NCBI RefSeq assembly: GCF_039655775.1
Contig: NZ_JBBYXJ010000002.1
Location: forward strand, 124,001-188,000
Reading direction: 5' to 3'
Length of the DNA stretch: 64,000 bases
DNA from: Iodidimonas sp. SYSU 1G8
GTDB taxonomy: Bacteria > Pseudomonadota > Alphaproteobacteria > SMXS01
In this document: positions 1-64,000 of the stretch, piece by piece
Layout: each line of letters starts with the position of its first letter
Numbering within the stretch: the first letter of the stretch is position 1
Notes under the pieces: generated by a model
What the model was told of the DNA's origin: nothing
Databases searched by the model: none
The model's input: the letters and a program-made list of their open reading frames with translations, nothing else
Translations under genes and position numbers: made by a program

Positions 1-484
1 CCACGAGGCCGGGGCCGGACGGCATGACGCCCGGCAGGTCGGCGAGATCGACGGCCGATGGTGCCATGAGCGGTCGCGGCGCGCCGCCCAGAACCCGGAA
101 CGTCTGGAGGTAGACCTGGCCGCGCCGGCCGTCGATGACGGAGACGATGACCTCGCCCTCGCCCGCTTCACCGAGAGCGCCCTGCGCCAGCGCTTCCAGG
201 CTGGTCACGCCCATGGTGGCGACGCCGGTGGCGACGCCGAGACCGCGCGCCACGGCGACCCCGATGCGCAGGCCGGCGAAGGTGCCCGGACCCACGGTCG
301 TGACGATGCGATCGAGATCGCCATAACCGGTTCCCGCGCGGGAAAGAACATCCTCGATCATGGGCAACAGCCGTTCCACGAGAGCGCGCGGCTGGTCCTC
401 GTCGGCGCGGGCAAGACAGACGCCGCCGTGCACGACGGCCACGGAGCCACCGCCAAGCGACGTATCGAAGGCCAGCACGCGCAT
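1..484 (-). CDS. tsaB: tRNA threonylcarbamoyladenosine biosynthesis protein TsaB (3' end cut by window edge)
   Basis: Partner of TsaD and TsaE in making the N6-threonylcarbamoyl modification of A37 in ANN-decoding tRNAs; a cytoplasmic ASKHA-fold pseudo-peptidase. The visible 161 codons start MRVLAFDTSLGGGSVAVV and include VGPGTFAGLRIGVAVARGL, both hallmarks of TsaB. The start is an ATG at 484. The stop lies outside the window, so roughly the last quarter of a typical 210-240 residue protein is missing. It lies 11 bp after the nitroreductase gene on the same strand, suggesting cotranscription. Confidence 0.93.
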   Translation of the reverse strand, partial: MRVLAFDTSLGGGSVAVVHGGVCLARADEDQPRALVERLLPMIEDVLSRAGTGYGDLDRIVTTVGPGTFAGLRIGVAVARGLGVATGVATMGVTSLEALAQGALGEAGEGEVIVSVIDGRRGQVYLQTFRVLGGAPRPLMAPSAVDLADLPGVMPSGPGLV

Positions 485-495
485 CGGCGCCGCTC

Positions 496-1089
496 CTAGC
501 GGATGTCGCACATTTCCGCGAAGTCGGGACGCGGGCTGCGCGGAAACAGTCCATCGGGATCGCCGTAACCGATCGCGCACAGGAAGTTCGACCGGACATC
601 CGTGCCGGCGAAATAGGCCGCGTCCACCGCCGCGTTGTTGAATCCGGACATGGGCCCCGTATCCAGGCCAAGCGCCCGCGCCGCGATCATCAGATAGGCG
701 CCCTGCAGCGTTCCGTTGCGAAAGGCGGTGGTGGCGGCCACCTGCTCGTCATTGGCGAACCATTCCCGCGCTTCAGGCGCATGGGGAAACAGCCTGGGAA
801 TCTGGTCATAGAACTTCATGTCATGGCCGATGATGGCCACGGCGCCCGCCGTTTTCACCTTCTCCACATTGCCCGGCGAGACCATGGTCGCCAGCTGGTC
901 CTTCTCCGCCTGCGAATGCGCGAAGACCAACCGCATGGGAAAACAATTGGCGCTGGTCGGCCCCCACTTCATCAGATCGTAGATCGCCACGAGCTGCTCG
1001 GCCGATACCGGCTTGGGCAACCACTTGTTCTGGGTGCGGGCGGCGCGGAAGATGGTGTCGAGATGCTCGTCGGACAGGGTGGCGCTCAC
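496..1089 (-). CDS. Nitroreductase-family malonic semialdehyde reductase (RutE/HadB-like)
   Basis: FMN-dependent oxidoreductase of the nitroreductase fold, 197 residues, the normal length for the RutE branch. RutE reduces malonic semialdehyde to 3-hydroxypropionate in pyrimidine catabolism. Sequence support: KWGPTSANCFPMRLVF near residues 41-56, which fits the family's FMN/substrate region, and GAYLMIAARALGLDTGPMSG toward the C-terminus, typical of RutE. No other rut genes are nearby, so a general clean-up role is as likely as a dedicated uracil pathway. The next gene downstream is tsaB. The physiological substrate is inferred from family only. Confidence 0.85.
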   Translation of the reverse strand: MSATLSDEHLDTIFRAARTQNKWLPKPVSAEQLVAIYDLMKWGPTSANCFPMRLVFAHSQAEKDQLATMVSPGNVEKVKTAGAVAIIGHDMKFYDQIPRLFPHAPEAREWFANDEQVAATTAFRNGTLQGAYLMIAARALGLDTGPMSGFNNAAVDAAYFAGTDVRSNFLCAIGYGDPDGLFPRSPRPDFAEMCDIR

Positions 1090-1245
1090 GGAAATTATCC
1101 TCTTGTGGTAAGGCGGTGCGACCTCGCCAATCTAGATCGCTTTTCGGCCAATAGCAGCCCGTTAACGAAACAGGCCGCCAACCCGCACCCGGTGCTGGCT
1201 GGCGGCCCGTGAGAGGCCCGCGCCCCGGGGCGCGAAGAAGACCGA

Positions 1246-1797
1246 TCAGATCTGGCGGACTTCCGCCACTTCCGGCACGAAATGGCGCAAGAGATTTTCG
1301 ACGCCGTGCTTCAGCGTGGCGGTCGAGCTGGGGCAGCCGGCGCACGAGCCCTGCATGTGCAGATAGACGATGCCGTCCTCGAAGCCCTTGAAGACAATAT
1401 CCCCGCCATCCTGGGCCACGGCGGGGCGCACGCGCGTGTCGAGCAGGTCCTTGATCTGGCGAACCACGTCGTCATCTTCCTCGCCGCTGTCCGTGACCGC
1501 GTCGGCGGCAGTGTCCTGTTCCACCACCGGCAGACCCGCCGTCAGATGCTCCATGATGGCGCCCAGCACCGCCGGCTTCAGGTCCTGCCAGTCGGTGCCA
1601 TCGGTGGTGATGGTGATGAAGTCGCTGCCCAGGAACACGGCGGCGACACCGTCGAGGTCGAACAGACGCAGCGCCAGCGGTGACCGGGCGGCGGCCTGCG
1701 CATTGGCGAAATGCACCGTCGTGTCGCCCATGATCTCGCGGCCGGGCAGGAATTTCAGCGTCGCCGGGTTGGGCGTCCGTTCGGTTTCGATAAACAT
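1246..1797 (-). CDS. NifU-family Fe-S scaffold protein (Nfu type)
   Basis: Carrier that assembles and delivers Fe-S clusters in the cytoplasm. The 183 residues contain an N-terminal Nfu_N domain (about 1-88, beginning MFIETERTPNPATLKFLPGR, a strongly conserved opening in alphaproteobacteria and mitochondria). An acidic linker (EEDDD near 106-110) follows, then a C-terminal NifU-like domain with the cluster-ligating CAGC motif (Cys152 and Cys155). This architecture matches mitochondrial NFU1 rather than E. coli NfuA, whose N-domain is an A-type carrier. Intact and full length; lies in the usual alphaproteobacterial order between the usp gene and tsaB. Confidence 0.93.
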   Translation of the reverse strand: MFIETERTPNPATLKFLPGREIMGDTTVHFANAQAAARSPLALRLFDLDGVAAVFLGSDFITITTDGTDWQDLKPAVLGAIMEHLTAGLPVVEQDTAADAVTDSGEEDDDVVRQIKDLLDTRVRPAVAQDGGDIVFKGFEDGIVYLHMQGSCAGCPSSTATLKHGVENLLRHFVPEVAEVRQI

Positions 1798-1871
1798 GGC
1801 GGTCTCCAGGTCGGAGGAAGGTTGAGCGTCATATGCGCCAGGGCGAGGCGCTTTTCAAGCATCAGCGTCGG

Positions 1872-2384
1872 TCAGGCGATCCGGTCGATCTGCGCCATGT
1901 CGAGATGGCCGGGCACGATGGTGAGCGGAATCGGCATGGTGGCGGCGAACTGACCGGCGAAGGAACTGACCAGCGGGCCCGGACCATCGGAGCCATTGCC
2001 CGCCCCCAGGACCAGCACGTGAATGGCCGTATCCTCGGCCACGAGGCGCAGGATTTCAGGGGCCGGCTTGCCTTCGCGCACGATCAGTTCGGCGTCGATC
2101 TGTGTATCGGCCTTGAGCCGGGTGGCGAGCGCCCGCAGGACCTGCTGGGCCTCCTCGTGCGCCTCCTCGCGCATCACCGCCTCGATGCCGGCGAACTGCT
2201 GGAACTCCGGCGGGGCGACCACGAACAACAGAATGACACCACTACCGGTCTTGGCCGCGCGGCGCGCGGCATAGCGCATCGCGTTATGACATTCGGGCGT
2301 ATCGTCGACCACGACCAGGAACTTGCGGCGGTCGGCGGCGGTGTCTGCCAAGGGCTGCAACACTGACAAGGGAGCGGTCTCCAA
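1872..2384 (-). CDS. Universal stress protein (UspA family)
   Basis: Single-domain Usp fold of about 170 residues. KFLVVVDDTPECHNAMRYAA near the N-terminus is the typical first strand and helix. The C-terminal ATP-loop region reads VLGAGNGSDGPGPLVSSF, so the usual G-2x-G-9x-G(S/T) pattern is altered and nucleotide binding is uncertain. No clear ATG starts the frame: codon 1 is TTG (2384), and a GTG seven codons later (2363) is an alternative. Neighbours are nfu downstream and a lipoprotein gene upstream, as in many alphaproteobacteria. The stress role is inferred from family. Confidence 0.85.
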   Translation of the reverse strand: METAPLSVLQPLADTAADRRKFLVVVDDTPECHNAMRYAARRAAKTGSGVILLFVVAPPEFQQFAGIEAVMREEAHEEAQQVLRALATRLKADTQIDAELIVREGKPAPEILRLVAEDTAIHVLVLGAGNGSDGPGPLVSSFAGQFAATMPIPLTIVPGHLDMAQIDRIA

Positions 2385-2415
2385 TGCTGTCGGGCGCGCA
2401 GTGTAACAGAACAGG

Positions 2416-2445
2416 AACGGGCGGCGAATCCATTCGCCGCCCGTT
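2416..2445 (-). terminator. Hairpin terminator after the DUF4136 lipoprotein gene
   Basis: Perfect 13-bp stem (2416-2428 with 2433-2445) closed by a 4-nt loop, about 20 bp past the stop of the minus-strand lipoprotein gene. The tract after it on the minus strand is only moderately T-rich (CCTGTTCTGTT), so termination strength is uncertain. Confidence 0.6.
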
Positions 2446-2464
2446 GCCGAATATTCGCGGTATC

Positions 2465-3097
2465 CTAGTAACGGCTGGACGCGGGCGCCTTGTCGAGATC
2501 GATGCTGATCTCGCGGGTGACACCGCTGGGACCGGGGAATTCCTCGAACAGCGTGCGCACCATCAGGGGCATCACCTCTTCCAGCCGGTTCGAGCGGCCA
2601 TCGCTCACGACACGGGTTTCGTACAGATTCTGGCCCGGATTCCGCGCGTCGGCGATCTCCATTTCCAGCTTGCGCTGATAGACCGTGTAGGACCGGACGT
2701 CAGGATAATCGTCGAAGCCGCCATAGCCCCAGCCATAGGGACCCCAGAAGGGCCGGTGGTAGCCGTAGTAGCCACCATACAACCCGCCGCCCGAGCTGCG
2801 CACCTTTTCACGGGCGCCGTCGAGGCCGTAGTCCAGCCGGACGATGAGGTCGGGTTGTCCGCCGCGCGCTGCGGAACGGTAACCTACCCGCTCCAGCTGG
2901 GCCGCGACGAGACTGGCGTACTGGGCGAATTCGAGGCTGCCCTGCTTGCGCGGGTCCTTGGCATCGATGACGAAGGTTTCGCCGCTGGGGGCCGGCAGCC
3001 TGTGCCAGCTCGACACGTCGGACCGGAACTTGCTGGCGCAGCCCGCCAGCATGAGAACCGCGGCGAGCGCAACGATGATCTTTGATGTATTGGCCAT
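2465..3097 (-). CDS. DUF4136 domain lipoprotein
   Basis: Predicted outer-membrane or periplasmic lipoprotein of 210 residues. The N-terminus MANTSKIIVALAAVLMLAGC is a lipoprotein signal with lipobox LAGC and lipidated Cys20. The mature part has the DUF4136 pattern: SLEFAQYASLVAAQLERVGY, a strand with DLIVRLDYGL, a Gly/Tyr/Pro-rich stretch (GGGLYGGYYGYHRPFWGPYG) and a C-terminal strand-helix with LMVRTLFEEFPGPSG. ATG 3097 was preferred to an upstream frame opening at 3121 because only 3097 places a proper signal peptide at the N-terminus. Function unknown. Confidence 0.85.
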   Translation of the reverse strand: MANTSKIIVALAAVLMLAGCASKFRSDVSSWHRLPAPSGETFVIDAKDPRKQGSLEFAQYASLVAAQLERVGYRSAARGGQPDLIVRLDYGLDGAREKVRSSGGGLYGGYYGYHRPFWGPYGWGYGGFDDYPDVRSYTVYQRKLEMEIADARNPGQNLYETRVVSDGRSNRLEEVMPLMVRTLFEEFPGPSGVTREISIDLDKAPASSRY

Positions 3098-3159
3098 TGG
3101 CGTTTTCCGTCTGCCCCCCAAAGGCGTGGATCAAGAAGTACCTTAACAGATAAGTCGCC

Positions 3160-4164
3160 TTATCCTGCCTGCAAGAAGCCCACGATGTCCTTGACCTGGC
3201 GCAAGATGGGCTGGGCCCGCTCATGGGCCCGCGCGGCGCCCTGGTTGAGAATGCCCTCCACATAGGCCGGGTCGCCCCGCAACCGCTCGAACTCGGCCGA
3301 GATCGGGCCCAGCTTGGCCACCGCGAGATCGGTCAGGTCCTGCTTGAAGGCGGAGAACTGCGCGCCATCATACTGCGCGCAGACCTGGTCGGCGGTCATG
3401 TCGGACAAGGCGGCGAAGATGCCGACCAGATTGCGGGCTTCCGGCCGGTCCTTCAGATCCTTGGCGAGGCCGGGCAAAGGCTCGGCATCGGTCCGCGCCT
3501 TGCGTACCTTGCGCGCGATCTCGTCCGGGCCGTCGCTGAGATTGATGCGCGACACCTCGGCGGGATCGGACTTGGACATCTTCTTGGTGCCATCCTTGAG
3601 CGACATGACGCGGGTCGCCTCGCCCAGGATCAGCGGTTCGGGCAGCGGGAAGAAATCGGTCTCGTAGTCCACGTTGAACTTCTGCGCGATGTCGCGCGCC
3701 AGTTCCAGATGCTGCTTCTGATCCTCGCCCACCGGCACGTGCGTCGCCTTGTAGAGCAGGATGTCCGCCGCCATCAGGTTGGGATAGACGTAAAGGCCGA
3801 CGCTCGCCCGCTCGCGGTGCTTGCCGGCCTTGTCCTTGAACTGGGTCATGCGCGCCAGCCAGCCCATGCGGGCGACGCAATTGAAGATCCAGGCCAGCTC
3901 GGCATGGCCGGGCACCTGGCTCTGGTTGAACAGCACGGCGCGCGACGGGTCCACGCCGCAGGCGATCACAGCCGCCGCCACCTCGCGGGTGTTGCGGCGC
4001 AACTCCTCCGGCGACTGGAACAGGGTGATCGCGTGCATGTCGACGATCGCATAGATGCAATCATACTCATCCTGCATCTTCACCCAGTTGCGGATGGCGC
4101 CGAGATAGTTCCCCAGATGCAGGTTACCCGTGGGCTGCACGCCCGAAAATACCGTCGCCGTCAC
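3160..4164 (-). CDS. trpS: Tryptophanyl-tRNA synthetase
   Basis: Class Ic aminoacyl-tRNA synthetase charging tRNA-Trp in the cytoplasm; 334 residues, normal for bacterial TrpS. The HIGH-type motif is PTGNLHLGN (11-19) and the KMSKS loop is intact at 195-199. [19 protein letters not shown] is the usual central signature. The start is GTG at 4164; no in-frame ATG precedes the conserved VFSGVQPTG. It lies 64 bp downstream of murJ on the same strand, a common alphaproteobacterial arrangement. Confidence 0.97.
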
Positions 4165-4228
4165 GTCATTGATCCTGTTTCAGAACGCCACAATGGCCGC
4201 CGCGTTATGGGCCTTTCATGCCGCTTTT

Positions 4229-5809
4229 TCAACTCCCGGTCTTGCCCCGCAGCATGCCGCGCAACTCGCCCAGCCGCACCGCGCCGGTCAGGTGGGCCAC
4301 GGCGCCGAAGACCAGGATGCCGGACGTCACGATCACGGCCATGCCGAGGACACGGCGCAGTTCGGTCGCCTCCGGACCCGACCACGGACCGAGCGCCCAG
4401 GCCAGCCCCCACAAAACCGCGCCCATCACCGCCGACGCGGCGAGCATGCGCGGGAAGCGGTGGCGCAGGCGCGCGTCGACCTTGAAATGACCCCGTTTCA
4501 TCAGGCCCCGCGTCAGGAACGCCACGTTGAGCCAAGACGACAAGGCGGTCGCCGCCGCCAGCCCGACGAATGCCTTTTCGAAATAGCCCTGTAGGCTCGC
4601 GAACAGGACGACGAGGCTGATCAGCGTGTTCAGCACCAGGCAGACGATGGAATAGCGTACCGGTGAGCGGGTATCGTGACGGGCGAAGAAGCCCGGCGTC
4701 AGGATCTTCACCAGGATGTAGGCCGGCAGGCCGGCGGCGAAGGCCGCCAGGGTCAGCGCCGTGTTCCAGGTGTCGGTGGCGGTGAATTCGCCACGCTCGA
4801 ACATGGTGGCGATCAGTGGCACCGGCACGATCATCGACGCCACGGCGCAGGGAATGGTCAGGAACAGGCCGATCTCCATCGCCCGATTCATGCTGGCCCG
4901 GGAATCCTCCTCCTGGCCCGCCGCCACCTGGCGCGACAGCATGGGCAGCAAGGCCGTGCCGACGGCGACGCCGATGACACCGATGGGCAGCTGGTTCAGC
5001 CGGTCGGCATAGAACAGATACGAGATCGAACCGGCCGGCAGGAAGGAGGCGATCATCATGTCGATCAGCAGATTGACCTGCATGGCGCCCGCGCCCACCG
5101 CGGCCGGCGCCATCAGCAGCAGAAGCTGCTTCACGTTCGGGGTGAGCCTGGGCCAGCGCAGCCGAAGGCCCATGCCCGCCGACCGGAGCGAGCCGAAGAG
5201 CCAGAGGAACTGGGCGAGCCCACCCGCGGTGACGCCCCAGGCCAGCGCATGGCCCGCCGGCAGGTAATCAGTCAGCCACAGCATGGCCGCGATCATGGTC
5301 AGGTTGAGGATGATCGGCGTGCCGGCCACGGCGGCGAACCGCCCGCAGGCATTGAGAATGCCGCCCTGCAGCGACACGAGACTGATGAAAAGCAGGTAGG
5401 GAAAGGTGATTCGAGTCAGCTCGACGGCCAGGTCGAACTTGGCCGGATCACCGGTGAACCCCGGCGCCAGCAGCAGCATGAACCAGGGCATGATCGCCTG
5501 CACCAGCCCGACGAACGCGAGCAGCACGGTAAGCAGTACCGCCAAGGTTTCCTCGGCGAACACGCGAGCGCTGGCGCCGGTCTCGTCCTCGGTGAGCTTG
5601 CGGGTGAACAGCGGCACGAAGGCGGCGTTGAACGCGCCTTCGGCGAACAGGCGGCGGAAGAAGTTCGGCAGCTTGAAGGCGACGACGAAGCAGTCGGCGA
5701 CAACACCGGCGCCCAGCACGCCGGTCATCAGGATATCGCGGGCAAACCCCGCCACGCGGCTGATCGCCGTGAAGCCGCCAATCGTCGCGGTCGCGCGTCC
5801 CAGAGACAT
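4229..5809 (-). CDS. murJ: Lipid II flippase MurJ (MviN)
   Basis: Inner-membrane flippase of the MOP superfamily that moves lipid II across the membrane for peptidoglycan synthesis. The 526 residues carry many hydrophobic segments (about 14 expected). The N-terminus ATIGGFTAISRVAGFARDIL and the following KLPNFFRRLFAEGAFNAAFV are diagnostic MurJ motifs containing the conserved arginines needed for transport. It begins 33 bp after the glnD stop and is likely cotranscribed with it and with trpS. Confidence 0.96.
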   Translation of the reverse strand: MSLGRATATIGGFTAISRVAGFARDILMTGVLGAGVVADCFVVAFKLPNFFRRLFAEGAFNAAFVPLFTRKLTEDETGASARVFAEETLAVLLTVLLAFVGLVQAIMPWFMLLLAPGFTGDPAKFDLAVELTRITFPYLLFISLVSLQGGILNACGRFAAVAGTPIILNLTMIAAMLWLTDYLPAGHALAWGVTAGGLAQFLWLFGSLRSAGMGLRLRWPRLTPNVKQLLLLMAPAAVGAGAMQVNLLIDMMIASFLPAGSISYLFYADRLNQLPIGVIGVAVGTALLPMLSRQVAAGQEEDSRASMNRAMEIGLFLTIPCAVASMIVPVPLIATMFERGEFTATDTWNTALTLAAFAAGLPAYILVKILTPGFFARHDTRSPVRYSIVCLVLNTLISLVVLFASLQGYFEKAFVGLAAATALSSWLNVAFLTRGLMKRGHFKVDARLRHRFPRMLAASAVMGAVLWGLAWALGPWSGPEATELRRVLGMAVIVTSGILVFGAVAHLTGAVRLGELRGMLRGKTGS

Positions 5810-5842
5810 GAGGCGCCTCAGGCCGGAAGAAACGGAAGAGCG

Positions 5843-8674
5843 CTATTCGGCGGCAGCGGCATTCTTGGCGGCCTTGGCGGAGGGTTTGGGCGTTGGGGCG
5901 GCTTCGTCCTTCGTCTCGGCCTTCTTGGCGGCGCGCCGGTCGCCCGGGGGTTCGCGCAGCGCCTCCAGCAATCGGTCCTCGATGGCCTTCAGGCGTCCCT
6001 CATGCGTGATCTTGTGTCCGAACAGGTCGCGCACGTAGAACGTATCGACCGCCCGCTCGCCATAGGTGGCGATATGGGCGCTAGAAATGGTCAGCTTCAG
6101 ATCGAACAGCGCGCGCGTCACATCGTGCACGAAGCCGGGGCGGTCGCGGCCGTTCACCTCGATCACCGTATGCGTGTGGCTGGCGTTGTTGTCGATGAGC
6201 ACGATCGGCGCCACCGTGAACACCTTGCGGGTACGGCTGGGCATGGCCGGCGGCTTTGCCAACTCGCGGCGCGGGATGACCTCGCCCGCCATGGTCTGCT
6301 GGATGGTCTTTTCCAGTCGTTGCAACCGGGTCTTGTCGGTGAAGGCCGTGCCGCCTCGGTCCTGGATCGTGAAATGATCGAGGGCCATGCCATCTTTGGT
6401 GGTGAAGATCTTCGCATCGACGATGGACGCATCCAGCAGCGCGATGGCGCCGGCGATCCGCGCGAACAGGCCGGGATGATCCTGGGTGTAGATGGTCAGG
6501 TTGGTCGCGGCCTGGAACGTGTCGGAACGGGCGGCGAGGCGGTATCTCTCGTCGGCGGCATCGGCGGTGGCCACGAGGCGCGCGTCGTCGATCTGCACCT
6601 CGAGCGGCGTGCCCGTCCAGTACAGGTCGTAGTGCCGCTTGGCATAGGCGTCGAAGGCCTCGTCGGACCAGTCGGCGAGCGCCTTGCGCAGGGCATCGCG
6701 CGCGGCCTGGGCGCGCCGGGCGGCGCCATCCGACAGATGGCCGCCGGTGAGGAAATCCTCGGCGTTGTAATAGAGTTCGCGGAGCAACTGGCCCTTCCAG
6801 CCGTTCCAGACACCGGGTCCGACCGCCTTGATGTCGACGACGGTCAGGCACACCAGCAGGCGGAGACGCTCGGGACTCTGCACCACGTCGCAGAAGTCCT
6901 TGATGGTCTTGGGGTCGCTGATGTCGCGCTTGAAGGCCGTGTTCGACATCAGCAGATGCCAGCGCACCAGCCACGCCGTCGCTTCGGTTTCGCCCTCCGA
7001 GAAGCCCAGACGCGGGCAGAGACGCTCGGCCACCTTGGCGCCCAGCACCGAATGGTCGCCGCCGCGTCCCTTGGCGATGTCGTGCAGCAGCACGGATACA
7101 TACATCACCCGGCGCGACAGGACCTTGTGGATGACCTTGTGGAGGGTTGGATGCTCGTCGCCCAGATTGCCGGCTTCGATCTTGGACAGGATCTCGATGG
7201 CGCGGATCGTGTGCTCGTCCACCGTGTAGTGATGGTACATGTCGTGCTGCATCTGCGCCACGACACGGCCGAAATCGGGAATGAACCGCCCGAACACGCC
7301 GGCTTCGTTGAGGCGGCGCAGGGTCGTCCCCGGATCCTTCGGCGAGGTCAGCATCTCGAGGAAGATGGCGTTCGCCTCGGGATCGTTGCGCACCGCCTTG
7401 TCGATCCGTCCCAGATTGCGCGTGATCAGCCGCAGCGCTTCCGGATGAATGTCCAGCTCGCGTTTCTGGGCGACGCGGAACAGGCGCAGGATCGATACTG
7501 GATCGCGCTCGATATCCTTGGGATCGGCGAAGCCCAGCCGGTCGCCCTCCACCTCGAAGCCTTCCAGCTCGCGCCGGCGCAGGCCGATGCGCGGCAGACG
7601 CAGCAGCGGTTTCTTCTGGTGCTGATCTTCCAGATGGGCGCAGAAGATACGGGTCAGGTCGCCAATGTCCTTGGCCACCAGGAAGTAGTGCTTCATGAAG
7701 CGCTCGACACCCGCCGTGCCCGCGTGATCGGTATAGTTGAGGCGTTCCGACAACGGCTTCTGCACATCGAAGGTCAGCCGTTCCTCGGCCCGTCCGACCA
7801 TGTCGTGCAGATGGCAGCGCACCGTCCAGAGGAACTTCTCGGCCTTGTCGAAGCGCTGCTTCTCGGTCGCCGAGAGCACGCCCTTTTCCACCAGAACGCC
7901 CACATCGTCGGCGCGATAGAGATATTTCAGCAGCCAGTACAGCGTATGCAGGTCGCGCAGGCCGCCCTTGCCGTCCTTCAGATTCGGCTCGACCAGATAG
8001 CGGCTGTCGCCCATGCGCTTGTGACGCTCGTCGCGTTCGGCCAGCTTGGCTTCCACGTAATCCGGGCCGCTAACGGCGACCACTTCCTTGTCGAAGCGGG
8101 TACGCAGCTCCTCGAACAGATTGCGGTCGCCCCAGACATAGCGCATCTCGAGCAGGGCGGTCCGGATCGTGAGGTCCTTGCGGGACAGACGCAGGCACTC
8201 CTCGACGGAGCGCACCGAATATCCGACCTTGAGACCCAGATCCCACAGGACATAGAGCATGAACTCGACCACCTGCTCGCCCCAGGCGGTTTGCTTGTAG
8301 GGCAGCAGGAACAGCAGATCGACGTCGGAGAACGGCGCCATCTCGGCGCGGCCGTAACCGCCGACGGCGACCACCGACAGGTGCTCGGAACTGGACGGGT
8401 TGGAGGCGCGATATTCGTAGGCGAGCGTGAAGTCGTAGAGCACACGGATCAGCTGGTCGATCAGGAACGAGCGCGCATGCGCCACCTTGCGGCCGCCCTC
8501 GCCCGCGTGCAGGCGGCGGCGCACCTCGGCGTCGCCGGCGGCAAGCGCGTCCTGCAGCGTCTTGACCAGCACGCCGCGCAGCTTGTCGGCCGCGGACTCC
8601 TCGGCAAGGCGCTCGAGCGTCTCGATCAGCGCCTGACGGTCGATGATGGCTTTGCGGTTGGCGACCTGTTGCAT
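5843..8674 (-). CDS. glnD: PII uridylyltransferase / uridylyl-removing enzyme GlnD
   Basis: Bifunctional nitrogen sensor that uridylylates PII proteins (GlnB/GlnK) at low glutamine and removes UMP at high glutamine. Full length at 943 residues. Order: nucleotidyltransferase domain with GGYGRAEMAPFSDVDLLFLL (105-124), helical UTase-associated region, HD phosphohydrolase domain with LLHDIAKGRGGDHS (about residue 530), and two C-terminal ACT domains (DHPGLFARIAGAIALLDASI, then NGRDRPGFVHDVTRALFDL). An Ala/Lys-rich tail ends the protein. Downstream of mutS and upstream of murJ on the same strand. Confidence 0.97.
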   Translation of the reverse strand: MQQVANRKAIIDRQALIETLERLAEESAADKLRGVLVKTLQDALAAGDAEVRRRLHAGEGGRKVAHARSFLIDQLIRVLYDFTLAYEYRASNPSSSEHLSVVAVGGYGRAEMAPFSDVDLLFLLPYKQTAWGEQVVEFMLYVLWDLGLKVGYSVRSVEECLRLSRKDLTIRTALLEMRYVWGDRNLFEELRTRFDKEVVAVSGPDYVEAKLAERDERHKRMGDSRYLVEPNLKDGKGGLRDLHTLYWLLKYLYRADDVGVLVEKGVLSATEKQRFDKAEKFLWTVRCHLHDMVGRAEERLTFDVQKPLSERLNYTDHAGTAGVERFMKHYFLVAKDIGDLTRIFCAHLEDQHQKKPLLRLPRIGLRRRELEGFEVEGDRLGFADPKDIERDPVSILRLFRVAQKRELDIHPEALRLITRNLGRIDKAVRNDPEANAIFLEMLTSPKDPGTTLRRLNEAGVFGRFIPDFGRVVAQMQHDMYHHYTVDEHTIRAIEILSKIEAGNLGDEHPTLHKVIHKVLSRRVMYVSVLLHDIAKGRGGDHSVLGAKVAERLCPRLGFSEGETEATAWLVRWHLLMSNTAFKRDISDPKTIKDFCDVVQSPERLRLLVCLTVVDIKAVGPGVWNGWKGQLLRELYYNAEDFLTGGHLSDGAARRAQAARDALRKALADWSDEAFDAYAKRHYDLYWTGTPLEVQIDDARLVATADAADERYRLAARSDTFQAATNLTIYTQDHPGLFARIAGAIALLDASIVDAKIFTTKDGMALDHFTIQDRGGTAFTDKTRLQRLEKTIQQTMAGEVIPRRELAKPPAMPSRTRKVFTVAPIVLIDNNASHTHTVIEVNGRDRPGFVHDVTRALFDLKLTISSAHIATYGERAVDTFYVRDLFGHKITHEGRLKAIEDRLLEALREPPGDRRAAKKAETKDEAAPTPKPSAKAAKNAAAAE

Positions 8675-8722
8675 GCGCCTAACCTAAGGCTTGAGACGGC
8701 GATTTACCACTGCCGCGACGCA

Positions 8723-11425
8723 CTATTCGTCAAGCAATCCGCGCAGGCGGTAGACCAGATCAAGCGCCTGACGCGCGGTCATCTCGTCCGGATTGACGCC
8801 CGCCAGCGCCTCGGCGAGCGGCGACGCCTTGGCTGGCGGCGGCGCGCTCTGGCGCAGATGCGCGGCGAACAGCGGCAGGTCCTCGGCGAGGCCGGTGACC
8901 GGCCCGGACTGGCCGCCCGCTTCCAGCTTCTGGAGGACGGCCTGAGCCCGGGTGACGACGGCCGGCGGCAGTCCGGCGAGCCGGGCCACCTGGATGCCGT
9001 AGGACCGGTCGGCCGCGCCGGGTCCAACCTCGTGCAGGAAGACCACCTCGCCCTGCCATTCGCGCACCTTCATGGTGTGCGGGCTGAGCGCCTCCAGCTT
9101 GCCGGTCAGCGCCGTCAGCTCGTGATAATGGGTGGCGAACAGGCCCCGGCTGCGATTGACGTCGTGCAGATGCTCGACGGCCGCCCAGGCGATGGACAGG
9201 CCATCATAGGTGGCGGTCCCCCGGCCGATCTCGTCCAGGATCACCAGCGAGCGCGGCCCCGCCTGGTTGAGGATGGCGGCCGTCTCGACCATCTCGACCA
9301 TGAAGGTCGAGCGGCCGCGCGCCAGGTCGTCGCTGGCCCCGACGCGGCTGAACAGGCGGTCGACCACGCCGAGATGAGCGGACGAGGCCGGCACATAGGC
9401 GCCGATCTGGGCCAGGATCGCGATCAGCGCGTTCTGGCGCAGGAACGTGCTCTTGCCCGCCATGTTCGGACCGGTGACGAGCCAGAGCCGCCTGCCCTCG
9501 CCCAGATCGCAGTCATTGGCGACGAAGCTGGCGCGCGACTGGGCCGCGACGGCGGCCTCGACCACCGGATGGCGCCCGCCCCTGATGTCGAAGGCCAGGC
9601 TGTCGTCCACCTGCGGCCGGCAGTAATTGTGCGCGGCGGCCAGGTCGGCGAGCGCCGCGCCGACATCGAGCACGGCCAGCGCCCGCGCCGCCAGCGAGAT
9701 CGCCGCCCAATCCGCCGTCACCTGCGCCGAAAGCGCCTCGAACAGGCTCAACTCCAGCGCCAGGGCCTGGTCGGCGGCGCGGCTGATGCGCGAATCCAGC
9801 TCGGCCAGTTCGGTGGTGTTGAACCGGACCGCGCCGGCCATGGTCTGCCGGTGGATATACACCTCGTTCAGCGGCGGCTTGAGCAGGCGGTCGCCATGAC
9901 TGGCCGGCACCTCGATGAAATAGCCGAGCACGTTGTTGTGCTTCACCTTCAGGCTGGCGATCGCGGTATGGTCCTTGTAGCGGCCCTGCAACCCGGCGAC
10001 GAGCTGGCGGGACTGGTCGCGAAGCTGGCGCAGCTCGTCCAGCGCCGGATCATGGCCCGGAGCAATGAAACCGCCATCGCGGGCGATCAGCGGCGGTTCC
10101 TCGACCAGCGCGCCGCTCAGCAGGCCCACGAGGCCGCCATGACTGCCCAGATCCTCGGCGGCCACCGCGATCACGCGCGGCGCCCGGCTGAGCGCGACCT
10201 CTGACACCGCCTTGCCGATCAACTGCTGGATCTCGCCCGCGCGCGCCAGGCCCTGCGCGATGGCGGCCAGATCCCGTGGGCCGCCACGGCCCAGCGACAG
10301 ACGCGACAATGACCGCTCCAGATCCGGGCACGCCCGCAGCATGTCGCGCAGCTTCGCGGCGAGCGCGGGACGCTCCATGAACCAGGCCACGGCATCGAGG
10401 CGATGATCGATCTCGACGGGATCGGTCAGCGGCGACGACAGGCGCTCGGCCAGCAGGCGCGCGCCGGCGCCGGTCACCGTGCGGTCGATGCACGAGAGCA
10501 GCGTGCCGCCGCGCTCGCCCTGCTGGCTGCGGATCAGTTCCAGGCTACGGCGGGTGGCGGCGTCGATGGCCATGGTGGCATGCGCCTCGACCCGCTGCGG
10601 CGGCCGCAGACGCGGCAGCGTGCCTTTCTGGGTATCGTCCAGATAGGCGACCAGCGCGCCCGTCGCCGCCAGTTCGGCCCGGGTAAAGGCGCCGAAGCCA
10701 TCGAGACTCGCCACGGCGAACTGGCGCTTCAGCACCTCCTCGCCGCGCTGGGAATTGAACCGCGCGGATGGCAGCGGCGTCAGCGCGGTGTGCCAATCAT
10801 CCAGCGCCTCCCGCACCTCGGCGACCGCGCCCAGCGTCTCCGGCACCAGCAACTCGCCGGGCTGCAGGCGGGCAAGGTCCGCCTCCAGATCCTCGGCCGT
10901 GGTCGGTCCCGTGGAAAAATCGCCCGTCGACATGTCGAGCCAGGCCAGCGCCAGCGCGCCCTCGGCCCGTCCCAGCGCGGCCAGGTAATTGTGGCGGCGC
11001 GCATCGAGCAGGGTTTCCTCGGTCAGCGTGCCGGCGGTGACCAGCCGGACCACGTCGCGCCGCACGACCGATTTGGAGCCGCGCTTCTTGGCCTCGGCCG
11101 GGTCCTCGATCTGCTCGCACACGGCGACGCGAAAGCCCTTGCGGATCAGCCGCGCCAGATACCCGTCGGACGCATGGACCGGCACGCCGCACATGGCGAT
11201 ATCCTCGCCCTGGTGCCGGCCCCGCTTGGTCAGCGTGATGTCGAGTGCCTCCGCCGCCTTGACGGCGTCGTCGAAGAACATCTCGTAGAAGTCGCCCATC
11301 CGGTAGAACAGCAGGCTGTCGGGGTACTGCGCCTTGATCTCCAGATATTGAGCCATCATCGGCGTCGCGCCCTCGGGCGCGGCCGTATTCGGGGTTGCGT
11401 TCTCGGAAGAGCGTGTTAAAGACAT
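8723..11425 (-). CDS. mutS: DNA mismatch repair ATPase MutS
   Basis: Recognises mismatches and small loops, then signals to MutL. 900 residues, normal for MutS. The N-terminal mismatch-binding domain carries [31 protein letters not shown], with the Phe-x-Glu wedge as FYE. Connector, core/clamp and ATPase domains follow; Walker A is [10 protein letters not shown] (about residue 652) and Walker B reads [11 protein letters not shown]. It starts with ATG 11425, divergent from the malic enzyme gene. The 188 bp between the two starts must hold both promoters, but I could not define them with confidence. Confidence 0.97.
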
Positions 11426-11613
11426 AAAATAACGTTATCGAGGTCCAACACCTAACGATCCATCCCCAGGGCGATCAAAATCGGAAGAAAGTTTCGCGAA
11501 TGCGCAATTGAGGCACGTCCTTTTCCGTAATGGAGGGTGACAGATGGGCGCTCCTATGGTACCGCCCGCCTCTACCGATTGCCAGCCCGCCCCCCAACCC
11601 GACAAGAAGTTTC

Positions 11614-13875
<2,262 letters not shown>

Positions 13876-13903
13876 TCCAAGGGTAGACGCCTCTCGCAAA
13901 AAG

Positions 13904-13941
13904 AAACGGGCGCGTCCTCGAGGACGCGCCCGTTTTCTTTT
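13904..13941. terminator. Bidirectional hairpin terminator between maeB and the olsB-like gene
   Basis: Near-perfect palindrome: an 11-bp GC-rich stem (13907-13917 with 13922-13932) around a 4-nt TCGA loop, extended by A-T pairs. It has a T-rich tail on the plus strand (13933-13941) and an A-rich 5' flank that becomes a T-rich tail on the minus strand. It sits between convergent genes and should serve both. Confidence 0.85.
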
Positions 13942-13968
13942 ATGCGCGGAGTCCCGTCGCCGCCGCTC

Positions 13969-14736
13969 TCAGAGCGGACGTTCGCGCCGGGCCAGATGGG
14001 CGAAATACTTGTCCGGCACGCGGGCGATGGACTGGAGGATGAACACGTCGGTGGTGCCGAACTGCTTGTCGATCACCGCCCCGTCACCGATGTAGCAGCC
14101 GCAGCGCAGATAGCCCTTGATCAGCGGTGGCAAAGCCTTGACCACATCCCTTTCGCGGATCTGATCGGCGGCCATCATGTTCATCTCGATATGACGCGAC
14201 GGCACGGCGTAGACGCACAGTTCCTCCGGCGCGCGGAAGTTGTGGTAAAGGTAGGACAGCGCCTCGGCATGATCCGTCAGATCCGTGCCCGGCAGGCTGG
14301 CGCACCCGAACAGATACGACACCTTGTGCTGATAGACATACTCGGCGATGCCCTTCCAGAGAAACTGGATGGTGGCGTTCGACCGGTATTCCGCCCGCAC
14401 GCAGGAGCGGCCCAGTTCGAGAAACTGCCCGTGCTGGCGCGCGGTGTTCGCGTCACGGCCCATGAACAGCGGGCTGAGGTCGTATTCGGACGCCGAATAG
14501 AACCCGTCATTGGCGATGGCGACTTCTTCCCTCAGCAGCCGGTACGTCCCCACGACGGACTCGTCCGCGGGCAGCGAATGGTCGATGACCAGAAGATGAT
14601 CGCAGATGGGGTCGAATTCATCCACGTCCAGCTTGTCGCGCGCCATCTGCTGGGTGGCGGCGGCACCCATCTCCTCGTAGAAGACCCGGTAACGGAGATG
14701 TTGCGCGGCAATGATTTCGGACTCGTCTTGCGCCAA
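13969..14736 (-). CDS. olsB: OlsB-like L-ornithine N-alpha-acyltransferase (GNAT family)
   Basis: Likely transfers a 3-hydroxyacyl group from acyl-ACP to ornithine, the first step of ornithine-lipid synthesis. Sequence support: AAQHLRYRVFYEEMGA at the N-terminus, ELGRSCVRAEYRSNATIQFLWKGI in the middle and PPLIKGYLRCGCYIGDGAVID at the C-terminus, all typical of OlsB and related acyl-ACP GNAT proteins. The annotated start is TTG 14736. The frame stays open upstream to about 14823 and encodes the family-like PLEVRL just before it, but has no ATG, GTG or TTG there, so the true start is unresolved. No olsA-like gene is in the window. Confidence 0.82.
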   Translation of the reverse strand: MAQDESEIIAAQHLRYRVFYEEMGAAATQQMARDKLDVDEFDPICDHLLVIDHSLPADESVVGTYRLLREEVAIANDGFYSASEYDLSPLFMGRDANTARQHGQFLELGRSCVRAEYRSNATIQFLWKGIAEYVYQHKVSYLFGCASLPGTDLTDHAEALSYLYHNFRAPEELCVYAVPSRHIEMNMMAADQIRERDVVKALPPLIKGYLRCGCYIGDGAVIDKQFGTTDVFILQSIARVPDKYFAHLARRERPL

Positions 14737-14856
14737 TCGGACTTCAAGCGGGGCCGGTCTGGTGGCTAGAACAGCGATGACAACACCTATGTTGTTGTGG
14801 CTTCCCCAGATGATCGGCGGACCATATCACAGTTCCGGAGGGCCGGGCATGAACTT

Positions 14857-16245
14857 TCAATTAACCGGGGGAGTCTGTTTTGTTACGGACCCGAAATGCC
14901 GTGTCACGAAGTACAGCAGGACCAGACCTGGCACGGCGGCCAGCACGGTGAGCGAGAAATACATCGGCCAGTTCACCGCTTCCGCGACGTAGCCGGCCGG
15001 CGCCGACAGCAGCGTGCGACCTACGTTCATCAGCGACGACAGCAGCGCGTACTGGGTCACGGTGTAGGAGATGTTGCACAGCCCCGACATGTAGGCGATG
15101 AACGCCGTCACGCCGACGCCGCTGGCGAAATTCTCGATACCGATGGTCGCGCCCAGCACCCATGGGTCCGGGCCGGCCCACGCCAGCAGCACGTAGGTGA
15201 AATTCGAGAACAGTTGGACGAGCCCGCCGATCCAGAGGCTTTTCATCACCCCCAGGCGATTCACCATGACCCCGCCCAGCAGGGCGCCGGCGATGGTGGC
15301 GACGAGGCCAACGGGCTTGCTGATGAGCCCCACCTGATCCAGCGTGAAACCCAGTTCCAGATAGAACGGACCGGTCATCATCGCCGCGAGCGTGTCGCCC
15401 AGCTTGTAGAACAGCACCAGGGCCAGCACGATCAGGGCGAAGACGCCGAAACGCCGGAAGAATTCGATGAAGGGCGCGGCGACGGCCACGTAGAACCAGG
15501 CCGCCGCACCGTGCAGCGGCGACGGAATACCCGGCCAACGTCCCAGAAACGCCCGCGCGTCGGTCTCCTGTGCCTGTGCGTCGTCGGCGGACGGCAGGGG
15601 CGGCTCCGGTGTCAGCAAGGTGGCGGCCACGCCGACCAGCATGAGCAGCGCGACGGCGGCGTAGGCGATGGGCCAGCCGCCATGGCCGGCCACCAGCAGG
15701 ATACCGGCGCTGGTGATCAGCAGGGCGATCCGATAGCCGATGGTATAGGCGGCGACGCCGGCGCCCTGCTGGCGTTCGTCCAGCAGCTCCACCCGCAGGC
15801 CGTCGATGACGATGTCCTGACTGGCCGACAGAAAGGCCACGAGGACGGCCGCCATGGCGGTGAGCGTCAGGTGCCCCGGCCCCGGATCGGACGACGCCAT
15901 CAGCAGGATCGCGCCGATCAGGGCGATCTGGATGCCGAACAGCCAGCCGCGTCGGCGTCCGAGCAGCCCGTTCAGAACCGGGAATGGCAACCGGTCGATG
16001 ATCGGCGCCCAGACGAACTTGAAGGCAAAGGGCAGCGTCACCAGCGTGAACAGGCCCACCTCGCCCTTGTCCGTGCCCACTTCGGTCAACCAGTAGGTCA
16101 GCGTGCCGAACGGCAGCACGAACGGCAGTCCCGAGGCAAAGCCGAGGAAGAAGAACAGGAAAACCCTCTTCTCGAAGAACACGGCCGACCGTGTCAGCCG
16201 CTCGATCCAGGGCCGTGGCAACACATAAGTGGCGGATTCGGTCAT
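14857..16245 (-). CDS. ampG: AmpG-type muropeptide MFS permease
   Basis: Inner-membrane major-facilitator protein, probably importing GlcNAc-anhydroMurNAc muropeptides for cell-wall recycling. 463 residues with about 12-14 hydrophobic helices. The N-terminus carries FFLGFASGLPFVLPFGTLTY and the loop KFVWAPIIDRLPFP, both characteristic of AmpG. ATG 16245 was preferred to a TTG 33 bases upstream, which would add a hydrophilic extension. Transcribed alone between the olsB-like gene and kup. No ampC-type beta-lactamase or ampR is visible here. Confidence 0.88.
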   Translation of the reverse strand: MTESATYVLPRPWIERLTRSAVFFEKRVFLFFFLGFASGLPFVLPFGTLTYWLTEVGTDKGEVGLFTLVTLPFAFKFVWAPIIDRLPFPVLNGLLGRRRGWLFGIQIALIGAILLMASSDPGPGHLTLTAMAAVLVAFLSASQDIVIDGLRVELLDERQQGAGVAAYTIGYRIALLITSAGILLVAGHGGWPIAYAAVALLMLVGVAATLLTPEPPLPSADDAQAQETDARAFLGRWPGIPSPLHGAAAWFYVAVAAPFIEFFRRFGVFALIVLALVLFYKLGDTLAAMMTGPFYLELGFTLDQVGLISKPVGLVATIAGALLGGVMVNRLGVMKSLWIGGLVQLFSNFTYVLLAWAGPDPWVLGATIGIENFASGVGVTAFIAYMSGLCNISYTVTQYALLSSLMNVGRTLLSAPAGYVAEAVNWPMYFSLTVLAAVPGLVLLYFVTRHFGSVTKQTPPVN

Positions 16246-16336
16246 GCGCGGCACGTTTCCGGCTTCGGGGTGGGGCAATGGCCGCGCACTCTAGACGCGT
16301 CCGATCCATAGGGCCATTGCTGGCTGATGGGCGGCG

Positions 16337-18208
16337 TCAAATCTCGATCTGGGACCCCATCTCGACCACCCGGTTGGCGGGGATCTCGAAAAAGTCCATG
16401 GCGCTGGCCGCGTTTCGCGTCATCCAGGCGAACAGGCTCTCGCGCCACATGGCCATGCCGGGCCGGACGCTGGGGATGACCGTCTCCCGCCCCAGGAAGA
16501 ACGACGTCTGCATCATGTTGAAGGTGAAGCCATGCGCCGCGGCGAGCCGGAGCGCGCGCGGCACGTCCGGGTCCTGCATGAACCCGTAGTGATAGATGAT
16601 GCGGAAGAAACCTTCACGCAACTCGGTGCACTCCAGCGCCTCCTCGTTGTTCAGTCGCGGTACCTCCTCGATCTGCATGGTGAGGAAGATGTTCGTGTCG
16701 TGCAGCACCTTATTGTGCTTGAGGTTGTGCAGCAGGGCATGGGGCACGCCATCGGAACGACCCGACATGTAGACCGCCGTTCCTGGCACCCGCTGTATCT
16801 TGGCCGACAGGGACGCGAGGAACGTGTCGGTGGGAATCGCGTCGCGGGCCTGGCTGGCGCGCACCAGCAGGCGGCCGCGCTTCCACGTGGTCAGCAACAC
16901 GAACAGGGCAAGGCCGGCAAACAGCGGGAACCAGCCCCCATCGGGAATCTTGGTGAGGTTCGCGCCGAGGAAGGCCAGATCGATGATGACGAACACGGTC
17001 AGCAGCGCGATCGCCCGCCAGCGCGGAATGCGCCAGAGCATGAACATGACGAAGGCCAGCAGCAGCGTGTCGATGAACATGGTCGCCGTCACGGCGACGC
17101 CATAGGCCGCCGCGAGATTGGTCGATGACCCGAAACCCAGCACCAGCAGGATCACGGCGACCAGCAGCGACCAGTTGACGAAGGGCACGTAGATCTGGCC
17201 GATCGCTGCCTCGGAGGTGTGCTGGACGCGCAGGCGCGGCAGGTAGCCCAGCTGCACCGCCTGGCGCGTGACCGAGAACGCGCCGGAGATGACCGCCTGC
17301 GAGGCGATGATGGCGGCCAGCGTGGCGAGGCCGAGCAGAGGCCACAACGCCCAGTCGGGCGCGAGGCGATAGAACGGGTTGTCGATCGCCGCCGGGTCGT
17401 TGATCAGCAGCGCGCCCTGACCGAAATAGTTCAGCATCAGCGCCGGCAGGACGAGCGCGAACCAGCCGCGCCGGATCGGCGGACGGCCAAAATGACCCAT
17501 ATCGGCATAGAGCGCCTCGGCGCCCGTGACGGCGAGGACGACCGAGCCAAGGGCCAGGAAGGCGATCCACTGATCCTTGATGAAGAAGTCCACCGCGTAA
17601 TAGGGGTTCACCGCGGCCAGGATTTCCGGATGATCGATGATATTGAGCACGCCCAGCCCGGCCAGGGTCAGGAACCAGACCAGCATGATGGGACCGAAGA
17701 AGCGCCCGACCACCGCGGTGCCATGCTTCTGGATGACGAACAGGCCGATCAGGATCACCACCGTGATCGGCACGATGAGGTCATGCAGGCCGGGCGCGGC
17801 GATTTCCAGTCCCTCGACGGCGCCCAGCACCGAGATGGCGGGCGTGATCATGCTGTCGCCGTAGAACAGCGCCGCCGCGAAGATGCCCAGCAGGGCCACC
17901 ACCGGAAACAGCCGGGAGCTCTGGGTCAGATGGCTGACCAGCGTCAGCAGGGCCAGGCTGCCGCCCTCGCCCTTGTTGTCGGCCCGCATCATCAGCATGA
18001 CGTACTTGAACGACACGATCGCCATGACCGCCCAGAAGATCAGCGAGATCACGCCGTAGACATGGGGTGCGTCCAGCGCCAGGGGATGCGCGCCGGCGAA
18101 CGCCTCCTTCATGGTGTAGAGCGGGCTGGTGCCGATGTCGCCGAACACGACCCCGACGGCGCCGAGCGCGAGCCGGACGAAAGACTGCTTGTGGGTGTCT
18201 GGGGACAA
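16337..18208 (-). CDS. kup: Kup-family potassium uptake protein
   Basis: Inner-membrane H+/K+ symporter of the KUP/HAK/KT family, 623 residues with about 12 transmembrane helices and a hydrophilic C-terminal domain from roughly residue 450. Diagnostic motifs: ALGAVGVVFGDIGTSPLYTM near residue 15-34 and GDSMITPAISVLGAVEGLEI around 110. The start is TTG 18208, with no ATG upstream in frame before the conserved region; TTG is consistent with the normal family length. Followed by the ampG-like gene. Confidence 0.95.
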   Translation of the reverse strand: MSPDTHKQSFVRLALGAVGVVFGDIGTSPLYTMKEAFAGAHPLALDAPHVYGVISLIFWAVMAIVSFKYVMLMMRADNKGEGGSLALLTLVSHLTQSSRLFPVVALLGIFAAALFYGDSMITPAISVLGAVEGLEIAAPGLHDLIVPITVVILIGLFVIQKHGTAVVGRFFGPIMLVWFLTLAGLGVLNIIDHPEILAAVNPYYAVDFFIKDQWIAFLALGSVVLAVTGAEALYADMGHFGRPPIRRGWFALVLPALMLNYFGQGALLINDPAAIDNPFYRLAPDWALWPLLGLATLAAIIASQAVISGAFSVTRQAVQLGYLPRLRVQHTSEAAIGQIYVPFVNWSLLVAVILLVLGFGSSTNLAAAYGVAVTATMFIDTLLLAFVMFMLWRIPRWRAIALLTVFVIIDLAFLGANLTKIPDGGWFPLFAGLALFVLLTTWKRGRLLVRASQARDAIPTDTFLASLSAKIQRVPGTAVYMSGRSDGVPHALLHNLKHNKVLHDTNIFLTMQIEEVPRLNNEEALECTELREGFFRIIYHYGFMQDPDVPRALRLAAAHGFTFNMMQTSFFLGRETVIPSVRPGMAMWRESLFAWMTRNAASAMDFFEIPANRVVEMGSQIEI

Positions 18209-18363
18209 CGGCGATACCGGCGCTAGGGTTGAGGTTCCAACCGGGGCTGGCGGCCGGCCGGCACGGCCGGTGCGGATACCGTCAGGGCGGAGGGCGCCTT
18301 CGCCGCCACTCTAGTGCGGATCGCGGGCGGGCGGAATGGGGAAATCGTCGCCATTGGCGCCGA

Positions 18364-18564
18364 TCAGCAGCAGCGTCCGATCCGCCCGCCGCGCCCGCCA
18401 TAACGGCTTTCCTGGCGCTCGCGGAAGAATTCGTCGCGCGTCATGATCGGTTCATTTGGATGGTGCATGCGGCGATGGACCACGTAGAGATCATAGTCGG
18501 GCAACCCGACCATGAGCCGGGCCATCTGCGACAGCATTCGGTGGACGTCTCGGACGTCACGCAT
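18364..18564 (-). CDS. ybdD: YbdD/YjiX family small protein, partner of CstA
   Basis: 66-residue DUF466 protein. It shows the family pattern: MLSQMARLMVGLPDYDLYVV, then MTRDEFFRERQESRYGGRG and a C-terminal Cys-Cys pair. In E. coli the homologues YbdD and YjiX act with the pyruvate transporters CstA and BtsT. Here the gene overlaps the end of cstA by 8 bp, implying translational coupling, so a joint role in pyruvate uptake is a well-supported inference. Confidence 0.92.
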   Translation of the reverse strand: MRDVRDVHRMLSQMARLMVGLPDYDLYVVHRRMHHPNEPIMTRDEFFRERQESRYGGRGGRIGRCC

Positions 18565-20599
18565 GGACGCGCTCCACTGTCTCGCGCGCGCTGGGTTCGG
18601 GATCGGCGAGCGCGCGGCGGATGCTCACGAATGCGGCGACCAGCATGGCGATGACGACGGCCATGAACAGGCCGCACAGGGCGGCGTCCACGTAATCATT
18701 GAAAACGATCCGCCGCATTTCGTCCAGCGTTTTGGCGGGCGCCAGCACTTCGCCCGCCGCGATGGCGTCACCGAACTTGCGCGCATGGGCGAGGAAGCCG
18801 ATCGCCGGGTTTTCGTGGAACAGCTTCTGCCATCCGGCCGTCAGCGTGCAGATCAGCAGCCACGACGCGGGCGCCGCGGTGACCCATGCGTATTTCTGAC
18901 GCTTCATCTTGACCAGCACGACGGTGGCGAAAATCAGGGCGATAGCGGCCAGCATCTGGTTGGCGATGCCGAACAGCGGCCAGAGAGTGTTGATGCCACC
19001 CAGCGGATCGACCACGCCCTGATAGAGGAAATATCCCCACGCCGCGACGGCAAGCCCGGTGGCGAGCAGATTGCCGGTCCAGGACGAGGTTTCGCGCAGC
19101 GTCGGCACGACCGTGCCGATCATGTCCTGGATCATGAAGCGGCACACCCGGGTGCCGGCGTCGATGGTGGTCAGGATGAACAGGGCCTCGAACAGGATGG
19201 CGAAATGATACCAGAAAGCCATGAGCGCCTTGCCGCCGATCGCCGCCGACAGGATTTCCGCCATGCCCACAGCCAGCGTCGGGGCGCCGCCGGCACGGGA
19301 CAGGATGGTGCTTTCGCCGATGTCGCGCGCGACCTGCTCCAAGGTCTCGGGCGTGACAGCGAAGCCCCAGCCGGAAATGGTCGCGGCGACGGCCTCGGGC
19401 GTGGTGCCGATCAACGCCGCCGGACTGTTCATGGCGAAATAGATACCGGGATCCAGCACGCAGGCGGCGATCAGCGCCATCACCGCGACGAAGGATTCGG
19501 CCAGCATGGCGCCATAACCGATGAAGCGCGCCTGGGTCTCGTTCTCCAGCATCTTGGGCGTGGTGCCCGATGAAACCAGCGCGTGAAAACCGGAGACGGC
19601 GCCGCAGGCGATGGTGATGAACAGGAACGGGAACAGCGTACCGCTGAAGACCGGACCGGTGCCGTCGATGAAGCGGCTGATGGCCGGCATCTTCAGATCA
19701 GGCATCACCACCAGAATGCCGATGGCGAGACCGACGATGGTACCGATCTTGAGGAAGGTCGACAGATAATCGCGCGGCGCCAGCAACAACCAGACCGGCA
19801 GCACGGAGGCAACGAAGCCATAGCCGATCAGCATCAGGGCGAGGGTCTCGCCGGAATAGGTGAACAAGGGCGCGAGCGTGGGGCTTTCCGCGACCACCTG
19901 CCCGTAGACAATGGACAGCATCAGCAGCACGAAGCCGATCAGCGACATCTCGGCGATCCGGCCGGGCCGTATGTAGCGTCCGTAAATGCCCATGAGGAAC
20001 GCGATGGGAATCGTCGCGATCACCGTGAACGTGCCCCACGGACTGACGGCAAGGGCCTTCACGACCACCAGCGCCAGCACCGCGAGCAGGATGACCAGGA
20101 TCATCAGCACGCCGAACATGGCGATGAACCCCGGCAGCGCGCCCATTTCCGACTTGATCATGTCGCCCAGCGAACGGCCGTCGCGCCGTACCGAGAGGAA
20201 CAGGATCACCATGTCCTGCACGGCGCCGGCAAAGACCACGCCCGCCAGGATCCAGAGAACACCCGGCAGATAGCCCATCTGCGCGGCCAGCACCGGGCCG
20301 ACTAGCGGGCCAGCACCGGCGATGGCCGCGAAGTGATGACCGAACAGCACGTACCGGTTGACCGGCACGAAATCCAGACTGTCATTGTGAACAAAGGCGG
20401 GAGTGCGCCGGTTACCGTCGAGGCGCAGAACCTTGGTCGCGACGAACAGGCCGTAGAAGCGGTAGGCGATCAGGTAGACGCAGGCCGAGGCGACGACAAT
20501 CCACAGGGCGTTGACATGCTCGCCCCTGCTGAGCGCCACCACCGCGAGCGCGCCGGCGCCCACAAGGGCGACAAGCGCCCAGACAAGCATGCGTCCCAT
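18557..20599 (-). CDS. cstA: Carbon starvation protein CstA (pyruvate/peptide transporter)
   Basis: Polytopic inner-membrane protein of 680 residues, the usual CstA length, with about 16-18 hydrophobic segments. Motifs: YRFYGLFVATKVLRLDGNRR and NRYVLFGHHFAAIAGAGPLV in the first quarter, and SGFHALVSSGTTPKMLENET in the middle, which are CstA signatures. The family imports pyruvate and possibly peptides on nutrient limitation. ATG 20599; the gene lies 26 bp from the end of the liv operon's last gene, so readthrough from that operon is possible. No two-component regulator of the BtsSR type is adjacent. Confidence 0.95.
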   Translation of the reverse strand: MGRMLVWALVALVGAGALAVVALSRGEHVNALWIVVASACVYLIAYRFYGLFVATKVLRLDGNRRTPAFVHNDSLDFVPVNRYVLFGHHFAAIAGAGPLVGPVLAAQMGYLPGVLWILAGVVFAGAVQDMVILFLSVRRDGRSLGDMIKSEMGALPGFIAMFGVLMILVILLAVLALVVVKALAVSPWGTFTVIATIPIAFLMGIYGRYIRPGRIAEMSLIGFVLLMLSIVYGQVVAESPTLAPLFTYSGETLALMLIGYGFVASVLPVWLLLAPRDYLSTFLKIGTIVGLAIGILVVMPDLKMPAISRFIDGTGPVFSGTLFPFLFITIACGAVSGFHALVSSGTTPKMLENETQARFIGYGAMLAESFVAVMALIAACVLDPGIYFAMNSPAALIGTTPEAVAATISGWGFAVTPETLEQVARDIGESTILSRAGGAPTLAVGMAEILSAAIGGKALMAFWYHFAILFEALFILTTIDAGTRVCRFMIQDMIGTVVPTLRETSSWTGNLLATGLAVAAWGYFLYQGVVDPLGGINTLWPLFGIANQMLAAIALIFATVVLVKMKRQKYAWVTAAPASWLLICTLTAGWQKLFHENPAIGFLAHARKFGDAIAAGEVLAPAKTLDEMRRIVFNDYVDAALCGLFMAVVIAMLVAAFVSIRRALADPEPSARETVERVHA

Positions 20600-20625
20600 C
20601 GCGCTTCCCCCTCGCTGGCCGGCAG

Positions 20626-21729
20626 TTACTCGGCGTAGACGTACTTGCCGTCTTTCCAGACATAAAAGACGTAACCGGGCGCGGAATTATCGCCCTTTGC
20701 GTCGAATTTGAGCGCGCCGAGCGCCGTGTCGAAGCTGTTGTTCTTCAGCGCGGCGGTCACCGCCTCGAAGTCGGTGGTGCCAGCCTTGTTCGCCGCCTGC
20801 GCCCAAGCCTGGATCGCGGCGTAGGTGTACAGGGTATAGGCCTCGGGCTCGTAGTTATCGGCCCGGAACGCTTTCACCAGCGCGTCATTGGCCGGGATCA
20901 GACGGGGATCGGGGCCGAAGGTCATCAGCGTGCCGGCGCCCGCGTCGCCGGTGATTGCCCAGAACTCCTCGGTAACCAGAGCATCGCCGCCGATCAGCAC
21001 CGAACTCAGGCCGGCGGCGCGCATCTGGCGCACGATCAGGCCCGCTTCGGTCTTGTAGCCGCCGAAATAGACGTAATCCGCGGCGGCTTCCTTCAGCTTG
21101 GTGACGAGGGCGCTGTAATCCTTCTCGCCCGCCGTGATGGCTTCCTCGAGCACCGGCTCGACGCCCTTGGCGCGCGCGGAGGCCGCGAACTGGTCGGCGA
21201 GGCCCTTGCCATAGGTCGACTTGTCATTGACCACGGCGATGCGCTTGCCCTGGAACCTGGCGGCCACGTACTCCGCGGCCATGGGGCCTTGCGCATCGTC
21301 CCGTCCGCAGACGCGGAACACACCCGGCAGACCCCGCTCGGTCAGCTGCGGGTTGGTGGAGGCCGGCGAGATCTGCACGATATTGGCGTCCGCATAGACG
21401 TCCGAGGCCGGGATCGAGGCGCCAGAGCAATAGTGGCCGGCGACGAAGACCACGCCCTGGGAGGCGAAATCATTGGCGACGCTGACGGCCTGCTTGGGAT
21501 CGCAGACGTCGTCGCCGATGGCAAGCTTGAGCTGCTTGCCGTTCACGCCGCCCTGGGCGTTGATATCGGCGACCGCCTTTTTCGCGCCGCGCAGGAATTG
21601 TTCGCCGATCGCCGCCTCGGCGCCGGTCACCGGCCCGGCGACGCCGATGACGATGTCCTCCGATTCCGAACAGGCGGACAGCAGGCCGACGGCGACAAGA
21701 GCGAGAAGCGAAGTCCGGAACCGCGTCAT
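20626..21729 (-). CDS. Branched-chain amino acid ABC transporter substrate-binding protein (LivJ/LivK type)
   Basis: Periplasmic binding protein of the type-I Leu/Ile/Val fold, 367 residues. The N-terminus SLLALVAVGLLSACSESEDI is a lipoprotein-type signal with lipobox LSAC. The mature protein begins IVIGVAGPVTGAEAAIGEQF, the usual first strand of LivJ proteins, followed by GHYCSGASIPASDVYAD (ligand-binding hinge loop) and VVNDKSTYGKGLADQF. It is the distal gene of the liv operon, 88 bp beyond the small membrane protein. Ligand specificity cannot be read from sequence alone; aliphatic amino acids are likely but other substrates are possible. Confidence 0.92.
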   Translation of the reverse strand: MTRFRTSLLALVAVGLLSACSESEDIVIGVAGPVTGAEAAIGEQFLRGAKKAVADINAQGGVNGKQLKLAIGDDVCDPKQAVSVANDFASQGVVFVAGHYCSGASIPASDVYADANIVQISPASTNPQLTERGLPGVFRVCGRDDAQGPMAAEYVAARFQGKRIAVVNDKSTYGKGLADQFAASARAKGVEPVLEEAITAGEKDYSALVTKLKEAAADYVYFGGYKTEAGLIVRQMRAAGLSSVLIGGDALVTEEFWAITGDAGAGTLMTFGPDPRLIPANDALVKAFRADNYEPEAYTLYTYAAIQAWAQAANKAGTTDFEAVTAALKNNSFDTALGALKFDAKGDNSAPGYVFYVWKDGKYVYAE

Positions 21730-21817
21730 GACAGGAACCCCCTACGAACAGAATGACCGGAAAAAGAAAGCCAGAGCATACAAGCTGACCGGCGGACTGC
21801 AAGGAACGCCGCCGTGG

Positions 21818-22165
21818 TCACGGCCGGCGGCGCCAGCCGAACGGGCCGGCCCGAACGAACAGCCACGGATATTGCGTGACCATGCGCCGTGCCCGGGTCG
21901 CCCGGTACGACGCCAGCGCCATGGCGAGCAGAATCGCCGTGTGCACGACGAAGCCGGATAATGACAGCAGCGCCCCGTTAAACAGGGCAAAGATCAGGAA
22001 CCGGTTGGCCAGGCCGAGCAGGAGGACGTAAGGCACCACCAGCCAGGCCGGTCGCCAGCTATCGGCCAGCGCGCGTCCCGTCATGATCGCGCAGCCGCCC
22101 ATGAAGATGATGGTCACCGCCAGGGTGACCGACCAGGATGTGCCCAGCAGCGCCGGCCAGTTCAT
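21818..22165 (-). CDS. Small integral membrane protein of the liv operon
   Basis: 115 residues with three to four hydrophobic stretches (SWSVTLAVTIIFMGGCAIMT; WLVVPYVLLLGLANRFLIFA; GALLSLSGFVVHTAILLAMA) and a basic C-terminus. Its ATG overlaps the livF stop by 4 bp, so it is translationally coupled to the transporter. Similar small proteins accompany liv operons in other alphaproteobacteria (DUF6867, from memory). Role unknown; an accessory subunit or stabiliser of the LivHM membrane domain is an inference. Confidence 0.8.
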   Translation of the reverse strand: MNWPALLGTSWSVTLAVTIIFMGGCAIMTGRALADSWRPAWLVVPYVLLLGLANRFLIFALFNGALLSLSGFVVHTAILLAMALASYRATRARRMVTQYPWLFVRAGPFGWRRRP

Positions 22166-22896
22166 GGCGCGGACTCCGGCACGGCGGGCGCGGCGCCCTC
22201 CAAATAGGCCGCCTGGACCGCCGGATCGGCCAGCAACTCGGCGCCGGTGCCGCGCAGGGTAATCCGTCCGTTGACCATGATGCAGGCGCGGTGCGCCAGC
22301 TTCAGTGCCTGGAAGGCGTTCTGTTCGATCAGGAAAATGGTCATGTTGTCGTCGCGGTTGATGGCGCCGATGATCTCGAACAGCTGCTTGACCACCAGCG
22401 GCGCCAGGCCCAGCGACGGCTCGTCGAGCAGCAGCAGGCGCGGGCGGCCGATCAGCGCGCGGCCCATGGCCAGCATCTGCTGTTCGCCGCCCGACAGCGT
22501 GCCGCCGCGCTGGGTCAGCCGCTGCTTCAGCAGGGGAAATAGCGTCAGTACCCGTTCCAGATCCGACGGGAAATATTTCGGGTCCACCGCGTAGCCGCCC
22601 ATCTGGAGATTTTCCAGCACGGTCATGCGCGGAAAGATTCGCCGGCCTTCCGGCACCTGGGAAATGCCGCGCCGGACGATTTCGAAGGTGGGCAGATCGG
22701 TGATGTCCTCGCCCTCGAACAGGATGCGGCCCTGCGAGGCGCGCGGCTTGCCGCAGATGGTCATCAGCAGCGTCGTCTTGCCCGCGCCATTGGCGCCTAC
22801 CAAGGTGACGATCTCGCCAGCCTGGACTTCGATATCGACGCCGTGCAGCGCCTCGATCCGGCCATATCCCGCATGCACGTTCTGGACGCTGAGCAT
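22162..22896 (-). CDS. livF: Branched-chain amino acid ABC transporter ATP-binding protein LivF
   Basis: Second ATPase of the high-affinity liv importer; cytoplasmic, 244 residues. Walker A GANGAGKTT (34-42), signature LSGGEQQMLAMGRAL, Walker B LLLLDEPSLGLAP and the switch-His region follow in normal order. The pattern GISQVPEGRRIFPRMTVLEN is a LivF hallmark separating it from LivG. The start codon shares one base with the livG stop, and its end overlaps the small membrane protein start. Confidence 0.96.
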   Translation of the reverse strand: MLSVQNVHAGYGRIEALHGVDIEVQAGEIVTLVGANGAGKTTLLMTICGKPRASQGRILFEGEDITDLPTFEIVRRGISQVPEGRRIFPRMTVLENLQMGGYAVDPKYFPSDLERVLTLFPLLKQRLTQRGGTLSGGEQQMLAMGRALIGRPRLLLLDEPSLGLAPLVVKQLFEIIGAINRDDNMTIFLIEQNAFQALKLAHRACIMVNGRITLRGTGAELLADPAVQAAYLEGAAPAVPESAP

Positions 22897-23735
22897 CAGA
22901 CCGCGCCTCCGGCGGCGACACCCGCCGCCGCCAGTTCTTCCTCGGGCGTGCCCAGATAGGCGCTGATCACCGCCGGGTCGCCGCGCACCGCCTCGGGCGT
23001 GCCCTTGGCGATGCAGGCGCCATGATCCAGCACGACCACATGGTCGGAAATCTGCATCACCACGCTCATGTCATGCTCGATCAGCAGGATGGACAGACCG
23101 TGCTCGCGCCGGATATCCAGCAGCAGGTCGGACAGATCGTCGGACTCGCGTGGATTCAGGCCCGCCGCCGGCTCGTCGAGGCACAGGAGCACCGGTCCGG
23201 CGCACATGGCGCGGGCAATTTCCAGCCGGCGCTGGGAGCCATAGGGCAAACTTCCTGCGGGCAAGTCCGCCGCGCCGGTCAGGCCGATCTTGTCGAGCCA
23301 ATAGCGCGACAGCTCCACGGCCCGCCGCTCGGCCTTGCGGTAGACCGGCAGGTGCAGCAGACCGGCGATGGCGTAGCCCGACGCGCGGGTCAGTGCCAGA
23401 TGCTGGGCGACCACCAGGTTCTCCAGCACGCTCATGCCCGTGAACAGACGGATATTCTGGAAGGTGCGCACCACGAGGGCATCGCGGGCGATGCGGAAAT
23501 CAGGCATGCGCTCGAGCAGGAACTTGCGACCGTTCTCATGGGTCAGCTCCAGGCGGCCGACGCTGGGGCGATAGAAGCCGGTAAGGCAGTTGAACAGCGT
23601 CGTCTTGCCGGCGCCGTTCGGTCCGATAATCGCGGTGATCTCGCCCCGCAATGCCTGAAACGACAGGTCGCTGACGGCGGTGAGGCCGCCGAAGCGCATG
23701 CTGAGATGTTCGACGTCGAGAAGAACCGGGTTCAT
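22896..23735 (-). CDS. livG: Branched-chain amino acid ABC transporter ATP-binding protein LivG
   Basis: First ATPase of the liv importer, 279 residues. Opens [20 protein letters not shown]; Walker [10 protein letters not shown] (38-46); [20 protein letters not shown] is a LivG hallmark. Signature [14 protein letters not shown] replaces the canonical LSGGQ, as is usual in LivG. Walker B is [14 protein letters not shown]. The ATG overlaps the livM stop by 4 bp. Confidence 0.96.
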
Positions 23736-25078
23736 CGCGCCACCGTCGCCTCGGCCTTGTCCTCGTCTTCCGGCGCGTCCTTGCCGTCATCCAGCGTCAC
23801 GGTCGGGCTGCGGTGCGACAGCAGGCCCTGCGGGCGCCACAGCATGATCAGCACCATGGCGCCGCCAAAGGCCACCATGCGATACTCCTGCAGCTCGCGG
23901 AACCATTCGGGCAGCCCGACCAGCAGCACCGCCGCCAGCACGATGCCGATCTGACTGCCCATGCCGCCCAGCACGACGATGGCGAGAATGGTGGCGGATT
24001 CGATGAAGCTGAAGCTCTCCGGGCTGATGAAGCCCTGCCGGATGGAGAAGAACGCGCCCGCCAGCCCGGCGAAGGAGGCACCGATGGCGAAGGCCGACAG
24101 CTTCACCGTCACCGGGTTGATGCCCAGGCTGCGGCAGGCGATCTCGTCCTCGCGCAGCGCTTCCCAGGCCCGGCCGGTCGGCAGCCGGCGGATACGCTGG
24201 GCGAACAGGGTGGTCACCAGCGCCAGCACGAGGATGAGATAGTAGAGAAACGTCATCCAGTGCATGGCGGAATAGGACAGGCCGAAGAAGTCGGCGAAGC
24301 CCGTGCTGCCCGCCGGCGCGCGCGCCGGATTGTCGAAGGAAAGGCCGAACAGGGTGGGACGCGGGATGCCGGTGATGCCGTTGGGGCCATTGGTCACTTC
24401 CTGCCAGTTCAGCAGGATGACGCGGATGATCTCGCCGAAGCCCAGGGTGACGATGGCGAGGTAATCGCCGCGCAGCCGCAGCACCGGAAACCCCAGCAAT
24501 ATGCCGAGAAACGCGCCCATGATCCCGGCCAGCGGCAGGCAGATCCAGAACGACAGGCCGAAATGGAGGGACAGCAGGGCGCTGGAATACGCCCCGATGG
24601 CGTAAAACGCCACATATCCCAGGTCGAGCAGACCCGCGAGCCCGACCACGATGTTAAGCCCCCAGCCCAGCATCACATAGATCAACACCAGGGTTGCCAC
24701 GCTGACCACGCTGCGGTCGGCGAACGGCATCAGCGGCAACACCAGCGCCGCGCCGATCAGCACCCAGCCGAAGATCAGCCGGTAATTGATCGGCGGCCCG
24801 GCGGCTTCCTCCTCCCGAGCCAGCGAGCGGGCCCAGCGCGCCGTGGCGGGCGCCAGCAGTCTCACGGTCACGGTAAGCAGGAGCCGCCCCAGGAACACGG
24901 CCGCCGCGGCATAGAGCACCCACAGGAAGCGATAGTCGAGGCTGAGCCCCTGCGCGGAATCCACCAGCCGGAAACCGAGGAGTGGAATGGCCAGCAGCGC
25001 CGCGACGAACGCCGCGAGCCCCGCATCGCGCAGCATGGACGCGAGCGGCGGAATCCTGCGGTCGGGCGCGCCTGCCAT
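23732..25078 (-). CDS. livM: Branched-chain amino acid ABC transporter permease LivM
   Basis: Membrane-spanning permease, 448 residues, at the long end for LivM because of an N-terminal region with three extra hydrophobic helices before the core. The core holds [20 protein letters not shown] and [12 protein letters not shown], both LivM signatures, and [21 protein letters not shown], the coupling-helix region. ATG 25078 is 5 bp after the livH stop. An open frame continues to 26095 in the same phase but only shadows livH. Confidence 0.93.
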
Positions 25079-25083
25079 GCGGC

Positions 25084-26004
<921 letters not shown>

Positions 26005-26112
26005 CGGCGCTGGTGCGTTCCCCCTCGAAATGTCCAGCTGGTTTACGGCAAAGTGCCATTCGCGGCGGTGCGTGACAAGCACCGCTGCATGCCACGGCAA
26101 AAAAGGCCCGCC

Positions 26113-26598
26113 ATGACCGCTCGCGACCCCGACCTCGCCGCCCTGATCGACCGCCAGCAGCTGCAGGACACGGTGCTCAAATTCGCCACCGCCGTCGACA
26201 CGCTGGACATGGCGCTCTACCGCTCGATCTTCGCCGAGGAAGCCGAGTTCGATTTCTCGTCCTTCAGCGGCCTGCCCGCCAGCATCGTGGCCATCGACGA
26301 CTGGATCGCGGGCATCGACGGCTTTCTGCGCGGCTTCGACGCGACCCAGCACCTGATGAGCAACTTCGTCATCGAGGTGGCGGGCGACGCGGCGATCGTG
26401 ACGGTGCAGGCCCAGGCCGAGCACGCCCTGGCCAATAGCGGCGGCGACGGCACCGTCAGCCTGGGCGGGCACTACATCTTCCGCCTGGCGCGGCGCCCCG
26501 AGGGCTGGAAGATCACCGCGTGCCGGCTGACCGTGGGCTGGCACCGGGGTAACCGCGAGCTTTACGCCCTGGCCGGCGCCGGACCGCCCCGGCGCTGA
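26113..26598 (+). CDS. SnoaL-like / NTF2-superfamily protein
   Basis: 161 residues of the cone-shaped alpha+beta barrel family. Support: [20 protein letters not shown] (first helix), [22 protein letters not shown]-like [20 protein letters not shown] and the C-terminal [20 protein letters not shown]. This order is typical of SnoaL_4 hydratase/isomerase-like proteins that often lie beside CoA-transferase and SDR genes of steroid or aromatic degradation. ATG 26113 follows an AAAAGG ribosome-binding site; ATG 26089 is an alternative. Catalytic function not determinable. Confidence 0.82.
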
Positions 26599-26672
26599 CG
26601 CCGTGACGGTTTGACATCGGGCGGCGGCAGTGTAATCCGTTTCCTGCCCTTCAATCGCCAGCGAGTGCCGCC

Positions 26673-27884
26673 ATGCCTTTCCCATCGTCCGATCCCCGTC
26701 CGCTTGCCGGCATCCGCGTGCTCGATCTGGCGACCTTCATCGCCGCGCCCTATTGCGCCACGCTGATGGCGGAGTTCGGCGCCGAGGTCATCAAGGTCGA
26801 GCTGCCGAAAATCGGCGACCCGCTGCGCCGCTTCGGCACGCCGACCGAGTGCGGCGATTCCCTTGTGTGGCTGAGCGAGTCCCGCAACAAGAAGCCGGTG
26901 ACGCTCGACCTGCGCACGCCCGAGGGCGCCGGCCTGCTCAAGCGCCTGGTCCGGGAGGCCGACGTGGTGTGCGAGAACTTCCAGCCCGGCACGCTGGAAG
27001 GCTGGGGCCTGGGCTGGGAGACCCTGTCGGCCGAGAACCCGGCGCTGGTGATGCTGCGCGTCTCGGCCTATGGCCAGACCGGCCCCATGCGCGCCCTGCC
27101 CGGCTTCGGCCGCATCGCCAACGCGTTTGGCGGCATCTCGTTTCTGGCCGGCGATCCGGACCGGGGACCGGTGACGCCCGGCTCGGCGACGCTGGCCGAC
27201 TACATGTCGGGCATGTACGGCGTGATCGGCGTGCTGCTGGCGCTGCGCAGCCGCGACCGGACCGGCGCCGGACAAATGGTCGATATCGGCCTCTATGAAA
27301 GCATCTTCCGCATCCTGGACGAGCTGGCCCCGGCCTATCAGCAGGGCGGCTTCGTGCGCCAGCGCATGGGCGCGGGCACGGTGAACGCCGTGCCGCACAG
27401 CCATTATCCCACCAGCGACGGCCGCTGGCTGGCCATCGCCTGCACCAACGACAAGATCTTCGAGCGGCTGGCGCGGCTGATGGGCCGGCCCGAGCTGGCC
27501 GGCGACGGCGTCTATGGCACCATCGCCCGGCGCGAGGCGGCCCGCGCCGAGATCGACGCCATGGTCGGCGCCTGGACCGGCGGCATGACCCGGGCGCAGG
27601 TGCTGGAGCACTGCGCCGAAGCCCAGGTGCCGTGCGGCCCGGTCTATTCGGTGGACGAGATCTTCGACGACCCGCAATACGCCGCGCGCGGCAATATCGC
27701 CACCGTGCCGACCCGGGTAGGCGACGTGGCCATGGCCAATGTCATGCCCCGACTGACCGGCACGCCCGGCGCCATCGACTGGGCCGGCAAACCGCTGGGG
27801 GCGGACAATGACGCCGTGTTCCGCGACCTGCTGGGGCTGAGCGAGGCCGAGATGACGGCCCTGCGCGACAAGGGCGTGATCTAG
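26673..27884 (+). CDS. Class III CoA-transferase (CaiB/BaiF family)
   Basis: Transfers CoA between carboxylic acids through an enzyme-bound aspartyl thioester; cytoplasmic dimer. 403 residues. N-terminal motif PLAGIRVLDLATFIAAPYCA and GAEVIKVELPKIGDPLRRFG are family hallmarks. The likely catalytic Asp lies in LADYMSGMYGVIGVLLALRS. Downstream of the SnoaL-like gene and upstream of an SDR gene, all on one strand, suggesting a small acyl-CoA catabolic cluster. Substrate unknown. Confidence 0.93.
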   Translation: MPFPSSDPRPLAGIRVLDLATFIAAPYCATLMAEFGAEVIKVELPKIGDPLRRFGTPTECGDSLVWLSESRNKKPVTLDLRTPEGAGLLKRLVREADVVCENFQPGTLEGWGLGWETLSAENPALVMLRVSAYGQTGPMRALPGFGRIANAFGGISFLAGDPDRGPVTPGSATLADYMSGMYGVIGVLLALRSRDRTGAGQMVDIGLYESIFRILDELAPAYQQGGFVRQRMGAGTVNAVPHSHYPTSDGRWLAIACTNDKIFERLARLMGRPELAGDGVYGTIARREAARAEIDAMVGAWTGGMTRAQVLEHCAEAQVPCGPVYSVDEIFDDPQYAARGNIATVPTRVGDVAMANVMPRLTGTPGAIDWAGKPLGADNDAVFRDLLGLSEAEMTALRDKGVI

Positions 27885-28002
27885 CCAACCCGTTTCACCG
27901 CCTTGCTTATCCGGATCCGCCGCGCTTGCCCCAAAGCCGGCGGCGAGCGCCTCCGCGCGCCCGCTTTTCCGATCATCTTCGGCACCGCCGCTGAAAAAAA
28001 CA

Positions 28003-28032
28003 TTGACCCGGCACCCGGAATCCTAAGATTAT
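28003..28032 (+). promoter_or_regulatory. Candidate promoter of the SDR gene
   Basis: TTGACC (28003-28008) followed after 16-18 bp by AAGATT/GATTAT (28025-28032), in a locally A-rich stretch 56 bp before the SDR ATG. Reasonable match to a sigma-70-like promoter, but from visual inspection only. Confidence 0.35.
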
Positions 28033-28087
28033 GCACCACCGCTGAAATTCACCGCGCCCCCTCATCGACACGGGAACCCGTCACGCC

Positions 28088-28873
28088 ATGAAGCACCTCG
28101 AAGGATCTGTCGCCATCGTCACCGGCGCCGGCCGCGGCATAGGCAAGGCCATCGCCATCGCCTATGCGCGCGAAGGCGCCAAGGTGGCGGTCGCCTCGCG
28201 CACCAAGTCGACGGTGGACGGCGTGGTCGAGCAGATCCGGGCCGAGGGCGGCGAGGCGCTCCCCGTGGTGGTCGACGTGTCCGAACGCGCCCAGGTGTTC
28301 CGCATGGTCGAGGAGACCGTGAAGGCCTATGGCACCGTCGACATCCTGGTGAACAACGCCCAGGGCTTCGGCACCAAGGAAAAGCCGCAGGGATCGACCG
28401 TGTTCGTCGGCGTCGAGGATTCCACGGACGAGGAAGTCCGCTACACCTTCGACAGCGGCGCCATGGCGACGCTGTGGGGCATGCAGGCCGTGTTCCCGAT
28501 CATGAAGGACAAGAAGTGGGGCAAGATCATCAACTTCTCGTCCACCTCGGGCATTCTCGGCACCACCGGCAACACCGCCTACAACATGGCCAAGGAGGCA
28601 ATCCGCGCCGTGTCGCGCACCGCCGCCAATGAATGGGGCCAGTTCGGCATCAACGTGAACATCATCAGCCCGACGCTGGCCTCGGACGCCTTCGAGAACT
28701 GGCGCGCGGCCCGCCCCGAGTTCGTCACCGCCCTCGAGCAGGCGCTGCCCATGCGCTATCTGGGCGACCCGCTGGTGCATGGCGCGCCGCTGTGCGTGTT
28801 CCTCGCCGGCCATGGCTCCGACTACATCACCGGCCAGACCTTCATGCTCAATGGCGGCAAATTGATGCCGTGA
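28088..28873 (+). CDS. SDR-family NAD(P)-dependent oxidoreductase
   Basis: Classical short-chain dehydrogenase, 261 residues. Cofactor motif TGAGRGIG (12-19), VNNAQG near 89-93, Ser about 152 in NFSSTSGILG, and the catalytic Tyr165-x3-Lys169 in TAYNMAKEAI are all present, so the enzyme should be active. The insert around residues 94-117 is longer than in many SDRs. The last third of the gene and its terminator are duplicated at 30152-30415, so the active 3' end may itself have been replaced by recombination. Substrate unknown; the neighbouring CoA-transferase suggests a 3-hydroxyacyl-CoA or alcohol intermediate. Confidence 0.94.
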   Translation: MKHLEGSVAIVTGAGRGIGKAIAIAYAREGAKVAVASRTKSTVDGVVEQIRAEGGEALPVVVDVSERAQVFRMVEETVKAYGTVDILVNNAQGFGTKEKPQGSTVFVGVEDSTDEEVRYTFDSGAMATLWGMQAVFPIMKDKKWGKIINFSSTSGILGTTGNTAYNMAKEAIRAVSRTAANEWGQFGINVNIISPTLASDAFENWRAARPEFVTALEQALPMRYLGDPLVHGAPLCVFLAGHGSDYITGQTFMLNGGKLMP

Positions 28874-28932
28874 CGCCCACAAGTTTCCTGGGGAGAGATG
28901 GCGGGGCGTCCTTCGGGGCGCCCTTAGCTTTT
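28669..28932 (+). repeat. 264-bp direct repeat, copy 1 (3' end of the SDR gene plus terminator)
   Basis: Aligns without gaps to 30152-30415 with 13 mismatches by my count (about 95% identity). Eight mismatches lie in coding sequence, of which six are synonymous; the other five cluster at or just after the stop codon. The terminator part from about 28882 on is identical. The repeat brackets the Fic/HTH gene pair. Confidence 0.95.
28904..28932 (+). terminator. Rho-independent terminator of the SDR gene
   Basis: Eight-bp GC-rich stem (28904-28911 with 28916-28923, one G-T pair) closed by a TTCG tetraloop and followed by TTAGCTTTT. Located 31 bp past the SDR stop. An identical copy exists at 30387-30415. 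Confidence 0.88.
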
Positions 28933-28961
28933 ATGCCCCTCTCTCCCCTGCTTCTCAGGGC

Positions 28962-29552
28962 TCATGAACGCGCGAAGGCAACGAGGGCGGTGAAATCGTG
29001 ATTATCGGCCGCACGCAGAGCGACCACGTAAGCCTTACGGGTTTCATTCGGATCAATGAGATTGGCGCTTCCCCAAGAAAAACGCGGACGACCAAGCTGC
29101 TGGGCCAACAAGTCCCCCACCAGGCGAGAGAACCGCCCGTTGCCATTCGGAAATGGGTGAATGGCGACCAGCAGATGTGAAAAGCGGATTGCGATTTCGT
29201 CGGGCGGGAAGGTTGCGTGTTCAACCCAATAACGCGCATCGTCGATGGCTTGTGCGATATCCGTGCCGATACGGTACGCCTCGACACCGATATTGCGCGC
29301 CGTCTTACGATAGCCACCCGCCCAGCGCCAGACGTCGCCGAACATCCTCTTGTGCAATTGCCTCAGGAATTTCTCGTCCAGTACGTTGCGTCTGCGCGAT
29401 GACAGCCATTTTACCGCGCCGGCGATGTTCACCTGCTCGGCTTCGTTCAACTCGCGGCGCAGCGTGATGTAGGCAGGAATAAGCCCTTCACGCTCATCAG
29501 GTTCGAGCGGTGTATTGGCCTCGTCATCTTCATCGAATAGGGGATCGCTCAT
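28962..29552 (-). CDS. Mobile mystery protein B, Fic/DOC-family (toxin-like)
   Basis: 196-residue Fic-domain protein. The active-site motif is intact: HPFPNGNGR at 132-140 (family HxFx[D/N]GNGR), consistent with AMP or other nucleotidyl transfer from NTP to a target hydroxyl. The N-terminal helix region (residues 24-60) and RRNVLDEKFLRQLHKRMFGD match the 'mobile mystery protein B' group, always paired with protein A. ATG 29552 overlaps the stop of the upstream gene by 4 bp (ATGA); a GTG four codons upstream is possible. The antitoxin or regulator role of the partner is inferred. GC content is visibly lower than in flanking genes. Confidence 0.88.
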   Translation of the reverse strand: MSDPLFDEDDEANTPLEPDEREGLIPAYITLRRELNEAEQVNIAGAVKWLSSRRRNVLDEKFLRQLHKRMFGDVWRWAGGYRKTARNIGVEAYRIGTDIAQAIDDARYWVEHATFPPDEIAIRFSHLLVAIHPFPNGNGRFSRLVGDLLAQQLGRPRFSWGSANLIDPNETRKAYVVALRAADNHDFTALVAFARS

Positions 29553-30013
29553 GCATCGTCCCACAGCCGCCGAGGTGGTCCATCGAGAATTTCGCGCATA
29601 AGCCGAGCCCGCTCATCGGCCAAGTCGCGCGAGGTCAGTTCCTGATTTTCAAGGCTCATGGTGTGGTGCAAGCGCGCCAGTTCGCTAAGGGCTTTCTTCT
29701 CCGCCTGATCGAGCACCGTCTGATCAAGCGAGGCGCGCGGGACAATCGCATAGACCAGCACGCAATCCATTGCCTCGGCGGCTTCTCGCAGGGTCTTGAT
29801 CGTGGTTGATCCGGTGATCTCGGCTTTTTCGAGGGCGTTGATGCGCGGGCGCGTGACGCCAATGCGTTTGCCTAGCGTGGCAGGGGACATGCCCAAGGCC
29901 TCGCGAATGGCGCGCACCCACCCGAACGGAGGCATCCGAAGCGCTTCGCGATCAACCGCGTTCAAGCGACGGTCCAGATTCTTGCGGGCTAGTCGTGCCT
30001 GGTCAGACTTCAT
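29549..30013 (-). CDS. Mobile mystery protein A, HTH-domain regulator/antitoxin-like
   Basis: 154 residues. An XRE-like helix-turn-helix occupies about 34-65 (IREALGMSPATLGKRIGVTR, then INALEKAE). The following ITGSTTIKTLREAAEAMDCV is the usual continuation of the family, and LVYAIVPRASLDQTVLDQAE forms the C-terminal half. It precedes the Fic gene with a 4-bp overlap, the fixed order of this pair in plasmids and genomic islands. ATG 30013 gives the expected length of about 150; TTG 30064 would add 17 residues. Probably autoregulates the operon through direct repeats upstream. Confidence 0.88.
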   Translation of the reverse strand: MKSDQARLARKNLDRRLNAVDREALRMPPFGWVRAIREALGMSPATLGKRIGVTRPRINALEKAEITGSTTIKTLREAAEAMDCVLVYAIVPRASLDQTVLDQAEKKALSELARLHHTMSLENQELTSRDLADERARLMREILDGPPRRLWDDA

Positions 30014-30071
30014 GTCCTCATCCCACCAACGATCTGTCACAGATAGATTTCTTATCGTGGACAATAAAGTA

Positions 30072-30117
30072 ATATATATGTGCCTTATATTTCAATAATT
30101 AGATATATATATGTGCC
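30072..30117 (-). promoter_or_regulatory. Direct-repeat candidate operator/promoter region of the mobile mystery operon
   Basis: The 13-bp sequence ATATATATGTGCC occurs at 30072-30084 and again at 30105-30117 (33-bp period, about three helical turns). Read on the minus strand, a TTGAAA box (30095-30090) lies between them, so bound HTH protein could cover the promoter. The A/T-rich tract contrasts sharply with the GC-rich surroundings. Confidence 0.4.
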
Positions 30118-30152
30118 GATTCTCATGATCGATATCTGGCCAATACGTCGCC

Positions 30153-30356
30153 CCGACCCTGGCCTCGGACGCCTACGAGAACTGGCGCGCGGCCCGTCCC
30201 GAATTCGTCACCGCCCTCGGGCAGGCGCTGCCCATGCGCTATCTGGGCGACCCGCTGGTGCATGGCGCGCCGCTGTGCGTGTTCCTCGCCGGCCACGGCT
30301 CCGACTACATCACCGGCCAGACCTTCATGCTCAATGGCGGCAAGCTGATGCCGTAA
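30153..30356 (+). pseudogene. Truncated SDR 3' remnant (last 67 codons)
   Basis: In-frame relic of an SDR gene, encoding PTLASDAYENWRAARPEF to the terminal LNGGKLMP and a TAA stop. It differs from the intact SDR at only two amino acids (Phe to Tyr, Glu to Gly), while most DNA differences are synonymous. That pattern indicates the two ends diverged while both were functional genes, for example in different strains, and were brought together later. No start codon or upstream coding sequence remains. Confidence 0.85.
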
Positions 30357-30386
30357 CGGCCAAGAATTTCCTGGGGAGAGATGGCG

Positions 30387-30415
30387 GGGCGTCCTTCGGG
30401 GCGCCCTTAGCTTTT
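30387..30415 (+). terminator. Duplicate Rho-independent terminator
   Basis: Identical to 28904-28932: 8-bp stem, TTCG loop, TTAGCTTTT tail. It now insulates the Fic/HTH operon promoter from downstream sequence, or is simply a passenger of the duplicated gene end. Confidence 0.82.
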
Positions 30416-30498
30416 GGCGGGGACAGGATAGGCAGCCAGTTGCCGATCAACTACTCAGCCGCTCTGTCGCGCCTGATCAAAAGATCATCGGCATAGGG

Positions 30499-31089
30499 TC
30501 AATTTAGTAGGGTATCACTGGAATCGTGATTCGGCGAACTGCATAATTCAGTTAAAATATCACCAGCATCCAAATCGACTTCAACGTCAGAATGTTCTCG
30601 GCATCGTATGCTTTGCGTACAGCCATCTGCGACATGTATTTTGGCCATCACTCCACCAGAAATTACTATATTCACTGGCATTGGAGGACAGTGATCGACA
30701 CTTTGCGACGAACCAGAAGTCACACGTACCCCAGTTCCTTTTTTTAGGGAGATATACAAATTGTCGACATTCTTATCGCTACAACTATAGGTCTGTGTAT
30801 CAATCTTTGCACATTCCACAATATCAATGTCATTTATTCCCGGTGAGTTTTGCATTTTGAAGTTGAGACAGCCAGCGCCACCATAGGACGATGAGCAACC
30901 CTCGGTCTGATACCAATACGTTAAATCAACATCTCCGTTCAGGATTACCTGAATGTATTCTGAATTTACATGATTACGCGGAATCTTTCCAATGAATAAA
31001 CTTTCTCCGGCCATAAGTTCCGCCTGAAATAGGAAATTTAGCCCCACCACAAAAACAATAAATAATTTTGAACCGATACTTCTAGTCAT
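30499..31089 (-). CDS. Cys-rich secreted protein of unknown function, AT-rich orphan
   Basis: 196 residues. The N-terminus MTRSIGSKLFIVFVVGLNFL is a hydrophobic signal peptide, with possible cleavage after LMA near residue 27. The mature part has eight cysteines (in TEGCSSSYGGAGC, VECAK, TYSCSDK, DHCPPM, DGCTQS, IRCREH, TELCSS), an even number that suits disulfides in the periplasm or outside the cell, and many short strands with Ser/Thr/Asn/Asp. Base composition is near 40% GC against the GC-rich genome, so it was probably acquired recently. I do not recognise a family. Confidence 0.65.
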   Translation of the reverse strand: MTRSIGSKLFIVFVVGLNFLFQAELMAGESLFIGKIPRNHVNSEYIQVILNGDVDLTYWYQTEGCSSSYGGAGCLNFKMQNSPGINDIDIVECAKIDTQTYSCSDKNVDNLYISLKKGTGVRVTSGSSQSVDHCPPMPVNIVISGGVMAKIHVADGCTQSIRCREHSDVEVDLDAGDILTELCSSPNHDSSDTLLN

Positions 31090-31159
31090 TGTCTATGCAT
31101 CCTACGTCATAACCATAAAAACCGATACGGCGATGCTTCCCTCATCTTCCTCCACCGCC

Positions 31160-31199
31160 GCACCGTGAAGCGCCGATACAACAGCGCCTTGGCGATCTG
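31160..31199 (-). pseudogene. Short comM-like 3' remnant
   Basis: These 40 bp match the 3' end of the intact comM gene (33541-33580) with five mismatches, in the same orientation. In frame they read QIAKALLYRRFTV, against QIAEALSYRRFTV in ComM. Flanking sequence is unrelated. It could be a relic of a second comM copy or of a recombination endpoint; chance similarity cannot be excluded over such a short stretch. A run of ten G (31248-31257) lies just beyond. Confidence 0.4.
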
Positions 31200-31293
31200 A
31201 ATGACCCACGGCTTCCATACCGGCGATCTCAACGCCCTCCCGCCAAAGGGGGGGGGGAACGTGTAAACCGCCCAGATGCCCCGAAGCATCCCT

Positions 31294-32346
31294 TCAGCGT
31301 GCCCGCCACCTGACGTAGTCGAACTCGACGGCGCGGGCCGCCGCGCGGGAGGCGGTTTGCAGCCAGTCGGGGGCGCGGGCGGTGAGGCCGGGGAGGATGG
31401 CGGCGGCGGCGCCGTCGGTAGCGGCGTGGATCGAGCCGAGGTCGAACGCCATGGCGCGCAGCAGGTCGGCGGTCAGCACCGGGCTCGTCAGGTTGCTCAG
31501 TTCCACCTTCCGGGAGTCGGCGGCGATGCGGCGGAAGATGTAGCCATCCTGCACGGTGAGGAACGGATCGGGCGAGCGGAAGCGGCCGGTGGCGGCGTCG
31601 AGGAAGTGGTTTTCGGGCGTGGCGCCGTGCAGCCATTCCCATGAAGACGGGACGATGGTCTTGGCCTCGCGCACCACATGGCCGCCGCGCCACAGCGCCA
31701 CCGCCACATAGCGGGGACGGCCGAGGCCGCCCGCGCCCTTGGTGCGGCGGGCGAAGCGTTCGATGACCGCGCCCGCCGGCACGCTGCGGCGCAGGCCGGC
31801 CAGCGCGAGCGGCGGCGGCGACGCGTCCGGCAGGGCGGCGATCTCGTCCCAGAACTTGCGCCGGTCCGTGTCGGAACAGGCGACGAAACGGCGCATCCAG
31901 GTTTCCTGTTCGTCCAGCAAGGTGGGGCGCGGATCGGTCAGGCCGCGCCGGTAGCCGTCGATGATCACGGACGCCGCTTCCTTGCCGCCGAGGGTTCGGC
32001 CGGGCATGAGGCGAGCGCTGGCGGCCAGCCGCACGAGATCATAGGGCCAGGGAATCACCGCCGCTTCGTCGAAATCGTTGAAGCCCCAGACCCAGCGGCC
32101 TTCAGCGTCGCGCCAGGTGCCGAAATTCTCCAGATGGGTGTCGCCCACGGACAGCACGCGCGGCGCGTCCTTCAGGTCGGGGCAGACGGTTTCGATACGG
32201 CGGGCCCAGCGGAAGAAGGTGGCGCGCAGGAACGGGAACGGATGGCTGTCCATCTTCTCGTGCTTTCGGACGAGACCGGCTTCGTCCACCGCGCACTGGG
32301 TGCGAAGCCACGCTTCGTACGCCTCGTTGTCCGACAGGAATGACAT
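31294..32346 (-). CDS. DUF2252 family protein
   Basis: 350 residues, a family distantly related to aminoglycoside-phosphotransferase-like kinases. Signature segments: FLRATFFRWARRIETVCPDL, then VGDTHLENFGTWRDAEGRWV and WGFNDFDEAAVIPWPYDLVR, which carry the conserved DxHxxN and D-F-D residues of the family. The substrate is unknown. ATG 32346. Separated by 56 bp from glsA upstream on the same strand. Confidence 0.9.
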   Translation of the reverse strand: MSFLSDNEAYEAWLRTQCAVDEAGLVRKHEKMDSHPFPFLRATFFRWARRIETVCPDLKDAPRVLSVGDTHLENFGTWRDAEGRWVWGFNDFDEAAVIPWPYDLVRLAASARLMPGRTLGGKEAASVIIDGYRRGLTDPRPTLLDEQETWMRRFVACSDTDRRKFWDEIAALPDASPPPLALAGLRRSVPAGAVIERFARRTKGAGGLGRPRYVAVALWRGGHVVREAKTIVPSSWEWLHGATPENHFLDAATGRFRSPDPFLTVQDGYIFRRIAADSRKVELSNLTSPVLTADLLRAMAFDLGSIHAATDGAAAAILPGLTARAPDWLQTASRAAARAVEFDYVRWRAR

Positions 32347-32402
32347 GCTCCCACTCTAACCGGTGATCCGGTGCGGATTTCCAGCAAAATCGCCGGGACG
32401 GT

Positions 32403-33392
32403 TCAGCGCAGGAACCGCTCGACAACGGTGGAGCCCATGTTGGTGCAGTCGAAGGCATGCAGGCCCAGTTCGTCCGAGAGGGTGGCGAAAGCCGCGACAC
32501 CCCTGACCGAATTGCCCTTGGCATCGAGGCGCGGCGAATAGGAACCGAGGCCGAGCTGGCGATTGACCACGCCGACGAGGCCGCCACCGACGCCGCTCTT
32601 GGCCGGGATGCCCACATGATAGGCCCAGTTGCCGGAATAGTCGTACATGCCGCACGAGAACATCACCGACTGGGTATCGCGCACGGCCTTGAGATCGAAG
32701 ACCGGTGTGTCGGTGACCGGATTTTCGCCCATGTTGGCCAGGGTGGCGCCGATCCAGGCCAGATCGACGGCGGTGACCCGGATCGCGCATTGCCGGAAAT
32801 ACAGATCGACGATGGGCTCGACCGGCGCGGACAGGACGCCCGCGCCCAGCAGCAGGTGGGAAATGGCCCTGTTGCGATGGCCCGTATGGGATTCGGAGCG
32901 ATAGACGGCCTCGTCCATGTCCAGCGGCCGCCCCGCCGCGCGCGACAGGCGATCGAGAATGAAATCGAACGCGCCGGCGCCGAGCTGGTCATGGAGAATG
33001 CCCGCCACCGTGATGGCGCCGGCATTGACCATGGGGTTGAAGGGGCGGCGGGTGTGCGGGTCGAACTCGATGGCGTTGAAGGCATCGCCGCTGGGTTCCA
33101 CGCCGACCTTGCGCATCACCGCCTCGCGGCCGATCAGTTCGGTGGCAAGGCAATAGGCGAGTGCCTTGGACACGGACTGCATGGTGAACTTCACGTCCGC
33201 GTCGCCGACGGTATAGAGGTCTCCGCCCGCCGTGGCGATGGCGAGCCCGAATCCTTCCGGATCGGCGGTGGCCAGTTCGGGAATATAATCGGCGACGGCG
33301 CCGCCCCGATCCTCCCGCGCCTGATGGTAGGCGGAGTCGAGGATTTCCTGAAGCTCGGCATGGGTGCCCTGGGGATCGAGATCGTTGGCCAT
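32403..33392 (-). CDS. glsA: Glutaminase GlsA
   Basis: Serine-dependent beta-lactamase-fold glutaminase converting glutamine to glutamate and ammonia. 329 residues. The catalytic S-x-x-K motif is in FTMQSVSKALAYC (about 69-81); conserved RRPFNPMVNAGAITVAGIL and GENPVTDTPVF loops are intact. Slightly longer than E. coli GlsA2 (308) by a short C-terminal extension. May provide ammonia, acid tolerance or glutamate supply; no adjacent transporter suggests a single role. Confidence 0.95.
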   Translation of the reverse strand: MANDLDPQGTHAELQEILDSAYHQAREDRGGAVADYIPELATADPEGFGLAIATAGGDLYTVGDADVKFTMQSVSKALAYCLATELIGREAVMRKVGVEPSGDAFNAIEFDPHTRRPFNPMVNAGAITVAGILHDQLGAGAFDFILDRLSRAAGRPLDMDEAVYRSESHTGHRNRAISHLLLGAGVLSAPVEPIVDLYFRQCAIRVTAVDLAWIGATLANMGENPVTDTPVFDLKAVRDTQSVMFSCGMYDYSGNWAYHVGIPAKSGVGGGLVGVVNRQLGLGSYSPRLDAKGNSVRGVAAFATLSDELGLHAFDCTNMGSTVVERFLR

Positions 33393-33532
33393 GGGTGTCT
33401 CACAAGGGAAAGGGAGCGGCTGTTCGCCGTGAGGCTATCACGGGGCCATCCCGGGCGCCGCCCGGATACAAAGCGGATCAGGCGTGCTTTAGGGGCTGGA
33501 GGCGCCGGCGTACGCGCCAGCACCGGCCGGGC

Positions 33533-35047
33533 TCAACGCTGCACCGTGAAGCGGCGGTACGACAGCGCTTCGGCGATCTGCGGGCGGCCGACGGTGTCGA
33601 TCCCCGCCAGATCCGCGAGGGTGCGGGCGACGCGCAGCACCCGATGATAGCCGCGCGCGGACAGGCGCAGCTTTTCCGCCGCCTGGGTCAGCAGGTCGCG
33701 GCCTGCCCGGTCGGGCGCGGCGACCGCCTCGAGCACCTCGCCATCGGCCTCGGCGTTGGTGCGCACCGGCGCGCCGAGCGCCGCGTAGCGGCGGGTCTGG
33801 ACCGCGCGGGCGGCGGCGACGCGGGCGGCGACCTGGGCGGTGCCTTCGGCGGCGGGCGGCAGGCTGAGGTCGGCGGCGCTGACGGCGGGCACGTCGATCT
33901 GCAAATCGATGCGGTCATAGAGCGGGCCGGAAATCTTGCCCTGATAGTCGATGGCGCAGCGCGGCGCCCGGTTGCAGGCCAGCTGCGCATCGCCCAGATA
34001 GCCGCACTTGCACGGGTTCATGGCGGCGACCAACTGGACCCGGGCCGGATACTCCACATGGGCGTTGGCGCGCGCGACCATGATCCGGCCGGTTTCCAGC
34101 GGCTGGCGCAGGGAATCCAGCACCTGGCGGGGGAATTCGGGCAACTCGTCGAGGAAGAGCACGCCATTGTGGGCCAGCGAAATCTCGCCCGGCCGGGCGC
34201 GGATGCCGCCGCCGACCAGCGCCGGCATGGAGGCCGAATGGTGCGGCGCGCGGAACGGCCGGATGCGCGAGATGCGGCCACCATCGAGCTGGCCGGCGAT
34301 GGAGGCGATCATGCTGACCTCCAGCGCCTCGGCCGGCGACAGGGGCGGCAACAGGCCCGGCAGGCGCGCGGCCAGCATGCTCTTGCCCGAGCCTGGCGGA
34401 CCGCTCATCAGCAGATTGTGACCGCCGGCGGCCGCCACTTCGAGGGTGCGCTTGGCCGCCTCCTGCCCCTTGATGTCGCGCAGATCCGGCGCGTTGGCCG
34501 GCGCCTCGGCCATGCGCGGCTCGGGCGGGGCGAGCACCTGCACGCCCTTGAGGTGGTTGACCAGGGAAATCAGGTTGGGCGCGGCGATGACGTCGACGCT
34601 CGCGGCCCAGGCGGCTTCGGGGCCGCAGGCCGCCGGGCAGATCAGCCCGAGCCCTTCCTCGCCCGCCTTCAGCGCCGCGAGCAGCACGCCCGACACGGAG
34701 GCGATGGAGCCGTCGAGGCCCAGTTCGCCGATGACGCAGAACCGGTCGGCCACGTCGGCGGGCAGCACGCCCATGGCGACCATCATGCCCAGCGCGATGG
34801 GCAGGTCGAAATGGCTACCTTCCTTGGGCACGTCGGCGGGCGCCAGATTGACGGTGATATGCTTGGGCGGCAAAGCCAGGCCGATGGCCGACAGCGCGCC
34901 GCGCACCCGTTCGCGGGATTCGGCCACCATCTTGTCGGGCAGGCCGACGACGGCGAACGCCACCGCACCGCCCATCATCCGCACCTGCACGTCGACCAGT
35001 TTCGCCTCGATGCCGATGAATGCGACCGTGCTGATATGTCCGTTCAT
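33533..35047 (-). CDS. comM: YifB/ComM family Mg-chelatase-like AAA+ ATPase
   Basis: Hexameric helicase homologous to ComM, which promotes branch migration during integration of transforming DNA. 504 residues: N-terminal Lon-substrate-like domain (ISTVAFIGIEAKLVDVQVRM), AAA+ domain with Walker A GPPGSGKS (about 216-223), Walker B GVLFLDELPEF, the Cys-bearing loop MNPCKCGYLGD and a C-terminal magnesium-chelatase helical domain ending YRRFTVQR. Full length. Suggests competence or recombination capacity, relevant to the recombinational mosaic at 28.7-31.2 kb. Confidence 0.95.
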   Translation of the reverse strand: MNGHISTVAFIGIEAKLVDVQVRMMGGAVAFAVVGLPDKMVAESRERVRGALSAIGLALPPKHITVNLAPADVPKEGSHFDLPIALGMMVAMGVLPADVADRFCVIGELGLDGSIASVSGVLLAALKAGEEGLGLICPAACGPEAAWAASVDVIAAPNLISLVNHLKGVQVLAPPEPRMAEAPANAPDLRDIKGQEAAKRTLEVAAAGGHNLLMSGPPGSGKSMLAARLPGLLPPLSPAEALEVSMIASIAGQLDGGRISRIRPFRAPHHSASMPALVGGGIRARPGEISLAHNGVLFLDELPEFPRQVLDSLRQPLETGRIMVARANAHVEYPARVQLVAAMNPCKCGYLGDAQLACNRAPRCAIDYQGKISGPLYDRIDLQIDVPAVSAADLSLPPAAEGTAQVAARVAAARAVQTRRYAALGAPVRTNAEADGEVLEAVAAPDRAGRDLLTQAAEKLRLSARGYHRVLRVARTLADLAGIDTVGRPQIAEALSYRRFTVQR

Positions 35048-35129
35048 GCGCCCCCGCGCGCCCTTGATATGCCGTCATCTTAAGGGGGCAAACGGGGAAC
35101 GCAACGGGATTAGACGGCGCGCGGCCCGG

Positions 35130-35831
35130 CTACAGGGGCTGGCCGAGCCATTGCGCCACGGCGCGCAGGGCCTGCGGATTGCGGCAGATGGTCGCATGGC
35201 CGCCCTCGACCTCGACCTCGTGGCATTCGCCCTCGGCGCCCTGGCAGGTTTCCCACGCGATCAGTCCGTCGCCCCGGGTGTAGAGCGCCATGGTGGGCAC
35301 CGGCGGCGCGCCGCCATAGCGTTCGGTGCTGACCCCGTCGCTGTAGAAGGGCGACAGCAGGCGGACCAGCGGCTCGAGCGAGGAGGCGGTGGGAAAGCGC
35401 ACCGGGCTGACCATGGTGGCCAGCTTGCGGATGCGGCCGGGATGATCGTGCGCGAGGTTGCGGGCGAGAATGCCGCCCATGCTGACACCGACGACGCTGA
35501 CCGGCCCGCCTTCGCGGTCGTTCAGCCGGCGCAGCCGCTCCTCGAGACCCGCGAGCAGGCGCGGCGTCGGTCCCCAGTTGGTGCCGAGTTCCCAGCCTTC
35601 GGCGCGGTAGCCGCAGGCGCCGAGAAACCGGCGCAATCGCAGGGTGAACGCGTCGGTGGTGAGCAATCCGGGCAGGACCAGGACCGTATGTCCGGCGCCA
35701 TGGGGAATGCCGGCCATGTCGGCGGCGCCGGGTCGATAGGTGAGGAACGCGGTGAATTCGCGCGGCAAGGCGCCGAAGGCGGGGCGCCGCACCGTGCCAG
35801 ATGTGTCGAAAACGCCGTCGAGCGACTTCAC
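35130..35831 (-). CDS. Alpha/beta hydrolase (lipase/acyltransferase-like)
   Basis: 233 residues of the alpha/beta-hydrolase fold. Oxyanion-hole region VLVLPGLLTTDAF; nucleophile elbow VVGVSMGGILARNLA (G-x-S-x-G with Ser); the likely catalytic His lies in VEGGHATICRNPQAL near the C-terminus. The start is GTG 35831, preceded by a strong AGGAGAG ribosome-binding site; a longer open frame to 36776 overlaps the next gene and is not believed. 59 bp downstream of the phosphatase-superfamily membrane gene. Substrate unknown. Confidence 0.88.
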   Translation of the reverse strand: MKSLDGVFDTSGTVRRPAFGALPREFTAFLTYRPGAADMAGIPHGAGHTVLVLPGLLTTDAFTLRLRRFLGACGYRAEGWELGTNWGPTPRLLAGLEERLRRLNDREGGPVSVVGVSMGGILARNLAHDHPGRIRKLATMVSPVRFPTASSLEPLVRLLSPFYSDGVSTERYGGAPPVPTMALYTRGDGLIAWETCQGAEGECHEVEVEGGHATICRNPQALRAVAQWLGQPL

Positions 35832-35890
35832 CGATCTCTCTCCTCGCTGGTCCTGCTCATATGGGAGCGGCGTGTCCGGCGCGCAACCGG

Positions 35891-37213
35891 TCAGCTGGCG
35901 GGCCGCGGCGCCAGCCTGATCCACGTGACCCTGCCCGGCTGGAACATGGTGCGCAGGTCGCGGTCGAGCAGTGGCGGCGCGTGATCGCCGACCACCAGGA
36001 TTTCCATGGGCGGCAGCGACGGATCGGCGGCAAGGCCGGCGATCTTCTCGAACAGGTCGTGCCACATGCCGGCCATGTCGCACACCTCGCTGTCGCCGAA
36101 CGGCCCGTCGGCGCGGCAGGGGATCGCGCCCGAGTGCTCGCCGTCCTCCACCGGGACATGGGTGTTGAGGGTGAGCCAGTAGACGAGGAGCGGCCCGGGC
36201 GCCGCGCGCAGCAGATCGGCGACCGTGGCGGCCATCGCCGGATCGCAGGCGCCGTGGAAGACGCCGCCGCACTGGGGCAGCTCCGTCATGGCGTCGCCGA
36301 ACAGCGCGCGCCGCAGGCCCATGTGCGGCCACCACCGCGTCCGCTCGAACATGTCGCCGCTGAAGCCGTGCAGGCCGATGCTGTCCATGCCGCGCGCGGC
36401 GAGGCGGTGCGGCAGGCAATCGGGCGCCGGCTTGTCGAGAAAGTGGGTGTAGGAGGCACGGGTGGCGCACATCTCGCGCAGCTCGGCCGCGGTGGTCGAG
36501 CCGAAATAGGTCGTCGTGCCCATGGTCACGGCGTAACGGCCGGTATCGCCGACCCGCGCCAGCGGCGCGGTGACCAGTCGCTGCTGTCCGGGATCCTGGA
36601 ACACGCCCAGACCTTCGACGATGACCAGCAGGACGTTGCGCGGCGGGCCGGACAGCGCCGCCGCCTCGAACCCGGACTCGCGCGCGGCGGATTCGAACGG
36701 ATGGCCCTGGGCGACGGCCGAGCCGAAATTGTAGTGCGGCAGGCGGTTGAGCCACAGGTCGCCGCCGCTCAGGCACAGGGCCATGGCGAGCGGCACCGCC
36801 AGCGGCGCGCGGCGCAGGGCATCCCGCTCGCGGGTCAGCAGCCAGAGCGCGCCGATGGTGGCGGAGAGGAAAACCGCCGCCAGCGCCACATAAAGGGAGG
36901 ATTCGAGCGGGTTGAGCTGGGACGAGAAGCGGACCGAGCCCAGCAGTTCGGTCGCCACGAAGTTGAACATCAGGCCGACGGTCGTGAACAGATCATAGAT
37001 GGCGAGCGTCAGATAGGCCGCGACTGTCGCCACGCGGGGAATCCTCGGCGCGAACAGCGCGATCACCGGGTAGAGCAGAATGGCAATGGGACGAGGCGGT
37101 GTGCCGATACCGATGGCCATGGCGCCCAGATAGAGCAGGTTCGGCAGCAGGATCGCCGCAGCCAGGAACACCAGGACCGGCCGCGCCCGCAGAAAGGACA
37201 GCAGTGACGTCAT
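35891..37213 (-). CDS. LtaS/OpgB-like alkaline-phosphatase-superfamily membrane protein
   Basis: 440 residues. Four to five hydrophobic helices occupy residues 10-150, followed by a periplasmic phosphatase-superfamily domain. Metal and catalytic signatures: LLVIVEGLGVFQDP (first metal acid), FGSTTAAELREMCA (candidate Thr nucleophile, as in LtaS and EptA), HVPVED and ILVVGDHAPPLLD (Asp-His metal ligands). Likely transfers phosphoglycerol or phosphoethanolamine to an envelope glycan or lipid; the acceptor is unknown. Paired with the hydrolase gene on the same strand. Confidence 0.82.
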   Translation of the reverse strand: MTSLLSFLRARPVLVFLAAAILLPNLLYLGAMAIGIGTPPRPIAILLYPVIALFAPRIPRVATVAAYLTLAIYDLFTTVGLMFNFVATELLGSVRFSSQLNPLESSLYVALAAVFLSATIGALWLLTRERDALRRAPLAVPLAMALCLSGGDLWLNRLPHYNFGSAVAQGHPFESAARESGFEAAALSGPPRNVLLVIVEGLGVFQDPGQQRLVTAPLARVGDTGRYAVTMGTTTYFGSTTAAELREMCATRASYTHFLDKPAPDCLPHRLAARGMDSIGLHGFSGDMFERTRWWPHMGLRRALFGDAMTELPQCGGVFHGACDPAMAATVADLLRAAPGPLLVYWLTLNTHVPVEDGEHSGAIPCRADGPFGDSEVCDMAGMWHDLFEKIAGLAADPSLPPMEILVVGDHAPPLLDRDLRTMFQPGRVTWIRLAPRPAS

Positions 37214-37385
37214 CGTCCGCTCACGGCGTCGGCGGCGCTGGGGGTGGACATGACGGCATCGGCGGGTTCCTGGCGGGAGGCCGACGTTTCATGACGGCTT
37301 TGTTACAGCCGCATCTTAGGCAAGCGCGATGGGAAGGCAATCGGGTTACGCGGATGGTAGCTGGGTAATAGCGGCGTGGGTCTTC

Positions 37386-38501
37386 CTAAGGCCGCGATTT
37401 CGAGATGCAGGGGATATTGTATTGCGGTCCGCAGAACTCGGCGCCGGGGGCGAAATCGGGGACGCCGTCCTTGGCCAGGATGCCAGTGGCCAGCAGATGG
37501 GCGAAGATGGGGCCATCCTTGCGCATGGTCACCCAGGTGACATGGTCCATCTCGCCCGGGCCGCCGGCGGGCGACCAGCCGCCGCCCGAGGTGCCGAGGC
37601 CCACATAGTCGCGGCCATTGCGCTGTTCCCAGGAATGGCTGTGGATGTGGCCGGCGAACATGGTGTAGCCGCGTCCGGCAAGGGCGGCCTCGATGCGCTC
37701 GAAATTGGCGATGCCCTGCTGCCAGACCGGCCGATGCATGAAGAAGAACGTCCAGCGCACGTCCTTGTGGCGCGCGAGCAGGTCGAGCACCCATTGGGTC
37801 TGGGCGTCGCCGATCCGCTGCGCGTCGGTCTCGGCGACGTAGGTCCGGATGAGAGCATTGCCCTTCATGAACTCGGCCGCCGCCGCCGGGCTCTGGGCAT
37901 AGAGCGCCAGCGCCTTGTCCAGCTCCACGATCTCCTCGGGGGTCGGATGGCGGCTGTCTTCGGTGTTCAGGGCGATGAACAGGGTGTCGCGGTAGAGGAA
38001 GTGGTACCAGGTGACGCCGCCGGTCCGCTCGCGCCAGACCGCCTCGCTGTCCGCGTCGAAAATCTCGTGATTGCCGACGACGAAGAACAGCGGCGGCTCG
38101 AGCGCCTTCACCATGCCGTCGATCTCGGCCCATTCGGCGCGGACCTTGCCCGCGTCGCGCACATAGCCTTCGATGTAGTCGCCCACGCTCATGACGAATT
38201 CGGGCTGCAGCAGATTGACCTTGCCCAGAATCCCCTCGAACACGCCGGGACGCGCGCCGCCCGTGCGGTCGGTGATGATGGCGAACTGGAAGTCGTCGGG
38301 ATCGTCGAGGAAATTCAGATGGGTCCAGGGCCGCGCCGTGGATCCTTCGGGATAGACGTCGGAGGTCTGGAACACGGGCGGCGCGGCGGCGCCAGACTCG
38401 CCCACGTCAGGCGCGGCGGGCCGATCGCACGATGCGATCGCGAGGGCCGCGCCGAGCAGCGCGAAAACACACCATCTCGAAAGACTTCCCAAATGGGCCA
38501 C
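37386..38501 (-). CDS. Calcineurin-like metallophosphoesterase lipoprotein
   Basis: 371 residues. Lipoprotein signal with lipobox IASC and lipidated Cys25, so periplasm-facing. Phosphoesterase motifs in order: FAIITDRTGG (first metal Asp, with Arg-Thr where D-x-H is common), MSVGDYIEG (GD), FFVVGNHE (GNHE), FFMHRPVW (H) and FAGHIHSHSW (GHxH). The altered first motif may define a subfamily. Substrate unknown. No hairpin or obvious operon partner next to it; gshB lies 70 bp upstream on the same strand. Confidence 0.88.
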   Translation of the reverse strand: MAHLGSLSRWCVFALLGAALAIASCDRPAAPDVGESGAAAPPVFQTSDVYPEGSTARPWTHLNFLDDPDDFQFAIITDRTGGARPGVFEGILGKVNLLQPEFVMSVGDYIEGYVRDAGKVRAEWAEIDGMVKALEPPLFFVVGNHEIFDADSEAVWRERTGGVTWYHFLYRDTLFIALNTEDSRHPTPEEIVELDKALALYAQSPAAAAEFMKGNALIRTYVAETDAQRIGDAQTQWVLDLLARHKDVRWTFFFMHRPVWQQGIANFERIEAALAGRGYTMFAGHIHSHSWEQRNGRDYVGLGTSGGGWSPAGGPGEMDHVTWVTMRKDGPIFAHLLATGILAKDGVPDFAPGAEFCGPQYNIPCISKSRP

Positions 38502-38570
38502 GGCTGCCTCCCCGGATCGACCGCGCGACTATGAAACGCAGTCTGACGCAATCCGGCAGGCAGGTACAGC

Positions 38571-39518
38571 CTACATGCGCACGCGGCGGGCCTCGATGGC
38601 GTCCCAGACCAGCCCGGCGATGTTGCTGCCGTCGAAGCGGTCGATTTCCTGGATGCCGGTCGGCGAGGTGACGTTGATCTCGGTCAGGTAGTCGCCGATC
38701 ACGTCGATGCCGACGAAGATCAGGCCGCGCTCGGCCAGCGCCGGGCCGATGGCCTCGCAGATTTCCTTCTCGCGCCGGGTCAGCGCCGATTTCTCGGGCC
38801 GGCCGCCCACATGCATGTTGGAGCGGGATTCGCCCTGCGCGGGCACGCGGTTGATGGCGCCCACGGCGCGGCCGTCGACGATGATGATCCGCTTGTCGCC
38901 CTTGCGCACCTCGGGCACGTAGCGCTGGACCACGATGGGCTCGCGGTAGAACTGGGTGAACATCTCGAACAGGGCGTTGAAGTTCTCGTCGTCCGGCTTC
39001 ACCCGGAACACGCCCGCGCCGCCATTGCCGAACAGCGGCTTCATGATGATGTCCTGGTGCTCCTTGCGGAACTCGGCGATGTCGCGCTGGCTGGCGCTGA
39101 TCAGGGTCGGCGGCATCAGGTCGGGAAAGCGGGTGACGAACAGCTTCTCCGGCGCGTTGCGCACATGATGCGGATCGTTGACCACCAGCGTCTTGGGGTG
39201 GACGTGCTCCAGCAGATGGGTGGTGGTGATGTAGCCCATGTCGAAGGGCGGGTCCTGGCGCAGCAGCACCACGTCGAAGGTGGCGAGGTCGATGGTCTCG
39301 CCCGCGCCCAGGGTGAAATGATTGCCCGGCTCGCGCCGCACCTGCAGCGGATGGGCGTAGGCGACGACCCGGCCATGCACGAAGCTGAGGTCCTTGGGCA
39401 GGTAGTAATACAGCCCGTGGCCGCGCCGCTGCGCCTCCAGCGCCAGCGCGAACGTGCTGTCGCCGTTGATGTTGATGCCGGCGATCGGATCCATCTGGAT
39501 GGCAACGGCCAGGGTCAT
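38571..39518 (-). CDS. gshB: Glutathione synthetase
   Basis: ATP-grasp ligase joining glycine to gamma-glutamylcysteine to make glutathione. 315 residues, the usual prokaryotic length. N-terminus [20 protein letters not shown], then [37 protein letters not shown] (ATP-binding) and [20 protein letters not shown] are all conserved GshB blocks. Lies 18 bp downstream of yraN, forming an rsmI-yraN-gshB operon that is common in alphaproteobacteria. Confidence 0.97.
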
Positions 39519-39536
39519 GCCTGTCTCCTCGGTCTT

Positions 39537-39908
39537 CTATTCATATCCCCACGCGCCGGGACTATGGGTCGGCCAACTGCCGGGCGCAATCGTCATGATG
39601 TCGAAGCGCATGTCCAGGCTCGCGAGCGACGGATGCGCGGCCATGAAAATCTCGGCCGCCCGGCGCACGCGGCGCTGCTGGCGCACGGAAACCGCCTCGA
39701 TACCCGCCGCGTGGCTCGCGCGCGCCTTGACCTCGACGAAGGCGATCAGCCCGCCGCGCCGGGCGACGATGTCGGCCTCGCCCGCCGCCGTTTTCCAGTT
39801 GCGCGCCAGGATGCGGTAGCCCTTCAGGCGCAGGGCCCAGACGCACAGGGTCTCGGCCATCCGTCCGGCGCGGAAGGCGCGCTGGCGCTGGGCCGTCGTG
39901 CGTCTCAT
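39537..39908 (-). CDS. yraN: YraN family (UPF0102) endonuclease-like protein
   Basis: 123 residues with the restriction-endonuclease-like fold core: GEADIVARRGGLIAFVEVKA carries the conserved Glu, Asp and Glu-x-Lys residues, preceded by GYRILARNWKT. ATG 39908 overlaps the rsmI stop by 4 bp, showing translational coupling; the frame open to 40397 is only antisense or shadow sequence. The cellular role of YraN is not settled; a Holliday-junction-type nuclease has been proposed. Confidence 0.93.
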   Translation of the reverse strand: MRRTTAQRQRAFRAGRMAETLCVWALRLKGYRILARNWKTAAGEADIVARRGGLIAFVEVKARASHAAGIEAVSVRQQRRVRRAAEIFMAAHPSLASLDMRFDIMTIAPGSWPTHSPGAWGYE

Positions 39909-40789
39909 GGCTCGTCCCCGACCTCGTCCTTGGCCTTCGACAGGGTGACGGCCCGGGCATAGACCTCGCGGCGCGGCAGGCCGGTCATGAAAGCCACGGC
40001 GCTGGCCGCTTCCTTGACGCTGAGGTCGCGCAGCGCCGTGCGCAGCGCCGCGTCGAGGTCGGCGGCCTCGGCGTCGGCCTCGTCGGGCGGGCCGATCACC
40101 AGCACGACCTCGCCGCGCGGCGGCCCCTCTTTCTGGTAGCGCGCGGCCAGCTCGGCGGCGGTGCCGCGCACGCCTTCCTCGAAATGTTTGGTCAGCTCGC
40201 GCGCCACGACCACGGGCCGGTCCGGCGCCAGCGCCGCCAGATCGGCCAGCGAGGCGGGCAGCCGGCGCGCCGATTCGAACACCACATGAGTTCCGGGCTG
40301 GCGCAGCAGCTCGTTCAGCGCGTTCTGGCGCGCCACCCTCTTTTCGGGCAGGAAGCCGCCGAAACTGAAGCGGTCGGTCGGCAGGCCGGCAAGGCACAGC
40401 GCCGCCAGCACCGAGGACGGGCCGGGAATCGGCACCACCGTGACGCCGGCCGCGATGGCGGCGCGCACCAGCTTGAATCCCGGATCGGACACGAGCGGCG
40501 TGCCCGCGTCGCTGGCCAGCGCGATCGCCTCGCCCGCCAGCATGCGGTCGATCAGGCGCTGGCGATCGGCTTCGCTGCTGTGGTCGTCATAGCGGCTGAG
40601 TGGGGTTGTGATGTCGTAACGATCCAGCAACCGCCGGGTCACACGCGTATCCTCGCAGGCCACGGTGCTGGCCGCGCCCAGCACATCGAGGGCCCGCAAG
40701 GTGACATCACGCAGATTGCCGATGGGTGTCGCGACGAGGTAAAGCCCCGGCGTCAATTTGACTTGGCCGTCCAAGGCTTTCATAGTCAT
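39905..40789 (-). CDS. rsmI: 16S rRNA (cytidine1402-2'-O)-methyltransferase RsmI
   Basis: SAM-dependent methyltransferase modifying C1402 in the decoding centre. About 294 residues. PGLYLVATPIGNLRDVTLRA at the N-terminus, VACEDTRVTRRLLDRYDI, SDAGTPLVSDPGFKLV and VPIPGPSSVLAALCLAGL are textbook RsmI blocks. ATG 40789 follows AGGAG at a short spacing; GTG 40804 and ATG 40783 are alternatives. Divergent from the LpoA-like gene, a conserved arrangement. Confidence 0.96.
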   Translation of the reverse strand: MTMKALDGQVKLTPGLYLVATPIGNLRDVTLRALDVLGAASTVACEDTRVTRRLLDRYDITTPLSRYDDHSSEADRQRLIDRMLAGEAIALASDAGTPLVSDPGFKLVRAAIAAGVTVVPIPGPSSVLAALCLAGLPTDRFSFGGFLPEKRVARQNALNELLRQPGTHVVFESARRLPASLADLAALAPDRPVVVARELTKHFEEGVRGTAAELAARYQKEGPPRGEVVLVIGPPDEADAEAADLDAALRTALRDLSVKEAASAVAFMTGLPRREVYARAVTLSKAKDEVGDEP

Positions 40790-40839
40790 CCCGCTCCTGT
40801 TCACCCCCGACCAGGCGCCATCGACACGAGCCGACTTGC

Positions 40840-42159
40840 ATGACCGTTTCGCGCCTTATCCGTACCCATCTTTGCCCGCTTTTCCTGGCCGCTTCAATGA
40901 TGCCGTTGAGCGCGTGCGGCGCCGATCTGCGCGAGGAGGTGATCATCGACACGCCGCCGCCGCCCACGATCGCGGCCATCGCGCCGGAGCCGCAGGAGGA
41001 AATTCCGACCGCGCCGGTCAAGCAGGACAAATATTACGAACAGGGCGTGGTGAAGGTGGGCATCCTGCTGCCCCTGTCCGGCCGCAACGCGGCGCTGGGC
41101 CAGTCCATGCTTGATGCCGCGCAGCTGGCGCTGTTCGACGTGGGCGACGAAAAGATCGTGCTGCTGCCGCGTGACACGGAAGGTCCGCAAGGCGCCGCCG
41201 GCGCGGCTCAGGACGCCATCGACGACGGCGCGCAGATCCTGCTCGGCCCCATCTTCGCCGACGCCATTCGCACGGCGGGACCGGTGGCGCGCCACTACCG
41301 CGTGCCGCTGGTCGGTTTCTCGACCGACCACACCGTCGCCGGCAACGGCGTCTACATCATGGGCTTCACGCCGCAGCAGCAGGTCGAGCGGATCGTCAAA
41401 TACTCCATCGACCAGGGCCGCAAGCGAATCGCCGCGCTGGTGCCGCAATCGGCCTATGGCACCATGGTGACCGAAGCGTTGCGCAATGCGGTGAGCCGTC
41501 ACGGCGGCACGCTGGTCGCCGTCGAAACCTTCCAGGAAACAGAGGAAGCGCTGTCCGATCCGGTTCGGCGCCTCGCCGACCGCAAGGTCGCGGCGCCCGC
41601 CCCGACGCCCGATCCCATGGCGGGTCCGGGCGCGCCCGCGGTGATGGTGCAGGAGAGCTACGACTACCCCTATGACGCCGTGCTGATCGCGGCGGGCGGC
41701 GGGCTGCTGCGCACACTGGCGCCCATGCTGACCTATTACGACATCGATCCGGACAAGGTGAAGTTCCTGGGCACCGGCCTGTGGGACGATGCCGGGCTGC
41801 GCGCCGAGCCGGCGCTGGCGGGCGCCTGGTATGCCGGGCCGACGCCCGAATCCGGCGTGTCGTTCGCCCAGCATTTCACCAAGACCTACAGCGGCACCGC
41901 GCCGCGCGTCTCCAGCATCGCCTATGACGCCGTCGCCCTGGTCGCCGCGCTGAAGAAGAGCCGGCCCGAGCGCCCGTTCGCGCCGGAGGCCCTGACCGAT
42001 CCCAAGGGTTTCGCCGGCGTCGACGGCGTATTCCGCTTCGGTCCGGACGGCATCGCCGAACGCGGTCTCGCGGTGGTGCAGATCACACCGGCGGGGTCGC
42101 AGGCGGTGGACCTGGCGCCGCGTGAATTCGGCACCAGCTATGCCGGGCCCCGCAACTAG
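40840..42159 (+). CDS. Penicillin-binding protein activator LpoA-like lipoprotein
   Basis: 439 residues. Lipobox LSAC with lipidated Cys26, a proline-rich linker (TPPPPTIAAIAPEPQEEIPT), then a periplasmic binding-protein type-I domain from about residue 70 (VVKVGILLPLSGRNAALGQS; GAQILLGPIFADAIRTAGPV). This is the C-terminal domain of E. coli LpoA (YraM) without its TPR part, the common form in alphaproteobacteria. Role in activating peptidoglycan synthases is inferred from family and from the neighbouring rsmI-yraN genes. The stop overlaps the hemW stop by 4 bp on opposite strands. Confidence 0.9.
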   Translation: MTVSRLIRTHLCPLFLAASMMPLSACGADLREEVIIDTPPPPTIAAIAPEPQEEIPTAPVKQDKYYEQGVVKVGILLPLSGRNAALGQSMLDAAQLALFDVGDEKIVLLPRDTEGPQGAAGAAQDAIDDGAQILLGPIFADAIRTAGPVARHYRVPLVGFSTDHTVAGNGVYIMGFTPQQQVERIVKYSIDQGRKRIAALVPQSAYGTMVTEALRNAVSRHGGTLVAVETFQETEEALSDPVRRLADRKVAAPAPTPDPMAGPGAPAVMVQESYDYPYDAVLIAAGGGLLRTLAPMLTYYDIDPDKVKFLGTGLWDDAGLRAEPALAGAWYAGPTPESGVSFAQHFTKTYSGTAPRVSSIAYDAVALVAALKKSRPERPFAPEALTDPKGFAGVDGVFRFGPDGIAERGLAVVQITPAGSQAVDLAPREFGTSYAGPRN

Positions 42160-43328
42160 CCCAACAGCCGCCGGATCACTTCGTTGAGGACCGGCCACGC
42201 CCGAGGCGTGGCGGTCAGCGCCTGCGCCGAGCGGACCAGCAAGCCTTGGCCGAGCATCATGGCGAGGGCGTCCCTGTCCACCGCGTCGTCGAGCGGCGCG
42301 CCGGTCAGCGCTTCCAGCCGGAGCAGATCGACGCCGCTGGTGGTGCGCAGGCCCATCATGATCATCTCCTCGCCGCTTTCGACGGGCGCCACCGGGTTCA
42401 TCACTTCGGTGCCGTGACCCCTGCCCTCGACCAGATCGAGCCATGTTTCGGGCTTGCGGCGCTGGGCGGTGGCGACGACCGCGCCATCGAGATGCAGACG
42501 GCCATGGGCGCCGGGGCCGATGCCGGCATATTCGCCATAGCGCCAGTAGGTCATGTTGTGGCGGCTGTGCCCGCCCGGCGCGGCGTGATTGGAAATTTCG
42601 TAGGCCGGCATGCCCGCCGCCGCCATCATTGCCTGGGTCGTCTCGTAGAGTTCGGCGGCGGTATCCTCGTCGGGCAGCACCAGCCGGCCCTCGCGCCAGG
42701 CGGCGTGGAAGGCGGTGCCTTCCTCGATGGTGAGCTGGTAGAGCGACAGATGATCGCCGGCCAGCGCCAGTCCCTGCGCCAGTTCCGCCTGCCAGACCGG
42801 CACGGTCTGGCCTGGCCGCGCATAGATCAGGTCGAAGCTGTAGCGCGGGAAGATGTCGCGGGCGAGCGCGATAGCGGCCAGCGCCTGCGCGCTGCTGTGG
42901 CCGCGCCCCAGCGCCTTGAGATCCACATCGTTCAGCGCCTGCACGCCAAGGGACACCCGGTTGACGCCGCCCGCCGCATAGGCGGCAAAGCGCGCCGCCT
43001 CGACGCTGGTCGGGTTGGCCTCTAGGGTAATTTCCGGATCGGGCGCGTAGCCCCAGCGCGCGCCGATGCGCTCGATGGCGGCGGCGACCGTTTCCGGGTC
43101 CATCAGCGAGGGCGTGCCGCCGCCGAAGAAGACGCTGGTCACCACGCGGCCCGGCGTCAGCGCAGCGGTGTGGTCGATCTCGGTCAGCAGCGCCGCGCGC
43201 CAGCGGGCCTGGTCGACCGTCTCGCGCACATGGCTGTTGAAGTCGCAATAGGGGCACTTGGCGAGGCAGAACGGCCAGTGCAGGTAAACACCGAACCCCG
43301 GATTCCCTGACGGATCAGAAACAGGCAT
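42156..43328 (-). CDS. hemW: Radical SAM heme chaperone HemW
   Basis: 390 residues. The radical-SAM cluster motif CLAKCPYC (Cys21, Cys25, Cys28) lies in [33 protein letters not shown] and [19 protein letters not shown] follow. These match HemW, a heme-binding chaperone long misnamed coproporphyrinogen oxidase; true HemN has a different, longer N-terminus. The C-terminal HemN_C domain is present. Its start overlaps the rdgB end by 14 bp, giving an rph-rdgB-hemW operon. Confidence 0.95.
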
Positions 43329-43917
43329 CGATCAGCTGCCGGAACGCCACGGCGCGGTGGCTGATGGCATGCTTGGCGTCCGGGTCCATCTCGCCGAAGG
43401 TGATGCTGTCGCCATCGGCCACGAAGATGGGGTCGTAGCCGAAGCCCCGCGTACCGCGCGGCGGCCAGACCAGCGCGCCGTGGATATGGCCTTCGAAGGT
43501 GTCCACATGACCATCGGGCCAAGCGAGCGACAGGGCGCAGGTGAAATGGGCGCTCCGGTCAGGGGAGCCGCTGGCGGCCAGCAACTCCTCGATCTTTTCC
43601 ATCGCGACGCGGAAATCCTTGCCGGGGCCGGCCCAGCGCGCCGAGTAGATGCCCGGCTCGCCGCCCAGCGCGGCGACGGACAGGCCGGAATCATCGGCCA
43701 GCGCCGGCAGCCCCGACGCCGTCGCCGCCGCCAGCGCCTTCAGTTCGGCGTTGGCGCGGAAGGTCGTGCCGGTTTCCTCCGGCTCGGGCAGGCCCAGTTC
43801 GCCAGCCGAGACAGGTTCCACGTGAAACGGGCGCAACAGGTCGCCGATCTCGCGGACCTTGCCCGGATTGTGGGTGGCGACCACCAGCCGGCCGCCGGTG
43901 ACGCGCCGCGCGCTCAT
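43315..43917 (-). CDS. rdgB: XTP/dITP pyrophosphatase (RdgB/HAM1)
   Basis: House-cleaning enzyme hydrolysing dITP, XTP and related non-canonical purine nucleotides; 200 residues. [37 protein letters not shown] and GFGYDPIFV are the substrate and metal-binding blocks. ATG 43917 overlaps the rph stop by 4 bp (ATGA). Confidence 0.96.
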
Positions 43918-44633
43918 TCCAGGCCGAGCGCCTGGCGCTGATGCCGGGCCAGATCGGCGATGCCGCTCTTGGCCAGCGACAAGAGCGTGAGGAAGGCGTC
44001 TTCCGAGAACGGCTCGTCCTCGGCGGTGCCCTGGATCTCGACGATGCCGCCGGTGCCGGTCAGCACGAAATTGGCGTCGGCCTGGGCCTTGGAATCCTCG
44101 GGATAGTCCAGATCGAGCACGGGCACGCCGTTGAAGATGCCGCAGGACACGGCCGCGACCTGATCGGTCAGCGGAATGCCGTCGATCATGCCCTGGGCCG
44201 CCATTTTCTGCAGGCACAGGTAAAGCGCCACATAACCGCCGGTGATCGAGGCGGTGCGCGTGCCGCCATCGGCCTGCAGCACGTCGCAGTCGATGACGAT
44301 CTGGCGCTCGCCGAGCAGCTTCAGCTTGGTGACGGCGCGCAACGAGCGGCCGATCAGCCGCTGGATTTCCTGGGTGCGGCCGGTCTGCTTGCCGCGGGCC
44401 GCCTCGCGCGAGGACCGGGAATGGGTCGAGCGCGGCAGCATGCCGTATTCGGCCGTCACCCACCCGCTGCCCTTGCCGCGCAGGAAGCCGGGCACGCCCT
44501 CGTCCAGCGAGGCCGTGCACAGCACATGGGTGCCGCCAAATTTGGCGAGGCACGATCCCTCGGCATAGGGCGAAAAGCCGGTTTCGAGGGAGATGGGACG
44601 TAACTGGTCGGCGGCACGGCCGGATGGGCGCAT
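43914..44633 (-). CDS. rph: Ribonuclease PH
   Basis: Phosphorolytic 3'-to-5' exoribonuclease trimming tRNA precursors; 239 residues, hexamer-forming RNase PH fold. N-terminus [39 protein letters not shown] and [20 protein letters not shown] are hallmark blocks, the latter at the phosphate-binding site. ATG 44633 fits the family start; the open frame up to 44720 is not needed. Divergent from hrcA; the gap between them is 125 bp. Confidence 0.97.
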
Positions 44634-44721
44634 GATGAGATATTCCCGTGGCGGATGGTGGGTGCGTTCTAGACCTTGGGTTCCCGGCCGTCCAGCACAA
44701 GCGCCCAAGGCGTAAGTCACA

Positions 44722-44750
44722 TTGACGGCATCGGGCCGGTTTCCTACATA
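44722..44750 (+). promoter_or_regulatory. Candidate hrcA promoter
   Basis: TTGACG (44722-44727) and TACATA (44745-44750) with 17-bp spacing, a good sigma-70-type match. The predicted transcription start (about 44757) lies two bases before the hrcA ATG, implying a leaderless or nearly leaderless mRNA. No CIRCE inverted repeat was found here. Confidence 0.5.
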
Positions 44751-44758
44751 GTCGGGTT

Positions 44759-45796
44759 ATGATCGAGGAATTCAACGAGCGCACGCGCCGGATCCTGCGC
44801 GGCATTGTGGAAGCCTATCTGGAAACCGGCGAGCCGGTGGGTTCGCGCACCCTTGTCCAGCGCCTCGGCCTCAACCTTTCCTCGGCCAGCATCCGCAACG
44901 TGATGGCGGATCTGGAGGATGCCGGCCTGCTGTTCTCGCCGCATACCTCGGCCGGGCGCATGCCCACCGAACGCGGCCTGCGTATCTTCGTCGACGGCCT
45001 GCTGGAAATCGGCAACCTGACCCATGAAGAACGCAATGCCATCCAGGGCCGCATCGGCTCGGGCGGTCAGACCATCGACGGCGTGCTGCAGCAGGCGTCG
45101 GCGCTGTTGTCGGGCCTGTCGCACGGCGCCGGACTGGTGATGGCGCCCAAGCTGAACGTGGCGATCCGGCACATGGAGTTCGTCAGCCTGAATCCGGGCC
45201 GGGCGCTGGCGGTGCTGGTGACCGAGGACGGTCAGGTGGAGAACCGGATCATGGAAGTGCCGGCGGACATGATGCCGTCGACCCTGACCCGCGCCGGCAA
45301 CTATCTCAACGCGCGCATGACCGGCCGCACGCTGGACGAGGCCAAGGCCTTCATCATCGAGGAGCTGACCCAGCACCAGGCCGAGCTGGACGAGTTGTCC
45401 GGCAAGGTGGTCGAGGACGGGCTGGCGATCTGGACCGGGCCGACCGATGGCGAGCAGACGCTGATCGTGCGCGGCCAGAGCAATCTGCTGGAAAACCTGC
45501 AGGCCACCGAGGACCTGGAGCGCATCCGGCGGCTGCTGGAAGACCTTGAAAACAAGCGCGAGTTCGTCCATCTGCTGGAGCTGGCCAAGGAAGCGGAGGG
45601 CGTGCGCGTCTTCATCGGGTCGGAGAACCAGCTGTTCAGCCTGTCCGGCTCGTCACTGATTCTGGCGCCCTATGCCAATGAAAAGCGCAACGTGATCGGC
45701 ATTCTGGGCGTGATCGGTCCGACCCGGATCAATTACGCGCGGATCGTGCCGATGGTCGATTATACCGCCCGCGTCGTGGGCCGGCTTTTGAGTTGA
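44759..45796 (+). CDS. hrcA: Heat-inducible transcription repressor HrcA
   Basis: Winged-helix repressor that binds CIRCE elements at chaperone genes and is kept active by GroEL. 345 residues. [20 protein letters not shown] and [20 protein letters not shown] form the [23 protein letters not shown] and the C-terminal [20 protein letters not shown] are hallmark blocks. Eight bp upstream of grpE. In many alphaproteobacteria HrcA regulates groESL while dnaKJ depends on sigma-32. Confidence 0.97.
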
Positions 45797-45803
45797 GGAC
45801 AAA

Positions 45804-46370
45804 ATGACCACGCAAGCGAACGACATCCCCGAGAACGACGCCGACCATGGCGAGACCGACGCCAGCGAAGCCGTCGACCTGACCGCGCGCCTGGAGCTGG
45901 CCGAAGCCGAGGCCGCGGACCTGAAGGACAAGCTGCTGCGCGCCGTGGCCGAGGCCGAGAACGTGCGCCGCCGGGCCCAGAAGGAACTGGAAGACGGGCG
46001 CAAATACGCCATCACCGGCTTTGCCCGCGATCTGCTCGCCGTGGCCGACAATCTGGGCCGGGCGCTCGACGCGCTGCCCGAGGGCGCCGAGAACGATCCC
46101 CAATTCGGCGCGCTGGTGCAAGGCGTGCAGCTGACGGGCCGCGAGCTGGCCAACGTGCTGGAGCGCCACGGCGTGAAGGAAGTGCGCCCGCACGGCGAAA
46201 AGTTCGATCACAATCTCCACCAGGCGATGTTCGAGGTGGAAGATGCCGAACAGCCGCACGGCACGGTGAACCAGGTGCTGCAGGTCGGCTACACCATCGG
46301 CGACCGGCTGCTGCGCCCCGCCATGGTCGGTGTGACCAAGGCCCCCGTGAGCACCGACGCCGGGAAGTGA
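45804..46370 (+). CDS. grpE: Nucleotide exchange factor GrpE
   Basis: DnaK cochaperone that speeds ADP release. 188 residues: acidic N-terminus, long coiled-coil helix (LELAEAEAADLKDKLLRAVA), then RAQKELEDGRKYAITGFARD and the C-terminal beta domain with GVKEVRPHGEKFDHNLHQAM. Directly follows hrcA; its stop overlaps the GTG of the next gene. Confidence 0.96.
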   Translation: MTTQANDIPENDADHGETDASEAVDLTARLELAEAEAADLKDKLLRAVAEAENVRRRAQKELEDGRKYAITGFARDLLAVADNLGRALDALPEGAENDPQFGALVQGVQLTGRELANVLERHGVKEVRPHGEKFDHNLHQAMFEVEDAEQPHGTVNQVLQVGYTIGDRLLRPAMVGVTKAPVSTDAGK

Positions 46371-46969
46371 GCGGGACCCCGGAAAGGTACGGTAGCGAGG
46401 CGATTCCCGCCGGAATCGCCGCCTTCCGCGATCTGGCCGAAGACGACATCGAGGCCATCGTCCACTACTGGTACACCAGCGGGGACGATTATCTGGCCTA
46501 TCTCGGCATCGACAAGACCCGTCTGGGCGCCCCGGACGACACCATCGCCCGGTTCCGCAGGGCCCTGCGCGACGGCGATCCGGACCAGCGCAGCCTTGCC
46601 TTTGCCATTACCTTGGACGAGCGTCTGGTCGGCTATACGCTGCTGAATCGCTACGCGCCGGACAACAATTTTTCCCACTGGCATCTCATCGATCCGGTTG
46701 CCCGGAGGACCGGTATCTCGACCGCGCTCTATCCACACCGGATCGCCATGTATTGCGATGTCTGCGACATGACGCGCCTGACCCACCAGACACGGCCGCG
46801 CAACATCGGCGTCAACCGCATGCTCGACAAGTTCGTGCCCGTCGCCGAGACCGTCTGGGTGGACGACCCGGATGGCATCGCCGAACCGGGCGAGTTCAAC
46901 CATCGGCATGTGACGCGTGAGGATGTTCCCAAACTGTTCAAGATATTGAGGAATTTGGGAGAACGCTGA
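46367..46969 (+). CDS. GNAT-family N-acetyltransferase
   Basis: 200 residues; GTG start overlapping the grpE stop by 4 bp, so probably translated by coupling. Contains an acceptor region near the N-terminus (LAEDDIEAIVHYWYTSGDDY), central LAFAITLDERLVGYTLLNRY and a degenerate acetyl-CoA-binding loop DPVARRTGISTALYPHRIAM, where the usual R/Q-x-x-G-x-G/A motif is altered. Substrate unknown. An unusual passenger in the heat-shock operon. Confidence 0.65.
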   Translation: MSGTPERYGSEAIPAGIAAFRDLAEDDIEAIVHYWYTSGDDYLAYLGIDKTRLGAPDDTIARFRRALRDGDPDQRSLAFAITLDERLVGYTLLNRYAPDNNFSHWHLIDPVARRTGISTALYPHRIAMYCDVCDMTRLTHQTRPRNIGVNRMLDKFVPVAETVWVDDPDGIAEPGEFNHRHVTREDVPKLFKILRNLGER

Positions 46970-47028
46970 CCTCGCCACGGTGTTGTGGTATTCTGGGCTG
47001 TATAGTCGATAGCACTTTAGGGGGTCCG

Positions 47029-47460
47029 ATGCGCTTTGTCCGCTTTCAGTCCAAGGCGCTGTTCGATCCGGAAGTGCTCGCCCCCGAACTCGCTGACCTC
47101 GACGAGGACGAGCAAGAGGCCGAGCTGGAACAGGGCGGCCGCTTTGTCGCGGCCCTGCTCGAAGCCCGGTTGCCAGAAAAGGGCTTTCCCGTCGATTTTA
47201 CCGTGCAAGAGGATTGGGGCTGGTGCATCAGCCTGAAGAAGGACCATGGCTATAGCCCGTGGATCGGCTGCCAATATGGCTATGACGGTCGCGGCGACTA
47301 CAGCCTGCAGTGCTTCGTAGAACCCGACAAACCCGTGATCTGGCGCTGGTTCCGCCGGATCGACATCACCGAGCGCACCGCCGCCCTGAAGCAGGCTATA
47401 GAAGACATCCTGCGCGAGAGCGGCCTGGCTGATGATATCTACTGGAGCGACAAAGCCTGA
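47029..47460 (+). CDS. Hypothetical acidic protein
   Basis: 143 residues, no recognised family. ATG 47029 is preceded by AGGGGG at good spacing. The N-terminal half is strongly acidic (LADLDEDEQEAELEQGGRFV); the middle has many aromatic residues (FTVQEDWGWCISLKKDHGYS, then CQYGYDGRGDYSLQCF), suggesting a compact soluble domain. No signal peptide or membrane helix. Codon use resembles the genome. Lies between the GNAT gene and pyrE. Confidence 0.72.
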   Translation: MRFVRFQSKALFDPEVLAPELADLDEDEQEAELEQGGRFVAALLEARLPEKGFPVDFTVQEDWGWCISLKKDHGYSPWIGCQYGYDGRGDYSLQCFVEPDKPVIWRWFRRIDITERTAALKQAIEDILRESGLADDIYWSDKA

Positions 47461-47551
47461 CGGCCCGGGGGCACGCAGAGACGGTGCTGATCCTTGCCGT
47501 CCACCAGCCCGCCTGATACACCCGATTGCCGTTCCAAACCGAGGGTCCGCC

Positions 47552-48133
47552 ATGTCCGACGCCGCCAGTTTCCTTGCGCCCAACAATGCGCGCCTTGCCG
47601 AGATCATCCGCGCCAGGTCGTTCGGCATGGGCAAGACCATCCGGCTGGCGTCGGGGCGCGAGAGCAATTTCTATTTCAACATGAAGCCGACCATGCTGGA
47701 CCCGGAAGGGTCGGCGCTGATCGCCGCCGCCTTCGTCGAGGTGCTGAAGGCCGAGCGTCCCGCCTTCATCGCCGGGCTGGAGCTGGGCGCGGTGCCGCCG
47801 CTGGCCTGCGCCACCATGGCGAGCTGGTGGGCCGGCGTGCCGGTGCCCTGCCTGATCGTGCGCAAGCAGGTTAAGGAGCACGGCACCCGCCTGCCCATCG
47901 AGGGGCTGGCGTCCGAAGACGCGCTGAAGGGCGCCAGGGTGCTGATGATCGAGGACGTCACCACCACGGGCGGCTCGGTCCTGCGCGCGGTGCACACCAT
48001 GCGCGAGCTGGGCGCCGAGGTCACCAAGGTGCTGACCATCGTCGACCGCCAGGAAGGCGCCGACGAGGAGCTGGCCAAGGAAGGGCTGGAGCTCTTGTCG
48101 GTGTTCCGCGCGGAGACGTTTTTGCGGGGTTGA
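47552..48133 (+). CDS. pyrE: Orotate phosphoribosyltransferase
   Basis: Converts orotate and PRPP to OMP in pyrimidine synthesis; 193 residues. SGRESNFYFNMKPTML near residue 33-48 and the PRPP-binding loop VLMIEDVTTTGGSVLRA are diagnostic. ATG 47552 is chosen; upstream frame extension overlaps the previous gene. The GIY-YIG element begins 17 bp past the stop. Confidence 0.95.
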   Translation: MSDAASFLAPNNARLAEIIRARSFGMGKTIRLASGRESNFYFNMKPTMLDPEGSALIAAAFVEVLKAERPAFIAGLELGAVPPLACATMASWWAGVPVPCLIVRKQVKEHGTRLPIEGLASEDALKGARVLMIEDVTTTGGSVLRAVHTMRELGAEVTKVLTIVDRQEGADEELAKEGLELLSVFRAETFLRG

Positions 48134-48150
48134 GGACGACTATAAAAAAT

Positions 48151-48189
48151 TCGTCATCCCCGCGCACGCGGGGACCCAGCTCTTCGTAG
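48151..48189 (+). repeat. Terminal inverted repeat, left copy (39 bp)
   Basis: Exact reverse complement of 48563-48601. Contains an internal palindrome, an 8-bp stem with a 2-nt CA loop (TCCCCGCG / CGCGGGGA), followed by ACCCAGCTCTTCGTAG. Confidence 0.97.
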
Positions 48190-48260
48190 GATGCCGTCGC
48201 CTGTACCGCTGAACTCCTGGCTGATATGCTGAACCCCAGTTTCGGGTCAGCCAGCGTTTC

Positions 48261-48554
48261 ATGTTCAACGCTTTCGTTTACATCCTTGCCAGCCAACGCA
48301 ATGGCACGCTGTACGTCGGCGTGACGACAAACCTGCCAAAGCGAATCCATGAACATCGAACCGATGCTCTCGAGGGCTTCACCTCACGCTACAATGTGAA
48401 AATGCTGGTCTACTATGAAGCGCACGACAGCATTGAAGGGGCGATCTGGCGGGAGAAGGCGCTCAAGAAATGGCGGCGGCAATGGAAGCTGCAGCTGATC
48501 GAAGATAGCAATCCACAATGGCGCGATCCGTTCGACGATATCGCCGTTCCGTGA
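48261..48554 (+). CDS. Small GIY-YIG nuclease
   Basis: 97 residues, a stand-alone GIY-YIG domain of the UPF0213/YhbQ-like size. Motifs: VYILASQRNGTLYVGVTTNL carries the two signature strands (VYI 6-8 and YVG 18-20), followed by catalytic-type Arg28 and His32 (PKRIHEH), and the metal-binding Glu65 in AIWREKALKKW. All key residues are present, so it is probably an active endonuclease. It sits inside the inverted-repeat cassette after pyrE; the flanking palindromes are plausible substrates. Confidence 0.92.
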   Translation: MFNAFVYILASQRNGTLYVGVTTNLPKRIHEHRTDALEGFTSRYNVKMLVYYEAHDSIEGAIWREKALKKWRRQWKLQLIEDSNPQWRDPFDDIAVP

Positions 48555-48562
48555 ACGGAACT

Positions 48563-48601
48563 CTACGAAGAGCTGGGTCCCCGCGTGCGCGGGGATGACG
48601 A
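48563..48601 (-). repeat. Terminal inverted repeat, right copy (39 bp)
   Basis: Exact inverted copy of 48151-48189, beginning 8 bp after the nuclease stop codon and ending 13 bp before the stop of the convergent cupin gene. Confidence 0.97.
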
Positions 48602-48614
48602 TCTTTTTGTTGGA

Positions 48615-49031
48615 TTAGCCCGGTTCCCAGCCTTCCGGGGCCATTTCGAAGCCGAAAAACTCGAAGCCCGGGCCCACGGTGCAGCCCATCAGGCACCAGT
48701 CGCCCTGGGGTTCGGCGGCCTGCCAGGCGCGGGGCGGGATGATGGCCTGGGGGCGCTGGCCGAGGTCGAGCTGGATGCCGAGCGCATGACGGGTGACGGT
48801 CATGCCGTCCTCGGACACGGACAGCAGCAGCGGCGCGCCGGCGTACCAGTGCCAGATTTCGGTGGCGTCGATCCGGTGCCAGCGGGAGCGCTCGCCGGCG
48901 GCCAGCAGGTAGTAGATCGCCGTCAGCGGACTGCGTCCCTCGCCCGGCGCGCGGTGGATTTCCCGGTAGTGGCCGCCTTCGGGGTGGGGCCGCAATCCCA
49001 GCGTGTCGATGATCTGCCGCGCGTCGGTCAT
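48615..49031 (-). CDS. Cupin-fold DUF985 protein
   Basis: 138 residues. Family pattern intact: LGLRPHPEGGHYREIHRAPG at the N-terminus, AIYYLLAAGERSRWHRIDAT, EIWHWYAGAPLLL and the C-terminal GCTVGPGFEFFGFEMA. These form a small cupin barrel; His residues in the conserved segments may bind metal, but no activity is established. ATG 49031 is divergent from dnaK; the frame open to 49487 is only antisense to dnaK. Confidence 0.9.
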   Translation of the reverse strand: MTDARQIIDTLGLRPHPEGGHYREIHRAPGEGRSPLTAIYYLLAAGERSRWHRIDATEIWHWYAGAPLLLSVSEDGMTVTRHALGIQLDLGQRPQAIIPPRAWQAAEPQGDWCLMGCTVGPGFEFFGFEMAPEGWEPG

Positions 49032-49101
49032 GGGGCGAAATCTCCTCGAAAGGGCGGCGGACAAGGCTCTGGGCGGACTCAGGAATTTTATGACGGCGTG
49101 G

Positions 49102-49130
49102 TTGTAGCCCAAAATCCGCTTCACTATATA
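49102..49130 (+). promoter_or_regulatory. Candidate dnaK promoter
   Basis: TTGTAG (49102-49107) and TATATA (49125-49130) spaced by 17 bp, 95 bp before the dnaK ATG. This resembles a vegetative promoter; I saw neither a clear sigma-32 promoter nor a CIRCE element in the 193-bp gap. Confidence 0.4.
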
Positions 49131-49224
49131 ACGGCCGGGTAAGAATTCGAGGCTCCCGACGGGGGCCGGCGCGGTGCACGAGGTGGCTGCCCCGGTCCGC
49201 CACGAGGAAAGAGGAGAACATCTA

Positions 49225-51153
<1,929 letters not shown>

Positions 51154-51164
51154 ACTCTTGCATG

Positions 51165-51201
51165 AACGGGCGGCAGGTCGTACCTGCCGCCCGTTGTCTT
51201 T
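51165..51201 (+). terminator. Strong hairpin between dnaK and dnaJ
   Basis: Perfect 14-bp stem (51165-51178 with 51182-51195) with a 3-nt loop, followed by a T-rich tract (GTCTTTC). Probably a partial terminator that lowers dnaJ expression relative to dnaK, since dnaJ begins only 28 bp later; it may also stabilise the dnaK mRNA 3' end. Confidence 0.75.
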
Positions 51202-51228
51202 CAGGATCGAACGACCAGGACCTGCTGC

Positions 51229-52371
51229 ATGGCCAAGGCGGACTATTATGAATTGCTGGGAATCGCCCGCGGCGCGAGCGATGCCGAGATCAAGAAGGCA
51301 TTCCGCTCCATGGCCATGGAGTGCCATCCCGACCGCAATCCCGGCGACGCGGCGGCGGAACAGAAGTTCCGTTCCATCAACGAGGCCTACGAGGTCCTGA
51401 AGGACCCGCAGAAGCGCGCGGCCTATGACCAGTACGGCCATGCGGCGTTCGAGAATGGCGGCCGTCCCGGCGCGGGCGGCTTCGACTTCAATTTCAACGG
51501 CTCGTTCAGCGACATCTTCGAGGATCTGTTCGGCAACGCCTTTGGCGGCCGCGGCGGCCAGCGCCGGGGCGGGCCGCAGCGCGGCGCCGACCTGCGCTAC
51601 AATTACGAGGTGACGCTGGAAGAGGCGTTCGCGGGCAAGCAGGCCGAGATCACCATCAAAACCTCGGTGGCGTGCGAGCCGTGCGATGGCTCCGGCGCGG
51701 CACCAGGCAGCAAGCCGGTGACCTGTCCGACCTGCCAGGGCATGGGCAAGGTCCGCGCCCAGCAAGGTTTCTTCACCGTCGAGCGGACCTGTCCGACCTG
51801 CCACGGCGCCGGCCAGACGGTCAGCGATCCGTGCACGGCCTGTGGCGGCGCCGGCCACGTGATGCGCGACAAGACCCTGTCGGTGAACATTCCCGTCGGT
51901 GTCGAGAACGGCACGCGCATCCGGCTGTCCGGCGAGGGCGAGGCCGGCGGGCGCGGCGGACCGGCGGGCGATCTTTATCTGTTCCTTTCCGTCAGGCAGC
52001 ACCCGCTGTTCGAGCGCGACGGCATCGACCTGCATGTCAGCGTGCCGATCCCCATGACCACGGCGGCGCTGGGCGGCCAGATCGAGGTGCCGACCATCGA
52101 TGGCAAGAAGGCGCGCGTCAGCATTCCGGAGGGGACCCAGACCGGCCGTCAGTTCCGCCTGCGTGGCAAGGGCATGCCCCGGCTGCAGCGCGGCGGCGTC
52201 GGCGACATGTTCGTGCATGTGGGCGTGGAGACGCCGGTCAACCTGACCAAGGACCAGGTTCGCCTGCTGAAGGAGTTCGAGGCGGCGGGCGGCGGCAATC
52301 AATCCAGCCCCGAATCCGATGGCTTCTTCGCCAAGGCGAAGGAGTTCTGGGACGATCTGATCAAGGATTAG
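51229..52371 (+). CDS. dnaJ: Chaperone protein DnaJ (Hsp40)
   Basis: 380 residues. J domain with HPD at 33-35 ([10 protein letters not shown]), Gly/Phe-rich region ([20 protein letters not shown]), four zinc-finger repeats ([32 protein letters not shown]), then the C-terminal substrate domains and dimerisation segment. Canonical type-I DnaJ that delivers clients to DnaK. 88 bp before dapB. Confidence 0.98.
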
Positions 52372-52458
52372 GGTTCGGGGCGCACCCCGTTCCATGCTAG
52401 AGCGTTCTTCCGGTCAGGCGGACGCGAGCCAGGCGCGGAGGCACAGGGAGCGGATATC

Positions 52459-53265
52459 ATGAGTGAACTCGCCATCGGCATTCTGGGCGGCGCCGGCCGC
52501 ATGGGCCGCGCCCTGATCCGCGCGGCGACCGAGGCCAAGGGCGCCCATGTGGCCGGTGCGGTCGACGCGCCGGGCAATCCCGAGCGGGGCAAGGATTTGG
52601 GCCTGCTCGCCGGCATCGACGCGCTGGGCATCGGGCTCGAGAACGATGTGGCGGCGCTGTTCGCCAAGTCCGACGTGGTCATCGACTTCACCGTGCCGCG
52701 CGCCAGTGTCGAGCACGCCCGGCTGGCCGCCGAGACAGGGACCGCCTATGTGGTCGGCACCACGGGGCTCGAGTCCGGGCAGCAGACCATCATTGCAGAT
52801 GCGGGGCAGCGCACCGTCGTGGTGCAGGCCGCGAATTTCAGCCTCGGCGTCAATCTGGCGATCGCGCTGACCGAGCGCGTCGCCGCGGCGCTGGACGACA
52901 GTTTCGACATCGAGATCGTCGAGATGCACCACCGCCACAAGGTCGACGCGCCGTCGGGCACCGCGCTGGCGCTGGGCCGGGCCGCCGCCGCCGGGCGCGG
53001 CGTCAACCTGGACGACGTGGCCGACCGGGGCCGCGACGGCATGACCGGCGCCCGCAGACGCGGCGACATCGGCTTCGCCGTGCTGCGCGGCGGCAATGTG
53101 GCCGGTGACCACACCGTGACCTTCGCCGCCGATGACGAGCGCATCGAAATCACCCACAAGGCGGGCGACCGCATCATCTTCGCCCGAGGCGCCGTGCATG
53201 CGGCCCTGTGGACCGCCGGCCGGAAAGCCGGGCACTACAGCATGCGGGACGTGCTGGAGCTCTAG
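52459..53265 (+). CDS. dapB: 4-hydroxy-tetrahydrodipicolinate reductase
   Basis: Step in lysine and diaminopimelate synthesis using NAD(P)H. 268 residues. Cofactor motif GGAGRMGRALI (10-20), VVGTTGLESGQQ, and the catalytic EMHHRHKVDAPSGTAL loop with its His-His-x-His-Lys residues. Adjacent to dnaJ in many alphaproteobacteria. Its 3' end overlaps the convergent DUF2244 gene by 4 bp. Confidence 0.97.
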   Translation: MSELAIGILGGAGRMGRALIRAATEAKGAHVAGAVDAPGNPERGKDLGLLAGIDALGIGLENDVAALFAKSDVVIDFTVPRASVEHARLAAETGTAYVVGTTGLESGQQTIIADAGQRTVVVQAANFSLGVNLAIALTERVAAALDDSFDIEIVEMHHRHKVDAPSGTALALGRAAAAGRGVNLDDVADRGRDGMTGARRRGDIGFAVLRGGNVAGDHTVTFAADDERIEITHKAGDRIIFARGAVHAALWTAGRKAGHYSMRDVLEL

Positions 53266-53729
53266 GCGGGCCGCGCGCCGCGCTGGACGCGCAGCGCGGC
53301 CTCGAGAGCGGCGCGGAAGCTTTCCTTTTCCTCTTCGATCAGGAACTTGCCCAGCTCGAGCGACCGGCCATGCGAGCGGAGCAGCAGGCATCCCGCCTCG
53401 TCGATCAGCACCCGGGTCCAGTAAGGCTGGAGGGTACTGAGGGTTTCGCTTCCATCGGGCGCCACCCGGCGCAGCTCCAGCGCCTCGTCCGTCAACAGGA
53501 TCCGTTCATAGCGCTTGCCGTCGCGGAAGTTGAATTTGAAGGCCAGATAGACCAGCAGCACGTCGAGGCCGAAAAAGCCGAAAACCGGCCACGCGCCCAT
53601 CAGCAGGAACACCATGCCGCCGACGAAGCTGATGCCGCTCACCAGGATCATCACGATCAGGAAAGCGCGCGGGCTGAGCGACCGGTGCGGGTGTAGCACC
53701 GCGTCGAAATGTACGGGCGGCTCGGTCAT
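53262..53729 (-). CDS. DUF2244 family membrane protein
   Basis: 155 residues with two central transmembrane helices (AFLIVMILVSGISFVGGMVF; GFFGLDVLLVYLAFKFN), preceded by VHFDAVLHPHRSLSPRAF, a common start of DUF2244 proteins. The C-terminal cytoplasmic part is a beta-rich domain with LQPYWTRVLIDE and ends in a helix. ATG 53729 preferred; the open frame extends to 53801. Divergent from nth. Function unknown. Confidence 0.88.
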   Translation of the reverse strand: MTEPPVHFDAVLHPHRSLSPRAFLIVMILVSGISFVGGMVFLLMGAWPVFGFFGLDVLLVYLAFKFNFRDGKRYERILLTDEALELRRVAPDGSETLSTLQPYWTRVLIDEAGCLLLRSHGRSLELGKFLIEEEKESFRAALEAALRVQRGARPA

Positions 53730-53809
53730 GCGCGAAAGGATAGGCCGGACGCGGCTGTCCGCCAAGAGTGCCGCTTGTCCGGCAGCCATGCGCGGGTACA
53801 ATCCCGGCC

Positions 53810-54442
53810 ATGAAAAAAGCTGATGTCGAGGAATTCTTCAGCCGGTTGCAGGGCGCTGACAGCACGCCGCGCACCGAGCTGAACTACGTCAACCCGTACA
53901 CGCTTCTGGTCGCCGTCGCCCTGTCGGCGCAGGCGACCGACGTGGGCGTCAACCGCGCGACCGGCCCGCTGTTCCAGGTGGTCGACACGCCCGAGAAGAT
54001 GGTCGCGCTGGGCGAGGAAAAACTGCGCGAGTACATCAAGACCATCGGCCTGTTCAATTCGAAGGCGAAGAACGTCATCGCGCTCTCGCACATCCTGGTG
54101 GACAAGCATGGCGGCGAGGTGCCGCGCGACCGGGAGTCGCTGGAGGCATTGCCCGGCGTCGGGCGCAAGACCGCCAACGTGGTGCTGAACGTGGCCTTCG
54201 GCGAGCCGACCATCGCGGTGGACACCCACATCTTCCGCGTCGGCAACCGCACCGGCCTCGCGACCGGCAAGACGCCGCTGGCGGTGGAGCTGAAGCTGAA
54301 CAAGGCGGTGCCCGACCGCTTCAAGCTGGACGCCCATCACTGGCTCATCCTGCACGGGCGCTACATTTGCAAGGCCCGCAAGCCGGAATGCCCGAAATGC
54401 ATCGTCGAGGATCTGTGCGCCTACAAGGCGAAGACGATCTGA
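53810..54442 (+). CDS. nth: Endonuclease III
   Basis: Base-excision-repair glycosylase/AP lyase for oxidised pyrimidines; 210 residues. HhH motif LPGVGRKTANVVL with catalytic Lys120; catalytic Asp138 in AVDTHIFRVGNR; C-terminal 4Fe-4S ligands in YICKARKPECPKC and the final Cys (C-x6-C-x2-C-x5-C). Numbering coincides with E. coli Nth. ATG 53810 chosen; an earlier ATG at 53768 would add 14 unconserved residues. Confidence 0.97.
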   Translation: MKKADVEEFFSRLQGADSTPRTELNYVNPYTLLVAVALSAQATDVGVNRATGPLFQVVDTPEKMVALGEEKLREYIKTIGLFNSKAKNVIALSHILVDKHGGEVPRDRESLEALPGVGRKTANVVLNVAFGEPTIAVDTHIFRVGNRTGLATGKTPLAVELKLNKAVPDRFKLDAHHWLILHGRYICKARKPECPKCIVEDLCAYKAKTI

Positions 54443-54461
54443 GACGGCGTCCGGGCCGAGA

Positions 54462-54992
54462 CTAGCGCCCGGGCGGCGGCGGATCGCCCGGCGAATAGAT
54501 CGGCGTGCCCGTGTCTTCGCGCCCGCGCAGGATGACGGGGCTGGCGGGCGGCAGATTGTTGTCCGGCACGCCAACGGGAGTCGCGGCCGAACCGACCGAA
54601 GGCGGGTCGCTCAGGCAGAGATCGGCCCTGCCCTCGTATCCCGCGTTCATTCTGGCGCGGACATAATCCACCTTGGCTGGGCCCTTGCCGTTCTTCGGCT
54701 CATAGAGAAACAGGACCATGGTGCAATGGCTGTCAGCGTACTGCCACACCTCGGCGGGCGGCTCGCGGCGCAGCAGGCGCGGTTCGCCATACTTGGCCCG
54801 AAGAGCGGCGCCGTCCCAGCCCACGAGCTGGCGCGCGGTTTCCTCGATGGACGGGATGATCGGCTGGCCCGACTGGGCGGGGAGCTGGGCGGCGGGCGGC
54901 TCGGACGCATGCTTCTTTTCCCGTTTGGCCGCGACTCCCGTCGCCGTCAACGCCATCGCCACCGCCATCACCAACACCCTAGACAATCGCAC
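54462..54992 (-). CDS. Secreted hypothetical protein
   Basis: 176 residues. Signal peptide MRLSRVLVMAVAMALTATGV ending AAKRE; the mature part has ETARQLVGWDGAALRAKYGE followed by AEVWQYADSHCTMVLFLYE, resembling small SmpA/OmlA-like periplasmic domains found in alphaproteobacteria, but I cannot assign a named family firmly. The C-terminus is Pro/Gly-rich and probably disordered. Overlaps the following EI24 gene by 14 bp. Confidence 0.72.
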   Translation of the reverse strand: MRLSRVLVMAVAMALTATGVAAKREKKHASEPPAAQLPAQSGQPIIPSIEETARQLVGWDGAALRAKYGEPRLLRREPPAEVWQYADSHCTMVLFLYEPKNGKGPAKVDYVRARMNAGYEGRADLCLSDPPSVGSAATPVGVPDNNLPPASPVILRGREDTGTPIYSPGDPPPPGR

Positions 54993-55659
54993 CCTGAGCC
55001 ACTCCCTTGAAGATATGCACCATGAAGGCGGTACCGATCAGCGGCGCCGCCAGATTGAGCACCGGTACCGCGAACAGGCCGGCGAGGACGCAGCCCGCGA
55101 GGAAAATCCGGCCCCGCCGCCGCCGGCGCAGTGCCTTCTGCTCGGCGGCGCCCGCGTGCCGGGACGCCACCATCCCGAAATATTCCCGCGAGAGCAACCA
55201 TCCATTGACGGTGAAATAAAGCGCGGCGCCCAGCGGCGGCACGAACAGGAAGGCGATGTAGAACGGCAGCACCAGCAGATTGACGCCGATGACCAGCAGG
55301 GCGAGCCGGATACCCTGCCGCACGGAGTCCGCGAGCCCTACGGGCCTGCCGGGCGCGTCGGCGGGATAAAAGCGCCGTTCGGTGGCCTCGGCGATGTCGT
55401 CGAGGAACAGTCCGGTGACCATGCTCGCCAGCGCCGGGAACAGCAGCAGCCCGATGAACACGGATCCGACGGCGCCGATGGCGTCGATGACGTAATTGAG
55501 CAGCCGGTACCGCGTATCGGGCAGCGCCTCGAACCCCTGCCACGCCGCCCACGCCGCCAAGGCTGCGAGAGGCACGGTCAGAAGCAGCGCCTTGAAGGCC
55601 GTCGCCCAGAACGTGCGGTCGCCGAACAGGGCGAAGCTCTTGCCAAGTGCTTGAAACAT
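54979..55659 (-). CDS. EI24/CysZ-like membrane protein
   Basis: 226 residues with four to five hydrophobic helices (AFKALLLTVPLAALAAWAAW; VGSVFIGLLLFPALASMVTG; LALLVIGVNLLVLPFYIAFL and a C-terminal pair) and the EI24-family segment FTVNGWLLSREYFGMVASRH. Homologous to CysZ sulfate channels, but alphaproteobacterial EI24 proteins are not proven to transport sulfate. ATG 55659 is preferred; GTG 55674 is possible. Divergent from the adenosine kinase gene. Confidence 0.85.
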   Translation of the reverse strand: MFQALGKSFALFGDRTFWATAFKALLLTVPLAALAAWAAWQGFEALPDTRYRLLNYVIDAIGAVGSVFIGLLLFPALASMVTGLFLDDIAEATERRFYPADAPGRPVGLADSVRQGIRLALLVIGVNLLVLPFYIAFLFVPPLGAALYFTVNGWLLSREYFGMVASRHAGAAEQKALRRRRRGRIFLAGCVLAGLFAVPVLNLAAPLIGTAFMVHIFKGVAQGAIV

Positions 55660-55748
55660 CTTGCGGAAGACCACCCCGGAGAGCGCGGTTGCGTGCTGGT
55701 GCGCCCACTCTATACTCGGCCGGACTCAACCGCCAGAAGGGCTTCCCC

Positions 55749-56732
55749 ATGCATGAAATCGATGTGGTCGGCATTGGCAACGCCATCGTCGACGTGCTCA
55801 GCCATGCGGATGACGCGTTCCTGGACAAGCACGGCCTGACCAAGGGCGGTATGATGCTGATCGATGACGACCAGGCACGCAGCCTGTACGCCGCGATGGG
55901 ACCGGGCGTGGAAATCTCGGGCGGATCGGCCGCCAACACCATGGCGGGCATCGCGGCGCTGGGCGCGCGGGCCGCGTTCATCGGCAAGGTGCGCGACGAC
56001 CAGCTGGGCGAGGTTTTCGCCCACGATATCCGGTCCATCGGCGTCAGCTTCATGACGCCGCCAGCCCTGGAAGGCGCATCGACCGGCCGCTGCCTGATCC
56101 TGGTGACGCCCGATGCCCAGCGCACCATGAACACCTTCCTGGGCGCCGGTGTCGGCCTGACGCCCGAGGACATCAACCCGGACGTGATCCAGGCCGCGCA
56201 GGTGACCTATCTGGAAGGGTATCTGTGGGACCCGGAGAATGCCAAGAACGCCTTCCGCAAGGCGGTCGAGGCCGCGCATGCCGGCGGCCGGAAGGTCGCG
56301 CTGAGCCTGTCGGATTCATTCTGCGTGGACCGGCACCGCGACGAGTTCCGTGAGCTGGTGGAGCAGGTCGATATCCTGTTCGCCAACGAGGCCGAAATCC
56401 TGTCGCTTTATCAGGTGGACCAATTCGATGCGGCGCTGCAGGCCGTGCGCCGAGCCAATACGCTCGCCGCCCTCACCCGTTCCGAAAAGGGTTCCGTCAT
56501 CCTGCAAGGCGACGAGGTTCACGTGATCGACGCCGAAGCAGGCGTCACCCTCGTCGACACGACAGGCGCGGGCGACCTGTACGCGGCCGGGTTCCTGGCG
56601 GGCTACACGACAGGCCGAACTCTGCCCGAGTGCGGCCGCATGGGTTCCATCGCCGCCGCCGAAGCCATCAGCCACATGGGCGCGCGCCCCCAGGCGGACC
56701 TCAAGGCGCTGGTGGCGGCCAAACTGGGTTAA
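55749..56732 (+). CDS. PfkB-family adenosine kinase
   Basis: 327 residues. DVVGIGNAIVDVLSHADD at the N-terminus and GGSAANTMAGIAALGARAAF are the substrate-side signatures; the C-terminal DTTGAGDLYAAGFLAGYTTG contains the anion hole and catalytic Asp. YLEGYLWDPENAKNAF matches the adenosine-kinase branch, common in alphaproteobacteria. Salvages adenosine to AMP. ATG 55749 follows an AGAAGG site. Confidence 0.9.
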   Translation: MHEIDVVGIGNAIVDVLSHADDAFLDKHGLTKGGMMLIDDDQARSLYAAMGPGVEISGGSAANTMAGIAALGARAAFIGKVRDDQLGEVFAHDIRSIGVSFMTPPALEGASTGRCLILVTPDAQRTMNTFLGAGVGLTPEDINPDVIQAAQVTYLEGYLWDPENAKNAFRKAVEAAHAGGRKVALSLSDSFCVDRHRDEFRELVEQVDILFANEAEILSLYQVDQFDAALQAVRRANTLAALTRSEKGSVILQGDEVHVIDAEAGVTLVDTTGAGDLYAAGFLAGYTTGRTLPECGRMGSIAAAEAISHMGARPQADLKALVAAKLG

Positions 56733-56739
56733 GCCCGCC

Positions 56740-57261
56740 TCAGGACTTGAAGAACGGGCTGTCGCCCGGGCGCCAGAGATCGTGCGCGCGCTTCCACGTG
56801 GCGAAGGCCTTCAGGATGTTCGGTGGATCGCCATGGATCTCCGTGAAGCAGCCATTGACGGCGCGCGTGTCGAAATAGGCCGCGTCGACCTGGTCGGCAT
56901 AGAGCCGGCAGGCCGCCACATATCCCATGTCGAGCAGGCGCTGATATTCGGCTTCGAAGTCGTGCACCAGAATGCCCACATGGTGATAGCCCTGCTCGCC
57001 GCGCCGGAACATATCGCGATAGATCGACGGCTTGTCGTCATGCTGCTGGATGAACTGGATCATCATGTCGCCCAGATAGCCAAAGGCATAGGAGACGTCC
57101 GCTTCGGTATCGGTGCCGCGATACATGAAGGTGTCGGTCTTGTGATGCGGCGTCATCTTGAAGGGGCCCGCGCCATAGAGGCGGCTCCAGGCCTGCACGG
57201 ATTCTTCCAGATCGTTGACCAGATAGGCCTTCTGGAACAGCGGATAGCGACTGAGCAGCAT
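56740..57261 (-). CDS. VOC-superfamily protein (glyoxalase-like)
   Basis: 173 residues, vicinal-oxygen-chelate fold. FQKAYLVNDLEESVQAWSRL opens the first module; HVGILVHDFEAEYQRLLDMG the second, with a His likely at the metal site; YFDTRAVNGCFTEIHGDPP carries the closing Glu. ATG 57261 has an AAGGAAG ribosome-binding site; the open frame upstream to 57300 overlaps the next gene. Last gene of the TonB-PhyH-VOC operon, 13 bp after PhyH. Confidence 0.87.
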   Translation of the reverse strand: MLLSRYPLFQKAYLVNDLEESVQAWSRLYGAGPFKMTPHHKTDTFMYRGTDTEADVSYAFGYLGDMMIQFIQQHDDKPSIYRDMFRRGEQGYHHVGILVHDFEAEYQRLLDMGYVAACRLYADQVDAAYFDTRAVNGCFTEIHGDPPNILKAFATWKRAHDLWRPGDSPFFKS

Positions 57262-57274
57262 GGATCTTCCTTCG

Positions 57275-58159
57275 TCAGGCGTAATAGTCCGGGCGCTCAC
57301 GCGCGGGGACCGGGCGGAGTTTGGGATAGAGCGGGTGGCGCAGCGGATCGCCCGGCTTCAATTGCAGCGAAAGACCCGGCGTGGCCGGCGCCGTCCGGCG
57401 GGACGCCGGGCGCGACGCGTAGACCACGTCGTCGCCGAAGCAGCGCACCGACAGGGTCCGGCGTACCCGTCCCTCGTTGGTCTGGCCGCCGCCATGCAGC
57501 AGGCCGGGATGAAACACCACCACGTCACCCGGCTCGATGGCCCAGGAGACGATCTCGTGCCTGTCGCGCTCGGCCTCGATATTGGGCAGGCGCGGAAAAC
57601 CCTCGCCGTAATAGGGCGCGGTGGGATCGTCGGCGACCGACGGGTTGAAGCCGTCGAACAGTGCGCGCCGATGGGAGCCGACCACGAACTCCAGGGATTC
57701 ATGGCGGGGAATGGGATCGAGGGTGATCCACATGGATGCGAGTTGGGTGCCTTCAACCGGCCAGTAGGTCAGATCCTGATGCCACGGCGTGCGGTTGCAA
57801 TGGCCGCCTTCCTTGACGAAGACATGGTCGAACAGCAGCCAGACGTTCTCCGACCCGATCATCCGCCCCAGCATGTCGGCGATGGGCGAGTCGAACAACA
57901 GGCGCTGGAACTCGGGCGTGACGCTGAAATTGCGGGTGGCGTCCAGAAACTCGCCCGGTTCGCCCTCGAAGAACTTGAACTTGTAGGGGCTGGACCCGGC
58001 GAGCACCCGGCGGATGCCGATCTCGATCAGCGCCAGCCATTCCGGATGGATGGCCTGGGGCAGGAACACCACGCCGTCGCGATGGTAGCGTTCGACCACA
58101 TCCGGCGTGATCTGGTCCTTCCAGGCCCGCAGGGGATCGGTGTTCATCATGGATGACAT
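57275..58159 (-). CDS. Phytanoyl-CoA dioxygenase (PhyH) family protein
   Basis: Fe(II)/2-oxoglutarate-dependent oxygenase, 294 residues. Metal triad visible: His127-x-Asp129 in TPWHQDLTYW and His222 in HPGLLHGGGQT; Arg233/234 (VRRTLSVR) is placed to bind 2-oxoglutarate. ATG 58159 has a strong GGGAGG site. Located 11 bp after the TonB receptor gene. Substrate unknown; uptake by the receptor and hydroxylation by this enzyme are probably linked. Confidence 0.9.
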   Translation of the reverse strand: MSSMMNTDPLRAWKDQITPDVVERYHRDGVVFLPQAIHPEWLALIEIGIRRVLAGSSPYKFKFFEGEPGEFLDATRNFSVTPEFQRLLFDSPIADMLGRMIGSENVWLLFDHVFVKEGGHCNRTPWHQDLTYWPVEGTQLASMWITLDPIPRHESLEFVVGSHRRALFDGFNPSVADDPTAPYYGEGFPRLPNIEAERDRHEIVSWAIEPGDVVVFHPGLLHGGGQTNEGRVRRTLSVRCFGDDVVYASRPASRRTAPATPGLSLQLKPGDPLRHPLYPKLRPVPARERPDYYA

Positions 58160-58170
58160 GGTCGCCTCCC

Positions 58171-60618
58171 TCAGTTGAAGCGGTAGGTGAGCTGGAACAT
58201 GATCTCGCGGCCGCGCTGCACGCCCACGGTCACGTCCGAGAAGGTCTGGCCGGGCGTGCCGGCCGGCAGACCCGAGGAGCCGCCGGTCAGCGGACGGCCC
58301 AGACCGGTGAAGGCGATCGCCTCGTTGGTCAGGTTCCGGCCGATCACGGCGAACTCCCAGTGATCGTCCGTGTCGAGCAGGCGCGCGCTGGCGTCGAACA
58401 GGATATAGGATTTCTGGACGGCCCCGGGACTGGCTTTTTCATCCAGCAGGAACTTGTCCGAGTAGGCCGCATCGCCGGTGAGGACCACGTTCCAGCCATC
58501 CGAGACCGGGATTTCGTAGCTGAACCCGCCGCGCAGGGTCACCTTGGGCGCCTTCAGCAACGGCTGGCCGGAGCGATCCTGCGAGGTGAACCGGCCATTC
58601 GCCACGTTCAGCACCCGGTCGCAGCCAGCCTCGATGGACTGGCCGGAATAGCAGCCGACGAGGAAGTCCACATAGTGGCCGTCATTGTAGGACGCGGCAC
58701 CGCGGAAGGTCAGCGCATCGGTCGCCAGCCAGGTGAAATCCATTTCCACGCCCGTCGTGCGCGCCTTGCCGGCGTTGCGGATCTTGAACTGGGTGGTTTC
58801 GGTGTCCAGCTCCTGAACCTGCAGATTCTCGAACGTGTAGCGATAGGCCGTGGCGTTGATCTGAAGCGTACGATCGAACCAGCTGGTCTTGGCGCCGATC
58901 TCGAAACCGTTGGAGGTTTCGCTCTTGAAGGTCAGATCCTCGGTTTCGGCGCTGGCATTGGTGAGCAGGAAGCTGTTGTCGAAGCCGCCCGACTTGAATC
59001 CCTGGCGGTAGGCACCGAACAGAGTGAGCGCGTCATCGGGCCGCCAGGTCAGCGTGGCCTGGGGCGAGACGTTGGAATCCTTGAATTTGTTCTGGAGGCT
59101 GCGATTGGTCAGCGACCCGCTGAGCAGGCTGTGGACATAGGTGGACTGGAGATCGGAATCCTTGGTCTCACGGGTGTACCGCGCGCCGCCCGCCAGTTCG
59201 ACCGTATCGGTGATATTCCAGGTGGCTTCGGCGAAGGCCGACCATGTCTTGCCCTGGGTGGTGGAAATCTTGTCATAGGACCAGTAACGGCCGGTGACCG
59301 GATCGCGCGGCGCGGCGAAGATGCGGGCGGAATTGCGGAACGAGAAGTCCGTGTCCTGATAATAGGCGCCGAACAGGACGTTCAGCGGTCCTTCGAAGGT
59401 GGTGACCGCCCGCAGTTCCTGGCTGAACATGCCGTAGCGGGCGTTCTCGTAGACGCCGACCTGGCCCTGCGCCGAGAACTCGGAATTGCCCAGATACTGG
59501 TTATCGTACCAGGTATAGGCGCTGATCGAGGTCAGGGTGACGTCCTCCAGCGTGTAGTTGGCCTGGAACGTGGCGGCAAAGGATTCGAATTCCGACCATT
59601 GCTCGCCGCCATTCTTCTTGAATTCGTCCGGTTCGCCCGACATCAGCTCGTCCGGCAGGTCGGCCAGCGACTGGGTGAAGTTCTGCGTGCAGTCGTCGAA
59701 CGGATCGCGCACGCCGAAGATAGGCTGCGGCTGGCCATTAGGGCCATAGCAGATGCTCTGCTGCAACGTGCTGTAGCGGCTGGCATCTGTGTTGCGCGCG
59801 GCGCTGACCTTCAGGACCGCGTCCAGCTGATCGTTGGGCGTGAAGCGCAGGGTGACGCGGCCCAGATATTCCTGCTCGTTGGGCAGACGCTTATTCAGGG
59901 CACCTGGAATGACGAAGCCCAGAGGATCCTGCCCGATGATGGGCTCGGCCTGGTTCTTGATGAAGCCCTTCAACTCGGAATAGCGAAACGCCAGCCGAAG
60001 ACCGACCGTGTCGGAGATCGGCGTGGACATGACCGCTTCGGTGACCAGCTCGCGCGCCTCGATCTCGTAGCCGACCTTGCCATAGGCCTCGAAACGGTCG
60101 CCCGGATTGGCCGTGGTCAGCGAGATCAGGCCGGCGGAGTTGTTCTTGCCGAAATACAGGGCCTGCGGGCCTTTCAGCACCTCGACCCGATCGACGTCGA
60201 AATAGCCCTGCTGAACCCAGCGGCCGCGGGAATAGGACACGCCGTCGATGACGATGCCGACCGCCGGATCGAACCCGGCGCTGCCGCCATTGGTGCCGAC
60301 GCCGCGCAGATGGATGGTTGGGCCGCTGCCGCTGACGCCGCGGCCCACCACCAGGTTCGGCGTCTCGGTGCCGATCTCCTCCAAATCGCTGATGGCGTAC
60401 ATTTCCAGCGAGTCCCGGGAAAAGCCGGTGGCGGCGACGGGCACCGACTGCAGCGTCTCCTCGCGCTGTCGGGACGTGGTCACCACCTCCTCGATCTGGC
60501 GGCCGCGAAACTCTCCCGAGCGCGGCGATGCATCCTGCGCGGTGGCAGGCGGCGCGGTCACGGCAACGGCCAGCAGGCCCAGCGCGGCATACGCTGGAAG
60601 TGAATACAGACGGCTCAT
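58171..60618 (-). CDS. TonB-dependent outer-membrane receptor
   Basis: 815 residues. Signal peptide to about residue 27 (AVTAPPATAQ), TonB-box-like IEEVVTTSRQ, plug domain (GPTIHLRGVGTNGGSAGFDP; VEVLKGPQALYFGKNNSAGL) and a 22-strand barrel ending in MFQLTYRFN. The closest pattern is that of sphingomonad/alphaproteobacterial receptors for hydrophobic or aromatic compounds rather than siderophores, but ligand assignment is inference. First gene of the operon; divergent from tetR across a palindrome. Confidence 0.95.
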   Translation of the reverse strand: MSRLYSLPAYAALGLLAVAVTAPPATAQDASPRSGEFRGRQIEEVVTTSRQREETLQSVPVAATGFSRDSLEMYAISDLEEIGTETPNLVVGRGVSGSGPTIHLRGVGTNGGSAGFDPAVGIVIDGVSYSRGRWVQQGYFDVDRVEVLKGPQALYFGKNNSAGLISLTTANPGDRFEAYGKVGYEIEARELVTEAVMSTPISDTVGLRLAFRYSELKGFIKNQAEPIIGQDPLGFVIPGALNKRLPNEQEYLGRVTLRFTPNDQLDAVLKVSAARNTDASRYSTLQQSICYGPNGQPQPIFGVRDPFDDCTQNFTQSLADLPDELMSGEPDEFKKNGGEQWSEFESFAATFQANYTLEDVTLTSISAYTWYDNQYLGNSEFSAQGQVGVYENARYGMFSQELRAVTTFEGPLNVLFGAYYQDTDFSFRNSARIFAAPRDPVTGRYWSYDKISTTQGKTWSAFAEATWNITDTVELAGGARYTRETKDSDLQSTYVHSLLSGSLTNRSLQNKFKDSNVSPQATLTWRPDDALTLFGAYRQGFKSGGFDNSFLLTNASAETEDLTFKSETSNGFEIGAKTSWFDRTLQINATAYRYTFENLQVQELDTETTQFKIRNAGKARTTGVEMDFTWLATDALTFRGAASYNDGHYVDFLVGCYSGQSIEAGCDRVLNVANGRFTSQDRSGQPLLKAPKVTLRGGFSYEIPVSDGWNVVLTGDAAYSDKFLLDEKASPGAVQKSYILFDASARLLDTDDHWEFAVIGRNLTNEAIAFTGLGRPLTGGSSGLPAGTPGQTFSDVTVGVQRGREIMFQLTYRFN

Positions 60619-60682
60619 TGAATCCTCCCCTGGATGACGGCACGCGGCGGTCGTCTCCCCAGATACCCCGCGCGAGGAATTT

Positions 60683-60696
60683 AGAATACATATTCT
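60683..60696. promoter_or_regulatory. Palindromic candidate TetR operator
   Basis: Perfect 6-2-6 palindrome AGAATA-CA-TATTCT between the TonB receptor start (60618) and the TetR gene. It lies in the only AT-rich tract of the gap. A TATAAT hexamer follows at 60708-60713 on the plus strand, so a bound dimer would overlap the -35 area of a tetR promoter and could also repress the receptor operon. Confidence 0.5.
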
Positions 60697-60707
60697 TGTT
60701 CTATTTA

Positions 60708-60713
60708 TATAAT
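60708..60713 (+). promoter_or_regulatory. Candidate -10 box of tetR
   Basis: Exact TATAAT hexamer in the divergent gap; the matching -35 region is weak and overlaps the palindrome at 60683-60696. Visual prediction only. Confidence 0.35.
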
Positions 60714-60828
60714 GAAAAAGCGCCTGGGCTGACTGTATGAAGCTGCAAGATTCCTGTCGGTCCGCGCCGCGCTCCGTGCCAGATTGGAGCGTCCGCCCGC
60801 CAACGCCGACGAGAGTTTTTCAGCCTTC

Positions 60829-61545
60829 ATGGGATCGCCGTCCGCCAGCAAATGGAATCTGGAGTCCGAATGGCTCGTGCCGCCACAGCAGGCGCGCAGC
60901 CGCAAGTCCATGGAGGCGGTGCTGAATGCCGCCGAGGAGCTGTTCACGAGCCACGGCTATGACAACACCTCCATCGCCGATATCGGTGCGCGTTCAGGCG
61001 TGTCGACAGGGTCGATCTACAGCCGGTTTCCCGACAAGGACGCCATCTTGCAGGTGATCCATGACAGCTTCTCGAAGGCGCTGACCGACGCCTCGGCCGA
61101 TGCCTTTTCGCCGGAGACTTGGCGGACGGCTAGCGCCGCGCACATCGTCATGGCCATGGTGGACCGCTTCTTCTTCGCCTACCGCACCTATCCGGGGATC
61201 CTGTGCCTGATCGAGCGGCAGCGGCTGGTCAACCCGGCGGTCGAGGAGCGGGCGCGGAAATGGAATAACCTGTCGATCGCCAAGTTCCAGGCCCTGCTCG
61301 CGGACCATGCCTCGGAGATGAGTTGCGCCGACACGGACAGGGCGGTGACGGTGGTGCATTACCTGCTGCACCAGACGCTGGCCATGACGGCGCTGTTCGA
61401 GCAGGAACAGGCCGCGCCGCCCTTCAGGCTAGACGACAACCGGTTCGAGCGAGACATGATGGAGGTGGCGCTGCGCTATTTCGGGCTGCCGGACGATACC
61501 ACGGGATGGCGGCGTCACCCCTGGCAGCGGCTGCCGGGCTGGTAA
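60829..61545 (+). CDS. TetR-family transcriptional regulator
   Basis: 238 residues. The HTH domain spans about 22-70: ARSRKSMEAVLNAAEELFTS, NTSIADIGARSGVSTGSIYS and FPDKDAIL. The ligand-binding domain is helical and longer than in TetR itself. ATG 60829 gives a normal N-terminus, though the ribosome-binding site is weak; TTG 60784 could extend it by 15 residues. Divergent from the TonB-PhyH-VOC operon, which it probably represses until the transported compound is present. Confidence 0.92.
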   Translation: MGSPSASKWNLESEWLVPPQQARSRKSMEAVLNAAEELFTSHGYDNTSIADIGARSGVSTGSIYSRFPDKDAILQVIHDSFSKALTDASADAFSPETWRTASAAHIVMAMVDRFFFAYRTYPGILCLIERQRLVNPAVEERARKWNNLSIAKFQALLADHASEMSCADTDRAVTVVHYLLHQTLAMTALFEQEQAAPPFRLDDNRFERDMMEVALRYFGLPDDTTGWRRHPWQRLPGW

Positions 61546-61923
61546 TCAGCCCTTCGACCAGTCCTTCACCAGCATGGGGCCGAGACGCTGGCCGCCGAAG
61601 ACGTGGATGTGCAGATGCGGCACTTCCTGGTGGGAGTTCAGCCCGTGATTGGCGAGAATCCGGTAGCCGGGTTCGACCAGCTCCAGATCTTTCGCCACCT
61701 GTCCGACGGCGCGGAAGAAGCCGAGAACGAGATCGTCCGGCGCGTTGGCGGTGAAATCGGCCATGGACACGTAGGGTCCCTTGGGAATCACCAGCACATG
61801 GATGGGCGCCTGGGGATTGATGTCGTGGAACGCCAGCGCGTGGTCGTCCTCGTAGACCTTCCTGCAGGGAATCTCGCCGCGCAGGATGCGGGCGAAGATG
61901 TTGTTCTGGTCATAGGCCGTCAC
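61546..61923 (-). CDS. HIT-family nucleotide hydrolase/transferase
   Basis: 125 residues. NNIFARILRGEIPCRKVYED at the N-terminus, INPQAPIHVLVIPKGPYVSM, and the histidine triad HLHIHVFGG at the active site. Resembles Hint/YcfF proteins that hydrolyse AMP-lysine-type adducts. GTG 61923 has a good GGGGAGG site and overlaps the hisE stop by 4 bp. Confidence 0.93.
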   Translation of the reverse strand: MTAYDQNNIFARILRGEIPCRKVYEDDHALAFHDINPQAPIHVLVIPKGPYVSMADFTANAPDDLVLGFFRAVGQVAKDLELVEPGYRILANHGLNSHQEVPHLHIHVFGGQRLGPMLVKDWSKG

Positions 61924-62240
61924 GCCGTCCTCCCCTTCTTTTCCTCGATGCCGGAGATGCCTTCGCGCCGGGCCAGTTCGGCGAACACCTCGGCCGGCGA
62001 CACGCCCTTGGCGGACCACAGCACCATCAGATGGAACAGCAGATCGGCGGATTCGGCGACGGTGTCCGCCTTGTCCTTGGCCACGGCGGCGACGATGGTC
62101 TCGACCGCTTCCTCGCCCATCTTCTCGGCGATCTTGTTCAGGCCCTTGCCGTGCAGCCGGGCCACATAGCTCTTGTCCGGATCGCCGCCCTTGCGGGCGT
62201 CGATGGTGGCGAACAGGCGGTCGATCAGATGCTCGGTCAT
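61920..62240 (-). CDS. hisE: Phosphoribosyl-ATP pyrophosphatase HisE
   Basis: 106-residue all-alpha NTP pyrophosphohydrolase of the second histidine-synthesis step. DRLFATIDARKGGDPDKSYV, KIAEKMGEEAVETIVAAVAK (metal-binding E-x-x-E) and AESADLLFHLMVLW are diagnostic. Separate hisE without a hisI fusion is the usual alphaproteobacterial state. Ten bp after hisF. Confidence 0.96.
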   Translation of the reverse strand: MTEHLIDRLFATIDARKGGDPDKSYVARLHGKGLNKIAEKMGEEAVETIVAAVAKDKADTVAESADLLFHLMVLWSAKGVSPAEVFAELARREGISGIEEKKGRTA

Positions 62241-62250
62241 GCCCGGAAGC

Positions 62251-63018
62251 TTATGGCCCGATGGGGCGGATGGCAACGCCGGCGGCCGCCATGTGGGCTT
62301 TCGCCTCAGCCACCGAATAGGTGCCGAAATGGAAGATCGAGGCGGCCAGCACCGCCGTCGCATGGCCTTCCCGGATTCCGTCGACCAGATGATCGAGCGT
62401 GCCGACGCCGCCCGAGGCGATCACCGGGATGCGCACGGCGTCGGCCACGGCGCGGGTCAGCGGAATGTTGAAGCCCGCGCCCGTGCCATCACGGTCCATG
62501 GAGGTGAGCAGGATTTCGCCCGCGCCATTGGCTTCCGCCTGCCGCGCATAGTCGATGGCGTCGATGCCGGTGGCGGTGCGGCCGCCATGGGTGAAGATTT
62601 CCCAGCGCCCCGGCGCGACCTGCTTGGCGTCGATGGCGACGACGATGCATTGCGAGCCGAACTTCTCGGATGCCTCGCGCACGAAATCCGGATTGTTCAC
62701 CGCGGCGGTGTTGATGGAGGCCTTGTCGGCGCCGGCGAGCAACAGAGCGCGCACGTCATCGACGGTGCGGATGCCGCCGCCCACGGTCAGCGGCATGAAG
62801 CATTGCTCGGCGGTGCGGCGCACCACGTCGAGGATGATGCCGCGCTTTTCATGGCTGGCGGTGATGTCGAGGAAGCACAGCTCGTCGGCGCCGGCCGCGT
62901 CGTAGATCTTGGCCTGCTCCACCGGGTCGCCGGCATCGCGCAGATTGACGAAGTTGACGCCCTTGACGACCCGCCCGTCCTTGACGTCAAGGCAGGGAAT
63001 GATGCGGGCCTTCAGCAT
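62251..63018 (-). CDS. hisF: Imidazole glycerol phosphate synthase cyclase subunit HisF
   Basis: TIM-barrel of 255 residues that, with HisH, makes IGP and AICAR. Catalytic Asp11 in [10 protein letters not shown] and second Asp in [11 protein letters not shown]; phosphate-binding loops GGGIRT and ASGGVG are intact. Overlaps hisA by 7 bp. Confidence 0.97.
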
Positions 63019-63743
63019 TTCAGCAGCTCCAGCGCCGCCTTGGGATCCAGCCGTCCATCATAGAGCGCCCGGCCGGAAATCACGCCCTCGAACGGCGCGC
63101 CCGTGGCCTTCAGCGCCGTGAGGTCGTCCAGCGACGCCACGCCGCCCGAGGCGATCACGGGAATGGAGGTCGCCCGTGCCAGCATGGCGGTGGACTCCAC
63201 GTTGACGCCGGTCAGGGCGCCATCGCGGTCGATATCCGTATAGATGATCGCCGCCACGCCCGCGTCCTCGAACTGGCGGGCCAGATCGACCACGGTGATG
63301 GTTGAGGTTTCGACCCAGCCTTCGACGGCGACCATGCCGCCGCGCGCGTCGATGCCGACGACGATGCGGCCGGGAAACCGCCTGCAGGCCTGCTTCACCG
63401 TCCCCGGATCGCGCAGGGCCATGGTGCCCAGGATGACGCGGCGCACGCCCTTCTCCAGCCACATCTCGATGGTGGCCATGTCGCGGATGCCGCCGCCCAG
63501 CTGCACGGGCAGCGTGGTTTCCTTGAGGATCGCCTCGACCGCCGGCGCGTTGACCGGCCGGCCTTCGACGGCGCCGTTCAGATCGACCAGATGCAGCCAC
63601 TCGAAACCGGCATCCTGGAACGAGCGGGCCTGGGCCGCCGGGTTTTCGCCGTAGACGGTGGCCTTGTCCATGTCGCCATAGAGCAGGCGCACGCACTGGC
63701 CGTCCTTCAGGTCGATGGCGGGAAAAAGGATCACGGTTGCCAC
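63012..63743 (-). CDS. hisA: ProFAR isomerase HisA
   Basis: Amadori isomerisation of ProFAR to PRFAR; TIM barrel of 243 residues. Catalytic Asp11 in [12 protein letters not shown] and second Asp in [17 protein letters not shown] and IASGGV phosphate loops. GTG 63743 start overlaps the hisH end by 13 bp. Confidence 0.97.
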
Positions 63744-64000
63744 CTCAGGAAATTGGCGATCAGGCGCAGCCCCGCATCCTGGCTTTTCTCCGGATGGAAC
63801 TGGCTGCCGATCATGTTGTCACGCCCGACCAGCGCGGTCACCGGCCCGCCATAGTCGACGCTCGCCAGCAGGTCGGCCGGATCGGCGGGATGGAAGGCAT
63901 AGGAATGGACGAAATAGACGTGTGTCCCGGCGGCGATGCCGTCGAGGACCGGATGAGCCGCCTCGATCCGCAGATCGTTCCAGCCCATGTGGGGAATCTT
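63731..64000 (-). CDS. hisH: Imidazole glycerol phosphate synthase glutaminase subunit HisH (5' end cut by window edge)
   Basis: The C-terminal 89 residues of the class-I amidotransferase partner of His[17 protein letters not shown] and the catalytic His-x-Glu in [10 protein letters not shown] are visible; the catalytic Cys lies beyond the window. The start is outside, so this entry is partial. Confidence 0.95.

What the first reader, a model, noticed from the sequence alone, without database searches (positions are those of the whole stretch)
28669..30415. Fic/HTH 'mobile mystery' pair captured between two copies of a gene end and its terminator
Seen: a 264-bp gap-free direct repeat (13 mismatches, about 95%) of the SDR 3' end with its Rho-independent terminator brackets exactly the two-gene module (28962-30013). 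Six of eight coding mismatches are synonymous, so the copies diverged as functional genes, probably in different strains, before being joined. Known: mobile mystery A/B genes travel together on plasmids and islands, but how they move is not described to my knowledge. Inferred: the module enters by homologous or site-favoured recombination at a conserved gene end, regenerates the gene, and leaves the displaced end as a scar; recombination between repeats could excise a 1483-bp circle.
Basis: partly seen in the sequence, partly recalled or inferred. Interest (0 to 1): 0.8.

Follow-up and report, generated by a model that had tools for sequence, protein, structure and literature searches.

The report
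Toxin pair between duplicated gene ends
A two-gene unit that looks like a bacterial toxin and its antidote sits between two slightly different copies of the end of an ordinary enzyme gene, and a few related pairs at other genes show the same trace, suggesting how such units may spread without a cutting-and-pasting enzyme of their own.

Summary
A gap-free 264-nt direct repeat (95%) of an SDR gene's 3' end plus terminator brackets 1219 bp holding only 'mobile mystery' genes A (Xre-type HTH) and B (Fic) with A's AT-rich upstream region. Six of six congeners have one SDR end and no module there. Among 89 other A/B loci, 8 are bracketed by repeats of >=80 bits (0 of 600 control placements), but only 3 are clean on inspection; 78 of 89 have nothing above 34 bits. 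Clean cases have unrelated targets: hemB 3' end, a phage-portal gene 5' end, an intergenic site; later also hsdR 5' end. Best reading: a recombinase-free addiction-type unit imported together with a piece of its target gene from another lineage, anchored by that homology. A preference for gene 3' ends and an att site are not supported; the circle is untestable here. Nearest known: insertion with long target duplication (restriction-modification genes) and homology-facilitated illegitimate recombination.

The parts
28088..28873 (+). SDR-family oxidoreductase gene, intact; its 3' part is repeat copy 1
   Evidence: adh_short_C2 PF13561 E=5e-45; orthologues about 88-90% in 6 congeners
28669..28932 (+). 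repeat copy 1: last 205 nt of the SDR gene plus its terminator
   Evidence: terminator-like hairpin and T run read directly
28933..30151 (.). inserted unit, 1219 bp, no match at the locus in 6 of 6 congeners
28962..29543 (-). mobile mystery protein B, Fic fold, motif HPFPNGNGR
   Evidence: TIGR02613 258.4 bits; PF02661; Foldseek FICD E=5e-5, VbhT E=9e-4 on a model of mean pLDDT 76
29549..30013 (-). mobile mystery protein A, Xre-type HTH, likely antitoxin and repressor, motif TMSLENQ
   Evidence: TIGR02612 168.1 bits; HTH_3; VIA-align of residues about 27-95: HigA2 Z 8.5 (rmsd 2.1, 64 aligned), HigA3 8.5, HipB 7.8-8.1; Foldseek none at E<=0.001
30014..30151 (.). AT-rich (36% GC) upstream region of A with repeated ATATATATGTGCC-like sites (putative operators); outer edge of the unit
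30152..30415 (+). repeat copy 2: SDR gene end without its 5' part, plus terminator; cut edge faces A
   Evidence: two of its four private coding changes are non-synonymous
30499..31089 (-). AT-rich orphan ORF (41% GC) between copy 2 and the DUF2252 gene; perhaps a separate insertion
   Evidence: no family; GC

Best explanation
The A/B pair is a compact (about 1.2 kb) addiction-type unit, a Fic toxin with an Xre-type antitoxin/repressor, that carries no recombinase. It entered this genome by recombination anchored in homology: incoming DNA held the unit linked to a piece of the SDR gene from another lineage, that piece paired with the resident SDR gene, and integration was additive rather than replacing. 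The result is a complete SDR gene next to B and a left-over SDR end, cut on the A side, downstream. The direct repeats could afterwards serve as portable homology arms for onward transfer into strains with an empty site, and as substrate for rare deletion, which addiction would select against. Shown: the anatomy, the single gene end in relatives, the recurrence at unrelated targets, and divergence of the copies in a mostly synonymous way. Inferred: the homologous route, the order of events, the roles of toxin and antitoxin, and the arm function.
For: Repeat and unit; single SDR end and no module at the locus in 6 of 6 congeners. Same architecture at unrelated targets, with 1149-1258 bp between the copies in five of six cases (window, L096, L045, L212, L048; L140 is 1778) and the A-side edge 74-138 bp upstream of A in all six (coordinates). 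Empty site for L096: 8 of 8 relatives fetched have one hemB end and no A/B match in the stretch fetched, and in G441 and G424 the hemB end runs directly into the flank that follows the L096 fragment. Copies differ mostly synonymously: 33 syn / 7 non over window, L096, L140, L212 against 0.45 expected, p=1e-6. In L209 and L212 what looks like the same A-side junction carries hsdR fragments that differ 10 syn / 5 non, p=0.002, so the fragments themselves look like functional alleles. Stacked displaced ends: hemB in L096 (outer piece 77-79%, inner piece 97%) and hsdR in L209. No recombinase in the unit. Doc control, of slightly different geometry: 0 of 30 loci above 29.2 bits.
Against: 108 of 113 A/B loci have no adjacent repeat of 34 bits or more and 78 of 89 none in the wider test. 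The window alone is borderline for the allele argument (p=0.055). L113, left out of the pool, shows 17 syn / 19 non. Later allelic replacement of the intact SDR copy would also give mostly synonymous differences. No donor locus with the unit and the matching allele was found. Neither copy in the window is clearly closer to the congeners (12-21 against 17-20 differences in 205 nt). A nearly fixed A-side edge fits a defined mobile unit better than a random join. At L113 a different gene is flanked by such pieces, so the trace is not special to A/B.
Confidence: 0.5

Rival explanations
1. Insertion with long target duplication: the unit inserted once and duplicated the resident target, as described for restriction-modification genes. 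The copies then diverged, with the intact one also exchanging alleles with other strains.
For: Long and variable direct repeats (21-264 nt), empty sites, no recombinase. Literature describes RM units inserting with target duplications of the order of 100 bp (PMC3874152 passages; PMC3031569 passages; PMC1643837 passages).
Against: The strongly synonymous differences and the synonymous fragment-to-fragment differences in L209/L212 are not expected if fragments merely decay; allele exchange has to be added.
Confidence: 0.27
2. One-step homology-facilitated illegitimate recombination, a specific form of the best explanation: linear donor DNA anchored in the SDR gene, with an illegitimate join on the A side. 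The resident end is displaced downstream, as proposed for T6SS effector-immunity modules and Rhs tips.
For: One cut edge per case; the more diverged end lies outermost in L096; model described in PMC5361080 (passages).
Against: It predicts variable A-side edges, while they lie 74-138 bp from A in six of six (partly a selection effect for L048, found by the adjacency criterion). In L140 the cut edge is on the B side. Donor unknown.
Confidence: 0.25
3. Site-specific integration at a gene-end attachment site that regenerates the gene (as phage 21 or e14 in icd, recalled), with the integrase lost or acting in trans.
For: Gene restored; 3' end target in the window and in L096.
Against: No integrase in the 1219 bp; no shared core among six targets; 5'-end and intergenic targets; core not identical.
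Confidence: 0.04
4. An unrelated older tandem duplication of the SDR end into which A/B later fell.
For: The repeat is not identical (95%).
Against: 0 of 6 congeners have the duplication; unit edges lie close to repeat edges here and at other loci.
Confidence: 0.04

Closest known systems
Insertion with long target duplication of restriction-modification genes (Nobusato 2000, Furuta 2010; known to me here through passages of PMC3874152, PMC3031569, PMC1643837; the originals were not read)
   Same: Small selfish module, no recombinase, long and variable direct repeat of the target, empty site in relatives.
   Different: Here a Fic/HTH pair; the two target copies look like different functional alleles rather than a duplicated resident target.
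Homology-facilitated illegitimate recombination with displaced ends: T6SS effector-immunity arrays (PMC5361080 passages), Rhs/CDI tips (search listing and remarks in PMC5361080)
   Same: New module next to the intact gene, old end left beside it, stacking of displaced ends.
   Different: The anchor is a gene unrelated to the module's function; the unit has a nearly constant outer edge.
Class I Fic toxin-antitoxin pairs (VbhTA, FicTA; class and motif recalled, PDB names)
   Same: B has the Fic fold; A has a C-terminal M-x-L-E-x-Q motif that partly fits the recalled antitoxin motif [S/T]xxxE[G/N].
   Different: A has an Xre HTH domain; B has N where D/E is usual in the Fic motif (recalled).
Phage 21 / e14 integration in icd (recalled)
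   Same: Gene 3' end restored by element-borne sequence.
   Different: No integrase, no common core, other target types.

Membership tests
Mobile mystery A/B pair (TIGR02612/TIGR02613) | Score above NCBIfam curated cut-offs for both genes, adjacent, A upstream of B | tested here: met
   A 168.1 vs 122.6, B 258.4 vs 124.4 bits; coordinates
Insertion with long target duplication | Long direct repeat of target flanking the insert, single target in a relative without the insert | tested here: met
Insertion with long target duplication | Both repeat copies derive from the resident target | tested here: inconclusive
   33 syn / 7 non pooled argues against; allele exchange afterwards cannot be excluded
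Homology-facilitated illegitimate recombination | Homologous crossover on one side, illegitimate join on the other | tested here: inconclusive
   One cut edge seen; the donor allele is not identified
Integrase-type genomic island at a gene end | Integrase gene in the element | tested here: not met
   Only A and B recognised in 28933-30151
Integrase-type genomic island at a gene end | Common short att core among insertions | tested here: not met
   Six unrelated repeat sequences
IS or composite transposon | Transposase or flanking IS copies for the window's unit | tested here: not met
   None in the unit; flanks are SDR gene ends
Fic-domain protein | Fic domain, fold and HPFx..GNGR motif | tested here: met
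AMP-transferring Fic enzyme | Acidic residue at position 5 of the motif (recalled) | tested here: not met
   N in the window and N133 in 98% of 115 aligned B proteins
Class I Fic antitoxin | Motif [S/T]xxxE[G/N] (recalled) | tested here: inconclusive
   Window TMSLEN fits; 49 of 118 A rows fit, 100 of 118 have [ST]MxLExQ (the window is in the set twice)
Toxin-antitoxin pair | Toxicity of B neutralised by A | not testable with these tools
   needs an experiment

The most novel reading that the evidence does not exclude
The long direct repeats are portable homology arms: a class of recombinase-free selfish units that spread between strains by carrying, on both sides, copies of a piece of a conserved gene, so that ordinary RecA-type recombination inserts them into any relative with that gene without harming it, while addiction stops the repeats from deleting them.
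Probability: 0.22. Interest if true: 0.8.

Novelty: new variant of a known kind. Interest (0 to 1): 0.58.

Why it matters
How toxin-antitoxin modules move between chromosomes without a recombinase is an old open question (my own knowledge). Two-allele flanking repeats would be a datable, testable trace of such a move: they say that the unit arrived with a piece of its target gene, and they predict empty sites, donor alleles and stacked displaced gene ends that can be looked for in strain collections. They also join two literatures, long target duplication by restriction-modification genes and gene-end displacement by homology-anchored import.

Tried and rejected
Plain chance for the repeat: excluded. 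Full tandem SDR duplicate in relatives: none in 6 of 6 fetched loci (L027 has one further 41-nt match inside the SDR coding part). Inverted repeats or a common core at the unit's edges: none seen. Homology beyond the edges: 2-9 of 25 bases alike, nothing informative. Polarising the window's 13 mismatches: at three sites copy 1 goes with G005 and copy 2 with most other congeners; too few sites to name the foreign copy. Divergence along the SDR gene shows no clear break.

Hits set aside: L100 and L104 (non-coding, repeat-like; in L100 also found inverted elsewhere), L113 (the fragment also flanks an older neighbouring gene in G484 and G475), L064 (other repeats involved), L036 (partial second A copy between the repeats). 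L134 is a low-complexity array; L214 reads as a pair of short elements with inverted ends; L216 appears to be L064 again (same repeat length and identity). These were judged by eye, not by a blind rule, so the 'clean' count rests on inspection. Of 101 loci with both genes, the window apart, 11 were not scored for want of 800 bp of flank; L119 has no A match. The tests share most loci, so they are not independent.

A HipA control failed because I set the E-value too strict (2 of 289 genomes); Doc was used instead, with the 30 loci returned out of 65 matches listed. VIA-align rows cover mainly residues 27-93 of A, so its C-terminal part was barely tested. G401, about as near to the L096 genome as those fetched but split over contigs, was not fetched.
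Full report
OBSERVATION. The window (66.1% GC) holds a 264-nt gap-free direct repeat, 28669-28932 and 30152-30415, 95% identical. It covers the last 205 nt of an SDR-family gene (28088-28873, +) and the terminator behind it. [quoted passage not shown]). The genome has one A and one B match over the cut-offs.

RELATIVES OF THE WINDOW. The SDR gene is present at about 88-90% identity in all six congeners searched. In the 11-12.5 kb fetched around it in each the gene end is single and nothing matches A or B. The stretch downstream of the SDR gene is variable in the genus. The unit is therefore a lineage-specific insertion, and no relative seen carries the duplication without it.

WHAT THE GENES ARE. 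B has the Fic fold (FICD E=5e-5, VbhT E=9e-4 by Foldseek; profile matches), although the model is of middling confidence (mean pLDDT 76). Its motif is HPFPNGNGR, with N in 98% of 115 aligned relatives at the place where D or E is usual (the expectation is recalled). A has an Xre-type HTH domain like those of HigA and HipB (Foldseek matches only weak, best E=0.03) and a C-terminal M-x-L-E-x-Q signature, M, E and Q at 100% and L at 99% of 115 aligned sequences. Upstream of A most of the loci printed have an AT-rich array of short, partly palindromic sites (judged by eye). A toxin-antitoxin operon repressed by A is the obvious reading; it is inferred, not shown.

IS THE ARCHITECTURE GENERAL? I gathered 80 named loci by similarity (the best 80 of 578), 22 loci over the cut-off in 385 genomes of the class (one is the window) and 18 in 398 genomes of the phylum (two were already held). 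Comparing the 800 bp before A with the 800 bp after B, repeats of at least 80 bits occur in 8 of 89 loci with enough flank, against 0 of 600 random placements in the same loci; at 34 bits it is 11 of 89 against 6 of 600. Inspection leaves three that are locus-specific and simple: L096 (Phenylobacterium MAG, hemB 3' end, 241 nt, 96.7%), L140 (5' end of a phage-portal gene, 99 nt, 88%) and L045 (intergenic next to an exonuclease VII small-subunit gene, 54 nt, 93%); 3 of 89 against 0 of 600 is p=0.002. The phylum sample added L212 (hsdR 5' end, 90 nt, 87%). With the edges required to lie within 250 bp of the genes, 4 of 113 loci reach 60 bits against 0 of 800 placements, and 5 of 113 reach 34 bits against 2 of 800; without the low-complexity L134 the first is 3 of 112, p=0.002. 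L048 (21 nt at a gene junction) is a weaker sixth case. Of 30 Doc loci none exceeds 29.2 bits, in a test of slightly different geometry. So the pattern recurs at unrelated targets, but 108 of 113 A/B loci have no adjacent repeat of 34 bits.

THE UNIT. The distance between repeat copies is 1219 (window), 1258 (L096), 1179 (L045), 1185 (L212), 1149 (L048) and 1778 bp (L140). The edge on the A side lies 74-138 bp before the A start codon in all six, just outside the AT-rich sites; the B-side distance varies from within B's end to 610 bp (from the coordinates). The adjacency rule that found L048 biases this; L096, L045, L140 and L212 came from the wider comparisons. Targets are two gene 3' ends, two 5' ends, one intergenic site and one gene junction, so gene 3' ends are not a rule.

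EMPTY SITE FOR A SECOND CASE. In the genus of L096, 60 genomes were searched and 59 had a match. In the eight relatives whose hemB region I fetched (G394, G404, G424, G429, G436, G440, G441, G450) the hemB end is single and nothing matches A/B; in G441 and G424 only 440 and 120 bp lie beyond the gene before the contig ends. The L096 fragment together with 76 nt of downstream flank matches the hemB end and flank of G441 and G424 in one run at about 91%. The fragment is thus joined to the native downstream DNA and the intact gene stands next to B, as in the window.

ARE THE TWO COPIES ALLELES? If the resident end had been duplicated and the truncated copy then decayed while the intact one stayed under selection, about 45% of coding differences should be synonymous. 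Observed: window 7 of 9, L096 6 of 8, L140 11 of 12, L212 9 of 11; pooled 33 of 40, p=1e-6. L064 (15 of 17) points the same way and L113 (17 of 36) does not; both were left out of the pool because their repeats have another or mixed origin. In the window alone p is 0.055, and polarisation is mixed: copy 2 has two non-synonymous among four private coding changes, copy 1's private changes are synonymous, and at three sites copy 1 goes with G005 while copy 2 goes with most other congeners. In L209 and L212, whose units are 88% identical, the hsdR fragment meets the unit at what looks like the same junction, yet the fragments differ 10 syn / 5 non (p=0.002), more than the intact genes do (15 of 89 against 7 of 77). 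That is what one expects if the arms exchange alleles with functional genes. A caveat: population recombination that replaces the intact copy after a plain duplication would give a similar count, and the numbers per locus are small.

STACKING. L096 has an older hemB-end piece (77-79%) further out, beyond a gene with a weak T5orf172 match. L209 reads as what I take by eye for the tail of a B gene followed by an hsdR start fragment, then A/B, then a Schlafen/AlbA_2-type gene (PF04326) that begins with 11 nt of the hsdR start, then the hsdR start itself at the contig end. L113 has a fragment beyond a gene with antitoxin-like and HTH matches, an insertion also seen in G484 and G475 without A/B between the listed matches. 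Displaced ends thus seem to accumulate beside the intact gene, as described for T6SS immunity genes (PMC5361080, passages).

MECHANISM. I favour additive import anchored in homology: donor DNA with the unit and a piece of the target gene pairs with the resident gene and leaves an intact gene plus a displaced or duplicated end. The first joining of unit and target piece needs another event (long target duplication or an illegitimate join), which this case does not reveal. Once two arms exist, ordinary homologous recombination could move the unit into any relative with the gene. The confidences given overlap, since the one-step rival is a specific form of the best explanation.

KNOWN OR NEW. Long target duplication is known for restriction-modification modules (passages) and homology-facilitated illegitimate recombination from natural transformation and conjugation (listing and abstract starts; passages). 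I found no paper that describes how mobile mystery genes move: four papers hold the phrase, two were checked by passage, two only seen in the listing; a broader search on Fic, Xre and direct repeats (15 of 89 papers listed, plus passages of PMC2701414) showed none. The library lacks most subscription journals. I class it as a new variant of a known kind. Interest is moderate to good because a trace of recombinase-free movement with two distinguishable alleles makes the mechanism testable.

Noticed in passing
B proteins; window 28962-29543: The Fic motif is HPFPNGNGR: N replaces the usual acidic residue (recalled) in 98% of 115 aligned relatives, so B may not be a standard AMP-transferring Fic enzyme. 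It also matches PADLOC PDC-S04 candidates (best E=2.5e-20).
   Followed up: partly
A proteins; window 29549-30013: C-terminal signature M-x-L-E-x-Q, preceded by S or T in 100 of 118 rows, resembles the recalled inhibitory motif of class I Fic antitoxins.
   Followed up: partly
window 30499-31089: AT-rich (41% GC) ORF with a signal-peptide-like start (by eye) and no family match, between copy 2 and the DUF2252 gene; a DUF2252-like stretch follows the SDR gene within about 150 bp in G006.
   Followed up: no
L096:7924-9450: Two displaced hemB ends of different age with a gene weakly like T5orf172 between them: the hemB end looks like a repeated insertion site.
   Followed up: partly
L209 (reverse strand), whole locus: Apparent tail of a B gene plus hsdR fragment, then A/B, then a Schlafen/AlbA_2-type gene, then the hsdR start: a stack at an hsdR start.
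   Followed up: partly
L096:10595-10706: About 110-nt repeat right behind B that occurs dozens of times in that genome, in places in tandem.
   Followed up: no
L113:8898-9494: Gene with antitoxin-like (Phd/YefM, below its cut-off) and HTH matches flanked by gene-end pieces in G484 and G475, so such duplications are not limited to A/B pairs.
   Followed up: partly
L036:677-1009: Partial second copy of A upstream of the complete A/B pair.
   Followed up: no
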